Assembly (NCBI RefSeq): GCF_003363755.1
Contig: NZ_CP031396.1
Location: forward strand, 1,364,001-1,428,000
DNA from: Pseudomonas protegens
GTDB taxonomy: Bacteria; Pseudomonadota; Gammaproteobacteria; Pseudomonadales; Pseudomonadaceae
DNA length: 64,000 nucleotides
Direction: 5' to 3'
The notes under the pieces were generated by a model. That model did not search any database. It saw only the letters and a list, made by a program, of their open reading frames with translations, and was not told the origin of the DNA. Position 1 is the first letter of the stretch; each line of letters opens with the position of its first letter. Made by a program: the position numbers and the translations under genes. Of the stretch, positions 1 through 64,000 are shown one piece after another.

Positions 1-1527
1 ATAGGCCGGGTCCAGCGGCAGGTAGGCGCCACCGGCCTTGAGAATCCCCAGCAGGGCCACCACGATCTCGATGGAACGCGCCCCATAGACCCCGACGATG
101 GCGTCGCTGTCGACCCCTTGCTGGCGCAAGCTGTGGGCCAGCTGATTGGCCTGACGGTCGAGCTCGGCGTAAGTGATTTCCCGGCCATCGACATGGATCG
201 CGGCACGCTCGGGAAAGGCCCGGGCGGCCTCTTCGAACAGCTGGTGCAGCAGCGGTGCATCGGCGGCGCTCAGGTCCGCGCTGCGATCGAAATCCTGCAA
301 CAGGCGCTGCGCCTGATCAGCGCTGACCAACGGCAATTGCTCAAGGGTCAGGCTGCTGTCCGCGGCGGCCGCTTTGAGCCACTGGGCGAACTGTTCGAGC
401 CAGGCGGCAGGCAGGCCGTCGGGCAGCAGACGGGGCTGCCAGCTCAGTTGCAGCGACAGCTGGTCGGCCTCGGCCCAGGCCTGCAGGTGCAGCTTCTCGA
501 AGTACGCCCGATCAAGGAGCAGCTCCTGCACCTCGGCGCCTTCGCTGTAGGAGCAACCCAGGTCCAGGGGACGGGGCTGCTCGGCGCCGAACGCTTCCAG
601 CTCGTTCAGGCAATCCTGCCAAGAGCGGCTCAGGTCCAGCTGATGACGGAACGCCTGCAGGTTGTCCTGCAAGGTGGCTTGGGGCTGCAACGTGACGGCC
701 ACGGGCAGGCGCCGGCTGAAATGGCCCAGGGTCTGCTGCAACTGGTCGCTGCGACCGTCCACGGTCAGCGCCACCAACAGCGAGTCCTGCTGGCTCAGCC
801 CGGCGAGGAAACCGGCCCAGAGGAACAGCAGGCTGTCCTCGACACTCAGCTCGGCCGCACTGGCCAATTGGCGCAATGCCGGTGCCAGATCGGTGTCCAG
901 GCGGCATTCCTGCAACTGCGGCGCAAAGTCCAGGCGGCGCTCGAACGGCAGGCGCACGCCCGGCTGCTGTCCGGCATACAGAGTGCGCCAGAACTGCAGG
1001 CCTTCGCGACCGATCGCCTCCTCCCCCAGCTCGCTCTGCCAGGCGGCGTAATCGGCGTACTGCAGGCTGTCGAACGCTGGCAACTGCCGTCCCGCGCACA
1101 GTTGCTGCAGTTCGGTCATCAGCAATGAAAGAGACTGGCGGTCACAGCTGGCCAGGGTCACGCTGATCAGCAACTGACGATCCAGCAGCGAGGCCACCAG
1201 GGGCACTTCGGCCAGGGCCAGGCGATCCTCGGCACGGGCCTGTTGCAGGCTGCGCCCCGCTTCCAGCGACAGGCGCAGGCGCACCTGGGGGGTGATTTCC
1301 TGCACCGGTTGCTTGAAGCCGGGCACCTGCCGGTAGCGGGTGCGCAGGATTTCGTGGCGCTGGCACACCTCGTTCAGTGCGGCCTCCAGCACAGCACGCT
1401 CGGGCGGCGTGTCGAAGGACAGGAGCGCCTGCGCCGCCAGCGGCTGGCCCAGGTACTGCTGCTGGGAAAGAATCGCGGCCTGCTGGGCCGAAATCTGAAA
1501 CGTCTCTGCTTGGGAAAAGTCGGTCAT
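1..1527 (-). CDS. Non-ribosomal peptide synthetase, N-terminal part (C-like domain then start of an A domain)
   Basis: The ATG is at 1527 and the frame stays open to the left edge, so about 509 N-terminal residues are visible and the 3' part is missing. Residues 1 to about 400 form a condensation-like domain, but where HHxxxDG is expected the sequence reads ASCDRQS, so the catalytic His pair is absent. After it an adenylation domain begins (AELDRQANQLAHSLRQQG, then LKAGGAYLPLDP, the first A-domain core motifs). The specificity-pocket residues lie outside the window. The start is 10 bp downstream of the dioxygenase gene, so the two are cotranscribed. The degenerate C-like domain next to a SyrP/TauD-like gene suggests a non-condensing 'interface' domain that recruits the hydroxylase; that role is inferred. 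Confidence 0.9.
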   Translation of the reverse strand, partial: MTDFSQAETFQISAQQAAILSQQQYLGQPLAAQALLSFDTPPERAVLEAALNEVCQRHEILRTRYRQVPGFKQPVQEITPQVRLRLSLEAGRSLQQARAEDRLALAEVPLVASLLDRQLLISVTLASCDRQSLSLLMTELQQLCAGRQLPAFDSLQYADYAAWQSELGEEAIGREGLQFWRTLYAGQQPGVRLPFERRLDFAPQLQECRLDTDLAPALRQLASAAELSVEDSLLFLWAGFLAGLSQQDSLLVALTVDGRSDQLQQTLGHFSRRLPVAVTLQPQATLQDNLQAFRHQLDLSRSWQDCLNELEAFGAEQPRPLDLGCSYSEGAEVQELLLDRAYFEKLHLQAWAEADQLSLQLSWQPRLLPDGLPAAWLEQFAQWLKAAAADSSLTLEQLPLVSADQAQRLLQDFDRSADLSAADAPLLHQLFEEAARAFPERAAIHVDGREITYAELDRQANQLAHSLRQQGVDSDAIVGVYGARSIEIVVALLGILKAGGAYLPLDPAY

Positions 1528-1537
1528 GCTGATGTCC

Positions 1538-2596
1538 TTAACCAATGGCCACGTCGGTGCTTTTCAGCGGGACGGCCATGGCTGTGAGTATTTTGCGCAG
1601 GCCTGAATATTCGTTGCGGGCGTGCAGGGTGAGGATGTTGTCGAGCATCACGACGTCGCCCTTCTCCCAGGGAAACTCCACCATCACCTCGCGATAGAGC
1701 TGTTGCAGATGGGTGATGTAGTCATCGGGGATCGGGCTGCCATCGCCAAAGAAGGTGTTTTGCGGCAGGTCCTCGGGCGCGAACTCCGCCAGCAGGCTGT
1801 CGCGGATGCTCTCTGGCAGGGTCAGGGCATTGAAGAACGTCGCATGGTTGAACCACACGCTCTCGCCGGTACGCGGATGCCGGACCATGGCCGGGCCCTG
1901 TTGCCGGGTGCGCAGGCGGTTGCCGGATTTCCACTCCGGGGTCACGCCGATCTTCGCGCAATAGGCCTCGACCTCGGCGCGGTTGTCGGTCTGGAACACG
2001 GTCTGCCAGGGCAGCCCCATGCCGTCGCCATAGTTGCGCACATAGAGCACGCGCTTGCGCTGGAACTCTTCGCGCACCTGTGGATCGATCCGCGCCAGCA
2101 AATGCCGGGTGTCGCCAAATGGCGTCTCGCCGCCGGTGGTCGACGGCACGTCGCAGTAGAAATACAGGTGCAGCGGAAACACCGGGGAATAGGAGTGCTC
2201 GTTGTGGGGAAAGATCTTTTCCACGGCCGGGTAGTCGGTGGAGCTGTAGACGTTGAGTTTCTTGGTGATCTGGGTCCGCGGCGAGGCCCGGAACAGGTAC
2301 TCCAGGGCACCACCGGAAATCGAATCGACGCACTGGTTGAATTCGTTGATGTCCTGCACCGCGAAGCCGCGGAACAACAACGTTGCGTGCCGGTCGAGCT
2401 TTTCCTGGAGCAGCTCGCGGTTTTCCCCGGCCCACTGCGCCAGCCCCACGCCAGGAACGTTCGGCGTACACAGCAGGGGAATCGAGCTGTTCTCGAACAG
2501 CGGCGTGAACGTCACCAGGCTGGATTGGTCCAGGCTCAAGCTCTTGCGCCGTCCCTTGCCCAATGCCGGTATGGCTTGAGACTCGAATTTCGACAT
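1538..2596 (-). CDS. SyrP/TauD-like non-haem Fe(II)/2-oxoglutarate dioxygenase, probable NRPS-bound amino acid beta-hydroxylase
   Basis: This 352-residue protein belongs to the TauD/TfdA superfamily, subgroup SyrP/AmbC/AmbD. The Fe(II) ligands are visible as H131-N-E133 (FPHNEHSY) and a distal His325 (NILTLHARNEY), followed by Arg334 in the region that binds 2-oxoglutarate. I chose the ATG at 2596 over one 51 bp upstream because it has GGAGGTGGG at ribosome-binding distance and the upstream stretch is unlike the family. The gene sits between two NRPS genes on the same strand. Relatives beta-hydroxylate Asp or His while it is tethered to the synthetase, giving a hydroxycarboxylate iron ligand. 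The substrate here cannot be read because the partner A domain is truncated by the window edge. Confidence 0.88.
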   Translation of the reverse strand: MSKFESQAIPALGKGRRKSLSLDQSSLVTFTPLFENSSIPLLCTPNVPGVGLAQWAGENRELLQEKLDRHATLLFRGFAVQDINEFNQCVDSISGGALEYLFRASPRTQITKKLNVYSSTDYPAVEKIFPHNEHSYSPVFPLHLYFYCDVPSTTGGETPFGDTRHLLARIDPQVREEFQRKRVLYVRNYGDGMGLPWQTVFQTDNRAEVEAYCAKIGVTPEWKSGNRLRTRQQGPAMVRHPRTGESVWFNHATFFNALTLPESIRDSLLAEFAPEDLPQNTFFGDGSPIPDDYITHLQQLYREVMVEFPWEKGDVVMLDNILTLHARNEYSGLRKILTAMAVPLKSTDVAIG

Positions 2597-2664
2597 GACC
2601 CACCTCCGATTCGCGGTATCAGGCGCGGCGATCGCACGCGCCTGCATGATTGTTCAATATGGCT

Positions 2665-5600
2665 TCACTCGACCGGCACCCGTCCTGGACGGCGCCGCTG
2701 AATCGGGTGCTGTTGCTTGAGCAGGGCCTGGCGCTGTTGCAACTGGTCTCGCTCGCGCAGGTATTGGATATCCCGTGCCTGGTTCAGCAACGCCGCCAAC
2801 GGCGCCTGGGTATCGACCACCATCAGCTCGAACACCGCCTGCAACTGCTCGAACAGGCACGCCATGTCCGCGGCGGTGTAGAGCCCGGCATCGCACTTCA
2901 GGCCGAGGTAGATGCCCTGGGGCGCATTGACGAACTCGGCCACCAGGTCCAGCTCCGCGGCAGCCCTGCCGGCAGCCACCGGCTGCACGTCCAGGCCGTC
3001 GATCGACAAGGGCTGATCAAGGCTTTCCTGATAGATGAACTTGATGCTGAACAACGGCGAACGACCGGCGCGCCGGACCACCCGCAGCGCCTCCACCAGG
3101 CGCTCGAAAGGCAGGTCCTGGTGATCCGAAGCACCGATGACCGTGCTCCGTGTCACCTGCAGCAAGTCGCTGACGCACTGTTGTTCCTCGACACTTATCT
3201 GCAATACCAGTTGGTTAACGAAGAAGCCCACCAGATCTTCAACGCCGGCGTGATTGCGGTTAGCGATATCGGTCCCCAGACGCACCCGCGAACTGTCGCT
3301 GCGCTGCCCCACCACCAGGGCAAAACCTGCCAGCAGCAGCATGTACAACGTCACCCCCTGGGCACTGGCAAAGGCGCGCAGCGCCTGGCTCTGAGCCGCC
3401 GAAAAATGGAACTCGTGGAGATCGCACAAGGGTGACGGCGTCTGCCCTGGCTGCACCGTGGCACTGGCGGGCAAGCGCGTGAGGTGATGGTCATCGCCCA
3501 GGACATCACGCCAGTAATCGAGCTGACGCTGCAGCTCACCGCCTTCGAGCCATTGGCGCTGCCAGACAGCGAAGTCCACGTAATGCAGGGCCGGCTCCGG
3601 CAACGGGCTGGCCGTGGCGGTCCGATGGGCGTGATACAGGCTTACGAACTCGGTCGGCAGAATGCCGAACGACCAATGGTCGGCGACGATGTGGTGCAGG
3701 GTCATGAGCAGCAGGTGCCGTTGCGGCTCCAGCCGCAGCAGGCGTACACGCATCGGCGGGCCGGCGATCAGGTCGAAGGGCTCCGCGGCCTGTTGCTGCA
3801 ACTGCTGCTGGGCCATGGTCTCGCGCTCGGCCACTGGCAAGGCGCACAGGTCATCGAACACGAACGACAGCGGCAGGTGGCGATGGACGTGCTGCCAGCT
3901 CTCGCCTTCGACCTCGCTGTAGGTGGTACGCAATACCGAATGCCGCTGCATCAGTGATTTGAAGGCTTGCCGCACCGCCTCGATGTCCAGCTCGCCACGC
4001 AACTCCAGGGCCCGGGCGATGTTGTACATCGAGCTCTGCGGCTCCAACTGCCAGAGGAACCACAAGCGCTGCTGGGCAAAGGACAACGGCTGTGGCCGCG
4101 AGTCATCCACCCGGCACAAGGCCGGGGCCGCCTCCGGAGCCTCAGTGGCGCCCAGGGCGGCGACAAAGGCTTGCAGGTCGGGCGCATCGAACAGGGTCCG
4201 CAGCGCGGCCTGCAAGCCCAGCTCATGCCGCACCCGGCTGATGACCTGGGTGGCCAGCAACGAGTGCCCGCCCAGGGCGAAGAAGTTGTCCTGCAGGCCG
4301 ACCCGCTCGACTTCGAGCACGCTCTGCCAGATCGCCGCCACCTGCTGCTGCAGTTTGCTGTGCGGGGCCACATAGGCTTGTTGCAAGGCACTCAAGTCCG
4401 GCTTGGGCAGGGCCTTGCGGTCCAGCTTGCCGTTCGGGTTGAGGGGCAGGCGCGGCAACAGCAGCACGTGGCTGGGCAACATGTAATCCGGCAGCGTTTC
4501 CTTGAGCCCGGCCTTGATCAGCGCGCAACGCTCGGCCTGTGCCTGAGCATCGCCCAGGCCGTCGTCGGTATCCCCAGGCAACGCAGAGGGCACCACATAG
4601 GCCACCAGTTGCATGCCGTTGTTGGCCGGCACGGCCAGCACCACCGCCTCACGCACATCTGGCCGAGCCGACAGGCGCGCCTCGATTTCCCCCAGTTCGA
4701 TGCGGAAGCCGCGGATCTTCACCTGATGATCGATGCGGCCGATGTACTCGATCGCCCCTTGCGGGTTGTAACGCGCCAGGTCGCCACTGCGATACAGCCG
4801 GGCGCCGGGCTGACCGGCAAAGGGGTCGGGAATGAAGCGCTCGGCGGTCAGTCCCGGCCGGTCAAAATACCCCTGGGCCAGGCTCGACGCAGAACCGATG
4901 CACAGCTCCCCGGTGCCGCCTTCGGGCAGCAGATTGAGGTCGCCGTCGATGATCCGCAGGGCGCGGCCGATGATCGGCTGGCCGATCGGGATGCCGTAGA
5001 CCTCGCTGGCATCCTGCTCCCGGCAGTCGTGGACACTGGAGACCACGGTGGCCTCGGTCGGGCCGTAGGTATTGAGCAGGCGTACCCCCCCAAGCCCGGC
5101 GGCGTGCCACAGGCGCAAGCCCTCCACCGACATCGCCTCGCCGCCGACATGCACCTGGCGCAGGCGCCCCAGGCTGCGGATACCGTCGGCCATGCACTGC
5201 TTGGCCAGCAAGTGCCAGTAAGCCGCCGGCAGGTCGGCCAGGGTCACGCCCTGGCTGACGATCACCGCCGCCAGTTGCTCGACGGCCCAGGGCTCGTCGC
5301 CGCGCATCACCAGGGCCGCGCCGAGGCAAAGGGCTGGGTAACACTGCTCGACGAAACCGTCGAAGCTGAAGGTAGCGAATTGCAGCACCTTGTCGGTGGC
5401 GGTGAGCGCCGAATAATCCGCCGCCGCTTCGCAGAACGCCGACAAGGCCCGGTGATCGATGGCCACGCCCTTGGGGACCCCGGTGGAGCCCGAGGTGTAG
5501 ATCACATAGGCCAGGTCTTGCGGGCAGGCGCGGTTCAGCGGATCGGCGCTGGAGCAATGGCTCAAGCGTTGCGCCAGGCTCGGCAGATCCCAATGCAGCA

Positions 5601-8600
5601 CGCTGTCGGGCAGCAGCGGCGCGGCCCAGGTGCCGGTGTCGCTGAGCAGCAGGCTCAGGCGGCTGTCGGCAATCATGAACGCCAGACGCTCTTGCGGGTA
5701 TTGCGGGTCCAGGGGCACATAGGCCGCGCCACTCTTGAGCACCGCCAGCAGGCTGACGATCAGTTGCGGGCCGCGCTTGAGTGCCAGGCCGACCCGATCC
5801 CCCGGGCCAATCCCCTGGGCTTGCAGGCAATGGGCCAGGCGGTTGGCCTGGGCGTTCAACTGGCCATAGTCCAGTTGCTCGCCATCGACCACCAGCGCCA
5901 GCGCCTCGGGCGTGGCCGCCGCCTGCGCGGCGATCCGCTGGTGCACCAGCGGCGCCTGGGCGGGCACCACCTCGGCCAGCTGGCTGTGCTGCAGCAAGTC
6001 CTGGCGCGCCTGTTCGCTCAACAACTGCAAGCCCCCCAGGGCCGCGTCGGGATCGGCCATGAACTGCAGCAGCAAATGCCGCAACTGGGCACAGAAGCCC
6101 TGGACCTGATCGGCACTGAAACGACTGCGGTCATAGCTGAAGTCCAGGCTCAGGTGCTCGCCCAACTCGATGCCCAGGGTCAGCGGATAGCTGGTCTGCT
6201 CGTGGTTGGCCAGGCCGGAGAACTGCAGCCCGGCCGGAGCCCCCTCCTTGAGGGCCTGGGCCACGGGGAAGTTCTCGAACACCAGCAGGCTGTCGAACAA
6301 GGGGGCGCCCTGGTGCCCGGCCCAACCCTGGATCTCGTAGAGCGGCACGTGCTCGTGTTCGCGCAAGCCCAGATTGAGCGCCTGCATCTGCTCAAGCCAT
6401 TGCCCCACGCTGCACTGCGAACGTGGCTGGCAAATGATCGGCAAGGTATTGATGAACAGCCCCAACTGCTGCTCGATACCCGGCAGCGGCGCCGAACGCC
6501 CCGCCACGGTGGCACCGAAGATCACGCACTGCTGCGCGCAATAACGCTGCAGCAACAGCGCCCAGGCGGCTTGCAGCACAGTGTTCAGGGTGACCTTCTG
6601 CTGCCGGGCAAAGCTGCCCAGGCGTTGTGTCAGCGCCTGGTCGAACCCTTCCAGGTGCTGCCCATGGCCGCTGCCCGACACCGGCTTGCGCACCCCGTCG
6701 GCGAGCAAGGTCGGCGAGTCCATGGCGTGCAGGCGCTCGCTCCAGAACTGTTGTGCAGCCGGGGCCGACTGCTGCTGCAACCAGCCCAGGTAGTCGCGAT
6801 AGCGGCCTTGGGGCGCCGGCAAGCGAGCGCCGCCGTACAACTGGATCACTTCGGCCAGCAGGCTGGCATTGCTCCAGCCATCGAGCAGCAGGTGGTGGCA
6901 GGTGTAGATCAGGTGCCAGTGGTTGTCGGCGATGGGCACCAGCAGCAGGCGCAGCAAGGGCGCCCGATCCAGCTCGAACCCCCGGGAACGCTCTTGCGCG
7001 GCCAGTAGATCGAGATCCGCCGGGGCCGATGCCAGTACCTGCAACGGCACCTTGACCCGGTTCCTGACCAACTGATGGGCGCTGTCCAGCCCTTCCCAGT
7101 GCACGCTGCTGCGCAGGATAGGGTGGCGATCCAGGGCACTCTGCCAGGCATCGGCAAAGCGCTGGGGATCAAGGCCGTGGATGTCCAGGCGCAACTGGTT
7201 GATGTAGGCCTGTTCCTGGGACTCGTAGAGGGTATGGAACAGCATGCCCTGCTGCATCGGCGTCAGCGGATACAGGTCCTCGATGGCAACCGCCGGCACC
7301 GGCAGCGCGTCGAGCTGTTGCTGGGAGATCCGTGCCAGCGGGAAGTCCGAAGGCGTAGCTTGGGCCTGATCCAGCCCACAGCAGTGCTCGATCAGCAGGC
7401 GCAGCTCGGCGAGGTAGTCATCGGCCAGCCGCTGGATGCTGGAGTCGCTGAACATTTCCTCGCTGTAGCCCCACTGCAACGCCAGTTCGCCGCCATAGAC
7501 CTGGCCTTCCAGGGTCAGCCAGTTGGCCAGGGGTGCCTGTGGGTCCTGAGCCTGCCCGCTGCTCTGGCTGGCCGGCGTCCACAACGCCTGCTCATCGAAC
7601 TGGCGATCGAACTGGCCCAGGTAGTTGAAGGTGATCCGTGGCTGCGGCAATGCCGCCAGCGCCTGACGCTGGGCCGGGCTGCCCAGGTAGCGCAGCAAGC
7701 CGTAGCCCAGCCCCTTGCCGGGGATCGCGCGCAGTTGCTCCTTGATCCCCTTGATTGCAGCCCCAGCTTGCTCGGCCGGCTGCAGGCGCACCGGGTACAG
7801 GCTGGTGAACCAGCCCAGGGTGCGGGTCAGGTCCAGATCGTCGAACAGGTCCTCGCGACCATGCCCTTCCAACTGGATCAGGGCCGAAGCCTGCCCGGTC
7901 CAGCGGCACAGTACGCGAGCCAGGGCGGTCAACAGCAGGTCGTTGACCTGGGTGCGATAGGCGCTCACAGCCTGTTGCAGCAGTTTGCGGGTCAGCCCCA
8001 CATCCAGTCGCGACTCGATCTTGCGGCCATGACGGTTCTGCAGGCCGCCCGCTGGGTTGTCACAGGGCAAGTCGCCGGCTCCGCTCTGCTGCGCCAGCCA
8101 GTACGGCAGTTCGGTCTCGCGCTGCGGCGCATGCTCCCGCAAGCGCCGGGCCCAGGCCTGATAGGCACTGGTCTTGGGTGGCAGTTGCACCGTCTGAGCC
8201 TCCGCCAACTGCCGGTAGGCCTGTTGCAGGTCCTCCAGCAGCACCCGCCAGGACACCCCATCCACCACCAGGTGGTGGATCACCAGCAACAGTTGCTGGC
8301 GACCCGACTCGTGCTCCACCAGGACCGCGCGTACCAGGGGGCCGGCTTGCAGGTCCAGGCTGCGCTGGGCCTCGTCGCACACTGCCGCCAGGGCCTGGTC
8401 ATGCTCGACCCGGCACTGCCACAGGTCGAAGTGGCTGGCAGGCTCGGCATAGGCCTGCTGCCAACCCTGCTGCGTGCCGACAAAGCGCAGGCGCAAGGCA
8501 TCGTGATGATTGACCACCTGCAACAACGCCACCTGCAACAGCGCTGGCTGCAAGGGCTGGCGCGGGTCCAGCAGCAACGACTGGTTCCAGTGCCCCGGTC

Positions 8601-11600
8601 GAGGCACCTCCTGAGCCAGGAACCAGTGCTGTACCGGGGTCAACGGCACCTCACCGGTCACTGGTCCCTGGTCGATCTGCGGCTGATCGTCGAGGACCGC
8701 GACCTGGGCCAGGCTGCGCACGCTCTGGTACTGGAACAGGTCCCGGGGCGCCAGACGGACCCCGGCCTGACGGGCGCGACTGACCACCTGGATCGAGATG
8801 ATCGAATCACCGCCAAGCTCGAAAAAGTTATCGTCCAGGCCTACCTGAGCGAGCCCCAGCACATCGCACCAGATGCCCGCCAGGGCCTTCTGCATGGCGT
8901 TCTCCGGGGCCACATAGGCCAGTTGCGGCGCCGTCTCGGGCAGCGGCAAGGCCTTGCGGTCGAGCTTGCCGTTGGCGGTCACCGGCAAGCGATCCAGGGC
9001 CAGCAGGTGATGGGGCACCATGTACTCCGGCAGGCTGCTGGCCAGCCAGGCCTTGAGTTCGTCGGTCCACCCCTGGGCCTGGGCGCCCTCTTGCAACACC
9101 AGATACGCCACCAGGTGCTTGGCGTTCTGCACCAGCACCACGGCCTCGCGCACGCTCGGGTGCTGCATCAGCCGGGCTTCGATTTCACCCAGCTCGATAC
9201 GCAGGCCCCGCAGCTTGACCTGATGGTCCAGGCGGCCCAGGTATTCGATCACCCCATCGGCCCGCTGGCGCACCCGGTCGCCGGTGCGATACAGCCGCGC
9301 CCCCTGGTGGAAGGGGCAAGGTACAAAGCGCTCGGCGGTCAGGGCCGGGCGCCGGTGATAACAGCGAGCCAGCCCGAGGCCGCCCAGATAGAGCTCACCG
9401 GCAACACCCGCCGGTACCGGTTGCAACTGGGCATCCAGGACATGGGTACGCAGGTTGGCGATCGGCTGGCCAATCGGCACGCTGCTTGCGCCTTCGTCGA
9501 CACAGGTCCAGTGGGTGACGTCGATCGCCGCCTCGGTCGGGCCGTAGAGGTTGTACAGGCCAGCGCCCGGCAATCGGGCGAAGACCTGCTGCTGGGCATC
9601 CAGGGGCAAGGCCTCGCCACTGCAAACGATGCGTTTGAGGCTGGCGCAGGCCGACACGCCCTGCTCATGGATGAAGGCCTGGAGCATCGAGGGCACAAAG
9701 TGCAGGGTGCTGATGCCGTGGTCGATGATGGTGTCGATCAGGCGCGCCGGCTCACGGTGGGCCCCCGGGGCCGCCACCACCAGCCGGGCACCGGTCATCA
9801 GCGGCCAGAAAAATTCCCAGACCGAGACGTCGAAGCTGAACGGGGTTTTCTGCAGCACCGCGTCACTGGCGTCCAGGCCATAGGCCTGCTGCATCCAGTA
9901 CAGACGGTTGACCAGCGCCGCGTGGCTGTTGCCAGCCCCCTTGGGCTTACCGGTGGAACCCGAGGTGTAGATCACATAGGCCAGGTTCAGCGGGTCGACC
10001 GGCGTCTCCAGCGGGCCGCTGTCATAAGCCAGCAGCGCGTCCTGATCCTGGTCCAGGAGGATGACCTTGAGCGCCTCTGCATCGGCTTGGAAATCCAGCA
10101 GCGGCAGCAGCGAACGCTGGCTCAGCAAGAGGCGGATGCCGCTGTCCTCGATCATGTAGGCCAAGCGGTCCCGGGGGTATTCCGGGTCCAGGGGCACGTA
10201 GGCGCCACCGGCCTTGTGGATCGCCAGCAGGCCCACGACCATTTCGATGGAGCGTTCGATGCAGATGCCCACCAGCACATCCGCCGCCACACCCAGTTCA
10301 CGCAGCAAGCGGGCCAGCCGGTTGGCTCGGGCATCCAGTTCGGCGTAGCTCAGTTGCTGCTCGCCGAACACCAAGGCGCAGGCGTCGGGGGTACGCCGGA
10401 CCTGAGCTTCGATCAGTTGCGGCATGCTCAACCCGGTGGGGTAAGCCTGCGCCGTGGCGTTCCAATCGTGCACCAGGGTCTGGCGCTCCCGGGCATCGAG
10501 CATCGGCAACTCGCCGATGCGCTGCTCGGCATCCTCCAGCATGCCTTGCAGCAGTGCGGTCCAATGCCGCGCCATGCGTGCGATGGTGTCAGCGTCAAAC
10601 AGGTCTTCGGCGTAGGTCAGGGCGGCGTGCAGCTTGCCGGACTTCTCGTAGGTGTCCAGGGTCAGGTCGAACTGGGTGGTGCGGCTCTGCCATTGCACCA
10701 GGCTCAGCTCCAGCCCGGACGCTGTCTGTACCGTGCTGATATCCGCCACCTGGGGCTGGTGGTTGTACATCACCTGGAACAGCGGTGTGTGGCTCAGGTT
10801 GCGCTCCAGCTTCAAGGCTTCAACCAGTTGCTCGAACGGCAGGTCCTGATGAGCCTGGGCACCCAGCGCCGCCTCTTTGACGGCCTGCAGCAGTTCGCTG
10901 ACCCGGATCTGGCCGGTGAGCTGGGTGCGCAGCACCTGAGTGTTGACGAAAAAGCCGATCAGGCCTTCGACCTCGGCGCGGTTGCGGTTGGCGATGGGTA
11001 CGCCGACGCGAATGTCGTCCTGGCCGCTGTAACGGTGCAGCAGCACATTGAAGGCGCCGAGCAACAGCATGAACAGGGTCACATTGTGCTGTTTGGCCAA
11101 AGCCCGCAGTTGCTCGGCCAACTCCGGCGCCACGGCGAAGTCATAGCGGGTGCCACGGTAGCTGGGCATCGCCGGGCGTCCATGGTCAGTGGGCAGTTCC
11201 AGCACCGGATGCTCGCTCCCCAACTGCGCCTGCCAGTACTCCAGCTGCCGTGCCTGCTCCCCTGCCTCCAGCCAGCGCCGCTGCCACAAGGCATAGTCGC
11301 TGTACTGGATTGGCAACGCCGGCAGTTGCGGCTGATCGCCCCGTTCGAAGGCGTCGTAGCAACGGATGAACTCGTCGATCAGCACGTTCATCGACCAGCC
11401 GTCAGAGACGATATGGTGCAAGGTCAGGAGCAACACGTGCTCCTCGGCGGCCAGCCTGATCAGCTTGACCCGCAGCAACGGACCGGTTGCCAGGTCGAAC
11501 GGCAGCAGCGACTGCTGCTGCGCCTGTGCCGCCACCGCCTGCTCCTGTTCCGATGCGTCGGTTGCACTCAGATCCAGGTATTGCACGGCCAGCTCGACCT

Positions 11601-11961
11601 CTGCCGCAGCCTGTTCCAGGCGATCATCGGCGTGGCGCTTGAACACCGTGCGCAGGGTCTCGTGGCGCGCCACCAGGGCGGCGAATGCCTGCTCCAGCGC
11701 CTGGTGATTCAGCGCCCCCGTCAGACGCACCGCCCCCGGCAGGTTGTAGGCGCCACTCTCGGGGTCCAGCTGCCACAGGAACCACATGCGCCGCTGGGCG
11801 TAGGACAGTTCCTGACGGTCCTCCACGGCCACGTCGGCAGGGATTGGAAACAACGAAAAGTCGATATTTTCCGCCCGCAGACTATCGAGGAACAACCGGC
11901 GCTTCTCCAGCGGCAGCTCGATAAATCGGCGTGCAAGTTTCAGGGACTTTTCAGCGTTCAT
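2665..11961 (-). CDS. Non-ribosomal peptide synthetase, C-A(Ser)-T-E-C-A(basic)-T-C
   Basis: The protein has 3098 residues. Domain order, with approximate motif positions: C (HHIVSDGWS, about 187), A1 (about 500-1000), T (LGGDS, about 1052), E (HHLVVDGVSW about 1232, EGHGRE about 1365), a D-L type C (HHLLLDGWS, about 1692), A2 (about 2030-2530), T (LGGHS, about 2563) and a terminal C (HHIVADHWS, about 2757). Aligned by eye to GrsA, A1 gives pocket residues D-V-W-H-V-S-L-I-D, a serine code; the E domain would make it D-Ser. A2 gives D-G-E-D-H-G-T-V-V, whose acidic residues at 239 and 278 suit a basic amino acid (Lys, Orn or Dab). The N-terminus (MNAEKSLKLARRFIELPLEK) resembles pyoverdine synthetases as I remember them. 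There is no terminal thioesterase, so the chain passes to the next protein. Confidence 0.95.
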   Translation of the reverse strand: MNAEKSLKLARRFIELPLEKRRLFLDSLRAENIDFSLFPIPADVAVEDRQELSYAQRRMWFLWQLDPESGAYNLPGAVRLTGALNHQALEQAFAALVARHETLRTVFKRHADDRLEQAAAEVELAVQYLDLSATDASEQEQAVAAQAQQQSLLPFDLATGPLLRVKLIRLAAEEHVLLLTLHHIVSDGWSMNVLIDEFIRCYDAFERGDQPQLPALPIQYSDYALWQRRWLEAGEQARQLEYWQAQLGSEHPVLELPTDHGRPAMPSYRGTRYDFAVAPELAEQLRALAKQHNVTLFMLLLGAFNVLLHRYSGQDDIRVGVPIANRNRAEVEGLIGFFVNTQVLRTQLTGQIRVSELLQAVKEAALGAQAHQDLPFEQLVEALKLERNLSHTPLFQVMYNHQPQVADISTVQTASGLELSLVQWQSRTTQFDLTLDTYEKSGKLHAALTYAEDLFDADTIARMARHWTALLQGMLEDAEQRIGELPMLDARERQTLVHDWNATAQAYPTGLSMPQLIEAQVRRTPDACALVFGEQQLSYAELDARANRLARLLRELGVAADVLVGICIERSIEMVVGLLAIHKAGGAYVPLDPEYPRDRLAYMIEDSGIRLLLSQRSLLPLLDFQADAEALKVILLDQDQDALLAYDSGPLETPVDPLNLAYVIYTSGSTGKPKGAGNSHAALVNRLYWMQQAYGLDASDAVLQKTPFSFDVSVWEFFWPLMTGARLVVAAPGAHREPARLIDTIIDHGISTLHFVPSMLQAFIHEQGVSACASLKRIVCSGEALPLDAQQQVFARLPGAGLYNLYGPTEAAIDVTHWTCVDEGASSVPIGQPIANLRTHVLDAQLQPVPAGVAGELYLGGLGLARCYHRRPALTAERFVPCPFHQGARLYRTGDRVRQRADGVIEYLGRLDHQVKLRGLRIELGEIEARLMQHPSVREAVVLVQNAKHLVAYLVLQEGAQAQGWTDELKAWLASSLPEYMVPHHLLALDRLPVTANGKLDRKALPLPETAPQLAYVAPENAMQKALAGIWCDVLGLAQVGLDDNFFELGGDSIISIQVVSRARQAGVRLAPRDLFQYQSVRSLAQVAVLDDQPQIDQGPVTGEVPLTPVQHWFLAQEVPRPGHWNQSLLLDPRQPLQPALLQVALLQVVNHHDALRLRFVGTQQGWQQAYAEPASHFDLWQCRVEHDQALAAVCDEAQRSLDLQAGPLVRAVLVEHESGRQQLLLVIHHLVVDGVSWRVLLEDLQQAYRQLAEAQTVQLPPKTSAYQAWARRLREHAPQRETELPYWLAQQSGAGDLPCDNPAGGLQNRHGRKIESRLDVGLTRKLLQQAVSAYRTQVNDLLLTALARVLCRWTGQASALIQLEGHGREDLFDDLDLTRTLGWFTSLYPVRLQPAEQAGAAIKGIKEQLRAIPGKGLGYGLLRYLGSPAQRQALAALPQPRITFNYLGQFDRQFDEQALWTPASQSSGQAQDPQAPLANWLTLEGQVYGGELALQWGYSEEMFSDSSIQRLADDYLAELRLLIEHCCGLDQAQATPSDFPLARISQQQLDALPVPAVAIEDLYPLTPMQQGMLFHTLYESQEQAYINQLRLDIHGLDPQRFADAWQSALDRHPILRSSVHWEGLDSAHQLVRNRVKVPLQVLASAPADLDLLAAQERSRGFELDRAPLLRLLLVPIADNHWHLIYTCHHLLLDGWSNASLLAEVIQLYGGARLPAPQGRYRDYLGWLQQQSAPAAQQFWSERLHAMDSPTLLADGVRKPVSGSGHGQHLEGFDQALTQRLGSFARQQKVTLNTVLQAAWALLLQRYCAQQCVIFGATVAGRSAPLPGIEQQLGLFINTLPIICQPRSQCSVGQWLEQMQALNLGLREHEHVPLYEIQGWAGHQGAPLFDSLLVFENFPVAQALKEGAPAGLQFSGLANHEQTSYPLTLGIELGEHLSLDFSYDRSRFSADQVQGFCAQLRHLLLQFMADPDAALGGLQLLSEQARQDLLQHSQLAEVVPAQAPLVHQRIAAQAAATPEALALVVDGEQLDYGQLNAQANRLAHCLQAQGIGPGDRVGLALKRGPQLIVSLLAVLKSGAAYVPLDPQYPQERLAFMIADSRLSLLLSDTGTWAAPLLPDSVLHWDLPSLAQRLSHCSSADPLNRACPQDLAYVIYTSGSTGVPKGVAIDHRALSAFCEAAADYSALTATDKVLQFATFSFDGFVEQCYPALCLGAALVMRGDEPWAVEQLAAVIVSQGVTLADLPAAYWHLLAKQCMADGIRSLGRLRQVHVGGEAMSVEGLRLWHAAGLGGVRLLNTYGPTEATVVSSVHDCREQDASEVYGIPIGQPIIGRALRIIDGDLNLLPEGGTGELCIGSASSLAQGYFDRPGLTAERFIPDPFAGQPGARLYRSGDLARYNPQGAIEYIGRIDHQVKIRGFRIELGEIEARLSARPDVREAVVLAVPANNGMQLVAYVVPSALPGDTDDGLGDAQAQAERCALIKAGLKETLPDYMLPSHVLLLPRLPLNPNGKLDRKALPKPDLSALQQAYVAPHSKLQQQVAAIWQSVLEVERVGLQDNFFALGGHSLLATQVISRVRHELGLQAALRTLFDAPDLQAFVAALGATEAPEAAPALCRVDDSRPQPLSFAQQRLWFLWQLEPQSSMYNIARALELRGELDIEAVRQAFKSLMQRHSVLRTTYSEVEGESWQHVHRHLPLSFVFDDLCALPVAERETMAQQQLQQQAAEPFDLIAGPPMRVRLLRLEPQRHLLLMTLHHIVADHWSFGILPTEFVSLYHAHRTATASPLPEPALHYVDFAVWQRQWLEGGELQRQLDYWRDVLGDDHHLTRLPASATVQPGQTPSPLCDLHEFHFSAAQSQALRAFASAQGVTLYMLLLAGFALVVGQRSDSSRVRLGTDIANRNHAGVEDLVGFFVNQLVLQISVEEQQCVSDLLQVTRSTVIGASDHQDLPFERLVEALRVVRRAGRSPLFSIKFIYQESLDQPLSIDGLDVQPVAAGRAAAELDLVAEFVNAPQGIYLGLKCDAGLYTAADMACLFEQLQAVFELMVVDTQAPLAALLNQARDIQYLRERDQLQQRQALLKQQHPIQRRRPGRVPVE

Positions 11962-12016
11962 CTGGATTCATCCGTACATGTTGGGTATCGAGCGTTGGCT
12001 CGGCTATCCCTACGAA

Positions 12017-12040
12017 ACGGATGGGCCTGGTGAAAAATTA
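12017..12040 (-). promoter_or_regulatory. PvdS-type iron-starvation promoter of the large NRPS gene
   Basis: On the minus strand TAATT (12040-12036) is followed after exactly 16 bases by CGT (12019-12017). The known PvdS (IS box) consensus is TAAAT-N16/17-CGT, so there is one mismatch. It lies 56 bp upstream of the NRPS start and mirrors the box serving the divergent reductase gene. Confidence 0.65.
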
Positions 12041-12076
12041 ACCCCCTGCGCGACAGGCAGATCAGGGCTTGCACGG

Positions 12077-12100
12077 TAAATTCCAGCGCTTGCGGCTCGT
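12077..12100 (+). promoter_or_regulatory. PvdS-type iron-starvation promoter of the siderophore-interacting protein gene
   Basis: A perfect IS box: TAAAT at 12077-12081, 16 bases, then CGT at 12098-12100. It is 36 bp upstream of the ATG at 12136. This is the best match of the three boxes in the cluster and implies transcription by the Fur-controlled sigma factor PvdS under iron starvation. Confidence 0.75.
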
Positions 12101-12135
12101 CAAATCAGGACCTTCCCCTTAATAAGGTCGCGATC

Positions 12136-13104
12136 ATGTCCTCAGCCACTTCCCTGGCCAGCTCACTGGCAAATGGCTTGCGCAAGCTGGTAGGTGCCGG
12201 CGCCCAACAACCCCGGAGCTACCGGCTGATCAACGTCGAACTCAAGCAACGCATCGACCTCAGCCCCTCCATGACCCGCCTGGTGTTCGGCGGCGAGGAC
12301 ATCGCCCAGGCCCGCACCCTGGCCCCGGACCAGCGCATCAAGCTGCTGTTTCCCGGGGCCGACGGCACGCCTGCGCAATTACCGGTGGAAGGCGACTGGC
12401 AAGCGGCCCGGCGCCAGTTGCCGGCCGAGCAGCAGCCACCGATGCGCACTTACACCATTCGTGCCTTGCGCATGCAGCCGGCAGAGATGGATGTGGATTT
12501 CGTGCTGCACGGGGTCAACGGCCCGGCCTCTGCCTGGGCCACCCACGCCCGGCCCGGCGACCGCCTGCAGATGGTGGTGCCGAACAAGGCCTACAGCGGC
12601 GACCCCGGCGGTTATGAGTGGCTGCCGCCGGCGGGGATTGGCAAGGTGCTGCTGATGGGCGATGAAACCGCCTTGCCCGCCATCGCCGGGATTCTGGAGG
12701 AGTTGCAGGATTACCCGGATTACCCGGACGTGCAGGTGTTCATCGAGGTGCCCTGCGAAAGCGACTGCATCGACCTGCGCTGCAATCCGCAGACCCGGGT
12801 CAACTGGCTGCCTCGGGACGTGCTCAATGCCCAACACGGTGAAACCCTGCTCCATGCCGCCCGGGAGCTGGCCGAGCTGCCACCGCCCAACGGTGGCCGC
12901 CGGCCGCTCAAGGTTTCCGAGCGCCACGACGCGCAACGGCTCTGGGACACCGCAGCGCCAGCAGACAACCATTTCTATGCCTGGATAGCCGGCGAGTCGG
13001 CGACGGTGATGAGCATCCGCCGCCATCTGATCAACGAGCGCGGCCAGGAACGGCGCAACCTGACCCTGATGGGTTACTGGCGCCTGGGTATGTCCCTGGG
13101 TTGA
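12136..13104 (+). CDS. Siderophore-interacting protein, FAD-dependent ferric-siderophore reductase (ViuB/SIP family)
   Basis: 322 residues. The FAD-binding signature RTYTIR sits in the N-terminal beta-barrel, and the NAD(P)H-binding half has GDETALPAI and the C-terminal block AWIAGESATVMSIRRHL...GYWRLG, both diagnostic of the SIP family. Family members are cytoplasmic flavoproteins that reduce Fe(III)-siderophores to release iron. There is no signal peptide. It is divergent from the NRPS gene and has its own PvdS-type promoter, so it is expected to be made together with the siderophore. This is notable because classical ferripyoverdine is dismantled in the periplasm. Its exact substrate is unknown. 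Confidence 0.9.
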   Translation: MSSATSLASSLANGLRKLVGAGAQQPRSYRLINVELKQRIDLSPSMTRLVFGGEDIAQARTLAPDQRIKLLFPGADGTPAQLPVEGDWQAARRQLPAEQQPPMRTYTIRALRMQPAEMDVDFVLHGVNGPASAWATHARPGDRLQMVVPNKAYSGDPGGYEWLPPAGIGKVLLMGDETALPAIAGILEELQDYPDYPDVQVFIEVPCESDCIDLRCNPQTRVNWLPRDVLNAQHGETLLHAARELAELPPPNGGRRPLKVSERHDAQRLWDTAAPADNHFYAWIAGESATVMSIRRHLINERGQERRNLTLMGYWRLGMSLG

Positions 13105-13124
13105 GCCCACCAACCGCCCCCTAT

Positions 13125-13266
13125 TCCCTATAGCCGCTGCCGAGCCCGCGAAGCTGCGCAAAGGCCCGAAGGCCCTTGCTTGGCGATCGCCAGTCGAACC
13201 TTTGGAGCCCTCAGGTTTTTTGCGTCCCTGCGGGCCGTGCGCAGCCTGCGGCAGCGGCTACAGGGA
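13125..13266. repeat. REP-type inverted repeat pair
   Basis: TCCCTATAGCCGCTGCCG at 13125-13142 faces its near-perfect reverse complement at 13248-13266, with secondary stems between (GCTGCGC / GCGCAGC). This looks like a pair of REP elements between two converging genes (reductase and thioesterase). A further short stem (GTAGCCGC / GCGGCTAC, about 13275-13298) overlaps the thioesterase stop codon and may act in termination. Confidence 0.75.
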
Positions 13267-13281
13267 GCATGTCTGTAGCCG

Positions 13282-14022
13282 CTAGGAAAGCGCGGCTACC
13301 GGTTGCAGGTGGCGCCGGCGATGCACTTCCAGGTGGCCCTTGATCAGGCTCAGCACCTTGGTTTCCTGCTCGTGGATGAAGAAGTGCCCGCCCGCGAGCA
13401 TGTCCACGGAAAAGCTGCCGCAGGTTTCCTGGCTCCAGCCAATCAGTTGTTCGCTGGTGGCGCGGTCGGTCGTGCCCCCCAGCACATGCACCGGGCAATT
13501 GAGCAACGGGCGCTGCAGCGGGCGAAAACGCCCGCACAGCAGGAAGTCGGCCCGCAGGATCGGCAAGGTCAGGCTCATCAGTTCCTGGTTGGCCAGCACC
13601 TCTTCGCTGGTGCCATTGAGGGTACGCAACTGCTCGATCAGCTGTTGGTCAGTCTTGGCCTCGGCAAACCCTCGGTCGTATTCGCTGCGCAAGGTCGGTG
13701 CCGCTGTCCCGGAAGCGAACAGCGCCACCGGTTCCGGACACCCCAGGGCGCGCAGGGCGTGGGCCAGCTCACAGGCCAGCAAGGCCCCCAGGCTGTGGCC
13801 GAACAGGGCATAGGGCGCGCGCAACGTGCTCTGGAGTTCCCGGGCAAGCTGCATCGCCAGCACCCGCATGTCGGTGTGCAGGGGCTCGGTGTAACGGGCG
13901 CCGCGCCCGGGCAGTTCCACGGGTGTCAGGTGCAGCCACTGAGGCAGCTTGCGCCGCCAGCGGCTGTAGACCATGGCGCTGGCGCCGGAATACGGCAGGC
14001 ACAGCAGGTTCAATTGGGTCAC
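13282..14022 (-). CDS. Type II thioesterase associated with NRPS
   Basis: 246 residues with an alpha/beta hydrolase fold. The nucleophile elbow is GHSLGA (LFGHSLGALL), the N-terminus has LPYSGAS, ELPGRG forms the typical TEII strand-turn, and the C-terminal catalytic His is in GGHFFIH. Enzymes of this family (GrsT, PvdG, PchC) remove wrong acyl groups from carrier domains of synthetases. The gene converges with the reductase gene and has its own PvdS-type box 34 bp upstream, which ties it to the NRPS regulon although it is not adjacent to the synthetase. It could be a PvdG equivalent, but PvdG is normally found near pvdL, which is not seen here, so I give no symbol. Confidence 0.9.
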   Translation of the reverse strand: MTQLNLLCLPYSGASAMVYSRWRRKLPQWLHLTPVELPGRGARYTEPLHTDMRVLAMQLARELQSTLRAPYALFGHSLGALLACELAHALRALGCPEPVALFASGTAAPTLRSEYDRGFAEAKTDQQLIEQLRTLNGTSEEVLANQELMSLTLPILRADFLLCGRFRPLQRPLLNCPVHVLGGTTDRATSEQLIGWSQETCGSFSVDMLAGGHFFIHEQETKVLSLIKGHLEVHRRRHLQPVAALS

Positions 14023-14055
14023 GGTTTATCCCTCGACAGATGATCTGTTAAGGAA

Positions 14056-14079
14056 ACGCAGTGCAAGGCGGAGAAATTA
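14056..14079 (-). promoter_or_regulatory. PvdS-type iron-starvation promoter of the thioesterase gene
   Basis: On the minus strand TAATT (14079-14075), 16 bases, then CGT (14058-14056). It is 34 bp upstream of the thioesterase ATG. It has the same single mismatch to the consensus and the same spacing as the NRPS box. Confidence 0.6.
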
Positions 14080-14177
14080 GGACGCGCTCGCCCCCGGCAA
14101 GCGGACGGCAACCCATGGGCCGGCGCTAACCGGTTGTCTGCGACGCCGCGTAAGCGTGGCGAGCCGGTCCAAGGTGC

Positions 14178-15794
14178 TCATAGCTGGAAGCGCTGGACCT
14201 GGCCATGCAGGTCTCCCGCCAGGCTCGCCAACTGGTCGCTGACGCTGGAAGTCTGTGCCGCGCTGTCGACGTTGTGTACCGCCACGTCGCGAATCGCCAG
14301 CAGATTCTGATCGACTTCCCGGGAAACCTGCGCCTGTTGCTCTGCGGTGCTGGCAATTGCCTGGTTCATTTCGTTGATCTGAACGATGCGCTCGGCAATC
14401 TGCGCCAGCACCCCGTCAGCCTCCAACGCCTTCGCATTGCTGCGCTCGACATACTCATTGTTCGCGACCATCGCCTGCACCGCCTCACGGCTGGTGGCCT
14501 GAACGGAGGTGATCATGCCTTCGATTTCCGCAGTGGAGCTCTGGGTGCGTTGCGCCAGCGCTCGTACTTCGTCGGCGACGACGGCAAACCCTCGCCCCTG
14601 CTCGCCTGCCCGGGCGGCCTCGATGGCCGCATTGAGGGCCAGCAGGTTGATCTGTTCGGCAATGGCGCGAATCACTTCCAGCACTCGGCTGATGGACAAC
14701 ACTTCATCGGCCAGCCGCGTGATGGTGCCCGAGGTCGTCTGCAACCGCTGTCCCAGCTGTTCGATGGTGAGGCAGGTCTGCCCCACCTGTTCACGCCCTG
14801 AACGGGCCTCGCGCTGCGCATCACGGGTGGAGTCGAAGGTCAGGTTGGCGTTGCGAGCGACCTGATCCACCGCCAGGGACATCTGGTTGACCGCTTTCGC
14901 GGCCAGCTCGATTTCCTGGTTCTGCTGGCTGATGCCCTGTTTGTTGCTGGTCGCGGTCACACGCAGCCCCTGGGCTTGCTTGTGCAATTGCGTAGCGCTG
15001 GCCTGAATCGCCTGCAAGGTATCGCGCAAGGTGTTCTGCATGCTCTGCAGCGACAGCTGAACCTGACTGATCTCGTCGCGACCGGCGACCTTCACCGGCT
15101 CACGCAAATCCCCCGAGGCGGTGCGGGCCACCGTCTTTTGCAGGCCATCCAAACGCTGGGTAATGCTGCGGCTGAGCAACCACGCAAAGCCGCCACCGCC
15201 ACACAGGAGAATCAGCAGCAGTCCCCAGGTGAACAGCACATTGTTCTCGTAGACCCGCTTGCCCTGTTCGTAACTGCGAGACGACTCCTGCAGTTGCACG
15301 GCAATCAGTTGATTGAAGTCCTCTGACAGCGGATCAATCACCGGATACAGTTCCTGGGCGGTGAACAGCGCCAAGCCGGCCTTGTCTTCGCTGCCGAGCA
15401 AGGTCTTGAGCTTCTGCAATGGCTGCTTGGCCTGGGCCATCAAGGGCTCGATGCGCTCGATCAGGCGCACCTCTTCATCGATCAGCAACGTGGCCTTGTA
15501 GGCCTTCCAGATGTCCGCGATCTGCTGCTCGGCCTCCTCCACCCGCTGCCGAGCTTCCTTGAATGACAAGCTGCCATTGCGGGCCTTGTGGCTGCTGTCG
15601 ACGATATTCACCGCGTACAGATCAGCCACCTGCTTCAAGTCCCGCAAGGGCACCACACGATCCAGATAGACGCTGTTGAGCCGCCCCAGGACCCCCTCTA
15701 CCCCCAGCAGACCCGAAACCCCTATCGCCAGGCTGCCCACCAGCATCAGAACGATAAGAACGATGAGCCGTGCTCGTATGCTGAAATAGTTCAT
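14178..15794 (-). CDS. Methyl-accepting chemotaxis protein with 4-helix-bundle-type ligand domain
   Basis: 538 residues from the ATG at 15794 (GGGG upstream; a further upstream ATG would add 13 unlike residues). It has a short cytoplasmic N-terminus, TM1 (about residues 8-30), a periplasmic four-helix-bundle-like sensor of about 150 residues, TM2 (a run beginning [11 protein letters not shown]), a HAMP domain, then the methylation helices and the signalling tip with the invariant [20 protein letters not shown]. The ligand is unknown. There is no C-terminal CheR-docking pentapeptide. It stands alone and reads away from the thioesterase gene; no link to the siderophore genes is evident. Confidence 0.92.
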
Positions 15795-15994
15795 GTGCAA
15801 TCCCCGGCCAGAAAAAACGCGGCCGCGACGCACAGGTCAGGCAACGTGGGGCAAGTATGGTCGGGAAATACCCCCCTCGCCTGGCCGGATGAACGCACCG
15901 TCCACGCTCGGGCGCACGCCGGCAGGAGGCGCCCGCTCAGGCCGCACGCTTGCTGGTGGTTTTGAGGCGACGTCGGATTCAGCTGACGTCGGAC

Positions 15995-17194
15995 TCAGGT
16001 GGCATCCGGCTCAGGCGCATCGCGCATCAGGCGTCGATAGCTCTGCAACGCCGCCCCCAGCACCACCGCGCCGCCGCCCAGGGCCAGCCAGAAGCCGCTG
16101 CGGGCGCCGAAATGGTCCACCAGGAACCCGGACCCCGCTGCCCCCAGGGCCACGCCAATGCTCAGGCCGGTGACCAGCCAGGTCAGGCCCTCGGTGAGCT
16201 TGGCCGGGGGCACGATGCGCTCCACCAGGGCCATGGCGACAATCAGGGTCGGGGAGAAAAACAGCCCGGCGACGAACACCGCCAGGGACAGGCCAAAGAC
16301 ATTGCTCGCCCAGAGCAGCGGCAAGGTGGCCAGGGCCGTGGCGATACCGCCGTACATGAACAGCCGGGGCAAGGGCGTGGCCAGTTTCAGCGCGCCGAAG
16401 GCAATGCCCGCCAGGCACGAGCCGATGGCGTACACCGAGAGCACGATGCTCGCCGCCGCCGGCTGCCCCTGGTGCTGGGCAAAGGCCACGCTGACCACAT
16501 CCACCACGCCGACTATGGTGCCCATGGCCACCATCAACAGGATCAACAGGCGGATTTCAGCGGAGCGAATGATCGAGCCCGCATGCCCCTCCTCGTGGGG
16601 GTGCACCGGCGGCTCGGTGCTTTTCTGCATGACGAACACACTGACCCCCAGGGCCAGCATCAACAGCGCGGCCAGGGGCCCGGCCTCGGGGAACAGCCCC
16701 ACGCACAGGCCCACCGACACCGGGGGACCGATGATGAAGCAGACCTCATCGAGCACCGACTCCAGGGCGTAGGCGGTCTGCAACTGCGGCTGGCCACGGT
16801 ACAGCTCGGTCCAGCGGGCGCGGACCATGGCCGACATGCTGGGCATGCAACCGGCCAGGGCGGCGCAGATGAACAGAGTCCAGTGCGGGGCCTGCAAACG
16901 CGTGCACAGCAGCAGCGCCAGCAAGGCACCGCCTCCAAGGCCCGCGGCCAGGGGCAGCACCCTGCCCTGGCCGAAGCGGTCCACCCAGCGTGACACCTGG
17001 GGCGCGCAGAAGGCCGTGGCCAAGGCAAAGGTGGCCGCCACGGAACCGGCCAGGGCATAACCGCCATGGAGCTGCGCGAGCATGGTGATCAGGCCGATGC
17101 CGGTCATGGAGATCGGCATGCGCGCGATCATGCCGGCCAGGACGAACGCCCGACTGCCGGGGGCCTTGAACAGTTCGCGATAGGGGTTTGCCAT
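15995..17194 (-). CDS. MFS transporter, probable drug/solute exporter controlled by the divergent TetR
   Basis: 399 residues with about 12 predicted membrane helices of the major facilitator superfamily, in the compact class that includes many efflux pumps. Visible features are GMIARMPISMTGIGL in helix 1 and a long central loop (KSTEPPVHPHEEGHAGS). The start at 17194 lies 58 bp from the first of two perfect TetR-type operators. The divergent TetR gene and the operators argue for export of a compound that is also the inducer; the substrate is not evident from the sequence. Confidence 0.87.
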   Translation of the reverse strand: MANPYRELFKAPGSRAFVLAGMIARMPISMTGIGLITMLAQLHGGYALAGSVAATFALATAFCAPQVSRWVDRFGQGRVLPLAAGLGGGALLALLLCTRLQAPHWTLFICAALAGCMPSMSAMVRARWTELYRGQPQLQTAYALESVLDEVCFIIGPPVSVGLCVGLFPEAGPLAALLMLALGVSVFVMQKSTEPPVHPHEEGHAGSIIRSAEIRLLILLMVAMGTIVGVVDVVSVAFAQHQGQPAAASIVLSVYAIGSCLAGIAFGALKLATPLPRLFMYGGIATALATLPLLWASNVFGLSLAVFVAGLFFSPTLIVAMALVERIVPPAKLTEGLTWLVTGLSIGVALGAAGSGFLVDHFGARSGFWLALGGGAVVLGAALQSYRRLMRDAPEPDAT

Positions 17195-17251
17195 TTACAA
17201 CGACTCCTTGGGGGGCTGCAACTTGCCACAAAGTGCTCGCGCAGTAAAAAT

Positions 17252-17268
17252 ACATACGCCGCGTATGT
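17252..17268. promoter_or_regulatory. TetR-family operator 1
   Basis: Perfect palindrome ACATACGC-C-GCGTATGT between the divergent MFS and tetR genes. It is identical to operator 2, whose centre is 31 bp away, so two dimers could sit about three helical turns apart on the same face and repress both promoters. Confidence 0.88.
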
Positions 17269-17282
17269 CAAAAATCATGTAA

Positions 17283-17299
17283 ACATACGCCGCGTATGT
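17283..17299. promoter_or_regulatory. TetR-family operator 2
   Basis: Second perfect copy of ACATACGC-C-GCGTATGT, 31 bp upstream of the tetR start codon at 17330, where it would occlude the tetR promoter (autoregulation). Confidence 0.88.
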
Positions 17300-17329
17300 C
17301 AACCCACCCTTTGTTGGAGAACTGTGTTC

Positions 17330-17926
17330 ATGAGCCGCCGCCCTCGCGCCGAGATGATCGAAGCCACCCGCGCCAGGCTGATTGCCAGCGCGCGCCAGGC
17401 CTTTGCCCGCCTGGGCTATGCCAAGACGTCCATGGACGACCTGACCGCCGAAGCCGGACTGACCCGCGGCGCGCTGTATCACCACTTCGGCGACAAGCAG
17501 GGGTTGCTGGCGGCGGTGGTGGAACAGATCGACGGGGAAATGGATCAACGCCTGGAGGCCATCTCCAGCGAGGTTGCCGATCCCTGGGAGGCTTTCTGCC
17601 AGCGTTGCCAGGCCTATCTGGAGATGGCGCTGGAGCCGGAAATCCAGCGCATCGTCCTGCAAGACGCACGGGCGGTGCTGGGGGACGTCACCCAGGCCGG
17701 CGAGGATCAGTGCATCGACACCCTTGGTGCCCTGCTGAGCCGGCTGATCCAGGAGCAGGTGATCGAACCGGCGTCGCCCCAGGCCCTGGCGCGATTGATC
17801 AACGGCAGCCTGGTGGAGGCCGCACTGTGGATTGCCGCCGCCGAGCAGCCTGAGGCCCGCCTCGATGAGTCGCTGCAGGGGCTTGAGCTGCTGCTGCGCG
17901 GGCTGCGGCGGCAGCAACCGAACTGA
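17330..17926 (+). CDS. TetR/AcrR-family transcriptional regulator
   Basis: 198 residues. The N-terminal helix-turn-helix is typical (AFARLGYAKTSMDDLTAEAG, then TRGALYHHFGDKQGLL). The C-terminal half is a ligand-binding helical domain with TetR_C features. The ATG at 17330 is chosen because the family starts directly before the first helix and the longer frame would run through the operators. It is divergent from the MFS gene and is predicted to repress both genes through the twin palindromes. Confidence 0.93.
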   Translation: MSRRPRAEMIEATRARLIASARQAFARLGYAKTSMDDLTAEAGLTRGALYHHFGDKQGLLAAVVEQIDGEMDQRLEAISSEVADPWEAFCQRCQAYLEMALEPEIQRIVLQDARAVLGDVTQAGEDQCIDTLGALLSRLIQEQVIEPASPQALARLINGSLVEAALWIAAAEQPEARLDESLQGLELLLRGLRRQQPN

Positions 17927-17929
17927 ACG

Positions 17930-18105
17930 CTCTGACACCCTGAGCCCGGCTCCGGTGCTGACCGAAGCGCTCAGCCCTTTGTGCCCGCCAGAAACGGAAT
18001 TGGCCCCATGCCCGACTCTCCGATCAAGGCGGTGAATGGATCTGCCAGGTGCAGGACCCCTGGGGCAACTGCATCGGCCTGCGCCAGCCAGCGACGCTCG
18101 CCTGA
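17930..18105 (+). pseudogene. Remnant of a VOC (glyoxalase/bleomycin-resistance) family gene
   Basis: In one frame, 18037-18105 encodes WICQVQDPWGNCIGLRQP... and stops, which matches the usual C-terminus of VOC proteins (QVxDPWGNxIGL). The preceding bases give plausible VOC-like text (LCPPETELAP, MPDSPIKAV) only in other frames, so at least one frameshift separates the pieces, and no start with an upstream half exists. I read it as a decayed 3' fragment. The short similarity makes this tentative. Confidence 0.45.
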
Positions 18106-18162
18106 CGCGTTAACTGGCGGCACACTGACGAGCTTTTCACCCGAGCCCCAAGGAGAAACGGC

Positions 18163-18624
18163 ATGCATCAGGTGCTGCTGATCATTGATGTGCAACCCTG
18201 TTTCAACCCACCGCCATGGCTGGTGGAAGGCATCAACGCACTGCTGGGACAGATGCCCTCGGTGGCCACGGTGGAACGCCATGATGAAAGCCGCACGCCC
18301 TTCGCCCGGCAACTGGGCTGGCAACCGGCGGCGGACGACCAGAGCCTGGTGGCCGCCGATAAGGTTTTCATCAAGCACGGCTATGGGCCAACGGCAGAGA
18401 TACTCGACTACCTGAAAAGCCTCTGTCCCGAACGCGTGCTGGTGTGTGGCATCCAGACCGACACCTGCGTGCTGGCCGCCGGCTTTGCCCTGTTCGATGC
18501 CGGATTGCAGCCGACCCTGCTTACCGACCTGACGGTGGGTTCATCCCTGGACCGCAGCGGCGGCCTGGGTATTGACCTGTGGCGACATCACTTCAAGCAC
18601 CTGATCCGCAGCGACGAACTGTAG
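18163..18624 (+). CDS. Isochorismatase-like cysteine hydrolase
   Basis: 153 residues, a little short for the family (usually 160-220). The N-terminal strand LLIIDVQPCF carries the catalytic Asp, a Lys follows in DKVFIKHGYG, and the nucleophile Cys is in GIQTDTCVLAAGFALFDAG, the hallmark of isochorismatase/nicotinamidase-type hydrolases. The start has AAGGAG upstream. Substrate is unknown; relatives act on nicotinamide, isochorismate or N-carbamoyl compounds. It stands alone and follows the VOC remnant. Confidence 0.85.
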   Translation: MHQVLLIIDVQPCFNPPPWLVEGINALLGQMPSVATVERHDESRTPFARQLGWQPAADDQSLVAADKVFIKHGYGPTAEILDYLKSLCPERVLVCGIQTDTCVLAAGFALFDAGLQPTLLTDLTVGSSLDRSGGLGIDLWRHHFKHLIRSDEL

Positions 18625-18652
18625 AAGCCGGCGTGCCGGCGAAGGCAGTGTG
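18625..18652. repeat. Short REP-like element
   Basis: AAGCCGGCGTGCCGGCGAAGG just after the hydrolase stop resembles half of a Pseudomonas REP (GCCGGC-N-GCCGGCGAA). Only one half is present. Confidence 0.5.
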
Positions 18653-18739
18653 AGGCCATCGATACGCCAGGTGCCAAGCAGCGCTAGACTCCGCGCCTGC
18701 GCGCCGTTCGCCTACCAAAACGCAAGTGACTCCCCACCC

Positions 18740-19192
18740 ATGAAAAAATTTGTCGCCCTGCTTGCCCTGTTGTTCTGCAACCCCGCCTTGTGCGCCTCGT
18801 TCAGCGATTCACCCGAAGCGCTGGTCCGGCAATTCATTGCCGACTATCAGCAGTGGAGCGACAGGGCCAGCGCCCGCCAAGCGGACAACGCGCCCCTGCA
18901 ATCGATGGATCTGGCACAGCAGGAGTACGCCCAGTTGCTGACCAAGTTCTGCCTGCCGGGCTTTCAGGGCCAGCCCATTGCCTTCAGTTCCCCGGCCAGC
19001 CACGGCACGGCGTACGAGCAGATACTCTCCAGCAGCCGAACCGCGGATCGCGCGCTAGTGAAAACCCGGGCAATCAGCCCCGGCGAGGGCTTTGCTGCCG
19101 ATTACCACTACCACCTGATCTTCAGCGGCCAGCGCTGGTACCTCAGCGAGGTGTTCTACGTCGACCAGGACGGCCAGTACGAGTCGCTCTAG
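18740..19192 (+). CDS. Small secreted protein of unknown function
   Basis: 150 residues. MKKFVALLALLFCNPALCASF is a clear signal peptide with likely cleavage after ALCA. The mature part has an amphipathic N-terminus (VRQFIADYQQW) and ends in HYHLIFSGQRWYLSEVFYVD, a pattern like secreted NTF2-like/DUF3828 proteins, but I am not certain of the family. A single Cys remains in the mature chain, so no disulfide is expected. The ATG at 18740 is chosen over an upstream one because only it gives a signal peptide. It is probably periplasmic. Confidence 0.75.
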   Translation: MKKFVALLALLFCNPALCASFSDSPEALVRQFIADYQQWSDRASARQADNAPLQSMDLAQQEYAQLLTKFCLPGFQGQPIAFSSPASHGTAYEQILSSSRTADRALVKTRAISPGEGFAADYHYHLIFSGQRWYLSEVFYVDQDGQYESL

Positions 19193-19249
19193 ATCAGCCG
19201 TAACCGTTTTGAGCTAGGGTGTTTCAAGTCACCGAACCCCGGAGCCACC

Positions 19250-20155
19250 ATGCCCAGCTCAGCCACCCTGCATCAGGTCACGACCCCCAGCCTGCACCTT
19301 GCCTATGAAGCACACGGCCCGACCACTGGCGAGCCGGTGATCCTGCTCCACGGTTTTCCCTACGACGTGCGGGCCTACGACGAGATCGCCCCGCCCCTGG
19401 CCGAGCGCGGCTATCGGGTCATCGTTCCCTACCTGCGGGGCTACGGCCCGACGCGCTTTGTCAGCGAGCAGATCATGCGCTCCGGGCAGCAGGCCGCCCT
19501 GGCCCGGGACCTGCTGGATCTGATGGATGCACTGCAGTTGCCCCAAGCCACCCTCGCTGGCTACGACTGGGGCGGTCGCGCCGCCTGCATCGTCGCCGCC
19601 CTGTGGCCGCAGCGGGTCAAGGGCCTGATGAGCGCCGACGGCTACAACATCCAGGACATCCCCGGGGCCTGCGAACCCAGGGCGCCAGAGACCGAGCACC
19701 GGTTGTGGTACCAGTACTACTTCAACACCCAGCGCGGGGTGGATGGGCTGACGGCCAACCGTCGGGCCTTCTGCGAGCTGTTGTGGCGCCAGTGGTCGCC
19801 GACCTGGAAGCAGGGACCGCAGTGCTATGGCCTGAGCGCGCCGTCCTTCGACAACCCGGACTTTGTCGAAGTGGTGATCCATTCCTACCGCCATCGCTTC
19901 GGCTACGTACCCGGCGACCCCAGCCTGGAAAGCATCGAGCAGGCGTTGCAGGCACAACCGCCGATCCAGGTGCCGACCATCGCCCTCTGTGGCGCCGACG
20001 ACGGGGTCGGCCCGGCCACCGAGCCGGACCCCGATATCGGCCTGTTCAACGGGCCCTATCAGCGCAGTATCCTGCCCGGTGTCGGCCATAACCTGCCCCA
20101 GGAAGCCCCGCAAGCCACCCTCGACGCGCTGCTGGAGTTGCTCCAGAACGCCTGA
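19250..20155 (+). CDS. Alpha/beta hydrolase of the epoxide hydrolase / haloalkane dehalogenase type
   Basis: 301 residues. The oxyanion motif is LHGFPYD and the nucleophile elbow is AGYDWGG, so the nucleophile is Asp (G-x-D-W-G), not Ser; this marks the epoxide hydrolase/dehalogenase branch. The C-terminal catalytic His is in GVGHNLPQEAP. No signal peptide is visible, so it is cytoplasmic. The cap domain (about residues 140-215) is aromatic-rich. Substrate is unknown. The gene begins a run of four same-strand genes, but a 76-bp gap before the next one leaves operon membership open. Confidence 0.87.
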   Translation: MPSSATLHQVTTPSLHLAYEAHGPTTGEPVILLHGFPYDVRAYDEIAPPLAERGYRVIVPYLRGYGPTRFVSEQIMRSGQQAALARDLLDLMDALQLPQATLAGYDWGGRAACIVAALWPQRVKGLMSADGYNIQDIPGACEPRAPETEHRLWYQYYFNTQRGVDGLTANRRAFCELLWRQWSPTWKQGPQCYGLSAPSFDNPDFVEVVIHSYRHRFGYVPGDPSLESIEQALQAQPPIQVPTIALCGADDGVGPATEPDPDIGLFNGPYQRSILPGVGHNLPQEAPQATLDALLELLQNA

Positions 20156-20231
20156 GAAGAGCTGCAGGCTGCACGCCATGCCGGGGAAAAATCGGTACAC
20201 TTCGCGCCTTTGATCCCCCACAGGACATGGA

Positions 20232-20705
20232 ATGTTGCCCGCCACGACTTCCCCCCGGCCCGGCCTGCGCCGGGCCCTGGTGCTTTGGCTCTACGCTGTC
20301 GGCGCCGGCCATCTGCTGGCCGGACTGCTGCTGACCTGGGCCGGCCACAGCGGCCTGTTCAACGACTACCTGGCCAGTATCGAACAGGCCTTCTGGGGCG
20401 CCGCCGCACCGGCGCCGGCCCGGGCCCAGCAGGTCTGGTGGCTGGGCCTGTTCGGCGCCACCCTGCAAAGCTATTCGTTATACCTGCTGGGCCTGGTGCA
20501 CCTGGGCAACCGCCTGCGGGCACCGGCGGCCTGGGCCTGGCTGATGGCCGGGATCGTGCTGTGGGCGCCCCAGGACATGTGGCTGTCGTGGCAGATGAAC
20601 ATGACCGCGCACCTGTGGATCGACAGCTTCGCCCTGCTGGTGCTGCTGCCACCGTTACTGTGGCTGCAGCGCCACGACCGCCGTACCTCTCGTCTTCCCT
20701 CGTAA
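20232..20705 (+). CDS. Hypothetical small integral membrane protein
   Basis: 157 residues with about four hydrophobic segments: LWLYAVGAGHLLAGLLL, a segment near LGLFGATLQSYSLYLLGLV, WAWLMAGIVLWAP and ALLVLLPPLLWL. I do not recognise the family. The ATG has AGGA upstream. The next gene starts 15 bp after the stop, and the one after that 14 bp further, so the three look like one operon with the membrane-anchored SDR protein and the hydrolase/dikinase fusion. Confidence 0.8.
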   Translation: MLPATTSPRPGLRRALVLWLYAVGAGHLLAGLLLTWAGHSGLFNDYLASIEQAFWGAAAPAPARAQQVWWLGLFGATLQSYSLYLLGLVHLGNRLRAPAAWAWLMAGIVLWAPQDMWLSWQMNMTAHLWIDSFALLVLLPPLLWLQRHDRRTSRLPS

Positions 20706-20720
20706 AAGGACTTCACCATC

Positions 20721-22163
20721 GTGGCTGATTTGCCAATCCTGCAGTGGGCCATCGCCCTGTTGCTCGCCCAGGGCGTGCTCGGCGCCCTGGACACGATCTA
20801 CCATCACGAACTCACCGTGGCCCTGCCGCAACGCCACGGCGCGCGCAAGGAGCTGGCAATCCATGCCCTGCGCTCGTGCTTCTACGGCGTACTGTTCATG
20901 GGCATTGCCCACCTGGTGTTCCAGGGCATCTGGGCGCTGGTGATCGCCGTGCTGTTCGCCCTGGAAATCGGCCTGACCCTGTGGGACTTCGTCGTCGAGG
21001 ACCGCAGCCGCAAGCTGCCGGCCATCGAACGCATCATGCACACCGTGCTGGCGATCAATGCCGGGGCCTTCTTCGCCCTGTACGGCCTGCAACTGCTGGA
21101 GTGGTCGCGCCTGCCCAGCGCCTTGAGCCCCATCGACCTGGGCTGGCAAGGCTGGGCCCTGAGCCTGTTCGCCGTCGGTGTGACGGCCTCGGGGATTCGT
21201 GACGGCCTGGCGGCGTTGCGCTTGCAACGCCAGGGCCAGGGCGCCAATCCCTTTGCCGGCGGTGCCGGCAAACGGGTGCTGGTCACCGGTGGCACCGGCT
21301 TTATCGGTGAAACCCTGGTCAACCAACTGCTGGATGCCGGGCACACCGTCAGCGTGCTGGCCCGCGATCCGCTGCGCGCCGCCTACCTGTTCGACGGTCG
21401 TGCCCGCTGCCTGCGCTCGTTGAGCAAGCTGGGCCATGGCGAGGCCTTCGACGTGATCATCAACCTGGCCGGCGCCCCGGTGGCCGGGCCGCGCTGGTCG
21501 GCCAAGCGCCAGGCGCAACTGTTGGCCAGCCGGGTCGGCACCACCGAGGCCCTGCTCAACTGGCTGCAACACGCACAGCACAAGCCGGAGCTGTGGATCC
21601 AGGCGTCGGCCATCGGCTTCTACGGGGTGCGCGACGCCAGCCAGAGCCTGGATGAAAACGCCGAGCGCGGTGAAGGCTTCATGGCCGATCTGTGCGCACG
21701 CTGGGAGTCCTCGGCGGAACCGGCCACCCGTTTCGGCGTGCGCCAGGTGGTGCTGCGCCTGGGCATCGTGTTCGGTCCCGGCGGCGCCTTGAAACCCCTG
21801 CTGCTGCCCTTCCATTTCGGCTTTGGCGGACGCATGGGCGATGGCCAGCAGATCATGAGCTGGGTGCACCGCGACGACGTGTTGCAGGTGATGGCCCGGG
21901 CGATGAACGACGCGTCCCTGTCCGGCACCTACAACATGGTGGCGCCGGAAGCGGTGAGCCAGGGCACCTTCGCCACCACCGTCGGCAAGGTGCTCAAGCG
22001 TCCGGTGTGGCTGCATGTGCCGGCCGCGCCGGTGCGAGCCCTGGCCGGGGAAATGGCCGAGCTGTTCTTCGACGGCCAGAAGGTGGTGCCCGCGCGCCTG
22101 CTGCAGGCCGGCTACCGCTTCCGTTACCCGACCCTGGACGCGGCCCTGCGCGACCTGACCTGA
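20721..22163 (+). CDS. Membrane-anchored SDR-type nucleoside-diphosphate-sugar epimerase-like protein (YfcH/TIGR01777 type)
   Basis: 480 residues with a GTG start preceded by AAGGA. Residues 1 to about 170 form a membrane domain with four to five helices. Residues from about 185 are an atypical SDR domain with the nucleotide-binding motif VLVTGGTGFIGETL, followed by the YfcH hallmarks NLAGAPVAGPRWSAKRQ and ASAIGFYG. YfcH domains usually stand alone (about 300 residues), so the N-terminal membrane extension is the unusual part. The reaction is unknown for the family. It sits in the middle of the three-gene unit and probably acts at the inner membrane. Confidence 0.85.
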   Translation: MADLPILQWAIALLLAQGVLGALDTIYHHELTVALPQRHGARKELAIHALRSCFYGVLFMGIAHLVFQGIWALVIAVLFALEIGLTLWDFVVEDRSRKLPAIERIMHTVLAINAGAFFALYGLQLLEWSRLPSALSPIDLGWQGWALSLFAVGVTASGIRDGLAALRLQRQGQGANPFAGGAGKRVLVTGGTGFIGETLVNQLLDAGHTVSVLARDPLRAAYLFDGRARCLRSLSKLGHGEAFDVIINLAGAPVAGPRWSAKRQAQLLASRVGTTEALLNWLQHAQHKPELWIQASAIGFYGVRDASQSLDENAERGEGFMADLCARWESSAEPATRFGVRQVVLRLGIVFGPGGALKPLLLPFHFGFGGRMGDGQQIMSWVHRDDVLQVMARAMNDASLSGTYNMVAPEAVSQGTFATTVGKVLKRPVWLHVPAAPVRALAGEMAELFFDGQKVVPARLLQAGYRFRYPTLDAALRDLT

Positions 22164-22177
22164 GCTGAGGAATGCCC

Positions 22178-24616
22178 ATGAGCAAGCCCCTGTTGTACCT
22201 GCTGGCGGGCAATGGCAGCGCCGCCGACTGGTGGGACGATGCCCTGCCGCACTTTCAGCGCTATCAGGTGCAGCCGCTGGAACTGCCGGGCTTTGGCGAC
22301 AATCCACTGCCTCCTTGCAATGACCTCGGCGAATACGCCGAGGCCCTGCTGGGCATGACCGAGCCGGGCCAGGGAATTGTCGCGGTGGGGGTCAGCGCGT
22401 TGATCGTGCTGCACGCCTTGCAACGCTGCCCCGGGCATTTCTCGCGCAGTGTGCTGCTGTCGCCGGTGGGGGCCTTTCTCTGGCAACGGCGCCTGCCGGC
22501 ACTGATGTCGCCGCTGCCGGCGCGCCTGCTGATTCATGGCTTGCTCAGCCATAAACCGACCCTGTTCGCCGGCAAGTTCTCGCGCCAGCCGTGGACCCAG
22601 GAGCAATACCAGCGCATGGGCTCGGGCTATGCCCGCTGCCGGGCTTTCGTGCCGCTGTGGCAACAGCTGCGGGCCGACACCGCGCTGCCACTGCTGGAGT
22701 GGATCAGGGACCCGGTGCACCTGGTCTGGGGCGACCAGGACCGGCTGCTGGGGATGGCCCAGGCTGCGGCCTGGTCGGCGATCCTGGCCCGGGCCGACCT
22801 GCGGATCAGCCTCAAGCCGGGCTGGGGCCATTACCCCTGGATCGATGCGCCGACGGCGTTCGTCGACTGGCTGGAGTCCGGCGACCCGGGTTTCGTCGCC
22901 CACACCAAGGGCGGCCGCCTGCGCCTGGCAGAACTGGCCGGCCGGCCGGTGCCCAGCGCCCTGTCCCTGGACAGCGCCGGCGACCCGCGCTTGCCGGCCC
23001 TGCTCGCCAGCCAGCCGCAGGCCTTATGGGCGGTACGCTCTTCCAGCTACGGCGAAGATCAGGCCGACTCGGCCAATGCCGGGCTGAGCACCACTTACCT
23101 GCGGGTCGCCAGCACGGACGTGCCTGCGCGTATCAGCGAGCTGCGGGACGCCGGCGTCGAGGAAGTGGTGGTGCAGCGCTTCATCCAGCCGACCCTGTCG
23201 GGGATCGCCTTCGTGCGTCATCTCGCGGTGGAGCTGGAGTGGGTCGAAGGCCATCTGGAAAGCCTCGCCGACGGTCAGGTCAGCCCCCAGCGGGCGGTGC
23301 TCTCGCGGCTGGGCAGTGCCTGGGAAAGTGGCCACTTCGCCAGCACCCAGGGACTCGACGCCAGTGCCTTGTGGGACTTCCTGCAAGGGGTGCTGAAGGT
23401 CTTCCACTATGTGCCCGGCGATGTGGAATGGGCCTGGGACGGTCAGCAACTGTGGCTGCTGCAGTACCGCCCCATCAGCGACTACGGCTGGCGCCGGCAC
23501 CTGACCGCAGCCAATATCGCCGAAATCCTGCCGCCGCAACCCAGCCGCTTCGTCGAGTACGGCCAGCGCCGGGCAGCGGTGAGTATCCCGGCGATCATGG
23601 CCCGCTGGGACAGCCGGGTGCTGCAGGACAACGAACCCTTCACCGCGGTGTTCGGCGGGGCTTCCTACATCAACAACGACCTGTTCCTGGCGCGCCTGGC
23701 CGACTGGGGCCTGCCCTCCTCCAGCTACGCCGGGGAAGTCGGTGGCGCCACCCCGGAGCTGCCCCTGCGCCCGCTGCGGCTGCTGCGCTCGCTGCCGCGC
23801 TTCCTGCGCATGCAGCACGTTGCCCGAGGCCATCTGCTGACCCTGGAACGCGGCCTGCGGCGCTTCGATGACGAGTTGGCGCAGTTGCATCAGAGCGCTG
23901 CCAACGGCCAGCAACTGGCGGACTGGTTCAGCCGTTTCTATGTGTTCGTGGTGCAGGGCAACCTGTGCATAGCCACCGCCCTGGCCAGCAGCGGCGGCGC
24001 GCTGCTGGGGCGCCCGCCCACCGCCTACGACAACCTGGACCACAGCCCCCATCGCCTGCCCTGGGAAACCGACCCCGGCACCCCGCGCCCGCCCTGCACC
24101 GAGTTGCCGCTGCAGGCTTTCCCGCACTGGAGCCCGGCCATCACCCTGGCCCACCGCCTGGGTTTGCCGGGCATGCGCGGCTACTACCTGCAAGTGCGCG
24201 AGTGGTACCGGGACAACCTGATGCGGATCTTTTTCCGCCTGCACCACGCCGTGCCCGAGGCCGATCGCGGCTACTGGTTCGCCCCCCACGAGCAGCCGCG
24301 CAGCCGCGGCGGCAGCTTCTGGCAGGACGGCCGCGAAGGCAGCGAGCAGGCCGCGGGCTTCATGATCTATCCGGGGCAGGTCCAGGGCGTGCTGGGGGTC
24401 GATATCCTCCTGGAAGATACCCTCGATCCCGGGCGCCACGCTCACTACCAAGCGGCCCGGGCCGTGATCGCGCGCATGGGTGGGCGCCTGTCCCACGGCT
24501 CCACGCTACTGCGGGAACTGCGCAAGCCGTCGGCGGTGCTGCCGCAAGTGGACACGGCCTGGGTCGGCCGCGAAGTGCTGTATAGCGACGGCCGGCTGAG
24601 CCTGGTCGAAGGCTGA
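22178..24616 (+). CDS. Fusion of an alpha/beta hydrolase with a PEP-synthase/rifampicin-phosphotransferase-like dikinase
   Basis: 812 residues. Residues 1-240 are an alpha/beta hydrolase with a possible triad (Ser73 in GVSAL, Asp in WGDQDRL, His in GWGHYPW). Residues about 255-435 are a PPDK/PEP-synthase ATP-grasp domain: AVRSSSYGEDQADSANAG, VVVQRFIQPTLSGIAFV and LWLLQYRPI match its conserved blocks. The end (about 755-790) has GGRLSHGSTLLRELRKPSAV, the phospho-His swivel domain of PEP-utilising enzymes. A linker of over 300 residues takes the place of a substrate domain. This is the layout of rifampicin phosphotransferase with a hydrolase added in front. No PEP-binding barrel is visible. The ATG at 22178 fits GAGG better than the one 6 bp earlier. 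Confidence 0.88.
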   Translation: MSKPLLYLLAGNGSAADWWDDALPHFQRYQVQPLELPGFGDNPLPPCNDLGEYAEALLGMTEPGQGIVAVGVSALIVLHALQRCPGHFSRSVLLSPVGAFLWQRRLPALMSPLPARLLIHGLLSHKPTLFAGKFSRQPWTQEQYQRMGSGYARCRAFVPLWQQLRADTALPLLEWIRDPVHLVWGDQDRLLGMAQAAAWSAILARADLRISLKPGWGHYPWIDAPTAFVDWLESGDPGFVAHTKGGRLRLAELAGRPVPSALSLDSAGDPRLPALLASQPQALWAVRSSSYGEDQADSANAGLSTTYLRVASTDVPARISELRDAGVEEVVVQRFIQPTLSGIAFVRHLAVELEWVEGHLESLADGQVSPQRAVLSRLGSAWESGHFASTQGLDASALWDFLQGVLKVFHYVPGDVEWAWDGQQLWLLQYRPISDYGWRRHLTAANIAEILPPQPSRFVEYGQRRAAVSIPAIMARWDSRVLQDNEPFTAVFGGASYINNDLFLARLADWGLPSSSYAGEVGGATPELPLRPLRLLRSLPRFLRMQHVARGHLLTLERGLRRFDDELAQLHQSAANGQQLADWFSRFYVFVVQGNLCIATALASSGGALLGRPPTAYDNLDHSPHRLPWETDPGTPRPPCTELPLQAFPHWSPAITLAHRLGLPGMRGYYLQVREWYRDNLMRIFFRLHHAVPEADRGYWFAPHEQPRSRGGSFWQDGREGSEQAAGFMIYPGQVQGVLGVDILLEDTLDPGRHAHYQAARAVIARMGGRLSHGSTLLRELRKPSAVLPQVDTAWVGREVLYSDGRLSLVEG

Positions 24617-24631
24617 ACCGCGCCCCCGGGC

Positions 24632-25615
24632 TCAGACCTGCTCGGTGCTGGCAAAACGTTCGCGGTAGGCCTGGGGCGTCACCCCCAGGGCCCGCAGCAG
24701 GCTGCGGCGCAGGGTTTCTTCACTGCCAAAACCGCATTGGGCGGCGATGCGCTTGATCGGCAGGCCGGTGTCGGCCAGCAGGCGCCGGGCGGTTTCCACG
24801 CGGATCAGTTCGATGGCCCGGGCCGGGGTCTGGCCGGTGTCGGCGCGGTAGTGACGGACGAAGCTGCGCTCGCTCATGCCCGCCTGCTGGGCCAGGATCG
24901 GCAAGGTCAGCTCGCGACTGAGATTCTCGGCAATCCAGGCGTGCAAGCCATCGAAACGCCCGCCGCTGTTTTGCAGCGACAGGGTCACGCTGAACTGCGA
25001 CTGGCCGCCCGGGCGCTTGAGAAACACCACCAGTTGCCGGGCCACATCCAGCGCCGCCTCGCGCCCCAGGTCGGCCTCCACCAGGGCCAGGGCCAGGTCG
25101 ATACCGGCGGTGACTCCGGCCGAGGTCCACACCGGGCCATCGTTGATAAAGATCGGATTGGGCTCCACCCGCAACTGCGGGTATTGCTCGGCCAGTTGAT
25201 CGCAGCGGGTCCAGTGGGTCACCACCCGGCGCCCGTCCAGCCAGCCACTGGCGGCCAGCAAAAAAGCCCCGGTGCAGACCGAGGCCACCCGCCGCGAGGC
25301 CGTTGCGCGCTGGGCGACCCAGGCCACCAGCTGCGGGTCCCGAGCCGCCTCGTAGACGCCCCAACCGCCGGCAATGATCAAGGTGTCGCAGGCCACCTCC
25401 GGCGCCGGCAGGGCCTCGGCCAGCAGCGCCAGCCCCGATGAACTCAGGGTCGCCCCGCCCGGGTTGGCAATGACCCTGGGGTTGTAGGGCAAGGGCAAGC
25501 CCAGGCCACGGGCCCGGTCATTGGCCGAGGCAAACACCTGCAACGGGCCGGTGACATCCAGCAACTGGGCATTGGCGAAGGCCAGGACAAACACATTTTT
25601 CGCGGAGCTGGACAT
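24632..25615 (-). CDS. GlxA-type AraC-family regulator (DJ-1/PfpI domain plus AraC HTH)
   Basis: 327 residues. The N-terminal half is an amidotransferase-like DJ-1/PfpI domain (LDVTGPLQVFASANDRA; elbow VASVCTGAFLLAASG with Cys). The C-terminal half has two AraC helix-turn-helices (AQQAGMSERSFVRHYRADTG; AAQCGFGSEETLRRSL). The ATG at 25615 is the family start. It is divergent from the isonitrile hydratase gene, whose product shares the same DJ-1 fold, and is the obvious candidate regulator. Effector unknown. Confidence 0.92.
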   Translation of the reverse strand: MSSSAKNVFVLAFANAQLLDVTGPLQVFASANDRARGLGLPLPYNPRVIANPGGATLSSSGLALLAEALPAPEVACDTLIIAGGWGVYEAARDPQLVAWVAQRATASRRVASVCTGAFLLAASGWLDGRRVVTHWTRCDQLAEQYPQLRVEPNPIFINDGPVWTSAGVTAGIDLALALVEADLGREAALDVARQLVVFLKRPGGQSQFSVTLSLQNSGGRFDGLHAWIAENLSRELTLPILAQQAGMSERSFVRHYRADTGQTPARAIELIRVETARRLLADTGLPIKRIAAQCGFGSEETLRRSLLRALGVTPQAYRERFASTEQV

Positions 25616-25707
25616 GATTGGCGTAAATCGAGGGCAGGTTGGCGTATGCGCCAAATCCTAGAACGCTAGAGTCAAGCCGTCCACCCCACCCACACAAGGA
25701 ACAGGCC

Positions 25708-26394
25708 ATGACAGTGCAGATAGGTTTTCTGTTGTTTCCAGAGGTTCAACAACTGGACCTGACCGGTCCCCACGACGTGCTGGCCTCGCTGCCCGACGTA
25801 CAGCTGCACCTGCTCTGGAAGGAAACCGGGCCGGTGATCGCCAGCTCCGGCCTGGTGCTGCAGGCCACCACCGGCTTTGCCGACTGCCCGCCCCTGGATG
25901 TGCTCTGCATTCCCGGGGGCGCCGGTGTCGGGCCCTTGATGGAAGATCCCCAGACCCTGGCGTTCATCCGTCGGCAAGCGGCCCGGGCGCGGTATGTGAC
26001 CTCGGTGTGCACCGGCTCCCTGGTGCTTGGCGCCGCCGGCCTGCTGCTGGGCAAGCGCGCCACCACCCACTGGGCCTACCACGAACTGCTGGCACCCCTG
26101 GGGGCGATCCCGGTGCGCGAGCGGGTGGTGCGTGACGGCAACCTGCTGACCGGCGGCGGCATTACCGCCGGCATCGACTTCGCCCTGACCCTGGCCGCCG
26201 AACTGTTCGACGCCGCCACCGCGCAGCGGGTGCAACTGCAACTGGAGTACGCCCCGGCGCCGCCGTTCGAGGCCGGCAGCCCGGACACCGCCCCGGCCAG
26301 CGTGGTGCAAGAGGCCCGCAGCCGGGCAGCGGACTCCCTGCACAAGCGCCGGGAGATCACCCTGCGGGCGGCTGCCCGACTGCAAGCCGGTTGA
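25708..26394 (+). CDS. inhA: Isonitrile hydratase (DJ-1/PfpI family)
   Basis: 228 residues. The catalytic nucleophile is Cys101 in TSVCTGSLVLGAAGLL, and from memory both the length and this position equal those of Pseudomonas isonitrile hydratase InhA, which turns isonitriles into N-substituted formamides. Other family features are FPEVQQLDLTGPHDVL at the N-terminus and the GGAGVGP loop near residue 70. AAGGAACAGGCC gives the ribosome-binding site and supports the ATG at 25708. It is divergent from the GlxA-type regulator. A related DJ-1-fold hydrolase cannot be excluded without a phylogeny. Confidence 0.85.
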   Translation: MTVQIGFLLFPEVQQLDLTGPHDVLASLPDVQLHLLWKETGPVIASSGLVLQATTGFADCPPLDVLCIPGGAGVGPLMEDPQTLAFIRRQAARARYVTSVCTGSLVLGAAGLLLGKRATTHWAYHELLAPLGAIPVRERVVRDGNLLTGGGITAGIDFALTLAAELFDAATAQRVQLQLEYAPAPPFEAGSPDTAPASVVQEARSRAADSLHKRREITLRAAARLQAG

Positions 26395-26415
26395 GCCGCG
26401 CAACGCCTCCTCCCT

Positions 26416-26760
26416 TCAGGCGCGGCGTACCTGCCCATGGCGATCATTGCTCAGCAACTGAGCAATGGCGCCGTCACCATAAGTGCGTTCGACTTTGGAA
26501 ATCACCACCTGATAACCGGCGTACCAGCGCCGGTACTGGCGCTTGGCTTCCAGGTGCCTGGGGTGACGGGCAAAGGCCTGGATCGAAGCCTCATCCTCCC
26601 AGTAATAACTGGCATTGATCAGCGCCTGATCCGCGCTGGTCCAGGATTGGGCGCCGACAAAGCCCGGCAAGCTGATGGCAATTTCGTCGATCAGCGCGCT
26701 GAGGCGATGGAACTCCTCGTCCCGCTGGCCCGGCTTATAGATAAAGGCGGCGATGTACAT
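26416..26760 (-). CDS. Antibiotic biosynthesis monooxygenase (ABM)-domain protein
   Basis: 114 residues from the ATG at 26760. It has the ABM ferredoxin-like pattern: IAAFIYKPGQRDEEF, then PGFVGAQSWTS and NASYYWEDEASIQAFARHP, followed by HLEAKRQY. Family members are small dimeric cofactor-free oxygenases or detoxification enzymes of mostly unknown substrate. It ends 21 bp from the isonitrile hydratase stop (convergent) and follows the LysE gene by 25 bp on the same strand, so it is probably cotranscribed with that exporter. Confidence 0.8.
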   Translation of the reverse strand: MYIAAFIYKPGQRDEEFHRLSALIDEIAISLPGFVGAQSWTSADQALINASYYWEDEASIQAFARHPRHLEAKRQYRRWYAGYQVVISKVERTYGDGAIAQLLSNDRHGQVRRA

Positions 26761-26785
26761 GCTTGAACTCCGTTGAGGTGATAAG

Positions 26786-27418
26786 TCAGACCGGCCGGGC
26801 CAACAGTGCCAGGCGCAAAGCCAGCGCCAGCAACACCGCCGCCAGCAGCCAGGATTGCAGCCGGGCAAAACGTGCCGTCGTGCCGGAGAAGCTCCGTGTC
26901 AGGAGCGCGCCGAAGATCCCCAGGCTGGTGTGAAAGATTCCGCTGACCAGGGTCAGCAACAGTCCCAGGACTACCAGCTGCAAGGCGATGCTGCCGTGAG
27001 CCGGCCGGACGAATTGCGGCAGGAACACCATGAAGAACAACAACGCCTTGGGGTTCAGCAGGCTGTTGCACAGGGCCCGGACAAACACCGTGGACAGCGG
27101 CACCCGGACGGCATCGACGAGGTTCAAGGCGCCGTTACCCGCCAGGGCTTTCCAGGCCAGCCACAGCAGGTAGGCGACCCCGGCATAGCGGAGCAGATCG
27201 AACGCCGGTGGCCAGCTGGCCACCACGGCGGTGACGCCTGTGGCCGTGAGCAGGGTCAGGCCGATATCCGCCGCGCCAATCCCCAACCCCGACGCCACCC
27301 CACCGCGCCAGCCATAGGCCACGCCATGGCTGATGACAAAGGCCATGTTGGGCCCCGGCGACAGCAGCAACAGCAACACGGCACCCAGGAAGATCGACAG
27401 AGTGGAAAGGTCCGGCAT
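26786..27418 (-). CDS. LysE/RhtB-family amino acid exporter
   Basis: 210 residues with about six membrane helices. The signature SPGPNMAFVISHGVAYGWRGG near the N-terminus and LLNPKALLFFMVFLPQF in the middle are typical of RhtB-type exporters. The ATG at 27418 gives the usual family N-terminus. It is divergent from a MocR-type regulator, a common pairing in which the regulator senses an amino acid or its PLP adduct. The exported amino acid is unknown. Confidence 0.92.
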   Translation of the reverse strand: MPDLSTLSIFLGAVLLLLLSPGPNMAFVISHGVAYGWRGGVASGLGIGAADIGLTLLTATGVTAVVASWPPAFDLLRYAGVAYLLWLAWKALAGNGALNLVDAVRVPLSTVFVRALCNSLLNPKALLFFMVFLPQFVRPAHGSIALQLVVLGLLLTLVSGIFHTSLGIFGALLTRSFSGTTARFARLQSWLLAAVLLALALRLALLARPV

Positions 27419-27459
27419 GTGCGCGCTCCTGCGCAAAAGCCGCTAGATTAGGCCCCCTA

Positions 27460-27491
27460 TCTGATACAAACAAAAAAGTGTTCTAGATACA
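27460..27491. promoter_or_regulatory. Possible MocR binding site (direct repeat)
   Basis: TCTGATACA at 27460-27468 and TCTAGATACA at 27482-27491 form an imperfect direct repeat 22-23 bp apart between the divergent lysE-type and mocR-type genes. MocR proteins often bind direct repeats of this spacing. It is inferred from position only. Confidence 0.4.
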
Positions 27492-27505
27492 CAAGGTGGC
27501 CGAGC

Positions 27506-28831
27506 ATGCGCCGTACCCGCTACAAAACCATCGTCGATCACTTCGCCCAGCGCATCCGCGCCGGCCAGCTGTGCCCAGGCACCCAGCTACCAACGGTTCG
27601 GGCGCTGATGGCCAGCGAGCAGGTGGCACTGGCCACGGCGCTGCGGGTCTACCACGAGCTGGAAGCCATCGGCCTGGTGGTGGGCGAGCCCGGGCGCGGC
27701 ACCTTTGTCCGCGACACCAGCCTGCCCCGGGGCATGGGCCTGGAACAGCACCCCGCCGGCGCCGCCTCGGTGGACTTGTCGTTCAACTACCCGTCCCTGC
27801 CCGGCCAGGCGGAAAGCCTGCGCGAGGGCCTGCGGGCGATTGCCGCCTCCGGCGACCTGGATGCCCTGCTGCATTCCGCGCCCCAGGGTGGGCGCCCCCA
27901 TGAGCGCCAGACCGCAGCGCGGCACCTGCGCAACCGCGAGATCCGCGTCGCCGCCGAGCAGGTACTGATCGTCAACGGCGCCCAGCAGGGGCTGGCGGTG
28001 AGCCTGCTGGCGCTGCTCCAGCCCGGGGATATCCTGGCGGTGGACGCCCTGACCTACCCGGGTCTCAAGACCCTGGCCCAGGTCCAGCGCCTGGACCTGG
28101 AACCACTGCCGCAACACAACGGCCAGATGGACCTCGACGCCCTGCAGGCCCTGTGCCGCCGGCGCCCGGTGCGGGCGCTGTACTGCATGCCGACCCTGCA
28201 CAACCCACTGGGCACAGTGATGCCCCTGGCCGAACGTCGACGCCTGGCGCAACTGGCCCGCGAGCATGACCTGCTGCTGATCGAGGACGGCGCCTACGCT
28301 TTCCTCGCCGAACCGGCACCGCCGCCACTGCAGACCCTGGCCCCGGAGCGCACGCTGTACATTTCCGGGCTGTCGAAAAGTGTCGCTTCGGGATTGCGCC
28401 TGGGGTTTATCGTCGCGCCGCCGGAGATGATCCCGGCCCTGGAGCGGGCTATCCGCGTGTCGACCTGGAGCACCCCGTCGCTGACCGTGACCCTGGGCTG
28501 TCGCTGGATCGAGTCGGGGCTGGTGGACAGCCTGGAAGAGCAGAAGCGCAACGATGCCCGCAGCCGCCAGCAGCTGGCCAGGCGGGTACTCAAGGACTGC
28601 GATGTTCAGGCCTGGCCATCGTCGTATTTTCTCTGGCTGACATTGCCTGAAGGCTTGCGAGCCGAGGCCGTGGTGTCGGCCCTGGAGCATCAGGGGGTGA
28701 CGGTGACTTCGGCAGAACCCTTCGCCACCACCGCTCACGTGCCCCAGGCTTTGCGGGTAGCCCTGGGCTCCATTGGCCTGCCGCTGCTGGAACAGGCCCT
28801 GGTAAAAGTCCGCAACGAAGTCACCCGCTGA
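27506..28831 (+). CDS. MocR-family regulator (GntR HTH fused to a fold-type I aminotransferase domain)
   Basis: 441 residues. Residues 1-75 are a GntR winged helix (PTVRALMASEQVALATALRVY; GLVVGEPGRGTFV). The rest is an aminotransferase-like domain with CMPTLHNPLGTVM, IEDGAYAFL and the PLP-lysine motif YISGLSKSVASGLRLGF. Such proteins use PLP as effector to regulate amino acid or vitamin B6 genes. It is divergent from the LysE-type exporter and likely controls it. Confidence 0.92.
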   Translation: MRRTRYKTIVDHFAQRIRAGQLCPGTQLPTVRALMASEQVALATALRVYHELEAIGLVVGEPGRGTFVRDTSLPRGMGLEQHPAGAASVDLSFNYPSLPGQAESLREGLRAIAASGDLDALLHSAPQGGRPHERQTAARHLRNREIRVAAEQVLIVNGAQQGLAVSLLALLQPGDILAVDALTYPGLKTLAQVQRLDLEPLPQHNGQMDLDALQALCRRRPVRALYCMPTLHNPLGTVMPLAERRRLAQLAREHDLLLIEDGAYAFLAEPAPPPLQTLAPERTLYISGLSKSVASGLRLGFIVAPPEMIPALERAIRVSTWSTPSLTVTLGCRWIESGLVDSLEEQKRNDARSRQQLARRVLKDCDVQAWPSSYFLWLTLPEGLRAEAVVSALEHQGVTVTSAEPFATTAHVPQALRVALGSIGLPLLEQALVKVRNEVTR

Positions 28832-28887
28832 GCGTGAGCACTCCGGGTTGCGGCCAGCACATCACCCGCCGAACTCAACCACTATTC

Positions 28888-28952
28888 GTAGGAGCCGGCT
28901 TGCCGGCGAAAGCGACCTGAACAGCCCCTTCGCCGGCAAGCCGGCTGCAGGG
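28888..28952. repeat. REP pair (inverted)
   Basis: GTAGGAGCCGGCTTGCCGGC begins at 28888 and its partner CGCCGGCAAGCCGGCTGCAG ends at 28950, forming a classic inverted pair of Pseudomonas REP elements in the intergenic region after the MocR gene. Confidence 0.9.
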
Positions 28953-28987
28953 TTTATCGAGGACTGCGGTACTGGAAAATGCAGACG

Positions 28988-29016
28988 AAAAAAAACCCGC
29001 CGAAGCGGGTTTTTTC
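28988..29016 (-). terminator. Rho-independent terminator of the RsmX-type small RNA (may work in both directions)
   Basis: On the minus strand CCCGC-TTCG-GCGGG is followed by eight U; on the plus strand the same stem is followed by six T. It therefore ends the small RNA and may also stop read-through from the MocR gene. Confidence 0.9.
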
Positions 29017-29104
29017 CAAGACCATCATGACTTCCTGTCTGCAGCATCCGTGCTAATGGTCGATCTTCCTTGATCCTGAGCGCTTCCTGCGCTGCAGTTG
29101 TGGG
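28988..29104 (-). ncRNA. rsmX: RsmX-type GGA-motif small RNA of the Gac/Rsm pathway
   Basis: No gene covers this stretch. The minus-strand transcript carries six GGA motifs (complements at 29085-87, 29074-76, 29067-69, 29047-49, 29033-35 and 29015-17). At least two lie in hairpin loops: AGCGC-AGGAA-GCGCT and GAC-AGGAA-GTC. It ends in a strong terminator. The predicted length of about 115-119 nt matches that recalled for RsmX of fluorescent pseudomonads. Such RNAs sequester the translational repressors RsmA/RsmE and are switched on by GacS/GacA. A -10-like TTTAAT lies at about 29112-29117. I see no full GacA box (TGTAAG-N6-CTTACA), only a GTAAG half-site at 29183-29187. The exact 5' end is estimated. 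Confidence 0.85.
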
Positions 29105-29200
29105 AAAGAAGATTAAACACAAAGCCCGGTGCGCAGAAGGCGCATTGAATTACAGCGCGTGTAGGAAATTCGCTATAGCTCACTTACGCAAACCCCTAGC

Positions 29201-30046
29201 TCAACACGCCAGTGCCTGAATGGCCAAAGCCGCGACTTTGAGCTGGTGGCGGGCTCCGGCCTGGTGGTCATCCTGGAGGAACCAGGCGGCGGACAGGCCA
29301 CTGAACGCCAGCACCCATTGCACCAGGCGTCGAGGGTCGAGCTGCGCCGCCGCGGCGATCACCTGCACCTGCCGGGCAAAGCGCAGTGGATCAGTGGCAC
29401 TGGGCAAGTCCGGATTGCAGATCAGGTTGGCAAAGTCGAAGGTGCGCTCGCCGTACACGCGTTTTGGGTCAATCACCCGCCAGCCGCGCTCGCCGAAGTC
29501 CAGCACGTTGTCGTGGTGCACATCGCCGTGCAGTACCACGAGGTCCCGAGGCGCGGCCAACAGTTGCTCGGCCATGGCCAGGCTATTGAGCAGCAAGCCA
29601 CCCTGCTGTTGCGCTGCCTCGCGCAGATCCTTGAACCAATGATCCAGGGGCAGCAACGCCGGCCAGGGTTGCGCACGTGGCGCATGCAGGCGCGCCAGCG
29701 TGGCGCAGACAATGTGGCTGACGGCGTCGTGCTCGCCCGCCAGGGCCATGCGCATCAATGAACGCGAGCCCTGCGCGCGTTCCATCAACAGCGCCTCATC
29801 CTCCTGGGCATAAACCTGCGCCGCGCCCTCCCCGGCCCACCAGGCCATCAGGCGGTTACCGCCCTGCTCGTCCTCATCCAGGGCGAGTTTCAGCATGGCT
29901 GGCGCGCCGTCTTCCAGGCGTACGGGCAGCAAACGGCTGCCCGGGGTGACGATGGCCTCGCCATCGGGCAGCAGACGCCAACGTTCGAGATAGGTTGCGA
30001 ACAAAAGAACAGCTCCAAGCGGTAAGCGGCAAGTTTCAAACACCAC
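29201..30046 (-). CDS. Aminoglycoside/hydroxyurea kinase of the APH(6) (streptomycin 6-kinase-like) family
   Basis: 281 residues with a protein-kinase-like fold. The catalytic loop is VVLHGDVHHDNVLDF (catalytic Asp in HGD) and the metal-binding Asp is in GWRVIDPKRVYGE, the pattern of StrB/APH(6). Chromosomal homologues are common in environmental pseudomonads and their natural substrates are mostly unknown, so resistance should not be assumed. The N-terminus before about residue 17 is poorly typical, so the true start may lie further in. It is followed downstream by the small RNA gene on the same strand. Confidence 0.85.
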   Translation of the reverse strand: MVFETCRLPLGAVLLFATYLERWRLLPDGEAIVTPGSRLLPVRLEDGAPAMLKLALDEDEQGGNRLMAWWAGEGAAQVYAQEDEALLMERAQGSRSLMRMALAGEHDAVSHIVCATLARLHAPRAQPWPALLPLDHWFKDLREAAQQQGGLLLNSLAMAEQLLAAPRDLVVLHGDVHHDNVLDFGERGWRVIDPKRVYGERTFDFANLICNPDLPSATDPLRFARQVQVIAAAAQLDPRRLVQWVLAFSGLSAAWFLQDDHQAGARHQLKVAALAIQALAC

Positions 30047-30083
30047 GACTCGATCCGCAACGTGCCGCTTGCCGCAAACGACT

Positions 30084-30542
30084 TCAGCGCAGCTGCAAGT
30101 GATTTTCTATGTTGCTCATCTGCTCGTCCCAACCACGGCTGTTCATGCGAAAGGCCTTGAGCCGACGCTCGCTGGGAATGCCGTCGAAGCCCGATTCGAC
30201 CACCCGCAGCAAGGTGCCGCCGCCATGGGGTTCCAGTTCGAACTGCACCAGGGTGGTGGGCTCCGCCGAGTAGTCATGGGCCGGGTCAACGGGGTAGGGA
30301 TGCCAGCGAAAGGAAAACAGCTCTTCGGGCAGCATCTGCTCCACCTGCACATCCCAGGTCAGGTGTTCATAACCTGGGTAAGTGACCGCCCCCCGGGTGC
30401 GTTGGCCGGGAGCGAAATGCTGGCCCTGCAGGGCCACGCCGAACCAGCGACCGAAGGTCTCGGCTTCACTCAGTGCCGCCCATACCTGCGCCGGACTGGC
30501 ATGCAGCAGGATCTTGCGTTCGATGCGATCTGAAGAGTTCAT
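30084..30542 (-). CDS. SRPBCC-superfamily protein (AHSA1-like)
   Basis: 152 residues. The N-terminus IERKILLHASPAQVWAALSE and the central GRWFG are typical of activator-of-Hsp90-ATPase-like START-domain proteins in bacteria, followed by LVQFELEPHGGGTLLRVVESGF. The fold encloses a hydrophobic ligand pocket; function is unknown. Such genes often pair with ArsR regulators, but none is next to it here. It lies 37 bp upstream of the APH-like gene on the same strand. Confidence 0.88.
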   Translation of the reverse strand: MNSSDRIERKILLHASPAQVWAALSEAETFGRWFGVALQGQHFAPGQRTRGAVTYPGYEHLTWDVQVEQMLPEELFSFRWHPYPVDPAHDYSAEPTTLVQFELEPHGGGTLLRVVESGFDGIPSERRLKAFRMNSRGWDEQMSNIENHLQLR

Positions 30543-30736
30543 GGATCACCTCCAGTGATGAGCACTAGCTCTGTACGGAAACTACCTGATCTTCGTTCGG
30601 CGGGTTTTCGTACAGACCTTAGACCTCTGTGAGTCCAGCGCAACCTTTATCTGGCCGAAGGCGCGACTGATCGTCCCCAACGAAAAATGCTACTGTCGCC
30701 GGCGCCACTGCACCTCTACTTTGCAAAGGATCTGCC

Positions 30737-32059
30737 ATGCCCCTCTCCCTGATCGACCGCTACCGTGGCAGCCTGCTGGGCCTGGCCTGTGGCGACGCCG
30801 TCGGCACCAGCGTCGAATTCAAGCCCCGTGGCAGCTTCACGCCAGTCACCGATCTGCTGGGCGGCGGCCCCTTCAACCTCAAGGCCGGACAGTGGACCGA
30901 CGACACCTCCATGGCCCTGTGCCTGGGGGAAAGCCTGTTGCGCAAGGACGGCTTCGACCCGGCCGACCAGATGGGCCGCTACCTCAATTGGTGGCAATGG
31001 GGCTATTTGAGCGCCACCGGCGAGTGCTTCGATATCGGCATGACCGTGCGCCAGGCCCTGAGCGACTTCCAGGAACACGGCCAGCCCTTCGCCGGCGCAA
31101 CCGACCCGCAAACCGCCGGCAATGGTTCGTTGATGCGCCTGGCGCCCGTGGTGCTGTTTCACTACCCCGACCTGGCCCGGGTCCGTGAATTTGCCGGCGC
31201 CAGTTCCCGCACCACCCACGGCGCCGCCGAAGCCGTCGAATGCTGCCAGTTGTTCGCCGGGCTGATTGCCAAGGCCCTGGGTGGCGCCAGCAGGGTGGAA
31301 CTGCAACAGCTCGATGATCAGGCGTTCAGCCAGCCCAAGGTCGCGGCATTGGCCCAGGGCGGCTACCGGGAGAAAAGCCGCGAGCAGATTCGCGGCAGCG
31401 GCTACTGCGTCGACTCCCTGGAGGCCGCGCTGTGGTGCTTCCAGCACACGGACAGCTACGCCGAAGCGGTGCTCGCCGCCACTAACCTGGGGGATGACGC
31501 CGACACCACTGCCGCCATCGTCGGTCAGCTGGCCGGAGCCTTTTATGGGGTCCAGGGGATACCGCCGCACTGGCTGGCCCAACTGCACATGGGCGATGAC
31601 ATCCAGGCCATGGCCGACGACCTGCTACAAGCCTCGCAACGCCACGCCTCTGCCCGACCACTCAACGGCAGTTGCCTGTGCCAGGGCGTGCAATATCAAG
31701 TGCAACGCCTGGACATGCCCATCGGTCACTGCCATTGCCGGACCTGCCGCAAGGCCCATGCCGCGGCCTTTGCCTCCACCGCCGGGGTGATGCGCGAGCA
31801 CTTTCGCTGGACCCGGGGCCAGGAGCTGCTGAGGGCGTTCGAGTCCTCGCCGGGCAAGCTGCGGCACTTCTGCTCGGTCTGCGGCTCTCACTTGCTGGCG
31901 GAGCGGCCGGGCCAGCCCCACGTGATCCTGCGAGTGGCGACCCTGGACGATGATCCGGGGCAGACGCCACAGGTGCATATCTGGACCTCCCACGATGTGC
32001 CCTGGCTGGCCGACGAAGCGCTGGAGCGCTGGCCCGAGTGGCAACCCAGCCGCGGCTAG
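30737..32059 (+). CDS. ADP-ribosylglycohydrolase fused to a GFA/CENP-V-type zinc domain
   Basis: 440 residues. Residues 1 to about 300 are an ADP-ribosylglycohydrolase (DraG/ARH family): GSLLGLACGDAVG, WTDDTSMALCLGESL and NLGDDADTTAAIVGQLAG provide the Asp/Thr residues for the two Mg ions. Residues about 310-440 are a GFA (glutathione-dependent formaldehyde-activating) domain with its zinc cysteines in GSCLCQGVQY, CHCRTCRKAH and FCSVCGSHL. Both domains look complete. The hydrolase would remove ADP-ribose from protein, nucleic acid or a small molecule; the role of the GFA part is unknown. The two are normally separate genes. The linker (LLQASQRHASARPLNGS) is continuous with no sign of a frameshift. 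Confidence 0.9.
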   Translation: MPLSLIDRYRGSLLGLACGDAVGTSVEFKPRGSFTPVTDLLGGGPFNLKAGQWTDDTSMALCLGESLLRKDGFDPADQMGRYLNWWQWGYLSATGECFDIGMTVRQALSDFQEHGQPFAGATDPQTAGNGSLMRLAPVVLFHYPDLARVREFAGASSRTTHGAAEAVECCQLFAGLIAKALGGASRVELQQLDDQAFSQPKVAALAQGGYREKSREQIRGSGYCVDSLEAALWCFQHTDSYAEAVLAATNLGDDADTTAAIVGQLAGAFYGVQGIPPHWLAQLHMGDDIQAMADDLLQASQRHASARPLNGSCLCQGVQYQVQRLDMPIGHCHCRTCRKAHAAAFASTAGVMREHFRWTRGQELLRAFESSPGKLRHFCSVCGSHLLAERPGQPHVILRVATLDDDPGQTPQVHIWTSHDVPWLADEALERWPEWQPSRG

Positions 32060-32095
32060 ACTGTTTTTTCTCATTGACCGATTGCGAGACTTTCC

Positions 32096-32494
32096 ATGCG
32101 TCCGATCCTGCTTCTGGCCCTTGCGCCGCTGCTGCTGGCTCCATTGGCCCAGGCCTACGACTGCAACAGCAGCACCCAGACCGATATGAACCTGTGCGCC
32201 AACGCCCTGAACAAGGCCGCGGACAAGGAGCTGAATACCCTTTACCAACAGATCAACCAGCGCCTGAAAGACCAGCCACGCAGCAAAAAGCTGCTGGTCA
32301 GCGCCCAACGCGCCTGGCTGGCGTTCCGCGATGCCGAGTGCGGTTTTTCCACCTCGGGGGTGGAAGGTGGCAGCCTGTATCCGGTGGCCTACAGCAACTG
32401 CATCACGGCCTTGACCAAGACTCGGGTGGAAAGCTTCAAGCAATACCTGAAGTGCGAGGAAGGGGATTTGAGCTGCCCGGTACCCAGGCAATAG
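32096..32494 (+). CDS. LprI/DUF1311-family periplasmic protein
   Basis: 132 residues. A signal peptide (ILLLALAPLLLAPLAQAYD, cleavage after AQA) is followed by the DUF1311 core: CNSSTQTDMNLCANALNKAA, NTLYQQINQRL and AQRAWLAFRDAEC with paired cysteines. The family includes LprI, an inhibitor of lysozyme in mycobacteria; in Pseudomonas the function is unproven. It starts 36 bp after the ADP-ribosylglycohydrolase fusion on the same strand. Confidence 0.88.
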   Translation: MRPILLLALAPLLLAPLAQAYDCNSSTQTDMNLCANALNKAADKELNTLYQQINQRLKDQPRSKKLLVSAQRAWLAFRDAECGFSTSGVEGGSLYPVAYSNCITALTKTRVESFKQYLKCEEGDLSCPVPRQ

Positions 32495-32590
32495 GAGCGG
32501 GCTTGCCCGCAAAGCATCGGTGAGGACGCCCCACAGCGTGCGGGCCTGTTCGCCGGCCCGCCGGCTCCTACCACAGGAGCCGGCGGCGGG
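32493..32590. repeat. REP pair (inverted)
   Basis: TAGGAGCGGGCTTGCCCGCAA at 32493 and CGCCGGCCCGCCGGCTCCTA ending near 32570 form an inverted pair, followed by another half-copy (CAGGAGCCGGCGGCGGG). It separates the converging LprI-type gene and qhpB. Confidence 0.85.
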
Positions 32591-32598
32591 AGACGCAG

Positions 32599-33741
32599 TC
32601 AGCGGATGAAGATCTGCGCGGTGGTGATGGCCATGTCGCCCCCGGGCAAGGTGATCTTGCCGATCTGCTGCATGCTCTGCACATCGAAGATCGCTACGTC
32701 GTTGAAGGTCCCCGACAGGTAGATCTTGGTCCCCGCCCGGTTGAACGAGATGCAGTAGTAGGAGTGTTCCAGGGTTGCAGCCTGGAGCAGCTTCTTCTGC
32801 TTGATGTCGTACTTGGCCAGGCGGTTGAGCACGCCGAACATCAGGTTCGGGTCCTTGGGCGAACGCATGCCGCTGAAGTAGATTTCGGTCAGGGGGCCGA
32901 AGTCGGTGGTCTCGGTCTTGCCGGTCGCAAGGTCGACGCTGAACAGTCCGTACAGCGGCTCGGCGGTGGCCGGGTCCTGCTGCTTGTCCTTGAACTTCGC
33001 GGCGGTGTAGAGCAGCGAGAAGTCATGCCGGTAGGTTTGCTGGTTCCACACGTAGAGCACGTCCGGAGCGCTGTAGTTGGGACGTTGCCAATGGCGGCTG
33101 GGGATCAGCACCTCGAACTTGCCGGTCTTGACGTCAACCTTGTACAGGTCCGGCCCGGCCACATACAGGGTACCGTCATCGCCGCTCTGCATGATGGTCA
33201 GCTGGCGCGGCGCGGGGAAGCTGCGCACCGGCTTGGCATTGAGCCCGGCGTCGGTGGCGTAGACATCCAGCCGCGGTTCCTTGACCTCGTAGCGATCATT
33301 GAGCAGCAAGGTCGGGTTGGCCACGGTGTACAACTCCTTGCCGTCGTGGCTGACGGTGAAGGCGAACATCGAGCGCGCCTTCTCCCCCGGGTGCTGGGTG
33401 ATGCTGGCGTGGAACACCTGCTTGCAGCTGTCGAGCTCGACGCCGTAGACATCCGCGTAGTGGTTGTTCAACACGTAGGCGATCTTGCGGTCCGGCGACA
33501 GTTGCACGGTGCCGGGGCCGAAGGCGTCGGGCATCTTGCAGGTCTTGTACAGGCTGTCGTTGGCCAGATCGATGACGTGCAGGTTGTTCGGGTAATTGGT
33601 GGTCACCATGTATTCGTGGCCACTGTTGAGGGCCAGGCCTTCATCGGCCAGAACGCTGAACGAGCAGGCGCCGAGAACCGCGAGTGCGACCAGGCCGCAG
33701 GCTTTGATGCTGTGCATGCTGGAATCCTTCTTCTTGTTCAT
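32599..33741 (-). CDS. qhpB: Quinohemoprotein amine dehydrogenase, beta subunit
   Basis: 380 residues. A signal peptide lies within the first 35 residues (VALAVLGACSFSVLADEG), then a chain of seven YVTN-like beta-propeller blades: HEYMVTTNYPNNLHVIDLAN, YVLNNHYADVYGVEL, and the last blade IYLSGTFNDVAIFDVQSMQQ. In the periplasmic enzyme this subunit packs against the quinone-bearing gamma subunit. The start codon overlaps the qhpC stop (TGATG), showing translational coupling. It is last in the order qhpA-D-C-B, as in P. putida and Paracoccus denitrificans. Confidence 0.95.
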   Translation of the reverse strand: MNKKKDSSMHSIKACGLVALAVLGACSFSVLADEGLALNSGHEYMVTTNYPNNLHVIDLANDSLYKTCKMPDAFGPGTVQLSPDRKIAYVLNNHYADVYGVELDSCKQVFHASITQHPGEKARSMFAFTVSHDGKELYTVANPTLLLNDRYEVKEPRLDVYATDAGLNAKPVRSFPAPRQLTIMQSGDDGTLYVAGPDLYKVDVKTGKFEVLIPSRHWQRPNYSAPDVLYVWNQQTYRHDFSLLYTAAKFKDKQQDPATAEPLYGLFSVDLATGKTETTDFGPLTEIYFSGMRSPKDPNLMFGVLNRLAKYDIKQKKLLQAATLEHSYYCISFNRAGTKIYLSGTFNDVAIFDVQSMQQIGKITLPGGDMAITTAQIFIR

Positions 33742-34064
33742 CACTTGTCTTTCGGGAAGACAGTGCCGAGGTTGCGCCAGTTGTCGTTGGAGGCCTGGGC
33801 GTCCTTGTTCCAGTCGGGGTAGGTGCTCATCATGTCCGGCACCTGGGCCGGCCACCAGCACGGGTCGGAGCAGCCATAGAGGTCGGCCTCCATGGGCTGG
33901 CACAGGGACGAGACCCCGCCAAAGGCGTCGATTTCCCAGCCCGGGTCGGTGGTGGAAGCGCAACCGGCCACGGAGTTCATCGCCAGCACGTCTTCGATCC
34001 GGTCCTGGGCCGCAGCCTCGGTCAGTTTCTGAGCTTTGTTATTGATCGGCTTGAGATGTTTCAT
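33741..34064 (-). CDS. qhpC: Quinohemoprotein amine dehydrogenase, gamma subunit precursor (CTQ-containing)
   Basis: 107 residues with start at 34064, directly after the qhpD stop. With a 28-residue leader removed, the mature numbering reproduces the published P. putida residues: Cys7/Glu16, Cys27/Asp33 and Cys41/Asp49 for the Cys-to-carboxylate thioethers, and Cys37/Trp43 for cysteine tryptophylquinone. In the precursor these are C35/E44, C55/D61, C69/D77 and C65/W71. The core [19 protein letters not shown] is almost invariant in the family. The leader is needed for recognition by QhpD and is later cut by QhpE. The product is the catalytic subunit, oxidising primary amines in the periplasm. 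Confidence 0.97.
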
Positions 34065-34065
34065 G

Positions 34066-35499
34066 TCAGTGGGCCTTGCGCGGAGTGATGTAAGTGCTGA
34101 TGAACGCAGGGTTGTGCGCCATGATCCGGCTGTAGACTTCGATGCCGAAATCCACCCAGTCACGCATCAGTTCGCAATAGTGATAGGTCGGGTGCGCCGG
34201 GTCGCCGTAGCGGGCGTAGCTCTCGTGGTAGCAGCCACCGGAACACAGGTTGCGGATGCGGCAGCTGTCGCAACCGGTGTGGATCCGGTCCAGGCGCTGG
34301 GACAGGAAGTCGTTGAGTTGCACCTGCTTGACTCCGCCGTCATGCACGTTGCCGAAGGTCGGCAAGGTTGAGCCGGTAAAGCGGTGGCACAGGTTCAGCT
34401 CACCCTTGTGGTCCACCGCCAGCATCTTCAGCCCGGCGCCGCAGGGCAGCGCCTTCTTGTGGCCTTCGTGGATGTCGGTGATCAACTGGTGCAGGTTGGA
34501 GAAACCGATATTGCGGTGCTCCAGCGCCGCCTCCAGATAACGCCGCCCCAGGCGCTTCATGCTGGCGAAGACCTCGATCAACTCCTCGCTGCTGAGGTTG
34601 AAGCTGCTGATGTCGCCCGAGGTCACCGGGGCGAATCCCACCTCGGCAAACCCCAGCTCGTTGAACAAGTGGTCCCAGATGGTCTCAAGGTCGGTGACCC
34701 CGGTGGTCAGGGTCACCCGCGCCCCCACCGGGCGGCTGTTGTAACGCGCCAGGAGCATCTGCGCCTTGCGCCGCACCACGTCATAGGTGCCCTGCCCGCC
34801 CACGGTGATGCGGTTGCGATCGTGCACGGTCTTGGGCCCGTCGATGCTCACCGACAGCCCGAAACGATGAGCGTTGAGGTAATCCACTACCTCCTCGGTC
34901 AACAGCGTGGCGTTGGTGGTCATGACGAACTCGACGAACTTGCCGGCCGCGCTAAAACGCTGTTCGCAGTAGTCCACCATGGCCTCGATCAGCGGCCGGT
35001 TGCTCAGGGGCTCGCCGCCGAAGAACACCACGGTGTAGCGTTCTTCGTCCGGGGATTCCTGGAGCAGCATCTCCACCGAGGCGATGGCCGTGTCCAGGCC
35101 CATCTTCTTGCCTGCCGAGGGCTTGTCCAGGTCTTCCTTGTAGCAGTAGGTGCAGCTCAGGTTGCAGCCAGTGTTGACGTTGAGCACCACGGTATTGATT
35201 GCCGTGCGCTCGACCCGCTTGACGCCGATTTCCGGGGTCAGGGGCGAGCCGTCGCTGACCAGCTCCAGGGCGATCAGCTCGCGCAGGGTGTCGCTGACAT
35301 CCAAGCCGTCGTAAGCGCCAGCCAGCTGTTGGATCAAGTCTTCCGGGGTACAGCCGGGCCCGCGCAGGGCATCGATGATGCTGCAGGTCAAGGCATCGCT
35401 GGCGAACAGCGAACTGCTGGGGATATGGAACAGCATGCGGTCGGCGTCCACCTGCACTTCATGCAGGTTGCGCTCCACCAGATTCAGAATTGCGCCCAT
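34066..35499 (-). CDS. qhpD: Radical SAM/SPASM maturase forming the thioether cross-links of QhpC
   Basis: 477 residues. The radical SAM cluster is C112-x3-C116-x2-C119 ([15 protein letters not shown]), followed by [12 protein letters not shown]. The SPASM domain with auxiliary Fe-S cysteines is at the C-terminus ([30 protein letters not shown]). Its N-terminal region (about 1-95) is a peptide-binding RRE-like domain. QhpD makes three Cys-to-Asp/Glu thioethers in the gamma subunit before export. It is placed 79 bp after qhpA and immediately before its substrate gene. Confidence 0.96.
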
Positions 35500-35578
35500 T
35501 ACAACCTCCTGTGCAAGCCCCGCTTTCGGGGCCTGCGGTCATTGCCTGAAAGTGTCTGTCGGTAGCGTTCGACGGCCT

Positions 35579-37159
35579 TCAGGGAATGGGTGGATTGTTC
35601 CAGCGTTGCACGGTGACGATCAGTTGGCCCTCGCCGGTCAGGGCCTTGCCGGCGTCATCCACGGCGGCGATCACCTTGAGGTTGCCGGCGTTGTTGGTGG
35701 ACATCTTGCGCTGCGGGTTGGGCCCCGCATCGCCGGGGGTGAACACCCCGCTGTCGGCCTGCATGCTGCCGGCGTACTTGACGTCTTCGTCCTTGGCCGC
35801 CTGCTCGTCGAAGGCCTCGACCTTCCATTGCGCCGGCATCACGCCGATGCGATAGGCCTTGCCGTCGGCGCCCTGGCCCCAGGCCTCGGCATCGAAACGC
35901 CCCTGGACCTTGGGCGTCGAACCGCCGCCGTCACCCACTCGCGCCACGGCGAACGCCGGCACCACCTTGACCTCGGCGATGCGCTTGTACACCGCCAGCG
36001 TGGCGCCCTTGAGGCTGCCGACACTGACTTCGCGCAGCCCCGGCTGGGCGCTGGCCGCCGCCTTGAGCTTGAGGCGGATGCGCTCCGGGCTCTGCTCCAG
36101 CACCTGCACCACCTCGACGCCCTTGCCGAAGCTCGGGGTGCCGGAGAGGCCCGCGCCCACCAGGGTCACTTCAGCCTCTGCGCCGGCCTTCAGGTAACCC
36201 GGCTGCACAGCCAGCAGACGCTGGCTGCCCTGTTTGGCGGCGATGAAATCCAGGCCGCGCTCGTCATGCTCGGCCTCGAACATCCGCCCTTGCAGGGCGT
36301 TGCCCTGGGCCGCCAGCACCTGGCGCATGACCACGCCGTCGACCGTGACATTGCCGCGCCACTCATAACCGCTGTAGAGGATCGCGCTGCCCTGGCCATT
36401 GAACGGGCTGCCATCGGCGTACTGACCCTTGACGCTGACCTTGAACTGATCGCCTGCCTCGGCGCTGACGCTCATCACCCCGGCCAGTGCGCCCTTGCCC
36501 GGTAGATGGCCGCTGAAGCTCCAGTCGCCGGCCAGTGCCGCCGCTGGCGGGCGGGCCTGTTGCCAGGCCTTCCAGGCCGGGTTGTCGAGGGGGTAACGCT
36601 GGGCCAGCAAGGGCACCATGTCCTTGAGGGCGGTGGGCAACCACTCGCGGTCCCGGGACAGGGCCTGGTACTCCAGGGACGGCCACTGGCCGAGGTGGAA
36701 GTTCACCAGGCGCTCCCATTCCTGGGCCGGACGCCGTTGCAGGGCAATGCGCGCGCCAGAGTGACAACGGGCGCACATCTGGGTGGTCTGCTCGTCGAAG
36801 TGCTCGACGGTGTTCAAGCGCCGCTCCAGGGCGTAGCGCACGCCGTCGGTCTCGCTGGGGGCCAGGCCCTGGGTATCGGCGAGGTACTTGACCAGGGTGC
36901 GGCGCTCGTCATCGCTGATTTGCAGCCCGTGCATGACCTGCATGCGGGCAATGCTCATCAGCCAGCCTTCCGGGGTCTTGCGCTGATGGCTGATGCGGCT
37001 CAGGGCGCCCCCGGCCTCGGGGGTGTGGCAGCCCTGGCAGGTTTCCTTGAGGATGCTCTGCGCATCCCGGGCGGCGAAACTCGAAGGGGCATGCAAGGCG
37101 CTACAGGTGGCAATGGCCAGCAGGCTGGCGCTCAGCCTAAGGCGGAGTTTTCTCTTCAT
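35579..37159 (-). CDS. qhpA: Quinohemoprotein amine dehydrogenase, alpha subunit (dihaem cytochrome c)
   Basis: 526 residues from the ATG at 37159, which gives a proper signal peptide (MKRKLRLRLSASLLAIA..., cleavage near SSFAA). Two haem-binding motifs are present, CQGCH at 41-45 and CARCH at 129-133, followed by several beta-sandwich domains. The alpha subunit takes electrons from the CTQ cofactor and hands them to a soluble electron acceptor. It is the first gene of the qhpADCB operon. I found no convincing sigma-54 promoter in front of it; a 23-bp palindrome lies at 37220-37242. Confidence 0.95.
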   Translation of the reverse strand: MKRKLRLRLSASLLAIATCSALHAPSSFAARDAQSILKETCQGCHTPEAGGALSRISHQRKTPEGWLMSIARMQVMHGLQISDDERRTLVKYLADTQGLAPSETDGVRYALERRLNTVEHFDEQTTQMCARCHSGARIALQRRPAQEWERLVNFHLGQWPSLEYQALSRDREWLPTALKDMVPLLAQRYPLDNPAWKAWQQARPPAAALAGDWSFSGHLPGKGALAGVMSVSAEAGDQFKVSVKGQYADGSPFNGQGSAILYSGYEWRGNVTVDGVVMRQVLAAQGNALQGRMFEAEHDERGLDFIAAKQGSQRLLAVQPGYLKAGAEAEVTLVGAGLSGTPSFGKGVEVVQVLEQSPERIRLKLKAAASAQPGLREVSVGSLKGATLAVYKRIAEVKVVPAFAVARVGDGGGSTPKVQGRFDAEAWGQGADGKAYRIGVMPAQWKVEAFDEQAAKDEDVKYAGSMQADSGVFTPGDAGPNPQRKMSTNNAGNLKVIAAVDDAGKALTGEGQLIVTVQRWNNPPIP

Positions 37160-37539
37160 CAGGGTCGAACCTCCCACGGTGCTTTCTTATTTTTAGCGAG
37201 TCGTTTTTTTGGTTTCTGCCATGTCCGGCGATACCGGCCATGGAGGCAAGAGAAACGTCTGAAGCTATGCAATACACGGAGCGTGCCAGCTTACAAACCA
37301 GCGCCCGATCAATGACTTAGACAGATGCCCGGAGCGCCATCGGGCTGATGGGTGTTACTCGACGTACAATTTCGCGACAAACGTCTCAGTCTGAGACAGG
37401 GTTTAGCGCTGTACCTGTGGTTTTCTTTGCAATTGGATCTTGCATTTATCCGGCGCCACCGCAGAATCTTCCGCGCTTTGCCCGCCCCGTGTTTCGGGGC
37501 GCTCTGCACTACCCCTCATTTACAAGGAACCTGAAGTTC
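37160..37539. promoter_or_regulatory. Divergent control region qhpA / WG-repeat lipoprotein with two palindromes
   Basis: This 380-bp gap has no credible coding. It contains CATGTCCGG-CGATA-CCGGCCATG (37220-37242, 9-bp arms with one mismatched pair) upstream of qhpA. A perfect GTCTCAG-T-CTGAGAC lies at 37383-37397. A hairpin GCCCCG-TGTTT-CGGGGC (37484-37500) is just in front of the lipoprotein gene. The palindromes are operator-like; which protein binds them is unknown. Confidence 0.5.
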
Positions 37540-39195
37540 ATGGATAGAAGCGCCTGTGCCCGTCTCGGCTCGCTGATCCTCTCGTTGTCTGCTCTGACCC
37601 TGGTTGGATGCAAGGAAGACTCCAGTCCCAAAACCACCACCCTCGCGCCGGCCCCGGCTCCGGCGGCCATGGTCATGCCGATCTGCGCCAATGGCGAATG
37701 CGCCGTACTGGACCAGAACGGTGCGGTACTGGTCAGCGCCGACAATGACTACGACGCCGTGGTCGCCATGCCCCTGGAAAAGAGCTTCCTGTTCGCCAAG
37801 GACGGCACCTGGAACCTGGCCAGCGCCGATGGCAAGCAAATCATCAAGGCCGACTTTACCGATGACCTGCGTCTGCTGACCCCCGGCCTCTTCGGCTTCG
37901 GCCAGGACGGCAAGCTGGGGATCATCGACCAGGCCGGCCAGCAGATTCAGCCACCGCGCTTCGACGATCTGTACGTGGGCGGCAACGACGATTTCATCGT
38001 CTACGAGATCGGTGGCAAGCGCGGCATTCTCAGCGCCACCGGGCAGGTGCTCACCGAAGCGGTGTTCGACAGCAGCATGGTCCGCGACGATTTCGCCAAG
38101 CGCGGCTGGTGGATGATCGCCGAGCGTGGCAGTGACAAGTGGGCGCTGAACCTCAAGACCGGCGAGCAGAAAAAGATCGACTTCGACAGCATCGACGACT
38201 TTGCCAACCAGCATCTGGTGGTCAGCACCGAACAGGGCAAGGCCCTGGCCGATGCCAAGGCCCAATTGATCAGCGCCGCCACCTACAACTGGATGGGCGA
38301 GCCGGGAGACGGCCTGGTGGCCTTCCGCGAACAATACGACAGCCCCTGCGGCTACATGGACTTCCAGGGCAAGACCGTGATCCAGGCCCAGTTCGGCACC
38401 TGCCAGGTGTTCGGTAAGCAGGGCGCGCTGGTCACCGCCAAGAATGCCGACGGCAGCTCCGGCAAGGCCGGGTTCATTGACCGTCAGGGCCAGTGGAAGG
38501 TGCAGCCGGTCTATGACTCGGCAGACCCGGCCGGCTTCAGCCCCCTGGGGATGTTCAAGCAGGTATCGGGGCTGAACCAGGTCGCGGTGCTGCAGAACGT
38601 GTTCAGCGCCACCTTCGGCATCTTCGATGTGGACAAGGGCGTCGAGCTGTTCAAGCCCACCTACGCCCAGATCGGTGCGATCAACGCCGACCTGTTCGTC
38701 TTCAGCACCGCCAACAGCCCGACCAAGCAGGCCACCCTGTTCGGCCAGGCCACCCAAGTGCGCACCGTGGGCCTGATGGACGCCAGCGGCAAGGTGCTGG
38801 TGGAGCCGGGCCAGTACGTCGATATCCATCTGGATGCCAGCGGCCACTACCTGCTGGCCACCGACGACACCTCGCCCCTGGCCACCTCGGCCCTGTATGA
38901 CCTCAAAGGCAAGCGCCTGATCGCCAGCAAGTGGCAGGAGCTGGTGGTGGACCAAGCCCGCGGCGCAATCTTCGGCTATGCCGTGGAAGGCCTGGGCGAC
39001 GACCAGACCCGCAGCCTCAAGGCCCTGTATCGCCTGGACGGCACCCCGAGCTTCCAGGTCAGCCAGGTGGAGTGCGGCGCCGAGCAGGTGCGTGACGGCC
39101 AGGACAAGGTGCTGTGGCCGGTCAACCCGCAGGAGCACTGCCCACAACCGGACGAAGAAGAAGACCAGGGCGAAGGCGACAACGCTCAGGGCTGA
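37540..39195 (+). CDS. WG-repeat-containing lipoprotein
   Basis: 551 residues. The N-terminus is a lipoprotein signal with lipobox LVGC (SLSALTLVGCKEDSS). A low-complexity linker (TTLAPAPAPAAM) follows, then repeated WG-type units: GKLGIIDQAGQQIQPPRFDDL, GKRGILSATGQVLTEAVFD and GKAGFIDRQGQWKVQPVYD among others. WG proteins form beta-rich surfaces, and their function is generally unknown. Asp at +2 is not present (Lys after Cys), so an outer-membrane location is likely. The C-terminus is acidic (DEEEDQGEGD). It is divergent from qhpA, but nothing else connects them. The ATG at 37540 has AAGGAA upstream. Confidence 0.85.
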   Translation: MDRSACARLGSLILSLSALTLVGCKEDSSPKTTTLAPAPAPAAMVMPICANGECAVLDQNGAVLVSADNDYDAVVAMPLEKSFLFAKDGTWNLASADGKQIIKADFTDDLRLLTPGLFGFGQDGKLGIIDQAGQQIQPPRFDDLYVGGNDDFIVYEIGGKRGILSATGQVLTEAVFDSSMVRDDFAKRGWWMIAERGSDKWALNLKTGEQKKIDFDSIDDFANQHLVVSTEQGKALADAKAQLISAATYNWMGEPGDGLVAFREQYDSPCGYMDFQGKTVIQAQFGTCQVFGKQGALVTAKNADGSSGKAGFIDRQGQWKVQPVYDSADPAGFSPLGMFKQVSGLNQVAVLQNVFSATFGIFDVDKGVELFKPTYAQIGAINADLFVFSTANSPTKQATLFGQATQVRTVGLMDASGKVLVEPGQYVDIHLDASGHYLLATDDTSPLATSALYDLKGKRLIASKWQELVVDQARGAIFGYAVEGLGDDQTRSLKALYRLDGTPSFQVSQVECGAEQVRDGQDKVLWPVNPQEHCPQPDEEEDQGEGDNAQG

Positions 39196-39296
39196 GGCCC
39201 TGGGCGAGCTGGTCACGGTGGCAATCAAGCCTGCTAGGATGCGGGCTTGATCGATTCAGCCAACCGGCCCGGATGGGGCCCGACAGGAACTGTCCC

Positions 39297-39962
39297 ATGC
39301 TCAACGCTCTGCTTTTCGACCTCGATGGCACCCTGACCGACACCGACGCCCTACACCTGCTGGCCCTGCAACAGTTGTTGCAGGAGGAGGACGGCCGGGT
39401 GTTCACCGAGCAAGAGTTCGCCGCCCACGTCAGTGGCCAGGCCAACGCCAACATGTGCCGCTACCTGTTCCCCGAGCGCAGCGTGGCGGAACATGAAGCC
39501 TTCGCCGAACGCAAGGAAGTGCGTTTTCGTCAATTGTCCCCCCAACTCAAGCCCATGCCCGGCCTGCTGCGCCTGCTGGACTTTGCCGCCGAGCACGGCA
39601 TTGGCGTGTGTGTGGTGACCAACGCCCCGCGGGCCAACGCCGAGCACATGCTCAAGGTGCTGGGCCTTGAGGAGCGTTTCCAGACGGTCCTGGTGGCCGA
39701 GGAACTGCCCCGGGCCAAGCCCGATCCCCTGCCCTACCTCAGCGGCCTGGAATGCCTGCAAGCCAGGGCCGAGCATTCCCTGGCCTTCGAGGACTCGGTC
39801 CCCGGGCTGACCGCCGCGGTCAAGGCCGGCATCTGCACCTTCGGCCTGGCCACCAGCCAGCAACCACAGACCCTGCTGAATGCCGGCGCCCATCGGGTGA
39901 TCCAGGACTTCGACGACCCGCAACTGTGGGCCGAGATTCATCGCCGCCTCAACCTGGCCTGA
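39297..39962 (+). CDS. HAD-superfamily phosphatase (beta-phosphoglucomutase/phosphoglycolate-phosphatase-like)
   Basis: 221 residues. HAD motif I is LLFDLDGTLTDTD (nucleophile Asp and acid/base Asp), motif II is CVVTNAPRANAEHM, the motif III Lys is in RAKPDPLPYLSG, and motif IV is AFEDSVPGLTAAVKAG. The cap is a four-helix C1 type. Substrate is a small sugar or organic phosphate, not predictable further. The start codon at 39297 places motif I at the N-terminus as expected. Confidence 0.92.
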   Translation: MLNALLFDLDGTLTDTDALHLLALQQLLQEEDGRVFTEQEFAAHVSGQANANMCRYLFPERSVAEHEAFAERKEVRFRQLSPQLKPMPGLLRLLDFAAEHGIGVCVVTNAPRANAEHMLKVLGLEERFQTVLVAEELPRAKPDPLPYLSGLECLQARAEHSLAFEDSVPGLTAAVKAGICTFGLATSQQPQTLLNAGAHRVIQDFDDPQLWAEIHRRLNLA

Positions 39963-40111
39963 AGGACGGGCCGCCACCAAGCCGGGCCCCCATAAAGGCA
40001 CGAGCATGGATCAGGTCTTGAAAGGAATGTCGCTGGAGCGTGCAGCGGGACGGTTGGCGCAGGCCAATCAGAGCGGAAACAACAGGTGAGGAGCGATAGC
40101 TGGGAAGCAAA

Positions 40112-40153
40112 CAGGTGGGAAACAGCAGGTGGGAAACAGCAGGTGGGAAACGA
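40112..40153. repeat. 14-bp tandem repeat
   Basis: CAGGTGGGAAACAG is repeated at 40112-40125 and 40126-40139, with a third copy (last bases changed) from 40140. A degenerate copy (TGGGAAGCAAACAG) precedes them. The stretch 40080-40180 is strongly purine-rich on the plus strand and lies after the HAD gene. Confidence 0.85.
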
Positions 40154-40181
40154 GAAGCAGGAAAAGGCAGGAAGGAAAAAG

Positions 40182-40243
40182 TGCTCGCCCATCACTTCGG
40201 CAGTGGCACCTAAGCCGAAGTACCCCCTTTGGCTGGGCGAGCA
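40182..40243. other. Long two-part hairpin in the HAD/leuA intergenic region
   Basis: TGCTCGCCCA (40182-40191) pairs perfectly with TGGGCGAGCA (40234-40243), and inside it ACTTCGGC (40194-40201) pairs with GCCGAAGT (40214-40221). No U-run follows, so it is not a simple terminator. The remaining bases to 40411 show no gene; a terminator closes the region at 40412-40436. It may be part of a small RNA. Confidence 0.6.
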
Positions 40244-40411
40244 GGGAGGAATATACGCAGGTGCTGGGGACGGTCCTATCGGACAGATCCTAAAACGCCG
40301 TGCGATCTGGACAAATGACTTTAGGCTTTTTCCTCAGCACGACCTTTTTTTCACAGGACTTTCACCTCGCCTCCCTTAGATTGATTGCCATTCCTGAACG
40401 AATCCCATTTG

Positions 40412-40436
40412 GCCCGCCTATAGCGGGCTTTTTTTT
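40412..40436 (+). terminator. Rho-independent terminator (plus strand)
   Basis: GCCCGC-CTATA-GCGGGC followed by eight T (40429-40436). It terminates plus-strand transcription 450 bp after the HAD gene, which is unusually far and suggests a transcript of its own in between. Confidence 0.85.
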
Positions 40437-40490
40437 GTCCGGGCATCCGGCGGCCGGCACAACAAAGGGCCGGCCACGGACCTGAGTCGC

Positions 40491-42206
40491 TCAGCGAGTC
40501 GCGGGCTCCAGGACGGATTTCGAGGCTGGGGTGAACCTCAGCACTGGTTCCGGATAAAACCGCGCCGCGGCATTGATCACCGCCTGCACCGAAGCGGTGA
40601 CGGTATTGGCATGGCACCCGGCGCCAAAGCGGGAACCGGCAACCCCTGGCCACGCCGCTTCAACAATGGCCAGCGCCTGTGCATCGGCCCCTGCTCCCAG
40701 GTTGCGCTCTTCAAAACTGTCGATGCGCAGGGGCAAGCCCAGGGCGGCCGAGGTCGCGGCGACAGGTCCGTTGCCCACTCCACGCAAGCACAGCGCCGGG
40801 TTCCCGGGGGTGGCGATCCGCAACTCGATGCCCTGCCCCTCGGGGGCATCGAACAATCGGTGACCGAGATACTGCAGGCCGGCCGTTGCCTGCGTGCAAG
40901 CCAGATAGGTGCGCTGGAACACCTCCCATAAAGCGTCACTGCTCAACTCGGCATCACTGGCATCGGCCAGCTTCTGCACGATGGCGCTGAATTCGATCTG
41001 CATGCGCCGAGGCATGACGATGCCGTGGTCGCGCTGCAGCAGGAAGGCGATTCCACCTTTGCCGGACTGGCTGTTGACGCGCACGATGCTGTCGTAGGTC
41101 CGCCCCAGATCCTGCGGATCGATGGGCAGATAGGGCACCTCCCAGAAACCGTCGGCCGCCTGGGCGGCAAAGCCCTTGGCGATGGCGTCCTGGTGCGAGC
41201 CGGAAAAGGCGGTGAACACCAGATCGCCGACATAGGGATGGCGCGGGTGGATCGGCAGCGCCGTGCACGCCTCGGCGACCCGGGCCACCGCAGCGATATC
41301 GGAAAAATCCAGCCCGGGGCTGATGCCCTGGGTATAGAGATTCAGGGCCAGGGTCACCAGATCCAGGTTGCCACTGCGCTCGCCATTGCCGAACAGGCAA
41401 CCCTCGACCCGCTGGGCCCCGGCCAGCAACGCCTGCTCGGCACAGGCCACGCCGGTGCCCCGATCGTTGTGCGGGTGCACCGACAACGTCACCTGATCAC
41501 GGCGCTCCAGGCGCTTGTGCATCCATTCGATCTGGTCGGCAAAGACATTGGCGGTGGCCACCTCGACGGTGGTCGGCAGGTTGATGATGATCGGGCGCCC
41601 GGGGCCGGCGTCCCAGGTGCGGATCGCGGTGTTGCACATGCGCAGCGACACCTCAAGCTCCGCCATGCAGAAGGTTTCGGGGGAGTACTGCAACACCCAT
41701 TGGGTTTCCGGGTGCTGGTCGGTCAAGTCGCGCAACAGCCTTACATGGCGCTCCACCAGGGCCTCGACCTCGTCCACCGAAAGCCCGAACACCACGCGCC
41801 GCCAGACCGGGGCGATGGCGTTGTACAGGTGGACGATGACCCGGCGCGCGCCCTGCACACTGCGTACGGTTTCGCGGATCAGGTCCTCGCGCAGTTGGGT
41901 CATCACCATGGGCGTGACGTCGGCGGGAATCCGTTGCTGTTCCACAAGCTCACGAACCACCTCGAAATCGGTACGCGAAGCGGCGGGGAATCCCACTTCG
42001 ATTTCCTTGAAGCCCAGGCGCACCAGCTCCTCGAACAGGCGCAGCTTGCGCTCGCGGTTCATCGGCTCGAACAGCGCCTGGTTGCCATCGCGCAGGTCGG
42101 TGGAGAGCCAGATCGGCGCCTGGGTGATGGTGCGTGACGGCCACTGGCGTGAGTCCAGGTCCACGGGGGCAAAGGCACGATATTTGGTATGGGGATGGGC
42201 GAGCAT
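40491..42206 (-). CDS. leuA: 2-isopropylmalate synthase (divergent LeuA paralogue)
   Basis: 571 residues. N-terminal TIM barrel of the HMGL type: STDLRDGNQALFEPM, FPAASRTDFEVV, SVHPHNDRGTGVACAEQAL (metal His) and GCLFGNGERSGNLDLVTLAL. The C-terminal part is the regulatory LeuA dimer/allosteric domain (VAATSAALGLPLRIDSFEE). It catalyses the first committed step of leucine synthesis from acetyl-CoA and 2-ketoisovalerate. Compared with the housekeeping Pseudomonas LeuA as I remember it, it is clearly diverged, so a second copy probably exists elsewhere. The start at 42206 (GAGGT upstream) is chosen over 42260 because the latter lies inside the attenuator hairpin. A leucine-rich leader peptide precedes it. 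Confidence 0.88.
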   Translation of the reverse strand: MLAHPHTKYRAFAPVDLDSRQWPSRTITQAPIWLSTDLRDGNQALFEPMNRERKLRLFEELVRLGFKEIEVGFPAASRTDFEVVRELVEQQRIPADVTPMVMTQLREDLIRETVRSVQGARRVIVHLYNAIAPVWRRVVFGLSVDEVEALVERHVRLLRDLTDQHPETQWVLQYSPETFCMAELEVSLRMCNTAIRTWDAGPGRPIIINLPTTVEVATANVFADQIEWMHKRLERRDQVTLSVHPHNDRGTGVACAEQALLAGAQRVEGCLFGNGERSGNLDLVTLALNLYTQGISPGLDFSDIAAVARVAEACTALPIHPRHPYVGDLVFTAFSGSHQDAIAKGFAAQAADGFWEVPYLPIDPQDLGRTYDSIVRVNSQSGKGGIAFLLQRDHGIVMPRRMQIEFSAIVQKLADASDAELSSDALWEVFQRTYLACTQATAGLQYLGHRLFDAPEGQGIELRIATPGNPALCLRGVGNGPVAATSAALGLPLRIDSFEERNLGAGADAQALAIVEAAWPGVAGSRFGAGCHANTVTASVQAVINAAARFYPEPVLRFTPASKSVLEPATR

Positions 42207-42239
42207 ACTGACCTCGAAAGCACAATGGAGAAGGCGATG

Positions 42240-42295
42240 GATCTCCCCCGCTTTCAGCATGGAAAGCGCTTCGAGGCCGGAGTCTGGGGGAGATC
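42240..42295 (-). promoter_or_regulatory. Leucine attenuator stem-loop in front of leuA
   Basis: GATCTCCCCC and GGGGGAGATC form a perfect 10-bp outer stem (42240-42249 with 42286-42295), enclosing CGCTTTC-N6-GAAAGCG (42249-42255 with 42262-42268). The outer stem begins within the stop codon of the leader peptide, so a ribosome finishing or stalling on the peptide would alter folding. This is the geometry of ribosome-mediated attenuation. Confidence 0.75.
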
Positions 42296-42386
42296 AGCCT
42301 GGGTGCCAGCTTCCTGGCAGCACCGGCAGACCCCGGCCGTAAGGCAGGGGTAGGGCTAGTAGCAGGGTCAGGAACCGGGGATTCAT
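42294..42386 (-). CDS. Leucine-rich leader peptide of leuA
   Basis: A 30-codon reading frame: MNPRFLTLLLALPLPYGRGL then PVLPGSWHPG and stop. Eight of 30 residues are Leu, six of them within residues 6-14, and three of those use CTA, a rare codon in high-GC Pseudomonas. It ends exactly where the attenuator stem begins. Leucine starvation should stall the ribosome at the LLL run and favour read-through into leuA. The ribosome-binding site is weak. Known parallels are the leu leader peptides of enterobacteria. Confidence 0.82.
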   Translation of the reverse strand: MNPRFLTLLLALPLPYGRGLPVLPGSWHPG

Positions 42387-42470
42387 GGGCGGTGGCAACC
42401 GTCTGGACGAAAGGAATGACTGGCAGTCTAGGGGGCTGCCATCTGAATGTACTGCGCTAAACAGCCTTTT

Positions 42471-42488
42471 ATTATCGCGAAATGGACA
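42471..42488. promoter_or_regulatory. Putative AraC-regulator binding site, copy 1
   Basis: ATTATCGCGAAATGG-A-CA lies 24 bp upstream of the araC-type start. The same 15 bases plus CA recur at 47559-47576 in front of the efflux operon. A shared 17/18 match between these two promoters points to a common regulator, most simply the AraC protein itself. Confidence 0.65.
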
Positions 42489-42511
42489 TTTGAATTTATG
42501 ATGGTCGCCCC

Positions 42512-43312
42512 ATGATCCCTTCCGCTCCGGAGGCGCTGCGCTGCATGTCCGATCTGCTGGTTGTCTCGTCCATCGATAGCCTGGCGCTGCCGGTCACCAG
42601 CATCGCCGTGGATTACCCCAACGGCCATGCAATACCGGCCCACAGTCACCCTCGCTCACAACTGGCCTATGCCATCGAAGGCGTGCTGGTGATCGACACC
42701 GAATCCGGACGCTGGGTGGTACCGCCCAGTCGCGGGGTGTGGCTGCAGGCAGGTGTCGAACACCGGGTGCGGATGCGCGGCGCAGTGCGCATGCGCAGCC
42801 TGTTCATCAACGCTGATGCCATAGACGGCCTGCCCGAGCATGACTGCGTGATCGAGGTCTCGCCTTTGTTGCGCGAGCTGATCCTGGCCGCCGCCCAGGT
42901 CGGCACCCAGTATGCGCCGGACAGCCGCGACGGCCGCCTGATGCGCCTGATCCTCGATGAGATGCGCTCGCTGCCGGTGCTGCCGTTCAGCCTGCCCTGG
43001 CCCCATGAGCCGCGCATGCTGCGGGTGTGCCAGGCGCTGGCGGACGACCCGGCGGACAATCGCACCGCCGAGCAATGGAGCGACTGCCTGGCCATGAGCG
43101 CCAAGACCTTCCATCGCCAGTTCCAGCGCCACACCGGCATCACCTTTGGCCGCTGGCGCCAGCAGGCGCGCCTGCTGATGTCCCTGGAATGCCTGGCCGA
43201 GGGCATGCCGGTGGTGCAAGTGGCGCTGCAACACGGCTACGACAGCCAGAGCGCCTTCGCTGCCGCCTTCAAGCGCCAGTTCGGCACACCACCGTCGGAG
43301 TTCTACCGCTGA
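42512..43312 (+). CDS. AraC-family regulator with N-terminal cupin, probable controller of the adjacent efflux operon
   Basis: 266 residues. Residues 20-110 are a cupin-type sensor (GHAIPAHSHPRSQLAYAIEG; VPPSRGVWLQAGVEHRV). Residues about 165-266 are an AraC double HTH (CLAMSAKTFHRQFQRHTG; VALQHGYDSQSAFAAAFKRQFG). An alternative ATG lies at 42545. It converges on the EmrB gene with 4 bp between stops and has one of two identical operator-like sites in its promoter. The other is upstream of the pump operon. Effector unknown. Confidence 0.92.
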   Translation: MIPSAPEALRCMSDLLVVSSIDSLALPVTSIAVDYPNGHAIPAHSHPRSQLAYAIEGVLVIDTESGRWVVPPSRGVWLQAGVEHRVRMRGAVRMRSLFINADAIDGLPEHDCVIEVSPLLRELILAAAQVGTQYAPDSRDGRLMRLILDEMRSLPVLPFSLPWPHEPRMLRVCQALADDPADNRTAEQWSDCLAMSAKTFHRQFQRHTGITFGRWRQQARLLMSLECLAEGMPVVQVALQHGYDSQSAFAAAFKRQFGTPPSEFYR

Positions 43313-43316
43313 GGGC

Positions 43317-44906
43317 TCAGGCCCGGCGCAGCAACAGGCCGGCCACCACGCACAACAGCATGGCCAGCCCCGCCAGCAGGAAGGCATCGCTGTAGGCCAG
43401 CAGCAAGGCGTCGCGGTGCAGCACCTTGTCCATCAGGCCCAGGGCTTGCTGACGCAACGGCGCCAGCGCCGCCGAGTGCAGGGCACTGGCGGACTCCACC
43501 GGCGCCTGGGCCAGCAGCCGCACCAGCTCCAGCAAACGCTCCTGGGTGGCCTGGGCAAACAGGTTGATGGACTCACCGATGCGCTGGGCATGAAGCTTCT
43601 CGCGCTCCACCACGATCTGGCTGGACAGCGCGATACCAATCGCCCCACCCACGTTGCGCACCATGGAGAACAGCCCGGAGGCCGAGCCCACCTGATCCTT
43701 TTCCAGCCCCTGGATCGCCATCACCCCCAGCGCCACCACCACCAGCGATTGGCCGATACCGCGCACCACCAGCGACGGCACGATGACGTTGACCGAGGCA
43801 TCGGGGTTGAGGTGGATGTTCATCAGGCAGCCGATGCCGGTGATGGCGAAGCCGGCAATGATGATGGTGCGAGCGCTGGTCCAGCGCATCAGGCGCGGGG
43901 TGGCGAACGACATGACGAACTGGATCAGGCCGTAGGGGATCATCATCAAACCGATCTGCCGGGCGTTGTAGCCATGGATCTGGGCAAAGTAGTTGGGCAC
44001 CAGGAACACCACGCCGAACACCACCGCACCGAAGGTGAATTGCATCAGGCTGGCAATGCCGAAGTTGTAGCGGCCCAAGAGGCGCAGGTTGATCAGCGGC
44101 TGCTCGCGGCGCAATTCGATGGCCACGAAGGCCAGTAGGCCGAGCGTGGCCAGGACCGCGCAATTGAGGATGAAGCCCGAGGCGAACCAGTCATGACGGC
44201 CGCCCTCCTCCAGCATGATCTGCAACGCCGAGAGGCCCACGGCCATGCTGGCGATCCCGCCCCAGTCGCCCTGGCGCAACCTTGCCAGGACCATGGGCTG
44301 GGGCCGCACCGACCAGCCGATGGCCGCCAGCAGCAACAGCCCCGGCGGCACTTGCAGGTAGAAGATCCAGCGCCACGAATAGGCATCGGTGAGCCAGCCG
44401 CCCAGGGACGGCCCGGCCGCCTGGGCCACGTTGTTGGCCACCGCGAACAGGGCCATGCCCATGGGGTGCCGGGCCGCCGGCAGCTCGGTGACGATCAGTT
44501 GGAACGACAAGGGAATCAGCACCCCGCCAAAGGCCCCTTGCAGCACCCGGGCGAAGATCAGGCTGTGGATATTCGGTGCCAGGGAGCAGGCAATCGAGAA
44601 CAGCACGAAACCGGCGGTGCCCACCATCAGCACCCGGCGCATGGAAAACACCGACACCAGCCAGCCGGTCATGGGAATGATGATGATCTCCGCCACCAGG
44701 TAGGCGGTGGTGATCCACGAACCCTCCTCGAAGGTGGCGCCCAGGGAACCGCGTACGTCCGGCAATGAAGCGTTGGTCACGTGCACGTTCATCCCGGCCA
44801 TGAAGCAGCCCACCACGCTGCCCAGTACCGCCACCCAGGTGCGCAGGGAAATCGCCTGCGCGCCCACCTCGCCCGCGGTGTCCTGTACCGCCTGGGCACT
44901 AGTCAT
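43317..44906 (-). CDS. EmrB/QacA (DHA2) family MFS multidrug transporter
   Basis: 529 residues with about 14 membrane helices. Motifs of the DHA2 family are visible: GMNVHVTNASLPDVRGSLG in helix 1, TAYLVAEIIIIPMTGWL in helix 2 and FARVLQGAFGGVLIP in helix 4. As the inner-membrane pump of a tripartite system it would export hydrophobic compounds with proton exchange. Its start overlaps the HlyD gene by 8 bp. It is last in the operon OMF-HlyD-EmrB. Confidence 0.93.
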   Translation of the reverse strand: MTSAQAVQDTAGEVGAQAISLRTWVAVLGSVVGCFMAGMNVHVTNASLPDVRGSLGATFEEGSWITTAYLVAEIIIIPMTGWLVSVFSMRRVLMVGTAGFVLFSIACSLAPNIHSLIFARVLQGAFGGVLIPLSFQLIVTELPAARHPMGMALFAVANNVAQAAGPSLGGWLTDAYSWRWIFYLQVPPGLLLLAAIGWSVRPQPMVLARLRQGDWGGIASMAVGLSALQIMLEEGGRHDWFASGFILNCAVLATLGLLAFVAIELRREQPLINLRLLGRYNFGIASLMQFTFGAVVFGVVFLVPNYFAQIHGYNARQIGLMMIPYGLIQFVMSFATPRLMRWTSARTIIIAGFAITGIGCLMNIHLNPDASVNVIVPSLVVRGIGQSLVVVALGVMAIQGLEKDQVGSASGLFSMVRNVGGAIGIALSSQIVVEREKLHAQRIGESINLFAQATQERLLELVRLLAQAPVESASALHSAALAPLRQQALGLMDKVLHRDALLLAYSDAFLLAGLAMLLCVVAGLLLRRA

Positions 44907-46008
44907 GACGGGTATCCACGCTCACCACCACCGACATTCCGGGGCGCAGTTCCGCCTGTCGCGCCTGCCCCGGATCGAGGCGGATGCGCACCGGCATGCG
45001 CTGCACGATCTTGGTGAAGTTGCCGGTGGCGTTGTCCGCCGGCAGCAGGGCGAATTCGGCACCGGAGGCCGGGGCAAAACTCTCCACCCGGCCCAACAGC
45101 ACGTGGCCGCCCAAGGCATCGACCTCGACCCGCGCCGGCTGCCCGGGGCGCATGCCGTCGACCTGGGTTTCCTTGTAGTTGGCCACCACATAGGCGTCCT
45201 CGGGCACCACCGCCAAGAGTGGCGCGCCGACTTCGACATACTGCCCCAGGCGCAGGCGGCGCTGGCCGGCGATACCGGCCACCGGGCTGCGGATCAAGGT
45301 GCGCGCCAGATCGATACGGGCCAGCTGCCGCTGGGCACTGACCCGGGCCACGCCCGCTTCGAGCTTGTCCAGTTGCGCCCGGGCGCTTTGCTGCTCGGTA
45401 TCGAGCACCTGCACCTGCTGGCGCCGCGCCGCCAGCGTAGCCCGGGCCGCCCCCAGCGCGGCATCGGCCTGACGCGCCAAGGCCGCGGCGCTTTCCAGTT
45501 GCTGCACGCTGCTGACCTGCTGGCTGGCCAAGTGCTGCTGGCGCCGCCCTTCCTGGCCGGCCCGTTGCGCCTCGGCCTCGGCAGCGCCGACCCGGGCCTG
45601 GGCCTCGGCGATCAGGCTCTGTTGCTGTTGCTGACGGGCTGCCAGATTGGCCAGCCGCGCCTGCCCGGCACGCTGTTCGGCCAGGGCCTCGCGCAGCGCC
45701 GCCTCGGCCTGTTCGACCCGGGCCCGATAGTCGCTGTCATCGATCCGCGCCAGCAGGTCGCCGGCCTTGAGCGACTGGTTGTCCTGGACCTCGACCGTCG
45801 CCAGGTAACCGGCCACCTGGGGCGCAATGGTGACGATGTCCGCCCGCAGGTAAGCGTCGTCGGTCTCCACCAGGAAACGCCCGCTGAACCACCAGTTCAG
45901 GCACCAGGCCAGGATCAGCAACAACACCAGCGCCAACCCGGCATAACCGAGCAAGCGACGGCGGGTGACGGCTTGCGCCGGGGAAACGGAAACAGGGTTC
46001 TGGGTCAT
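44899..46008 (-). CDS. Membrane fusion protein (HlyD/EmrA family)
   Basis: 369 residues. A single N-terminal membrane anchor (GYAGLALVLLLILAWCLNWWF) is followed by a biotinyl-lipoyl half (VAGYLATVEVQDNQSLKAGD), a long alpha-hairpin coiled coil rich in Ala/Gln/Arg (about residues 95-215) and the second lipoyl half (IRSPVAGIAGQRRLRLGQYV). It joins the MFS pump to the outer-membrane channel. It overlaps the OMF gene by 4 bp and the EmrB gene by 8 bp. Confidence 0.93.
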   Translation of the reverse strand: MTQNPVSVSPAQAVTRRRLLGYAGLALVLLLILAWCLNWWFSGRFLVETDDAYLRADIVTIAPQVAGYLATVEVQDNQSLKAGDLLARIDDSDYRARVEQAEAALREALAEQRAGQARLANLAARQQQQQSLIAEAQARVGAAEAEAQRAGQEGRRQQHLASQQVSSVQQLESAAALARQADAALGAARATLAARRQQVQVLDTEQQSARAQLDKLEAGVARVSAQRQLARIDLARTLIRSPVAGIAGQRRLRLGQYVEVGAPLLAVVPEDAYVVANYKETQVDGMRPGQPARVEVDALGGHVLLGRVESFAPASGAEFALLPADNATGNFTKIVQRMPVRIRLDPGQARQAELRPGMSVVVSVDTRHD

Positions 46009-47483
46009 GGCACAGGCTCGTCGGAAGTTCGCAGGAAAGGGTTGGCCGCCACCCGGTTCGGCGGCGGCAGGACAATCGGCGGTGCGCTGCGCCAGCCACC
46101 GCCCAGGGCCTTGAACACCAGCACCTGGGCATCGATCACCGCCGCGTCGGCCTGCGCCGCCGCGGCCCGGGTGCGCACGGCGCTGCGCTGGGCGTCGAGG
46201 TAATCCAGGGCGCTGGAAGCACCGGCCGCGCGGGCCAGCCCGGCCAGGTGCAAGGCCTGGTGGTCGCGCTCGGCCGCCAGGTGCAGGGCCTCCTGGCGCT
46301 GCAACTTGGCCTGGTAGTCGCTCAAGGCTTGCTGCTGCTCTTTCAAGGCCGCCAGGATGCTGCGGTCAAAATCCGCCAGCGCCGCGCTTTCCCGGGCGTC
46401 GGCCTGGGCGATGCGCGCGCGGGCGGCATTGAGGTTGGGCAAGCTCCAGGACAACAGCGGCCCCAATTGCCAGACCGAAGCGTCGCGCTCATCGAAACCC
46501 GAGGGCTGGTGCGCCGACGTGTAGACCCCAGCCCCCAGGCTGACCCGCGGATAGAGGTCGGCCCGGGCCACGCCGATGCGCGCCGTGGCCGCTGCCAGCC
46601 GGCGCTCGGCCTGGCTCACATCGGGACGCCGGCGCAGCATCGCCAGGGCATCGCTTTGAGGCATGGGCGAACCCAGGCGCGGGGCCTGGTGACAAGCCTC
46701 GGCCGCCGCCGGTGCAGCGCCCGGGGGACGCCCCAGCAGTACCGCAAGCTCAGCCAGGGCCCGCTGCCGCCCGGCCTGCAACGGCGGCAAGCTGGCCTGC
46801 ACCTGGCCCACCAGGCCCTCGGCGCGCACTACATCCAGAGTCACCGCGGCGCCGGCCTGATACAGCTGGGCGCTCAGGGCCCGGCCCTGCTCCACCAGTG
46901 CCAGGGACTCGCCGGCCACCTGCAGGCGCTGGCCGTAGCTGCAAGCCTGCAACCAGGCGCGGGTGGTTTCCGCGGCCACCACCACCCGCAGGCCGTCCTC
47001 GGCGGCCCGCGCCGCCTCGGCATCGGCCCGGGCAGCATTCGCCAGACCGTGCAGGCGGCCGAACAGGTCAGCCTCCCACTGCACATCCAGGCCAAGCCCA
47101 TAGCGGCTGCCGGTGCGAATCCTCTGGCTGTCCTGCAAGGCGGCTTCCAGCTGATCATCCGCAGTACTGCCGTAGCCGGCCCGGGCCGTCACCTGGGTGG
47201 CGGGCTGGCGCAGGGTATCGGTTTCGCGCAGCAGCGCCCGGGCCTGCAGCAGGTTGGCTGCGGCCATCCGCAGGTCGCGGTTCTGGCTCAGGGCCTCCTG
47301 CACGGCGGCATTGAGCCCCGGATCACGGTAGAGCTGCCACCATTGATCGAGCCCCTGCTCGGCCGCTGCATCCAGCTGGCTCACAGGCAGGGGCACAGTG
47401 CTGCCGGGCGGCCGTTCCGGCCCCAGGGTGCAGCCGGCCAACAGGGCGCACAGGGCCCATGCAGGCCTTGGGTAAATGGGCAT
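46005..47483 (-). CDS. Outer-membrane efflux lipoprotein (NodT/OprM family)
   Basis: 492 residues. The signal sequence ends in lipobox LAGC (LCALLAGCTLGPERP). Two OEP repeats are visible (QWWQLYRDPGLNAAVQEAL...; LRRRPDVSQAERRLAAATAR), with the RRPDV...AE pattern diagnostic for the family. It is the first gene of the tripartite efflux operon. Upstream is an element shared with the araC promoter (47559-47576), 76 bp from the start. Confidence 0.93.
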   Translation of the reverse strand: MPIYPRPAWALCALLAGCTLGPERPPGSTVPLPVSQLDAAAEQGLDQWWQLYRDPGLNAAVQEALSQNRDLRMAAANLLQARALLRETDTLRQPATQVTARAGYGSTADDQLEAALQDSQRIRTGSRYGLGLDVQWEADLFGRLHGLANAARADAEAARAAEDGLRVVVAAETTRAWLQACSYGQRLQVAGESLALVEQGRALSAQLYQAGAAVTLDVVRAEGLVGQVQASLPPLQAGRQRALAELAVLLGRPPGAAPAAAEACHQAPRLGSPMPQSDALAMLRRRPDVSQAERRLAAATARIGVARADLYPRVSLGAGVYTSAHQPSGFDERDASVWQLGPLLSWSLPNLNAARARIAQADARESAALADFDRSILAALKEQQQALSDYQAKLQRQEALHLAAERDHQALHLAGLARAAGASSALDYLDAQRSAVRTRAAAAQADAAVIDAQVLVFKALGGGWRSAPPIVLPPPNRVAANPFLRTSDEPVP

Positions 47484-47558
47484 GGGAAGTACTCACGGAT
47501 TCAAAGCGGCTACTGTAGAAACCCTCACTGGCGACCGTCTAACGAGAACCTCCTTTCA

Positions 47559-47576
47559 ATTATCGCGAAATGGTCA
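47559..47576. promoter_or_regulatory. Putative AraC-regulator binding site, copy 2
   Basis: ATTATCGCGAAATGG-T-CA, identical to the copy at 42471-42488 except for one base. It lies 76 bp upstream of the OMF start. Orientation relative to the pump genes is opposite to its orientation relative to araC. Confidence 0.65.
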
Positions 47577-47751
47577 ACTTTCACTCTGAGCCGCTTCGCC
47601 CCAGGCTTGCGGTCATGGGCCCAGACCGACGAACCGGCGCGTCTCTTGAATCTCACCGGGCTGTCGCAGTTTGCGAAAAGCCACCGCCGCGCCAGCCTCG
47701 GCAGCGTGCCCAAGCCCCCGCAATCCCGAGGCCACGCCGCCACGACGGAAC

Positions 47752-47768
47752 TGGCATAGCCATTGCGA
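47752..47768 (+). promoter_or_regulatory. Sigma-54 (-24/-12) promoter of the aldehyde dehydrogenase gene
   Basis: TGGCAT-AGCCA-TTGCGA matches the consensus TGGCAC-N5-TTGCW at all but the sixth base and keeps the GG-N10-GC spacing. It is 36 bp upstream of the ATG at 47804. The likely activator is the AcoR-type protein encoded at 55120-57024. Confidence 0.75.
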
Positions 47769-47803
47769 AAGACCCTGCCTCACCTACAACAAGAGGCTTC
47801 GCC

Positions 47804-49294
47804 ATGGCTATTGCCCCACTGCTCGCCGCTACCACGGCGTTTATCCAGCGCGCCCCGCGCATGTTGATCGGCGCCCACTGGGTCGAGGCCGCCGATGGCC
47901 AGACCATGCCCCTGCGCAACCCCGCCACCGGCGAACAGCTGTGCCTGGTGCCCCGGGCCACGGTGGACGATGTCGACCGCGCAGTGCTGGCAGCGCGCCA
48001 GGCTTTCGACGACTCGCCCTGGACCCGCACCCGTCCCCGGGAGCGGCAGAACCTGCTGTGGAAACTCGCCGACCTGATGCAGCGCGACGCCGAACTGCTG
48101 GCCCAGCTGGAATGCCTGAACAATGGCAAGAGCGCCGCTGTGGCCCAGGCCATGGACGTGCAATTGTCCATCGACTTCTTGCGCTACATGGCCGGCTGGG
48201 CGACCAAGATCGAGGGTTCAAGCGTCGAGGTCTCGCTGCCGCTGATGCCCGACGACCAGTTCCACAGTTTCATCCGTCGCGAAGCGGTGGGCGTGGTCGG
48301 CGCCATCGTCGCCTGGAACTTCCCCTTGCTGCTGGCCTGCTGGAAACTCGGCCCGGCCCTGGCCACCGGTTGCACCCTGGTGCTCAAGCCGGCGGATGAA
48401 ACCCCGCTCAGTGCGTTGAAACTGGCAGAACTGGTGCAGGAAGCCGGCTACCCCGACGGCGTGTTCAACGTGGTCACCGGCACCGGCATCACCGCCGGCA
48501 GCGCCCTGACCCACAACCCTCTGGTGGACAAACTGACCTTCACCGGCTCCACCGCCGTGGGTAAGGAAATCGGCAAGATCGCCATGGACTCCATGACCCG
48601 GGTCACCCTGGAGCTGGGGGGCAAATCGCCGACCATCGTCATGGCCGACGCCGACCTGGGCAGTGCCGCCGCCGGGGCTGCCAGCGCGATCTTCTTCAAC
48701 CAGGGCCAAGTGTGCTGCGCCGGCTCGCGGCTGTATGTGCAGCGCAAGCACTTCGACAACGTGGTGGCCGACATTGCCGGCATCGCCAATGCCATGAAGC
48801 TGGGCAACGGCCTGGACGCCAGCGTCGAGATGGGCCCGCTGATTTCCGCGCGCCAGCAGGAACGGGTCTATCGCTACATCGAGATGGGCCGGGACAGCGG
48901 CGCCACCATTGCCTGTGGCGGCGAGCAGTTCGGCCCGGGGTATTTCGTCAAGCCGACGGTGATCGTCGATGTCGACCAGAAGCACTCGCTGGTCCAGGAA
49001 GAAATCTTCGGCCCGGTGCTGGTGGCGATTCCCTTCGACGACGAGGCCGACGCCCTGCGCCTGGCCAACGACAGCCCCTATGGCCTGGGCGCAAGCATCT
49101 GGTCCAACGATCTGGCAGCGGTGCACCGGATGATTCCGAAGATCAAGTCCGGCTCGGTGTGGGTCAATTGCCACAGCGCCCTGGACCCGGCACTGCCGTT
49201 CGGCGGCTACAAGATGTCCGGGCTCGGCCGGGAAATGGGCCACGCGGCCATCGAGCACTACACCGAACTGAAATCGGTGCTGATCAAGCTCTGA
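47804..49294 (+). CDS. NAD-dependent aldehyde dehydrogenase, probably phenylacetaldehyde/aliphatic aldehyde dehydrogenase partner of the amine dehydrogenase
   Basis: 496 residues. The catalytic Glu is in TLELGGKSPTIV, the nucleophile Cys is in NQGQVCCAGSRLYV, the cofactor loop is VAWNFPLL and FTGSTAVGKEIG. The N-terminus (FIQRAPRMLIGAHWVEAADG) resembles FeaB/PadA-type phenylacetaldehyde dehydrogenases. The ATG at 47804 has AAGAGG upstream and gives the family length. Amine dehydrogenase releases an aldehyde, and this enzyme would oxidise it to the acid (phenylacetate if the amine is phenethylamine). The sigma-54 promoter supports coordinated induction. Exact substrate is inferred. Confidence 0.9.
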   Translation: MAIAPLLAATTAFIQRAPRMLIGAHWVEAADGQTMPLRNPATGEQLCLVPRATVDDVDRAVLAARQAFDDSPWTRTRPRERQNLLWKLADLMQRDAELLAQLECLNNGKSAAVAQAMDVQLSIDFLRYMAGWATKIEGSSVEVSLPLMPDDQFHSFIRREAVGVVGAIVAWNFPLLLACWKLGPALATGCTLVLKPADETPLSALKLAELVQEAGYPDGVFNVVTGTGITAGSALTHNPLVDKLTFTGSTAVGKEIGKIAMDSMTRVTLELGGKSPTIVMADADLGSAAAGAASAIFFNQGQVCCAGSRLYVQRKHFDNVVADIAGIANAMKLGNGLDASVEMGPLISARQQERVYRYIEMGRDSGATIACGGEQFGPGYFVKPTVIVDVDQKHSLVQEEIFGPVLVAIPFDDEADALRLANDSPYGLGASIWSNDLAAVHRMIPKIKSGSVWVNCHSALDPALPFGGYKMSGLGREMGHAAIEHYTELKSVLIKL

Positions 49295-49485
49295 TCCGTG
49301 GCTGGCACAGCCTCCCCCCTCCGGACGTTCAGCGTCATCGCCAGGGGCGCCCGATTTTTTCGACGCCCCCCGGCCTTCACTCAAAGCGCTGCTACGCTCA
49401 GCCCGGGCCCGCTCGACAGCTGGTACAAGGAGCCCGGCCCCTCTTCCTGTACCCCTCATACCATCGCACCGCCGAGGAACGCATC

Positions 49486-51369
49486 ATGGGATCGAATGGA
49501 AATGATCACGACCACATCCAGTGTGGATGCCACAACCCGATCTGGGAGGCCTTGAAGCACAGCCTGAACCCCGCCGGCCATCTGACGGGCCAGCCTGCCA
49601 ACGCCCATGGCCCGGGCCTTGAAACGGGTGGCGAATCCATCGTCTTCACCCATGGCCACATCTATCCGCTACGCAACGGCAACATGGACGAGCGGGTCGA
49701 GGCACTGGGCATCCACGCCGGCGATGTGGTCGCCTCAGGCACCCTGGCCGACGTCGAATCCCGCCTGCGAGCCCTGGGCATCGCCTACAGGGTCCAGTCG
49801 CTGGAAGGCAGGACCCTGCTTCCGGGCCTGGTCGAGCCCCACGCGCACATCGTGCAGAGCTGCGCCATGGAAGACTGGATACCGGTGGGCGCGTTCGATC
49901 AAGAGCGACAACGCCTGCGAGAAACCTACGATTGGAACTGGTTGGTCGAGACCCTGCGCAGTGCCCCGGTCAAAGACCCTTCGTCATGGATTCTCGGGCG
50001 CATGGTCGATCCGGCCTTGATGCCGTTCAAGAAGGTGGAAGGTGGCCTGAACCAACTCATAACCCTGGGCTGTGGCTTCGATGAAGAGATCGGTAACCTG
50101 GACAGCATCGACGCCGAGCGCCCGATCCTGCTGATCAGTGCGTCGATGCACACCGCCTACATGAACAGTGCGGCGAGCGAAGCGGTCTTTCGCAAGACCG
50201 GCGTCAAAGCCAACAAAGGCCTGTTGCAGGAGCGTGAAATCCTGCACGCCATTCGCTCCATTCCGGTCCAGCAGCAGTTGCAGATGCTGAAGATCTTCAA
50301 GCACCTCAAAGACTACTTCAACACCGCCACGCAACGCGGAATCACCCTGCTGTACGACGCCATGATGGACCCCATCTCAAGACTGGTGCTAGACGCCTAC
50401 TTCCTGACTCATCCCAGGAATCTGCGGATCGGTTACGCCGCCGCCTGCGACGGCTCCGCCAAAAGCCTGCAAAGCCTGCCACCCTATCGACCCGCCACCC
50501 GCGAAGAAGCCAAACGCATCTACCAGGGCTCGGTGAAGCTGGTATCAGACGGCTCCAACCAGGGCCTGACCGGCTACCAGAGCGTGGACTATTGCTGTGA
50601 AACCACCCCCCGCCGGGGCAATTTCAATGTCTGCGACGAGCAGCAGCCAGAGCCACAAACCCTCCCCGTGGCCTACCAGACCCTGGTCAGCAAAGCGGTC
50701 GAGACCGGCTGGCCCCTGATGATTCATGCCAACGGCGACCGAGCCATCGACTTCACCCTGCAAGCCTACGCAGGGGCCTTCAAGGACGGTAACGGCCTGG
50801 AAAAGCGCCATCGCATCGAACACTGCTCGCTGCTGAACGCGGACAGTCTTGAGCGCATGAAACAGCTGGGGCTGTCACCGAGCTTCCTGATCGGGCATGT
50901 CGGTTACTGGGGCTACTCCTTCCAACAGGCGATTTTCGAGCAGCGGGCCGAGACCATGCTCGACCTGTGCAAATCGGCCCTCAAGCACAATCTGCGCATT
51001 TCCCTGCACAGCGACTGCACGGTCACCCCACTGGGCCCCCTGCGCTCCATGGAGCAGGCCGTGACCCGCAAGATGGAGGGCATCCGTAGTACACAATCGC
51101 CGTATCCGGTCCTGCAGAACCCTGAAGACTACCCGGTGCTCAACGCTGGCGAATGCCTGTCTCGCCAAGAGGCGCTGAAAGCCATCACCTACGATGCCGC
51201 CTGGCAATGCCACGCCGAGCGCTGGATGGGGTCGTTGCAGGACAACAACTTCGCCGACCTGGTGATTCTCGAACAGGACCCGCTCGACGAAAACATTCCG
51301 GCTACCGGCATCAGGGACATCCAGGTCTACCAGACCTGGAAAGGCGGCCAGCGGGTGTACCAGCGCTAA
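49486..51369 (+). CDS. Amidohydrolase family 3 (YtcJ-like) metal-dependent hydrolase
   Basis: 627 residues. Metal-binding and catalytic motifs of the amidohydrolase superfamily are present: LVEPHAHIVQSC, LMIHANGDRAID, HRIEHCSLL and SLHSDCTVTPLGP. The N-terminus has an unusual DHDHIQCGCHNP with clustered His and Cys before the beta-sandwich domain (ESIVFTHGHIYPLRN). The start at 49486 is the first ATG consistent with the family; the frame is open further upstream but overlaps the aldehyde dehydrogenase gene. YtcJ-like enzymes are imidohydrolases of unknown physiological substrate. There is a 191-bp gap from the aldehyde dehydrogenase gene, so cotranscription is uncertain. It is convergent with qhpG. 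Confidence 0.87.
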   Translation: MGSNGNDHDHIQCGCHNPIWEALKHSLNPAGHLTGQPANAHGPGLETGGESIVFTHGHIYPLRNGNMDERVEALGIHAGDVVASGTLADVESRLRALGIAYRVQSLEGRTLLPGLVEPHAHIVQSCAMEDWIPVGAFDQERQRLRETYDWNWLVETLRSAPVKDPSSWILGRMVDPALMPFKKVEGGLNQLITLGCGFDEEIGNLDSIDAERPILLISASMHTAYMNSAASEAVFRKTGVKANKGLLQEREILHAIRSIPVQQQLQMLKIFKHLKDYFNTATQRGITLLYDAMMDPISRLVLDAYFLTHPRNLRIGYAAACDGSAKSLQSLPPYRPATREEAKRIYQGSVKLVSDGSNQGLTGYQSVDYCCETTPRRGNFNVCDEQQPEPQTLPVAYQTLVSKAVETGWPLMIHANGDRAIDFTLQAYAGAFKDGNGLEKRHRIEHCSLLNADSLERMKQLGLSPSFLIGHVGYWGYSFQQAIFEQRAETMLDLCKSALKHNLRISLHSDCTVTPLGPLRSMEQAVTRKMEGIRSTQSPYPVLQNPEDYPVLNAGECLSRQEALKAITYDAAWQCHAERWMGSLQDNNFADLVILEQDPLDENIPATGIRDIQVYQTWKGGQRVYQR

Positions 51370-51394
51370 CTGAACCTACCCTCAGGGCAGTGAA

Positions 51395-51429
51395 CCTGAG
51401 CCCGCTCGCTTGTGCACGGCGGGTTCAGG
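51395..51429. other. Hairpin between the convergent amidohydrolase and qhpG genes
   Basis: CCTGAGCCCGC (51395-51405) pairs with GCGGGTTCAGG (51419-51429) with one G-U-type mismatch. It overlaps the qhpG stop and could limit read-through in both directions. There is no T-run, so it is not a classical terminator. Confidence 0.55.
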
Positions 51430-52744
51430 GTCGATAGCCCTGGGCCAGCAACCAGCCCCGCACCACCCGCCCCTGCTCCGGGCTCAGGTCCGCCAGGGCC
51501 TGGTTCGGGGGCTGGTGCTGCAAGCGGCGCAACAACGGCGCCAGCTCCACACCCTGCACATGCCAGATACCCAGGGGCTGGTCCGGGGTGATCACCACTT
51601 CGGCTTCATCCACCAGGCCATCGCGCAGGACCGGGGCGTGCTCGATACGCAGGGCGGCAAAGTCCACGGCCGCGTGCGCCGGCTGCTGGTCCGGCCAGTG
51701 CCGGCGGGCCTGCCAGAACGGTTGCTCGGGCCAGCGCTGCTCGTCGGCGTAGAAATCCCGGCCAATACGCGCAAAGCGCAGGAACAGCTGCTCCACCCGT
51801 TGCTGATGAAAGCGCCCGGCCAGGGCTCTGCGCTCCGGCCGCTGCAACAGGGTGTTGATCACCGCCGGTGCCTGCAGGGCCGAGGACAGGGACTGGAAGA
51901 TGCCATTGCCAGACAGCGGGTCCACCGCCATGGCCGCATCCCCGACCCGCAACCAGTTAGCGCCGCACACCTGGGGGCAGAGAATGGCCGTGCTGCTACG
52001 GGCGTGCAGCTGCAGATCATGTTCGGCAGCGCCGGCAAAAAAATCCGCGACCAGGGCAGACGCCTGACGGCGCTGACGGCAGTACTCCAGCAACTGCGCC
52101 TTGCCCGGCAGTGCGGCGCTGGCCACATCCAGGGTCAGTTGCCAGTAGCACTGGCCGTCGCTGCGCCGGGCCATCCAGGCCCAGCCGTCCTCCAGGCTGT
52201 GCACGGCACTGGCGGCAGTGCCAGACGGCCCTTGCCAGCGGTTGAGCAGGCTGAGGGTTTCCGGGCCTCGCCGACCGTTTCCGACGCCGTGCTGCAGGGC
52301 CTTGTCCAGCGCAGGCGCCTGACGCCCGCGGGCTTCGACCAGGAACTCGCCGAGCAGCTCCTCGTGCCCCTGCACCTGCACCCGATGCCCGAGCGCCGTG
52401 GACTGCACCCTAAGTACACGGCCCTGGATCAGCGTCACCCCGGCCTGATGCAGGGCATCGCGCAGGCCACGGTCGAACGTCGGGCGATCCAGCAGGTATT
52501 CGATGTTCTGTGCATGCTGCGCGCCGTTCCACGCCACTTGCCGCTGGGAAGGATGCAGGGCCTGGGCCAGTGCCGACTCCAGACCGGCGCCGCGCAAGGC
52601 TTCCAGCACCCGCAGCGAGACCCCTTCCAGCGCCGCAAAACGCCGCCAGTCGCTGATCAGGGTCACCGGGTAACCGAGGCGCCGCAGCCCCAGGGCCACC
52701 GCCGCGCCGGCCGGCCCCGCCCCCAGGATCAGGATCGTTTGCAT
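51425..52744 (-). CDS. qhpG: FAD-dependent monooxygenase that hydroxylates the QhpC tryptophan (CTQ biogenesis)
   Basis: 439 residues. The Rossmann FAD motif is ILGAGPAGAAVALGL at the N-terminus, and RVGDAAMAVDPLSGNGIFQS is the second FAD-binding GD motif of the tryptophan-halogenase/PHBH-like class. QhpG adds oxygen to the Trp of the triply cross-linked QhpC to start quinone formation. The ATG at 52744 overlaps the end of qhpE by 16 bp, so the longer open frame further upstream is not used. It is the last gene of the regulator-qhpF-qhpE-qhpG operon. Confidence 0.9.
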   Translation of the reverse strand: MQTILILGAGPAGAAVALGLRRLGYPVTLISDWRRFAALEGVSLRVLEALRGAGLESALAQALHPSQRQVAWNGAQHAQNIEYLLDRPTFDRGLRDALHQAGVTLIQGRVLRVQSTALGHRVQVQGHEELLGEFLVEARGRQAPALDKALQHGVGNGRRGPETLSLLNRWQGPSGTAASAVHSLEDGWAWMARRSDGQCYWQLTLDVASAALPGKAQLLEYCRQRRQASALVADFFAGAAEHDLQLHARSSTAILCPQVCGANWLRVGDAAMAVDPLSGNGIFQSLSSALQAPAVINTLLQRPERRALAGRFHQQRVEQLFLRFARIGRDFYADEQRWPEQPFWQARRHWPDQQPAHAAVDFAALRIEHAPVLRDGLVDEAEVVITPDQPLGIWHVQGVELAPLLRRLQHQPPNQALADLSPEQGRVVRGWLLAQGYRP

Positions 52745-53412
52745 GGCACGCTCCGGCGCTCGGGCCCCTGGTAGGCGGCCTGCTCCTGCAGCCACTGGCG
52801 CACCTGCAGATTGCTCGCGCCGGGCTGGGTCTTGAGGTAGGCACCGATATGCCCGCTCAAGGCGGCACAGCCCAGGCTGGCGCCGGACGGCCCCGGGCGG
52901 CCGGCGCGCACGCAGGCGGCGAAATCGGCCTGGGCCGTGTTCAGCCAGGACCATTGCTGCGCACTGCAACGCGCATCGCCGGTAACCCGCAACACGCCGG
53001 GATAGCGGGCCGGGAATACCGGCTCGCCCTGGGCCGGGCTGGACGCGCAGAGCAGCACGCCGCGTGCCACGGCCTCGGCGCAGGCGGCGCGCAGTGAATC
53101 GCGATCCTGGCGCAGCCCGAGGCTGAGGTTGATCAGGCGTACATCCTGTTCCAGCAGCCAATACAGGGCGGCACTGACTTGCGCGGCACTGGTGACTCCG
53201 CGCTGATCGAACACCTGGGCCAGATACAGCTGGGCATCGGGCGCGCGCTGCCCGATGGCCTCGATGATCGCGCTGCCATGACCGAGGGCGTCCTGCTGCA
53301 ACTCGCCCTCGCCCATGCCTTCGCCCAGCAGAAAGAAACGCCGACCGGCCACCACCCGTTGATGAGGGGCATGGCCGCTGTCGATCACGCCGATGCGCAG
53401 CTCAGGCTTCAT
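52729..53412 (-). CDS. qhpE: Subtilisin-like protease removing the QhpC leader
   Basis: 227 residues. Short S8-family protease with the triad visible as Asp11 (IGVIDSGHAPH), His45 (DALGHGSAI) and Ser179 (GPSGASLGCAAL). It has neither a signal peptide nor a pro-domain, consistent with a cytoplasmic or membrane-associated processing enzyme. In Paracoccus, QhpE cuts the 28-residue leader of QhpC. The oxyanion Asn region reads LCASSPAQGE, so the usual Asn is not obvious. The start at 53412 overlaps the qhpF end by 11 bp; an ATG 27 bp earlier is less likely. Confidence 0.9.
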   Translation of the reverse strand: MKPELRIGVIDSGHAPHQRVVAGRRFFLLGEGMGEGELQQDALGHGSAIIEAIGQRAPDAQLYLAQVFDQRGVTSAAQVSAALYWLLEQDVRLINLSLGLRQDRDSLRAACAEAVARGVLLCASSPAQGEPVFPARYPGVLRVTGDARCSAQQWSWLNTAQADFAACVRAGRPGPSGASLGCAALSGHIGAYLKTQPGASNLQVRQWLQEQAAYQGPERRSVPCKRS

Positions 53413-55120
53413 GGGCCACCACCACGCTGTGCAATACACCGTCGAGCAACTCGAAACGCAGGTCTGCGTCGGCCAGGGTCGAAGGCCGGTGGCTGATGAG
53501 GATGCGCGTGCGCCCGGCGAACAGGCGGTCGATGGCGTCGATCACCTCGCGCTCGGTGGCCTCGTCCACCGCCGAAGTGGCTTCGTCCAGCACCAGGATC
53601 ATCGGGTCCTGGAGCAATGCACGGGCGATGGCGATGCGTTGTTTCTGCCCGCCGGACAGCTGCTGGCCACGCTCGCCCAGGGGGCTGTCCAGGCCCTCGG
53701 GCAGGGACTCGATCAGCCCCTGCAGTTGCGCCAGCCGCGCCACTTCGGCCACGGCCTCGCGGCTGGCAGCGGGCACGCTGTAGGCCAGGTTGTCCGCCAG
53801 GCTGCCGCGAAACAGCACGATGTCCTGGCTGACCACCGCCACCTGACGGCGCAGTTGCGCCAGGTCCAGTTGACGCAGGTCGATGCCCCCCAGCAGCACC
53901 TGCCCGGACTGGGGGTCGTGATGGCGCTGCAAGAGGTCGATCAGGGTGCTTTTACCGGCCCCCGAAGTGCCGCTCAGGGCGACCTTGAGGCCATAGGGAA
54001 TCCGCGCTTCGATGCCCTTGAGGGTCGAGCCGCGCCCCGGATGACTGAAGTGCACATCCTTGAAGTGCAGCTCGCCGTTGTCCGGCACCGGCAAGGGCGC
54101 TACGGGGGCGCTGATGTCCGGCTCCTCACCGCGCAGTTCCATGACCCGGCCCAGGCTCACGGTCATGCGCTGGATCGCCACATACAGTCCCAGCAGGCTC
54201 TGCACCGGTCCCACCGCCATGCCCAGGTAGGTGGAGAAGGCAATCAGCGCCCCCAGTTGCCAGGTGCCCTGCACCACCCAGTAACCGCCAATCAGGAAGG
54301 CGCAGGCCCGGGACAATGAGGTCAGGGTGCCGGGCACCGCCTGGGTGAAGAACTCGGTGACCTGCAGCTTGAGCAACTGGCTCATGTAGCCCTGGCCGAG
54401 GCGGTCCAGGCGCTGAGCCTCCCGTTGCTGCTGGCCGGCGCTCTGGATGAACTTCATCACCGGCAGGGTTTCCACCATGAACGAAGACATGTCCGCGGAA
54501 CGCTCGCGCAACTGGCGCACATCGCGCTCCACCTTGCGCCGCATCCAGCGCAGCCAGAGCACGTCCAGGGGAATCAACACCAGGGCCAGCAGCGAGAGTT
54601 GCCAGGACAGGGTCAGGAGCATGGCCAGGGCGACGACAAGACCGATCACGCTGGACACTGCGGAAAACAATGAGTCGACGGCAAAGCGCTGGATCTCCGC
54701 CACATCGCCGTCCAGGCGCGACATCAGGTCGCCGATTCGCCGCTGCCCGTAGAAGCTCGGCGACAGTCGTTGCAGATGGCGGTAGAGGTCGTCGCGCAGG
54801 GCGAACAGGATGCGTCCGGACAGGCGCGTATGCAGGTAGCGATTGACCCCGGACAACAGCGTGCCCAGCAGACCGGCAAGGATCATCAAGCCGGCGATCA
54901 GCACCAGTTTGGAGAAGTCCCGGGCCAGCAGGCCGTCGTCGATCAGCAGCTTGGTCAGCCAGGGTTGCACCAGCACCAGCAACGAGGCGCACACCGACAG
55001 CCCCAGCAGGCCACCGATGGCCAGCCGATGGGGCCGCACGAAACTGTAGAGCCAGCCCAGGGCGGCACTCAGGGCCTGGGGGTCGCGGCTGTCCACCAGC
55101 CGGGTGATCAGGCGCCGCAT
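53402..55120 (-). CDS. qhpF: ABC transporter (half-size exporter) for the QhpC subunit
   Basis: 572 residues. Six membrane helices in residues about 30-310, then the ATPase: Walker A GTSGAGKST, signature LSGGQKQRIAIARALL, Walker B MILVLDEATSAVDEATE and the H-loop ISHRPSTLADA. In the qhp system this exporter moves the cross-linked QhpC to the periplasm; without that context it would be called an MsbA-like exporter. Its ATG overlaps the stop of the sigma-54 activator gene (TGATG) and its end overlaps qhpE, so translation is coupled. Confidence 0.9.
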   Translation of the reverse strand: MRRLITRLVDSRDPQALSAALGWLYSFVRPHRLAIGGLLGLSVCASLLVLVQPWLTKLLIDDGLLARDFSKLVLIAGLMILAGLLGTLLSGVNRYLHTRLSGRILFALRDDLYRHLQRLSPSFYGQRRIGDLMSRLDGDVAEIQRFAVDSLFSAVSSVIGLVVALAMLLTLSWQLSLLALVLIPLDVLWLRWMRRKVERDVRQLRERSADMSSFMVETLPVMKFIQSAGQQQREAQRLDRLGQGYMSQLLKLQVTEFFTQAVPGTLTSLSRACAFLIGGYWVVQGTWQLGALIAFSTYLGMAVGPVQSLLGLYVAIQRMTVSLGRVMELRGEEPDISAPVAPLPVPDNGELHFKDVHFSHPGRGSTLKGIEARIPYGLKVALSGTSGAGKSTLIDLLQRHHDPQSGQVLLGGIDLRQLDLAQLRRQVAVVSQDIVLFRGSLADNLAYSVPAASREAVAEVARLAQLQGLIESLPEGLDSPLGERGQQLSGGQKQRIAIARALLQDPMILVLDEATSAVDEATEREVIDAIDRLFAGRTRILISHRPSTLADADLRFELLDGVLHSVVVAHEA

Positions 55121-57024
55121 CAGGCGCGCAACTGCTTGAGCTTGCGGTACAGGGTCGCGCGGCTGATGCCCAGGGCGTCCGCAGCCGCCGAGACATTGCC
55201 CTGATGGTTGTCCAGGGCACTGCGGATCAGCTCCAGCTCGTTCTCGCGGATGCTACCGGTCTGCGGCCGCTCGCTGGCCTGCAGATCGTCGAGCATGCTG
55301 TCGGGCAGATGTTCCAGGCCGATGTGGCACTCGCCCTCTTCGCGCAGGGCCAGGGCGGTGCGCAGGACCATCTCCAACTGGCGGATATTGCCCGGCCAGT
55401 GGTAGTCCGTCAGCAGCCGGCGCAGTTCGTCGCTGAGGCTCACGTCGGCGCCGCCGAGCCTGGCCAGCAGGCTGTCCACCAGCGGCTGCAGGTCTTCGCG
55501 TTCACGCAGGGCCGGCAGCAGCACGCTGATGCCGTTGACCCGGTAGAACAGGTCTTCGCGAAAGGCCTGGTCCTGCACTTGCTGCTTGAGGTCGCGGTGG
55601 GTGGCGCAGATCAGGGCAATGTCGATGTCCTGCTCCTCACCGGCTCCCAGAGGCGCTACCTTGCGGTCTTGCAGCACTCGCAGCAGGCGGGCTTGCAGGG
55701 CCAGGGGCATGTCGCCGATCTCATCGAGGAACAAGGTGCCACCGTGGGCCTGTTGCAGGCGTCCGATCATGCCGCCGCGGCGCGAGCCGGTGAAGGCGCC
55801 TTCGCGGTAGCCGAACAGCTCCGACTCGATCAGGCCTTCGGGAATCGCCGCGCAGTTGACCGCGACAAAGGGTTTCTCGGCACGACTGCCCGCACGATGC
55901 AGGGCCCGGGCCAGGACCTCCTTGCCGGTGCCGGTCTCTCCCAGCAACAGCACTGGCAAGCCGTTGGCCAGGCCCTGGCGGGCCATGCGCAGGGTGCGGG
56001 CGTAGCGGCTGTTGCCCCCGGCCAGGGCTTCCAGGTCCTGGGGCATGGGCGTGGCTTTCGGTGTGCTGCGGGGCGTGCGGTGCAGGTTCAGCGATGGCTG
56101 CGGTGCCCGCAGGGCCTTGTAGAACAGCTCGCCCTTGGCGGTCTGCAGGCTGCCCACGGCGCCTTGCTGCAGGCGGGCCAGCAGTTGCAGGCCGTCGAGC
56201 CCGAGGAACTCTTCGCAACGCCGTCCCACCAGGGCCGCGCGCGGGGCGTTGAGCAACTGGCAGGCCTGGCCGCTGACCGCAAGAATCTGCCCGCCCAGGC
56301 TCAGGGCCAGCAGACCTTGCCAGGGCGATTCGAGGTATTGCCGACGACTGTGGAAGGCCAGGACGATCTGCTCCGGGTAGGAGGCATGGAACACCCGCGC
56401 CTCGATCTGGCTGACCGCCATGGACAACAGTGCGGTGCTGTCCTGGACGCGGCCCAGGGGGCCTTCGCGGGTCAGGTCAAGAACGCCGAGGATCTCGCCC
56501 TGGGGGCATTGGATGGGCACCGATGTGCAGGAGAAATGGCTGAGGCGATCCAGGTAGTGTTCGCCGCAATCGATCAGGGTCGGCCGGGCTTCCACCAGGG
56601 CCGTGCCCAGGGCGTTGGTGCCACGGGTGGCCTCGCTCCAGCAGGCGCCGAGGGTGATGTCCTGCACGCCGCTGTCCTTGAGCCGGTCGGCGCGGCCTTC
56701 GATGGCCAGGATGGTGGCGTCGGCATTGGCCAGGATGATCAGGCCGTCCTTGCCTTGATGCTGGTTCAGGTAGTCGATGGCCGGGGTTGCCGCGTCCAGC
56801 AACAGGCGGTTGCTGGCCAGCAGCACGTCGAGGCTGGCGCCAGATTCCAGGGTCAGTTGATGCTGGCTGCCAAAGTGCACGCCATGGCTCAGGCTGCGCC
56901 GCCATGAAGCATCGATTTCCGCACGCAGGACCCCGTCGGGGATCTCGCCTTCCAGGTGCAGCCGCTCCCGGGCCAGCCGGGCTTCGTGTTGCTGCTCACC
57001 CTTTGTTGTTTTTATAAGAGTCAT
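55120..57024 (-). CDS. AcoR-type sigma-54-dependent transcriptional activator
   Basis: 634 residues. The N-terminus contains a GAF-like sensor (LGACWSEATRGTNALGTALV; FSCTSVPIQCPQGEILGVLD). The AAA+ domain has Walker A GETGTGKE, the sigma-54 contact loop GAFTGS (last Ala replaced by Ser), Walker B GGTLFLDEIGDMPL and an arginine-finger region. The C-terminus is a Fis-type HTH (VSAAADALGISRATLYRKLK). The ATG at 57024 has GGAG upstream; the longer frame starting at 57246 has atypical sequence. It is the first gene of the operon with qhpF-E-G and is the likely activator of the sigma-54 promoters found here. The inducer is probably an amine or its aldehyde, by inference. Confidence 0.92.
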   Translation of the reverse strand: MTLIKTTKGEQQHEARLARERLHLEGEIPDGVLRAEIDASWRRSLSHGVHFGSQHQLTLESGASLDVLLASNRLLLDAATPAIDYLNQHQGKDGLIILANADATILAIEGRADRLKDSGVQDITLGACWSEATRGTNALGTALVEARPTLIDCGEHYLDRLSHFSCTSVPIQCPQGEILGVLDLTREGPLGRVQDSTALLSMAVSQIEARVFHASYPEQIVLAFHSRRQYLESPWQGLLALSLGGQILAVSGQACQLLNAPRAALVGRRCEEFLGLDGLQLLARLQQGAVGSLQTAKGELFYKALRAPQPSLNLHRTPRSTPKATPMPQDLEALAGGNSRYARTLRMARQGLANGLPVLLLGETGTGKEVLARALHRAGSRAEKPFVAVNCAAIPEGLIESELFGYREGAFTGSRRGGMIGRLQQAHGGTLFLDEIGDMPLALQARLLRVLQDRKVAPLGAGEEQDIDIALICATHRDLKQQVQDQAFREDLFYRVNGISVLLPALREREDLQPLVDSLLARLGGADVSLSDELRRLLTDYHWPGNIRQLEMVLRTALALREEGECHIGLEHLPDSMLDDLQASERPQTGSIRENELELIRSALDNHQGNVSAAADALGISRATLYRKLKQLRA

Positions 57025-57188
57025 CAAGCGCTCCGAATCGGTCCGCCCGCTATACCCGCTCCACTCCCTTGGATTGCGCGAGGCACGCAAGCCGTGGTCA
57101 ATGTCTACACCGGGTTCAGAGGGCAGTAAAGGGGCTTTGCCCGGATCATCGGGCAGCCCTGCATTGCTTACCCTGTCATTCGAGATCA

Positions 57189-57204
57189 AGCAAAACCTGC
57201 GCCA
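57189..57204 (-). promoter_or_regulatory. Candidate sigma-54 promoter of the regulator-qhpFEG operon
   Basis: Minus strand TGGCGC-AGGTT-TTGCT matches TGGCAC-N5-TTGCW with one mismatch in the -24 element and correct GG-N10-GC spacing. It is 165 bp upstream of the activator start. The rest of the interval 57025-57338 holds only a partial REP and no other gene. Confidence 0.55.
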
Positions 57205-57280
57205 GTGGGACGGGCGCCCGAGCATCTTGACGTTAACGTAAAGCAAATGGCAAGTACCCTACGCCTCCTGCCAGCCCCTG

Positions 57281-57332
57281 CTGCAGGAGCTGGCTTGCCG
57301 GCGAAAAGGCCTTCGGGCGAAACGCCGTCCGG
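57281..57332. repeat. Partial REP element
   Basis: GCAGGAGCTGGCTTGCCGGCGAA from 57283, then a degenerate partner ending in CCGGCCGG near 57335. It lies between the regulator gene and the deacetylase gene. Confidence 0.7.
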
Positions 57333-57338
57333 CCGGTC

Positions 57339-58364
57339 CTAAAGGGACCAGGCGGCGCTGTCGGCAAAGAAGGCGCGGGCGTTGTCTTCCAGGCTGTCAA
57401 GGTGGTAACCCCCCTCCTGGACAATCAGGCACGGCAGGCCAAGGCTGCGGATGCGCTGGCCAAGGATGGCGAAGCCGTCTCGGGTCACCGCGACCTTGCT
57501 TTGCGGATCGAGCTCGTAGATGTCGAACCCCAGAGACAGCACCAGCACCTCAGCGCCGAATGCCCTCACCGCGGCCAGGGCCTGTTCCAGGCGGGCGAGA
57601 AAGTCCGCTTCGCTGGCGCCATGGGCCATCGGCAGGTTGAGGTTATAGCCCTCCCCCGCGCCGCTGCCGCGCTCTTCGGCAAAACCACTGACCCCGGGGT
57701 AAAAGTTGGTGGGGTCACCATGCACCGACACGTAAAGCACGTCGTCCCGCTCGTAGAAGATTTCCTGAATGCCCTGGCCGTGATGCATATCGGTATCCAG
57801 CACCGCGACCCGGGAGAATTTTTCCCGCAGAACCTGAGCGGCGATCGCCGCGTTGTTCAAGTAGCAGAAACCACCCGCGGCTTCGGCCCGGGCATGGTGG
57901 CCCGGCGGGCGGCACAAGGCATAGGCAGCAGGTTCGCCATCCAGCAGGGCACGGGCCCCGGCGATGGCGCTCTGCGCCGACCAGTAGGCCGAGCGCCAAG
58001 TCTGTTCGCCCACCGGACAACTGCCGTCGGCCAGGTAGCAAGCGGCCTGGGCGAGGACCCCGCGCAGGGCATTGGGCTCACGCACGAAGATGTTGGACAT
58101 GACTTCGTCACCCCAGTCCTCGGGAATTTCATTCCAGTGCGGGTAAGCCTCCTCCAGGAATTTCAGGTACGGCGCACTGTGCACCGCCAGCAACGGCTGC
58201 AGACCGGCGTCCTCGGGTTGGCACACCGCAAAGCTCAGGGAATGCGCCGCCTGCACCAGGCGCTGGGCGCGCTCGGGGACTTCCTGAGGCGTGCGCAGCT
58301 GGCCCCGGGAGTAATAGCTGCGGGGATGGTGAAGCAATTGTTCAGGGTGGAAAAAACTGCGCAT
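57339..58364 (-). CDS. Histone-deacetylase-family protein, acetylpolyamine amidohydrolase type
   Basis: 341 residues. Class II HDAC-like motifs: CRPPGHHARAEAAGGFCYLN (tandem catalytic His), VLDTDMHHGQGIQEIF (zinc Asp and His) and LSLGFDIYELDPQ (second zinc Asp). Pseudomonas members of this group (AphA/AphB) deacetylate N-acetylated putrescine or cadaverine. The ATG at 58364 has GAGGAGA at correct distance. It follows the M20 hydrolase by 10 bp on the same strand, so both are in one operon with the MHS transporter. Confidence 0.9.
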   Translation of the reverse strand: MRSFFHPEQLLHHPRSYYSRGQLRTPQEVPERAQRLVQAAHSLSFAVCQPEDAGLQPLLAVHSAPYLKFLEEAYPHWNEIPEDWGDEVMSNIFVREPNALRGVLAQAACYLADGSCPVGEQTWRSAYWSAQSAIAGARALLDGEPAAYALCRPPGHHARAEAAGGFCYLNNAAIAAQVLREKFSRVAVLDTDMHHGQGIQEIFYERDDVLYVSVHGDPTNFYPGVSGFAEERGSGAGEGYNLNLPMAHGASEADFLARLEQALAAVRAFGAEVLVLSLGFDIYELDPQSKVAVTRDGFAILGQRIRSLGLPCLIVQEGGYHLDSLEDNARAFFADSAAWSL

Positions 58365-58374
58365 CAAGGTCTCC

Positions 58375-59607
58375 TCAGGCCACCCGGCCGGCACGGGCCA
58401 GCACGGCATTAAGCAATACATCGGCGCCCTGGCACACGTCCTCGGGCAACACGTCTTCGGCTTCGTTATGACTCAAGCCACCGACACAGGGAATGAACAC
58501 CATGGCGGTGGGGCAATAGCGCGCCAGCAAGATGGCGTCGTGGCCCGCGCCACTGACGATGGACTGATGAGGATAGCCCAGCCCGTCCACCGCCTGCTGC
58601 ACCGCCGCCACGCACTCGGCATCAAAGGGCGTGGCCGGGCTGAGCCAACGGCGGTCGATGCGGACCTTGAGCCCGCGCTGCCGGGCAATGCGCTCCAGGC
58701 GTTCCTCAACCTGCTGCTCCATGGCAGTGATCTGTTGATCATGGTGATGGCGCAGGTCGACGGTGAAGGTCAGCCGCCCGGGAATGGTATTGCGCGACGA
58801 CTTGGCAACGCTCAGCTCACCGACAGTGGTCAGGCCTTGCGGGGCAAAATCCGCTGCCACCTGCTCCACGGCGAGGATCATCTGCGCGGCGCCATACAGA
58901 GCATCCTTGCGCAGTGACATCGGCGTGGTGCCGGCGTGGGCGGCCCTGCCTTCAACCTGAACGTCGAGCCAGCGGATCGCCTGACCGCCACTGACCACGC
59001 CGATGCTCTTGGCGTTGTCTTCAAGGATCGGGCCCTGCTCGATATGGGCTTCGAAATAGGCATCCACCGTCCCGCCCAAAGGCCGATTGCCGGCGTAACC
59101 GGTGCGCTGCAGGGCCTGGGCAACGCTGATGCCATCGGCGTCGCGCACCGCCAGGGCGGCGTCCAGGGCCATGACCCCGGTGAACACCGCCGAGCCGAAC
59201 ATCGCCGGAGTGAAACGCGCGCCCTCCTCGTTGGTCCACACCGCCACTTCCAGGGGCTTGCGGGTCTGGATGCCCAGGTCATTGAGGCTTCGCACCACCT
59301 CCAGGCCGGCCAGCACCCCGTACACGCCATCAAAGCGCCCGCCTTCGGGCTGGGTGTCGAGGTGGCTGCCCATCATCACTGGGGCTGCGTGCGGGTCACT
59401 GCCGGGCCGCCGGGCAAACAGGTTGCCGATGGGGTCGACGCTCAGGGTCATGCCGGCTTCTGTACACCAGTGAGCGAAGAGCTCGCGCCCGGCCCGGTCT
59501 TCATCGCTCAGGGCCAGGCGGCAGCTGCCGCCGCGAGCGGTGGCGCCAATTTCGGCCATGGCCATCAGGCTCGCCCAGAGGCGCTGGCCATTGATTTTCA
59601 ACATCAT
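58375..59607 (-). CDS. M20-family Zn-dependent hydrolase, N-carbamoyl-amino acid / beta-ureidopropionase type
   Basis: 410 residues. GSHLDTQPEGGRFDGVYGVL contains the first zinc His and bridging Asp, and VWTNEEGARF carries the catalytic Glu pair; AYFEAHIEQGPILE and SGAGHDAILLA supply further ligands, with the dimer-type insert AGTTPMSLRKDAL. These place it with AmaB/HyuC carbamoylases and allantoate amidohydrolases. Start at 59607 (a second ATG at 59604). It is between the deacetylase and transporter genes in one operon. The exact N-acyl or N-carbamoyl substrate is unknown. Confidence 0.9.
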   Translation of the reverse strand: MMLKINGQRLWASLMAMAEIGATARGGSCRLALSDEDRAGRELFAHWCTEAGMTLSVDPIGNLFARRPGSDPHAAPVMMGSHLDTQPEGGRFDGVYGVLAGLEVVRSLNDLGIQTRKPLEVAVWTNEEGARFTPAMFGSAVFTGVMALDAALAVRDADGISVAQALQRTGYAGNRPLGGTVDAYFEAHIEQGPILEDNAKSIGVVSGGQAIRWLDVQVEGRAAHAGTTPMSLRKDALYGAAQMILAVEQVAADFAPQGLTTVGELSVAKSSRNTIPGRLTFTVDLRHHHDQQITAMEQQVEERLERIARQRGLKVRIDRRWLSPATPFDAECVAAVQQAVDGLGYPHQSIVSGAGHDAILLARYCPTAMVFIPCVGGLSHNEAEDVLPEDVCQGADVLLNAVLARAGRVA

Positions 59608-59623
59608 CAGATTCTCCAGACAA

Positions 59624-60937
59624 TCAGGCGTGGGATGCCATTTCCAGGCGATGGGCGTGAGCATGCCGGCGTGCCAGGGCCAGCACGCAGATCAGCGAAA
59701 CGGCAGCGATCAGGCTGTAGAACAGCGCCATCGGCCACCATTGGCCAATAAACCGATGGGCCAGCCAGGTGCCGATCAGCGGGGTCAGGCCACCGGCCAG
59801 GGCACCGCAGACTTGATAGGCCAGAGAGATCGCGGTGTAGCGCACCCGCGTCTCGAACATGCCGCTGACGTAACCGGCGATCACCGCGTAGAAGGAGGCC
59901 ATGCACACCACTGCCAGGGCGATGCCGAGGATCATCAGCGGCGCCTGGCCGGAACTCACCAGGACGAACATCGGATAGGGCGAGGCCATGGCCAGTACTG
60001 ACACCAGGCATAGAAAGCGCGTGGCGCCGATTTTCTCGGCGGTCCAGGCCGCCAGGGGCTGGATGCAGAACTGGATGATCGCCACCACGAACAGGCATTC
60101 GAGAATCAGCGAACGGGGAATCTCCAGTTGCTGGGTGGTGTAGGCAATCATGAAGGTGTTGGTGAAATACACCCCGGCGATCCCCAGGGTATTGGCGCCG
60201 ATGCACAGCAGCAGTGGACGCCAGGCCGTGCGCAGCACTTGCATCACAGGTGCCTGTTCCTTGCGCAGCGATTTGGCCGCCTGCTCGCGGCTGGCGAGAA
60301 ACTCCGGCGACTCGTTGACCCCCAGGCGAATCGCCAGGCCTACCAGCAGCAACAACGCGCTGGCGAGGAACGGCAGGCGCCAGCCCCAGCTCATCAACGC
60401 GTCCTCGGGCAGGCGGGTCACGGCGCTGAAGGCCAGTAACGAGAGGATCAAACCCGCCGGGCTGCCCAATTGCGCGAAGGAGGCGAAGAAGTTGCGCCGG
60501 CCCTTGGGCGCATGTTCGCCGGCCATCAGCACCGCCCCGCCCCACTCGCCTCCCACGGCAATGCCCTGGACGATGCGCAGCAGGATCAGCAGCACCGGGG
60601 CCAGGGCGCCGATCTGTGCATAAGTCGGCAACAGGCCGATGCACACCGTGACCACGCCCATCATCAGCAAGGTGATGACCAGGGATTTCTTGCGGCCGAT
60701 ACGGTCGCCGATATGGCCGAAGATGATGCCCCCCAGGGGCCGGGCGAAGAAGCCCACGGCGAAGGTTCCGAAGGCGGCCATGGTGCTGAACAGTTTGTCG
60801 TCGGAGGGGAAGAACAAGGCACCGAACACCAGCGCCGCAGCGGTGGCGTAGATGTAGAAGTCGTACCACTCGATCATGGTGCCGATAAAGGCGGCGGCCG
60901 CGGCCCGACGTGGCTGCGGCGAAGCGGAAGGCTTCAT
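59624..60937 (-). CDS. MHS-family (metabolite:H+ symporter) MFS transporter
   Basis: 437 residues with about 12 helices. The first helix has AAFIGTMIEWYDFYIYATAA, and GHIGDRIGRKKSLVITLLMM is the loop 2-3 signature; GEWGGAVLMAGEHAPKGRR follows in helix 5. All are typical of ShiA/ProP/KgtP-type uptake carriers for organic acids or zwitterions. It is first in the operon with the carbamoylase-type hydrolase and the deacetylase, and divergent from the LysR gene. It probably imports their common substrate. Confidence 0.92.
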   Translation of the reverse strand: MKPSASPQPRRAAAAAFIGTMIEWYDFYIYATAAALVFGALFFPSDDKLFSTMAAFGTFAVGFFARPLGGIIFGHIGDRIGRKKSLVITLLMMGVVTVCIGLLPTYAQIGALAPVLLILLRIVQGIAVGGEWGGAVLMAGEHAPKGRRNFFASFAQLGSPAGLILSLLAFSAVTRLPEDALMSWGWRLPFLASALLLLVGLAIRLGVNESPEFLASREQAAKSLRKEQAPVMQVLRTAWRPLLLCIGANTLGIAGVYFTNTFMIAYTTQQLEIPRSLILECLFVVAIIQFCIQPLAAWTAEKIGATRFLCLVSVLAMASPYPMFVLVSSGQAPLMILGIALAVVCMASFYAVIAGYVSGMFETRVRYTAISLAYQVCGALAGGLTPLIGTWLAHRFIGQWWPMALFYSLIAAVSLICVLALARRHAHAHRLEMASHA

Positions 60938-61113
60938 GGTTGGCTCCTTTGGTTATTTTTGTGGCAGGAGAAAGGGTCAAGCGCAGGGGCTTCTGTGGGC
61001 GTCCGTCTGGGGGGATTTATCCGTTTCGCCGGATAATTAGTCAATTTTCTATTGGTTATCTCGATTATTATCCTCGCTTATTATTCGCCTAGATCCCGAT
61101 CCAGAGCCCTGCC
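60938..61113. promoter_or_regulatory. Divergent promoter region MHS transporter / LysR
   Basis: An AT-rich patch (about 61015-61090) contains ATCCG-TTTCGC-CGGAT and the spaced inverted repeat GATAA...TTATC, a layout suited to LysR-type binding between divergent genes. The precise site is not certain. Confidence 0.45.
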
Positions 61114-62049
61114 ATGTCCGACCGCGATGCCCGACGCCTGCTCAATGACCGCCTCGACTGGAACCTGCTGCGCACCTTCCGGGTGATCGGCCAGGAACTG
61201 AGCATCAGTCGCGCAGCGGCACGCCTGCACCTGACCCAACCGGCAGTGAGCCAAGCCCTCAAGCGCCTGGAAGAACAGCTGGGACGACAGTTGATCGCCC
61301 GGCGCGGGCCGCGCTTTGCCCTGACTGAAGTGGGCGAACAGATCTTTGCCCTGGCCGGAGAAATCTACGGCCAGATGTCCCAGGTCAGCAGCGTGCTAGA
61401 GCAACCCGCCGACGAGGTGATCGGCAAGGTGCGGCTGTTGATCATCAGCCGGATACTCAATGAGCGTTTCGATGACTTTCTGGCCGACTTCCATCGCCTG
61501 CATCCGCGCGTCGACCTGGAGGTGGAGGTGATGCGCAGTTCGGATATCGTCAGCGCCCTGCAAGAGAAGACCGCGACCCTGGGCCTGAGCCTTAATCGGC
61601 GGCCACAGCCACGCCTGGAACAACGGCTGTTCCTGCGGCAGCGCTACGCATTTTTTTGCGGCAAGCATCACCCGTTGTTCGGGCGCCAGGACGTGGCCGA
61701 GGGCGATCTGCAGCGAGAGAACTTCGTCAGTTTTACCAGCGACCAGATCGGCGGCATGCTCTCGCCGCTGACCATCTTCCGTGACCAGCAAGGCTTCAGC
61801 GGGCGCATCGTCGCGTCGTCGCCGAGCCTGGAGGAGGTACGGCGCCTGGTGATCGCCGGGTTTGGCATCGGCTGCCTGCCTGAGCACGTGGTGGCGGCCG
61901 ATGTCGACGCCAGGCTGCTGTGGCGCCTGCCGCCCCACGACGGCATCGCCGATGTCGACATCCATCTGCTGTGGAACCGTGAACAACGCATGAGCCGTGC
62001 CGAGGTGCTGTTCCTGGAGCTGCTGCAGGAACGCCTCACCGCTCAGTGA
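61114..62049 (+). CDS. LysR-family transcriptional regulator
   Basis: 311 residues. The N-terminal winged HTH is typical (WNLLRTFRVIGQELSISRAA, then RLHLTQPAVSQALKRLEEQL). The rest is the periplasmic-binding-protein-like effector domain (GKVRLLIISRIL..., GLSLNRRPQPRLEQRLFL). It is divergent from the MHS/carbamoylase/deacetylase operon, which it most likely activates in response to the imported compound. Effector unknown. Confidence 0.93.
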   Translation: MSDRDARRLLNDRLDWNLLRTFRVIGQELSISRAAARLHLTQPAVSQALKRLEEQLGRQLIARRGPRFALTEVGEQIFALAGEIYGQMSQVSSVLEQPADEVIGKVRLLIISRILNERFDDFLADFHRLHPRVDLEVEVMRSSDIVSALQEKTATLGLSLNRRPQPRLEQRLFLRQRYAFFCGKHHPLFGRQDVAEGDLQRENFVSFTSDQIGGMLSPLTIFRDQQGFSGRIVASSPSLEEVRRLVIAGFGIGCLPEHVVAADVDARLLWRLPPHDGIADVDIHLLWNREQRMSRAEVLFLELLQERLTAQ

Positions 62050-62106
62050 GGCAAGGGACGCTCGGGCGGACTCACAAGATGCCGGACAGCCCGGTGTTGC
62101 AATGAG

Positions 62107-63999
62107 TCAGACGTGGGGATCGCCAGGTGCCTTGGCGGGTGTAGCGTATTGCGGCTTGAGGTGGCCGTTCTGGTCCAGCAGCCAGGCGTCCATGATCTGT
62201 CGCACCACGGGCCCGGCGACCCGGCCGCCGGCCTCACCGTTCTCGATCATGACCGCAATTACGATCTGTGGGTGCTCGGCGGGGGCGAAGCCAACGAACA
62301 AGGCGTTGTCGCGGTTGCGCTCGCGGGTCTTGAGGCGGTCATAGCGTTCGCCCTGCTTGATCGCCACCACCTGGGCGGTGCCGCTCTTGCCGGCGATGCG
62401 GTACTGCGCACCGGCGGCGGCAGCACGGGCGATGCCCCGCGGGTCGTGCATCACCATCTGCATACCGTGGCTGACCTGATCCCAGTCGTGGGGGTTCTTC
62501 AGCAGGATGTTGGGCATTGGGTGCTCATCCACCGGAGCCATGCCATCGATGGTCTTGGCCAGGTGTGGGCGGTTCCACACGCCCTTGTTGGCGATCAGCG
62601 CTGTGGCCTGGGCCAGTTGCAGCGGCGTGACCTGCATGTAGCCCTGACCAATGCCGAGGATCACGGTTTCCCCCGGGAACCAGGGCTGGCGGCGGGTGGC
62701 GCGCTTCCAGTCTTGGGATGGCATTAACCCGGGGGATTCCTCGAACATGTCCAGAGAGACTTTCTGACCCAGACCGAACATCGCCATGTAGTCGTGCAGG
62801 CGGTCGATGCCGAGCTTGTGGGCCAGATCGTAGAAGTAGGTGTCGTTGGAGCGCATGATCGCTGCGTCCATATCCACCCAACCATCGCCGCTGTGGTTCC
62901 AGTTGCGGTATTTGTGATCGAAGTCCGGCAATTGGTAGTAACCGGGATCGAAGACTCGGGTCGAGGCGGTCACCACGCCGGTGTCGAGGCCGGCAATCGC
63001 CACTTCTGGCTTGATGGTGGAACCCGGTGCGTAGAGGCCGCGCAGCACCCGGTTGAACAGCGGGCGGTCGATGGAGTCGTGCAGTGCCGCGTATTGCTTG
63101 AAGCTGATGCCGGTGACGAACAGGTTTGGGTCAAAGCTTGGCTTGCTGACCATGGCCAGTACTTCGCCCGTGGCGGGTTCGAGGGCCACCACTGAGCCGC
63201 GACGGTCCCCCAGGGCCTCTTCGGCAGCTTCCTGGAGCTTGATATCCAGGCTCAGGACGATGTTCTTCCCAGGGATAGGATCGGTGTGTTTGAGCACGCG
63301 CATGACCCGCCCCTGGGCGTTGGTCTCCACCTCTTCATAGCCGACGTGACCGTGCAACTCGGACTCATAGAACTTCTCGACGCCCGTCTTGCCAATGGAC
63401 TGAGTGCCACGGTATTCCACCGAGTCCAGGGTCTTGGCTTCTTTCTCGTTGATCCGTCCAACGTAGCCGATGGAGTGGGCAAAGTGGGCGCCCATGGGGT
63501 AATGGCGGACGAACTGGGCTTGCACATCCAGTCCTGGCAGGCGGTACTCGTTGACCGCAAGGACGGCGATCTGCTCTTCGGTGAGCTCGTAGAACAGGGT
63601 CACGGGGACGAAGGGGTGGCGGGCCTGCTTCATTTCCTTGTCAAACAGGGTTCGATCCTCTGGCGGCAGGTGCAGCAGGTCGATCACCGTGTCCAACTCG
63701 CCTTTGAGATCAGTGGTGCGTTCGCGGGTGATGGTGAGGTTGAAGCTGGGGCGGTTGTCCGCCAGGACCACGCCATTGCGGTCATAGATCAGCCCGCGGG
63801 TCGGGGTGATCGGCAGCACGTGGACACGGTTGTTTTCCGAGACGGTGGAGTGATAGTCGAACTCCACCACCTGCAGGAAGTACATGCGTCCTACCAAGGC
63901 GCAAGTAATGGCCACCACCAACATAGCGCAGGCGAGCAGGCGCTTGTTGACCAGGCGGCTCTCTTTTTCGTGGTCCTTGATCGGAATCGCTTCGGGCAT
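62107..63999 (-). CDS. mrdA: Penicillin-binding protein 2 (peptidoglycan transpeptidase)
   Basis: 630 residues, complete: the ATG is at 63999, one base from the right edge. One N-terminal membrane helix (LLACAMLVVAITCALVG), a PBP dimerisation/pedestal domain (TPTRGLIYDRNGVVLADN), then the transpeptidase with S-x-x-K in APGSTIKPEVAI, S-x-N in MRSNDTYFY and K-S-G-T in IAGKSGTAQVV. It acts in cell elongation with RodA. The downstream neighbour is a LysR gene, not rodA, so this may be a second PBP2 copy; the upstream context is not visible. Confidence 0.93.
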   Translation of the reverse strand: MPEAIPIKDHEKESRLVNKRLLACAMLVVAITCALVGRMYFLQVVEFDYHSTVSENNRVHVLPITPTRGLIYDRNGVVLADNRPSFNLTITRERTTDLKGELDTVIDLLHLPPEDRTLFDKEMKQARHPFVPVTLFYELTEEQIAVLAVNEYRLPGLDVQAQFVRHYPMGAHFAHSIGYVGRINEKEAKTLDSVEYRGTQSIGKTGVEKFYESELHGHVGYEEVETNAQGRVMRVLKHTDPIPGKNIVLSLDIKLQEAAEEALGDRRGSVVALEPATGEVLAMVSKPSFDPNLFVTGISFKQYAALHDSIDRPLFNRVLRGLYAPGSTIKPEVAIAGLDTGVVTASTRVFDPGYYQLPDFDHKYRNWNHSGDGWVDMDAAIMRSNDTYFYDLAHKLGIDRLHDYMAMFGLGQKVSLDMFEESPGLMPSQDWKRATRRQPWFPGETVILGIGQGYMQVTPLQLAQATALIANKGVWNRPHLAKTIDGMAPVDEHPMPNILLKNPHDWDQVSHGMQMVMHDPRGIARAAAAGAQYRIAGKSGTAQVVAIKQGERYDRLKTRERNRDNALFVGFAPAEHPQIVIAVMIENGEAGGRVAGPVVRQIMDAWLLDQNGHLKPQYATPAKAPGDPHV

Positions 64000-64000
64000 T

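Follow-up and report, generated by a model that had tools for sequence, protein, structure and literature searches.

The window, the whole stretch of 64,000 nucleotides of Pseudomonas protegens DNA that was analysed, carries three genes on its forward strand between positions 20232 and 24616, here called g1, g2, and g3. The genes, the parts of the g3 protein, and the residues considered below are as follows.

20232..20705, forward strand: g1, a small, hydrophobic, predicted membrane protein of 157 aa without a family match
20721..22163, forward strand: g2, 480 aa from a GTG start, with a hydrophobic N-terminal domain (aa 1 to ~165), a TIGR01777-type SDR (aa 186-476), and DUF1731
22178..24616, forward strand: g3, a fusion protein of 812 aa from the second ATG at 22178 (814 aa from the ATG at 22172)
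22178..22900, forward strand: g3 alpha/beta-hydrolase-fold domain, aa 3-243
22394..22396, forward strand: Ser75, at the place of the hydrolase nucleophile (in 121 rows: Asn 84, Ser 33 with the window included, Gly 3, gap 1)
22739..22741, forward strand: Asp190 of the triad, invariant (121/121)
22829..22831, forward strand: His220 of the triad, invariant (121/121)
22901..23482, forward strand: g3 compact ATP-grasp (PPDK_N) domain, aa 244-437, with Arg289, Glu295, Asp296, Thr308, Glu419, Gln431, and Arg433
23483..24385, forward strand: g3 linker, the predicted acceptor-binding domain, aa 438-738, with the invariant His627-Arg628 and Arg676-Glu677..Arg680
24386..24613, forward strand: g3 phospho-His swivel domain, aa 739-814
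24494..24496, forward strand: His775, the predicted phospho-His, invariant (121/121)

The g3 start at 22178 is likelier than that at 22172, since the nearest homologues are recorded at 812 aa, and with this start the gaps are 15 bp between g1 and g2 and 14 bp between g2 and g3, in agreement with the original prediction of a three-gene unit with gaps of 14-15 bp. Residue numbers refer to the 814-aa form throughout; His775 is residue 773 when counted from the later start. None of the three proteins matched a PADLOC family (0 families at E <= 0.001), and g1 matched none in Pfam or NCBIfam.

In Pfam, Abhydrolase_1 matches g3 at 6-225 (26.1 bits, cut-off 25.8), PPDK_N matches from residue 283 (39.7 bits, cut-off 27), and PEP-utilizers matches at 744-789 with 22.6 bits, slightly under the cut-off of 23.1, which the relatives P0079 and P0118 pass. 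Among the matches listed, 119 of 120 homologues cover 99-100% of the length of g3, the lone exception being P0119 (648 aa, 79% covered), and the fusion is therefore not an assembly artefact; hydrolase fold, ATP-grasp, linker, and phospho-His domain are indeed joined in one chain, as had been proposed. Purifying selection acts on all four parts (dN/dS 0.06-0.23 when the window is compared with seven loci). When the full-length structure model of g3 (pLDDT 86.5, pTM 0.86) was submitted to Foldseek, the top five matches were all entries of the rifampicin phosphotransferase RPH-Lm (E 1.4e-12 to 2e-9), which together with Pfam and the profile comparison below supports the predicted RPH-like domain order. 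The RPH matches have TM values of 0.22-0.27 and rmsd values of 16-21 Å, so the likeness holds at the level of the domains only and not for their overall arrangement.

The catalytic columns of the dikinase part are intact over 121 rows (120 listed homologues and the window): R289, E295, D296, T308, E419, R433, and H775 are invariant (121/121) and Q431 is kept in 120/121, so that the ATP-grasp and His residues are intact in the family, which supports the original description. Arg117, Thr136, Glu297, and His825 of RPH all have equivalents among these residues, namely R289, T308, E419, and H775. R289 and E419 are paired with RPH-type rows in the profile comparison, and the 19 residues from R289 to T308 are the same spacing as from Arg117 to Thr136 in RPH, a correspondence that also fits the ends of the 5fbs match. 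The E419 column is weak proof, because RPH keeps resistance when Glu297, its likely counterpart, is changed (as stated in the available part of PMC4844700). The ATP-grasp domain of g3 is short (~190 residues versus ~310), and Lys22 of the RPH N-lobe is not clearly aligned in it; the candidates are K246 and R249, both invariant in the 69 rows of alignment A1 (68 of the 120 listed homologues and the window), in an uncertain register. His775 lies ~40 residues short of the C-terminus and is followed by no Pfam domain.

The linker had been described as unlike that of RPH-type proteins, which does not apply to its first third. When the profile of A1 was compared with that of A3, which holds 46 RPH-type rows (44 of the 120 proteins listed for the query L108, L108 itself, and L107), residues 285-533 were matched with a probability of 98.4 (nominal E 9e-15). 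This stretch comprises the ATP-grasp domain and the first ~95 linker residues, with 440-533 as the linker part that aligns with the middle domain of the RPH-type profile. The linker and swivel part alone matched the RPH-type profile with a probability of 83.7 (nominal E 8e-6), and in the realigned path of that comparison PHRLPWE (from 626) falls opposite the GHRxxYE motif. For the second half of the linker taken by itself, neither profile nor fold comparison gave a significant match, the linker alone gave no significant PDB match, and the profile comparison with A2 alone was not significant. By eye, R676-E677-R680 of g3 resembles Arg666-Glu667-Lys670 of RPH, a likeness that the profile aligner did not pair.

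The front domain retains the triad Asp and His of serine alpha/beta hydrolases (D190 and H220) in every row. Its nucleophile elbow reads G-V-[NSG]-A-L and not GxSxG: position 75 is Asn in most of the 121 rows, its codons across the 80 named loci (the best 80 of 131, picked by g3) are AAT 43, AAC 26, AGC 8, AGT 2, and GGC 1, and the residue at +2, where Gly is usual, is Leu in 80/80 loci, so that a nucleophilic Ser in a GxSxG-type elbow is absent at the family level. The copy in the window has Ser, His, and Asp, yet also Leu at +2. On the tree, the deepest clades have Asn at position 75 under midpoint rooting and nine changes are needed; Asn is apparently the older state. These observations speak against a bifunctional enzyme that first hydrolyses an ester or thioester with an active serine and then, through its dikinase part, phosphorylates the alcohol or acid set free, a reading that we regard as unlikely, and the working serine hydrolase of the original prediction is not upheld as a general feature. 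As judged from sequence, the front domain is probably not a classical serine hydrolase. Homologues of g3 are named 'alpha/beta hydrolase', 'PEP-utilizing enzyme', or 'pimeloyl-ACP methyl ester carboxylesterase', and the esterase function so annotated is probably wrong for most members.

The unit is carried by some Pseudomonas and related bacteria, and g1 is the strictest partner of g3. Of 144 genomes, 22 carry both and none carries just one of them, and the two lie at most 2 kb apart in all 22 (Fisher 2e-26, kinship ignored), in counts that leave out the weak g1 matches G028, G054, and G136 (25-29%, E 8e-9 to 8e-8) and, for g3, many single-domain matches (E 7e-11 or weaker). The SDR of g2 is present in 17 of these 22 genomes and absent in five. 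The proposal that g3 travels with a membrane protein and an SDR protein thus stands for g1 and fails for the SDR as an obligate member. The g2 protein is a TIGR01777 SDR (312.1 bits, cut-off 207.35; PDB 4b4o, E 4.6e-48) behind a hydrophobic N-terminal part. Of the 80 named loci, 22 have g1 joined to the SDR in one reading frame, and the g1 and g3 frames overlap, by estimate, in 17 of the 23 loci without SDR; L078, whose g2 carries an in-frame TGA, is among the 25 loci scored as having g1, g2, and g3. The g1 row of L114, whose frame had been misread, was left out.

In Burkholderia, g3 is found in 23 of 65 genomes, in 23/23 on another contig than g2, and the g1-g2 pair is present in all 23 genomes with g3 versus 11 of the 42 without, a co-occurrence that may partly be a clade effect. 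Together, these counts largely support the predicted co-occurrence of the unit in other genomes. From the 11 Burkholderia genomes with g1-g2 and no g3, it follows that g1-g2 is able to act alone; G136 has a distant g1-g2 pair with g3 absent, and G664 has a g1 match and no g2. In three of the 22 genomes (G007, G010, and G034) g3 is broken into two frames, which points either to hosts that can do without it or to misassembly. The G620 match to g3 covers positions 1-759 only. In the class-wide sample g3 was found in 2 of 369, the window's own genome and one partial ATP-grasp match. The flanks of the unit mostly differ, and no shared biosynthetic genes were seen around it in nine loci inspected by eye.

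The best reading places g3 in an undescribed subfamily of RPH-type dikinases that act on small molecules, marked by an extra alpha/beta-hydrolase-fold domain and by its membrane partner, and g3 with its membrane proteins likely phosphorylates a small molecule. We lean, by a little, toward a g3 that moves phosphate from ATP via His775 to a hydroxyl or enol of a small, likely hydrophobic molecule supplied or received by the predicted membrane protein g1. By analogy with RPH and HpeHI, the beta-phosphate of ATP would be transferred to His775, with AMP and Pi as the other products, after which the swivel domain would dock onto the linker, the putative seat of the acceptor. The front domain might bind, position, or abstract a proton from the substrate through its His220-Asp190 pair, and, lacking a conserved serine, would not work through a serine acyl-enzyme. 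Where present, the SDR of g2 could make or use the same substrate in a redox step at the membrane. A 'lipid-like' or 'xenobiotic' substrate, as first suggested, is a guess. It is quite improbable, though it would be the first 'base-plus-phosphoryl' dikinase, that His-Asp of the front domain enolises a ketone from the membrane SDR/g1 and phospho-His phosphorylates the enolate oxygen, so that a membrane-derived metabolite would become an enol phosphate in a pathway not described before in any part. An older core in such a scheme would comprise a MarR regulator, DCC1-like, SDR-DoxX, g1, g2, DUF4166, and a lipid-transport-like protein, parts of which occur in Chitinimonas, Rhodoferax, and Burkholderia.

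In the prodigiosin ligases PigC and RedH, phosphorylation activates one substrate before it is joined to another. An ATP-dependent ligase of this kind could hold its second substrate in the extra front domain, and the PigC and RedH models do match the ATP-grasp domain weakly (20.3 and 14.8 bits); however, these scores lie far below the cut-offs of 1300 and 1350 bits, so that g3 is not a member, and with no common biosynthetic neighbours around the unit in the nine loci inspected we consider such a ligase doubtful. The close bond between g3 and g1, in presence and in overlapping frames, would also suit a vectorial phosphorylation in which uptake or trapping through g1 draws its energy from the phospho-His relay, as in the sugar phosphotransferase system or the scavenging phenol dikinases, and trapping by phosphorylation is indeed proposed by the HpeHI authors (in the available part of PMC12167813). 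This too appears unlikely, given that g1 matches no transporter family in Pfam or NCBIfam and that g1-g2 occurs without g3 in Burkholderia and, as a distant pair, in G136. Finally, the patchy distribution of g3 and its split frames could point to a degenerate accessory gene of little function kept by linkage, but its invariant catalytic columns, its low dN/dS in all parts, and its accompaniment by g1-g2 even where unlinked make this highly improbable.

Read as a subfamily of RPH-type dikinases, g3 shares with RPH (PDB 5hv1, 5fbs; available part of PMC4844700) the order of ATP-grasp, acceptor domain, and C-terminal phospho-His, the Arg/Thr/Glu ATP residues and the His, the top Foldseek matches, and the alignable start of the linker. 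It differs from RPH in the extra N-terminal alpha/beta-hydrolase fold, the shorter ATP-grasp and linker, and its place in a gene unit with predicted membrane proteins, and it is not a member of the rifamycin-inactivating phosphotransferase model NF041857 (11.7 bits, cut-off 999). PEP synthase and PPDK have ATP-grasp and swivel-His domains in common with g3, and among the listed proteins RPH-type relatives often bear the names PEP synthase or pyruvate, water dikinase. The His is central in PEP synthase/PPDK and C-terminal in RPH (same part of PMC4844700); g3 itself was rejected as a PEP synthase/PPDK, having no central swivel His with a PEP/pyruvate-binding domain behind it. By description, the two-component phenol dikinases HpeHI, CreHI, and PpsAB resemble g3 in their three dikinase modules, small-molecule acceptor, and swivel His, whereas their ATP-grasp is on a separate protein and their role is in aromatic catabolism (available part of PMC12167813). 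Esterase-type alpha/beta hydrolases such as the P. fluorescens aryl esterase and DAD2/D14 differ from g3 in their Ser and GxSxG elbow. The g2 SDR domain resembles the TIGR01777 SDR family (SDR39U1, SulA-like), to which g2 adds its hydrophobic N-terminal domain, replaced in other species by an in-frame g1. We found no description of a hydrolase-fold dikinase combined with membrane proteins in the literature, and the few substrates known for RPH-type dikinases are rifamycins, phenols, and hydroxyphenylethanones (available parts of PMC4844700 and PMC12167813). A conserved, mostly Ser-less hydrolase-fold/dikinase fusion that is tightly linked to a membrane partner would add a new architecture to phospho-His chemistry, and g1-g2-g3 offers a small, testable system for it in a soil Pseudomonas.

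The gene unit of the window, carried on a single 6.67-Mb contig, consists of three genes, the last of which (g3) joins an alpha/beta-hydrolase fold, an ATP-grasp domain, a linker predicted to hold an acceptor domain, and a phospho-His swivel domain.

20232-20705, same direction as g2 and g3: g1, 157-aa predicted membrane protein
20721-22163, same direction as g1 and g3: g2, 480-aa SDR protein with a hydrophobic N-terminal domain
22172 or 22178 to 24616, same direction as g1 and g2: g3, the fusion
g3 residues 6-225: Abhydrolase_1 (Pfam)
g3 from residue 283: PPDK_N (Pfam)
g3 residues 744-789: PEP-utilizers (Pfam; slightly under the cut-off in the window copy, above it in two relatives)

Residues of g3 are numbered from 22172 (814 aa), and subtracting 2 gives the shorter form; since the nearest homologues have a recorded length of 812 residues, the ATG at 22178, with gaps of 15 and 14 bp, fits. 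No family in Pfam, NCBIfam or PADLOC matches g1. A family search identifies g2 as a TIGR01777 SDR with DUF1731, preceded by the hydrophobic domain. We know of no family for this membrane part (20721-21220), in which many polar residues (D, Y, H, E, R, ED, ER, H, N) are invariant among eight aligned proteins with identity down to ~40%, the pattern expected where a metal, a heme or a catalytic site lies buried. Beside g3 lies a divergent pair, comprising an AraC-type regulator with a DJ-1/PfpI domain (24632-25654, minus strand; Pfam) and a protein that by eye also looks DJ-1-like (25639-26394, plus strand); the regulator occupies the same place in only 7 of the best 80 of 131 named loci.

Judged from its homologues, g3 is a genuine and fixed fusion. 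The 120 homologues listed by the protein search share 65-97% identity with it and come from Pseudomonas, Burkholderia, Bordetella, Achromobacter, Rhodoferax and others; 119 have 99-100% query coverage, and named P. protegens records are 95-96% identical to the window copy. With the kinase part alone as query, the matches listed were again these fusions in 117 cases and shorter entries in three. Comparison of the window with seven relatives gives dN/dS of 0.13-0.18 for the whole of g3, and its four parts, taken one by one, give 0.06-0.23. Dead ATP-grasp and His domains in the family would have counted against the original prediction; by sequence they are not dead. Arg289, Glu295, Asp296, Thr308, Glu419, Arg433 and His775 are invariant in all 121 rows (the 120 homologues and the window), and Gln431 is retained in 120. 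In rifampin phosphotransferase (RPH), according to the published study, Arg117 and Thr136 are required at the ATP site, Glu297, also an ATP residue, tolerates substitution, and His825 carries the phosphate (PMC4844700); these correspond to R289, T308, E419 and H775 of g3, with R289 and E419 equated by profile and T308 by spacing.

Gene order was counted in the best 80 of the 131 named loci. The arrangement g1, full g2, g3 occurs in 25; in 22 (L009, L010 and 20 more) g1 is fused in frame to the SDR just upstream of g3, g2's own membrane part being absent; 23 have g1 and g3 without the SDR, eight, all Burkholderia, have g3 by itself, and two (L066, L076) are arranged otherwise. Among 144 genomes (the window's own and relatives), g3 is found in 22, all of which, and no others, carry g1, less than 2 kb away; g2, full or g1-fused, is present in 17 of these, and full g2 in 2 of the 122 genomes without g3. 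In three of the 22, g3 is split into two frames, each at a different place (G007:C13, G010:C1, G034:C1), reflecting either decay or assembly error. The genes flanking the unit are mostly unlike between nine inspected loci. In 65 genomes of Burkholderia, the genus of G512 (Burkholderia cepacia LK29), g3 occurs in 23, g2 in 34 and g1 in 35; g1 and g2 are adjacent in 34, and g3 lies on another contig. The g1-g2 pair is present in 23/23 g3 genomes versus 11/42 without g3 (p 1.3e-9, uncorrected for relatedness, so that clade effects may explain part). Nothing else points as strongly to joint function as this co-occurrence of unlinked genes.

Larger clusters also exist. In Chitinimonas (L076:2588-10442), a MarR regulator, a DCC1-like protein, SDR-DoxX, g2, DUF4166 and a polyketide-cyclase/lipid-transport-like protein precede g3, possibly an older form of the unit, and Rhodoferax (L078) has MarR, DCC1-like, g1, g2 and g3. 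Sets without g3 comprise MarR, SDR-DoxX, DCC1-like, g1 and g2 in Burkholderia cepacia (L084), g2 with DUF4166 in G079 (L111), a genome of the window's genus, and g2 with a distant g1 in G136 (L112), one of its order. Thus g3 may be a newcomer to a pre-existing membrane redox cluster, a direction that we infer.

A full-length g3 model (mean pLDDT 86.5, pTM 0.86, 69 sequences) retrieved RPH-Lm entries as its five best Foldseek matches (E 1.4e-12 to 2e-9); their TM-scores are low (0.22-0.27). When g3 was compared by profile with 46 RPH-type rows, found via a relative whose match to the RPH model falls in two parts, residues 285-533 aligned with probability 98.4 and E 9e-15, which argues for a common origin of the ATP-grasp, together with roughly 95 residues at the start of the linker, and RPH-type middle domains. 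For linker plus swivel the values were 83.7 and 8e-6; the realigned path places the invariant His627-Arg628 opposite the GHR motif of the RPH-type rows and is weak midway, because the core of the match is the swivel domain. The linker alone gave a poorer model, no significant PDB match and no significant profile match. By eye, R676-E677-x-x-R680, left unpaired by the aligner, resembles RPH Arg666-Glu667-x-x-Lys670, which in RPH contacts the substrate phosphate, the catalytic His and Gln337 (PMC4844700).

Two further loci deserve mention. An odd 1436-aa fusion (L086:5008-9318, minus strand; G335, contig 114) with two rhodanese domains, a YidC/60KD_IMP membrane domain, ATP-grasp, an RPH-like middle part, a phospho-His domain and PilZ has the ATP-grasp and linker start in common with g3. 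At L110:49-4666 (G569, contig 37), two genes resembling, by eye, a phospholipid acyltransferase and a membrane phosphatase stand immediately upstream of an RPH-type kinase, hinting at a lipid-linked dikinase outside the g3 unit.

On balance we lean towards g3 being an RPH-type dikinase, in which phosphate from ATP would be carried on His775 and passed to an acceptor at the linker, the hydrolase fold would be an added substrate module, and g1 would be a membrane partner. This cycle is modeled on the accounts of RPH (PMC4844700) and the two-component phenol dikinase HpeHI (PMC12167813). Among the papers listed by our searches of an open-access library, none describes the fusion or the cluster, and g3 scores below the cut-offs of the curated models for RPH and PigC/RedH; it is best filed, as a variant for which we found no earlier description, among the RPH-type dikinases.
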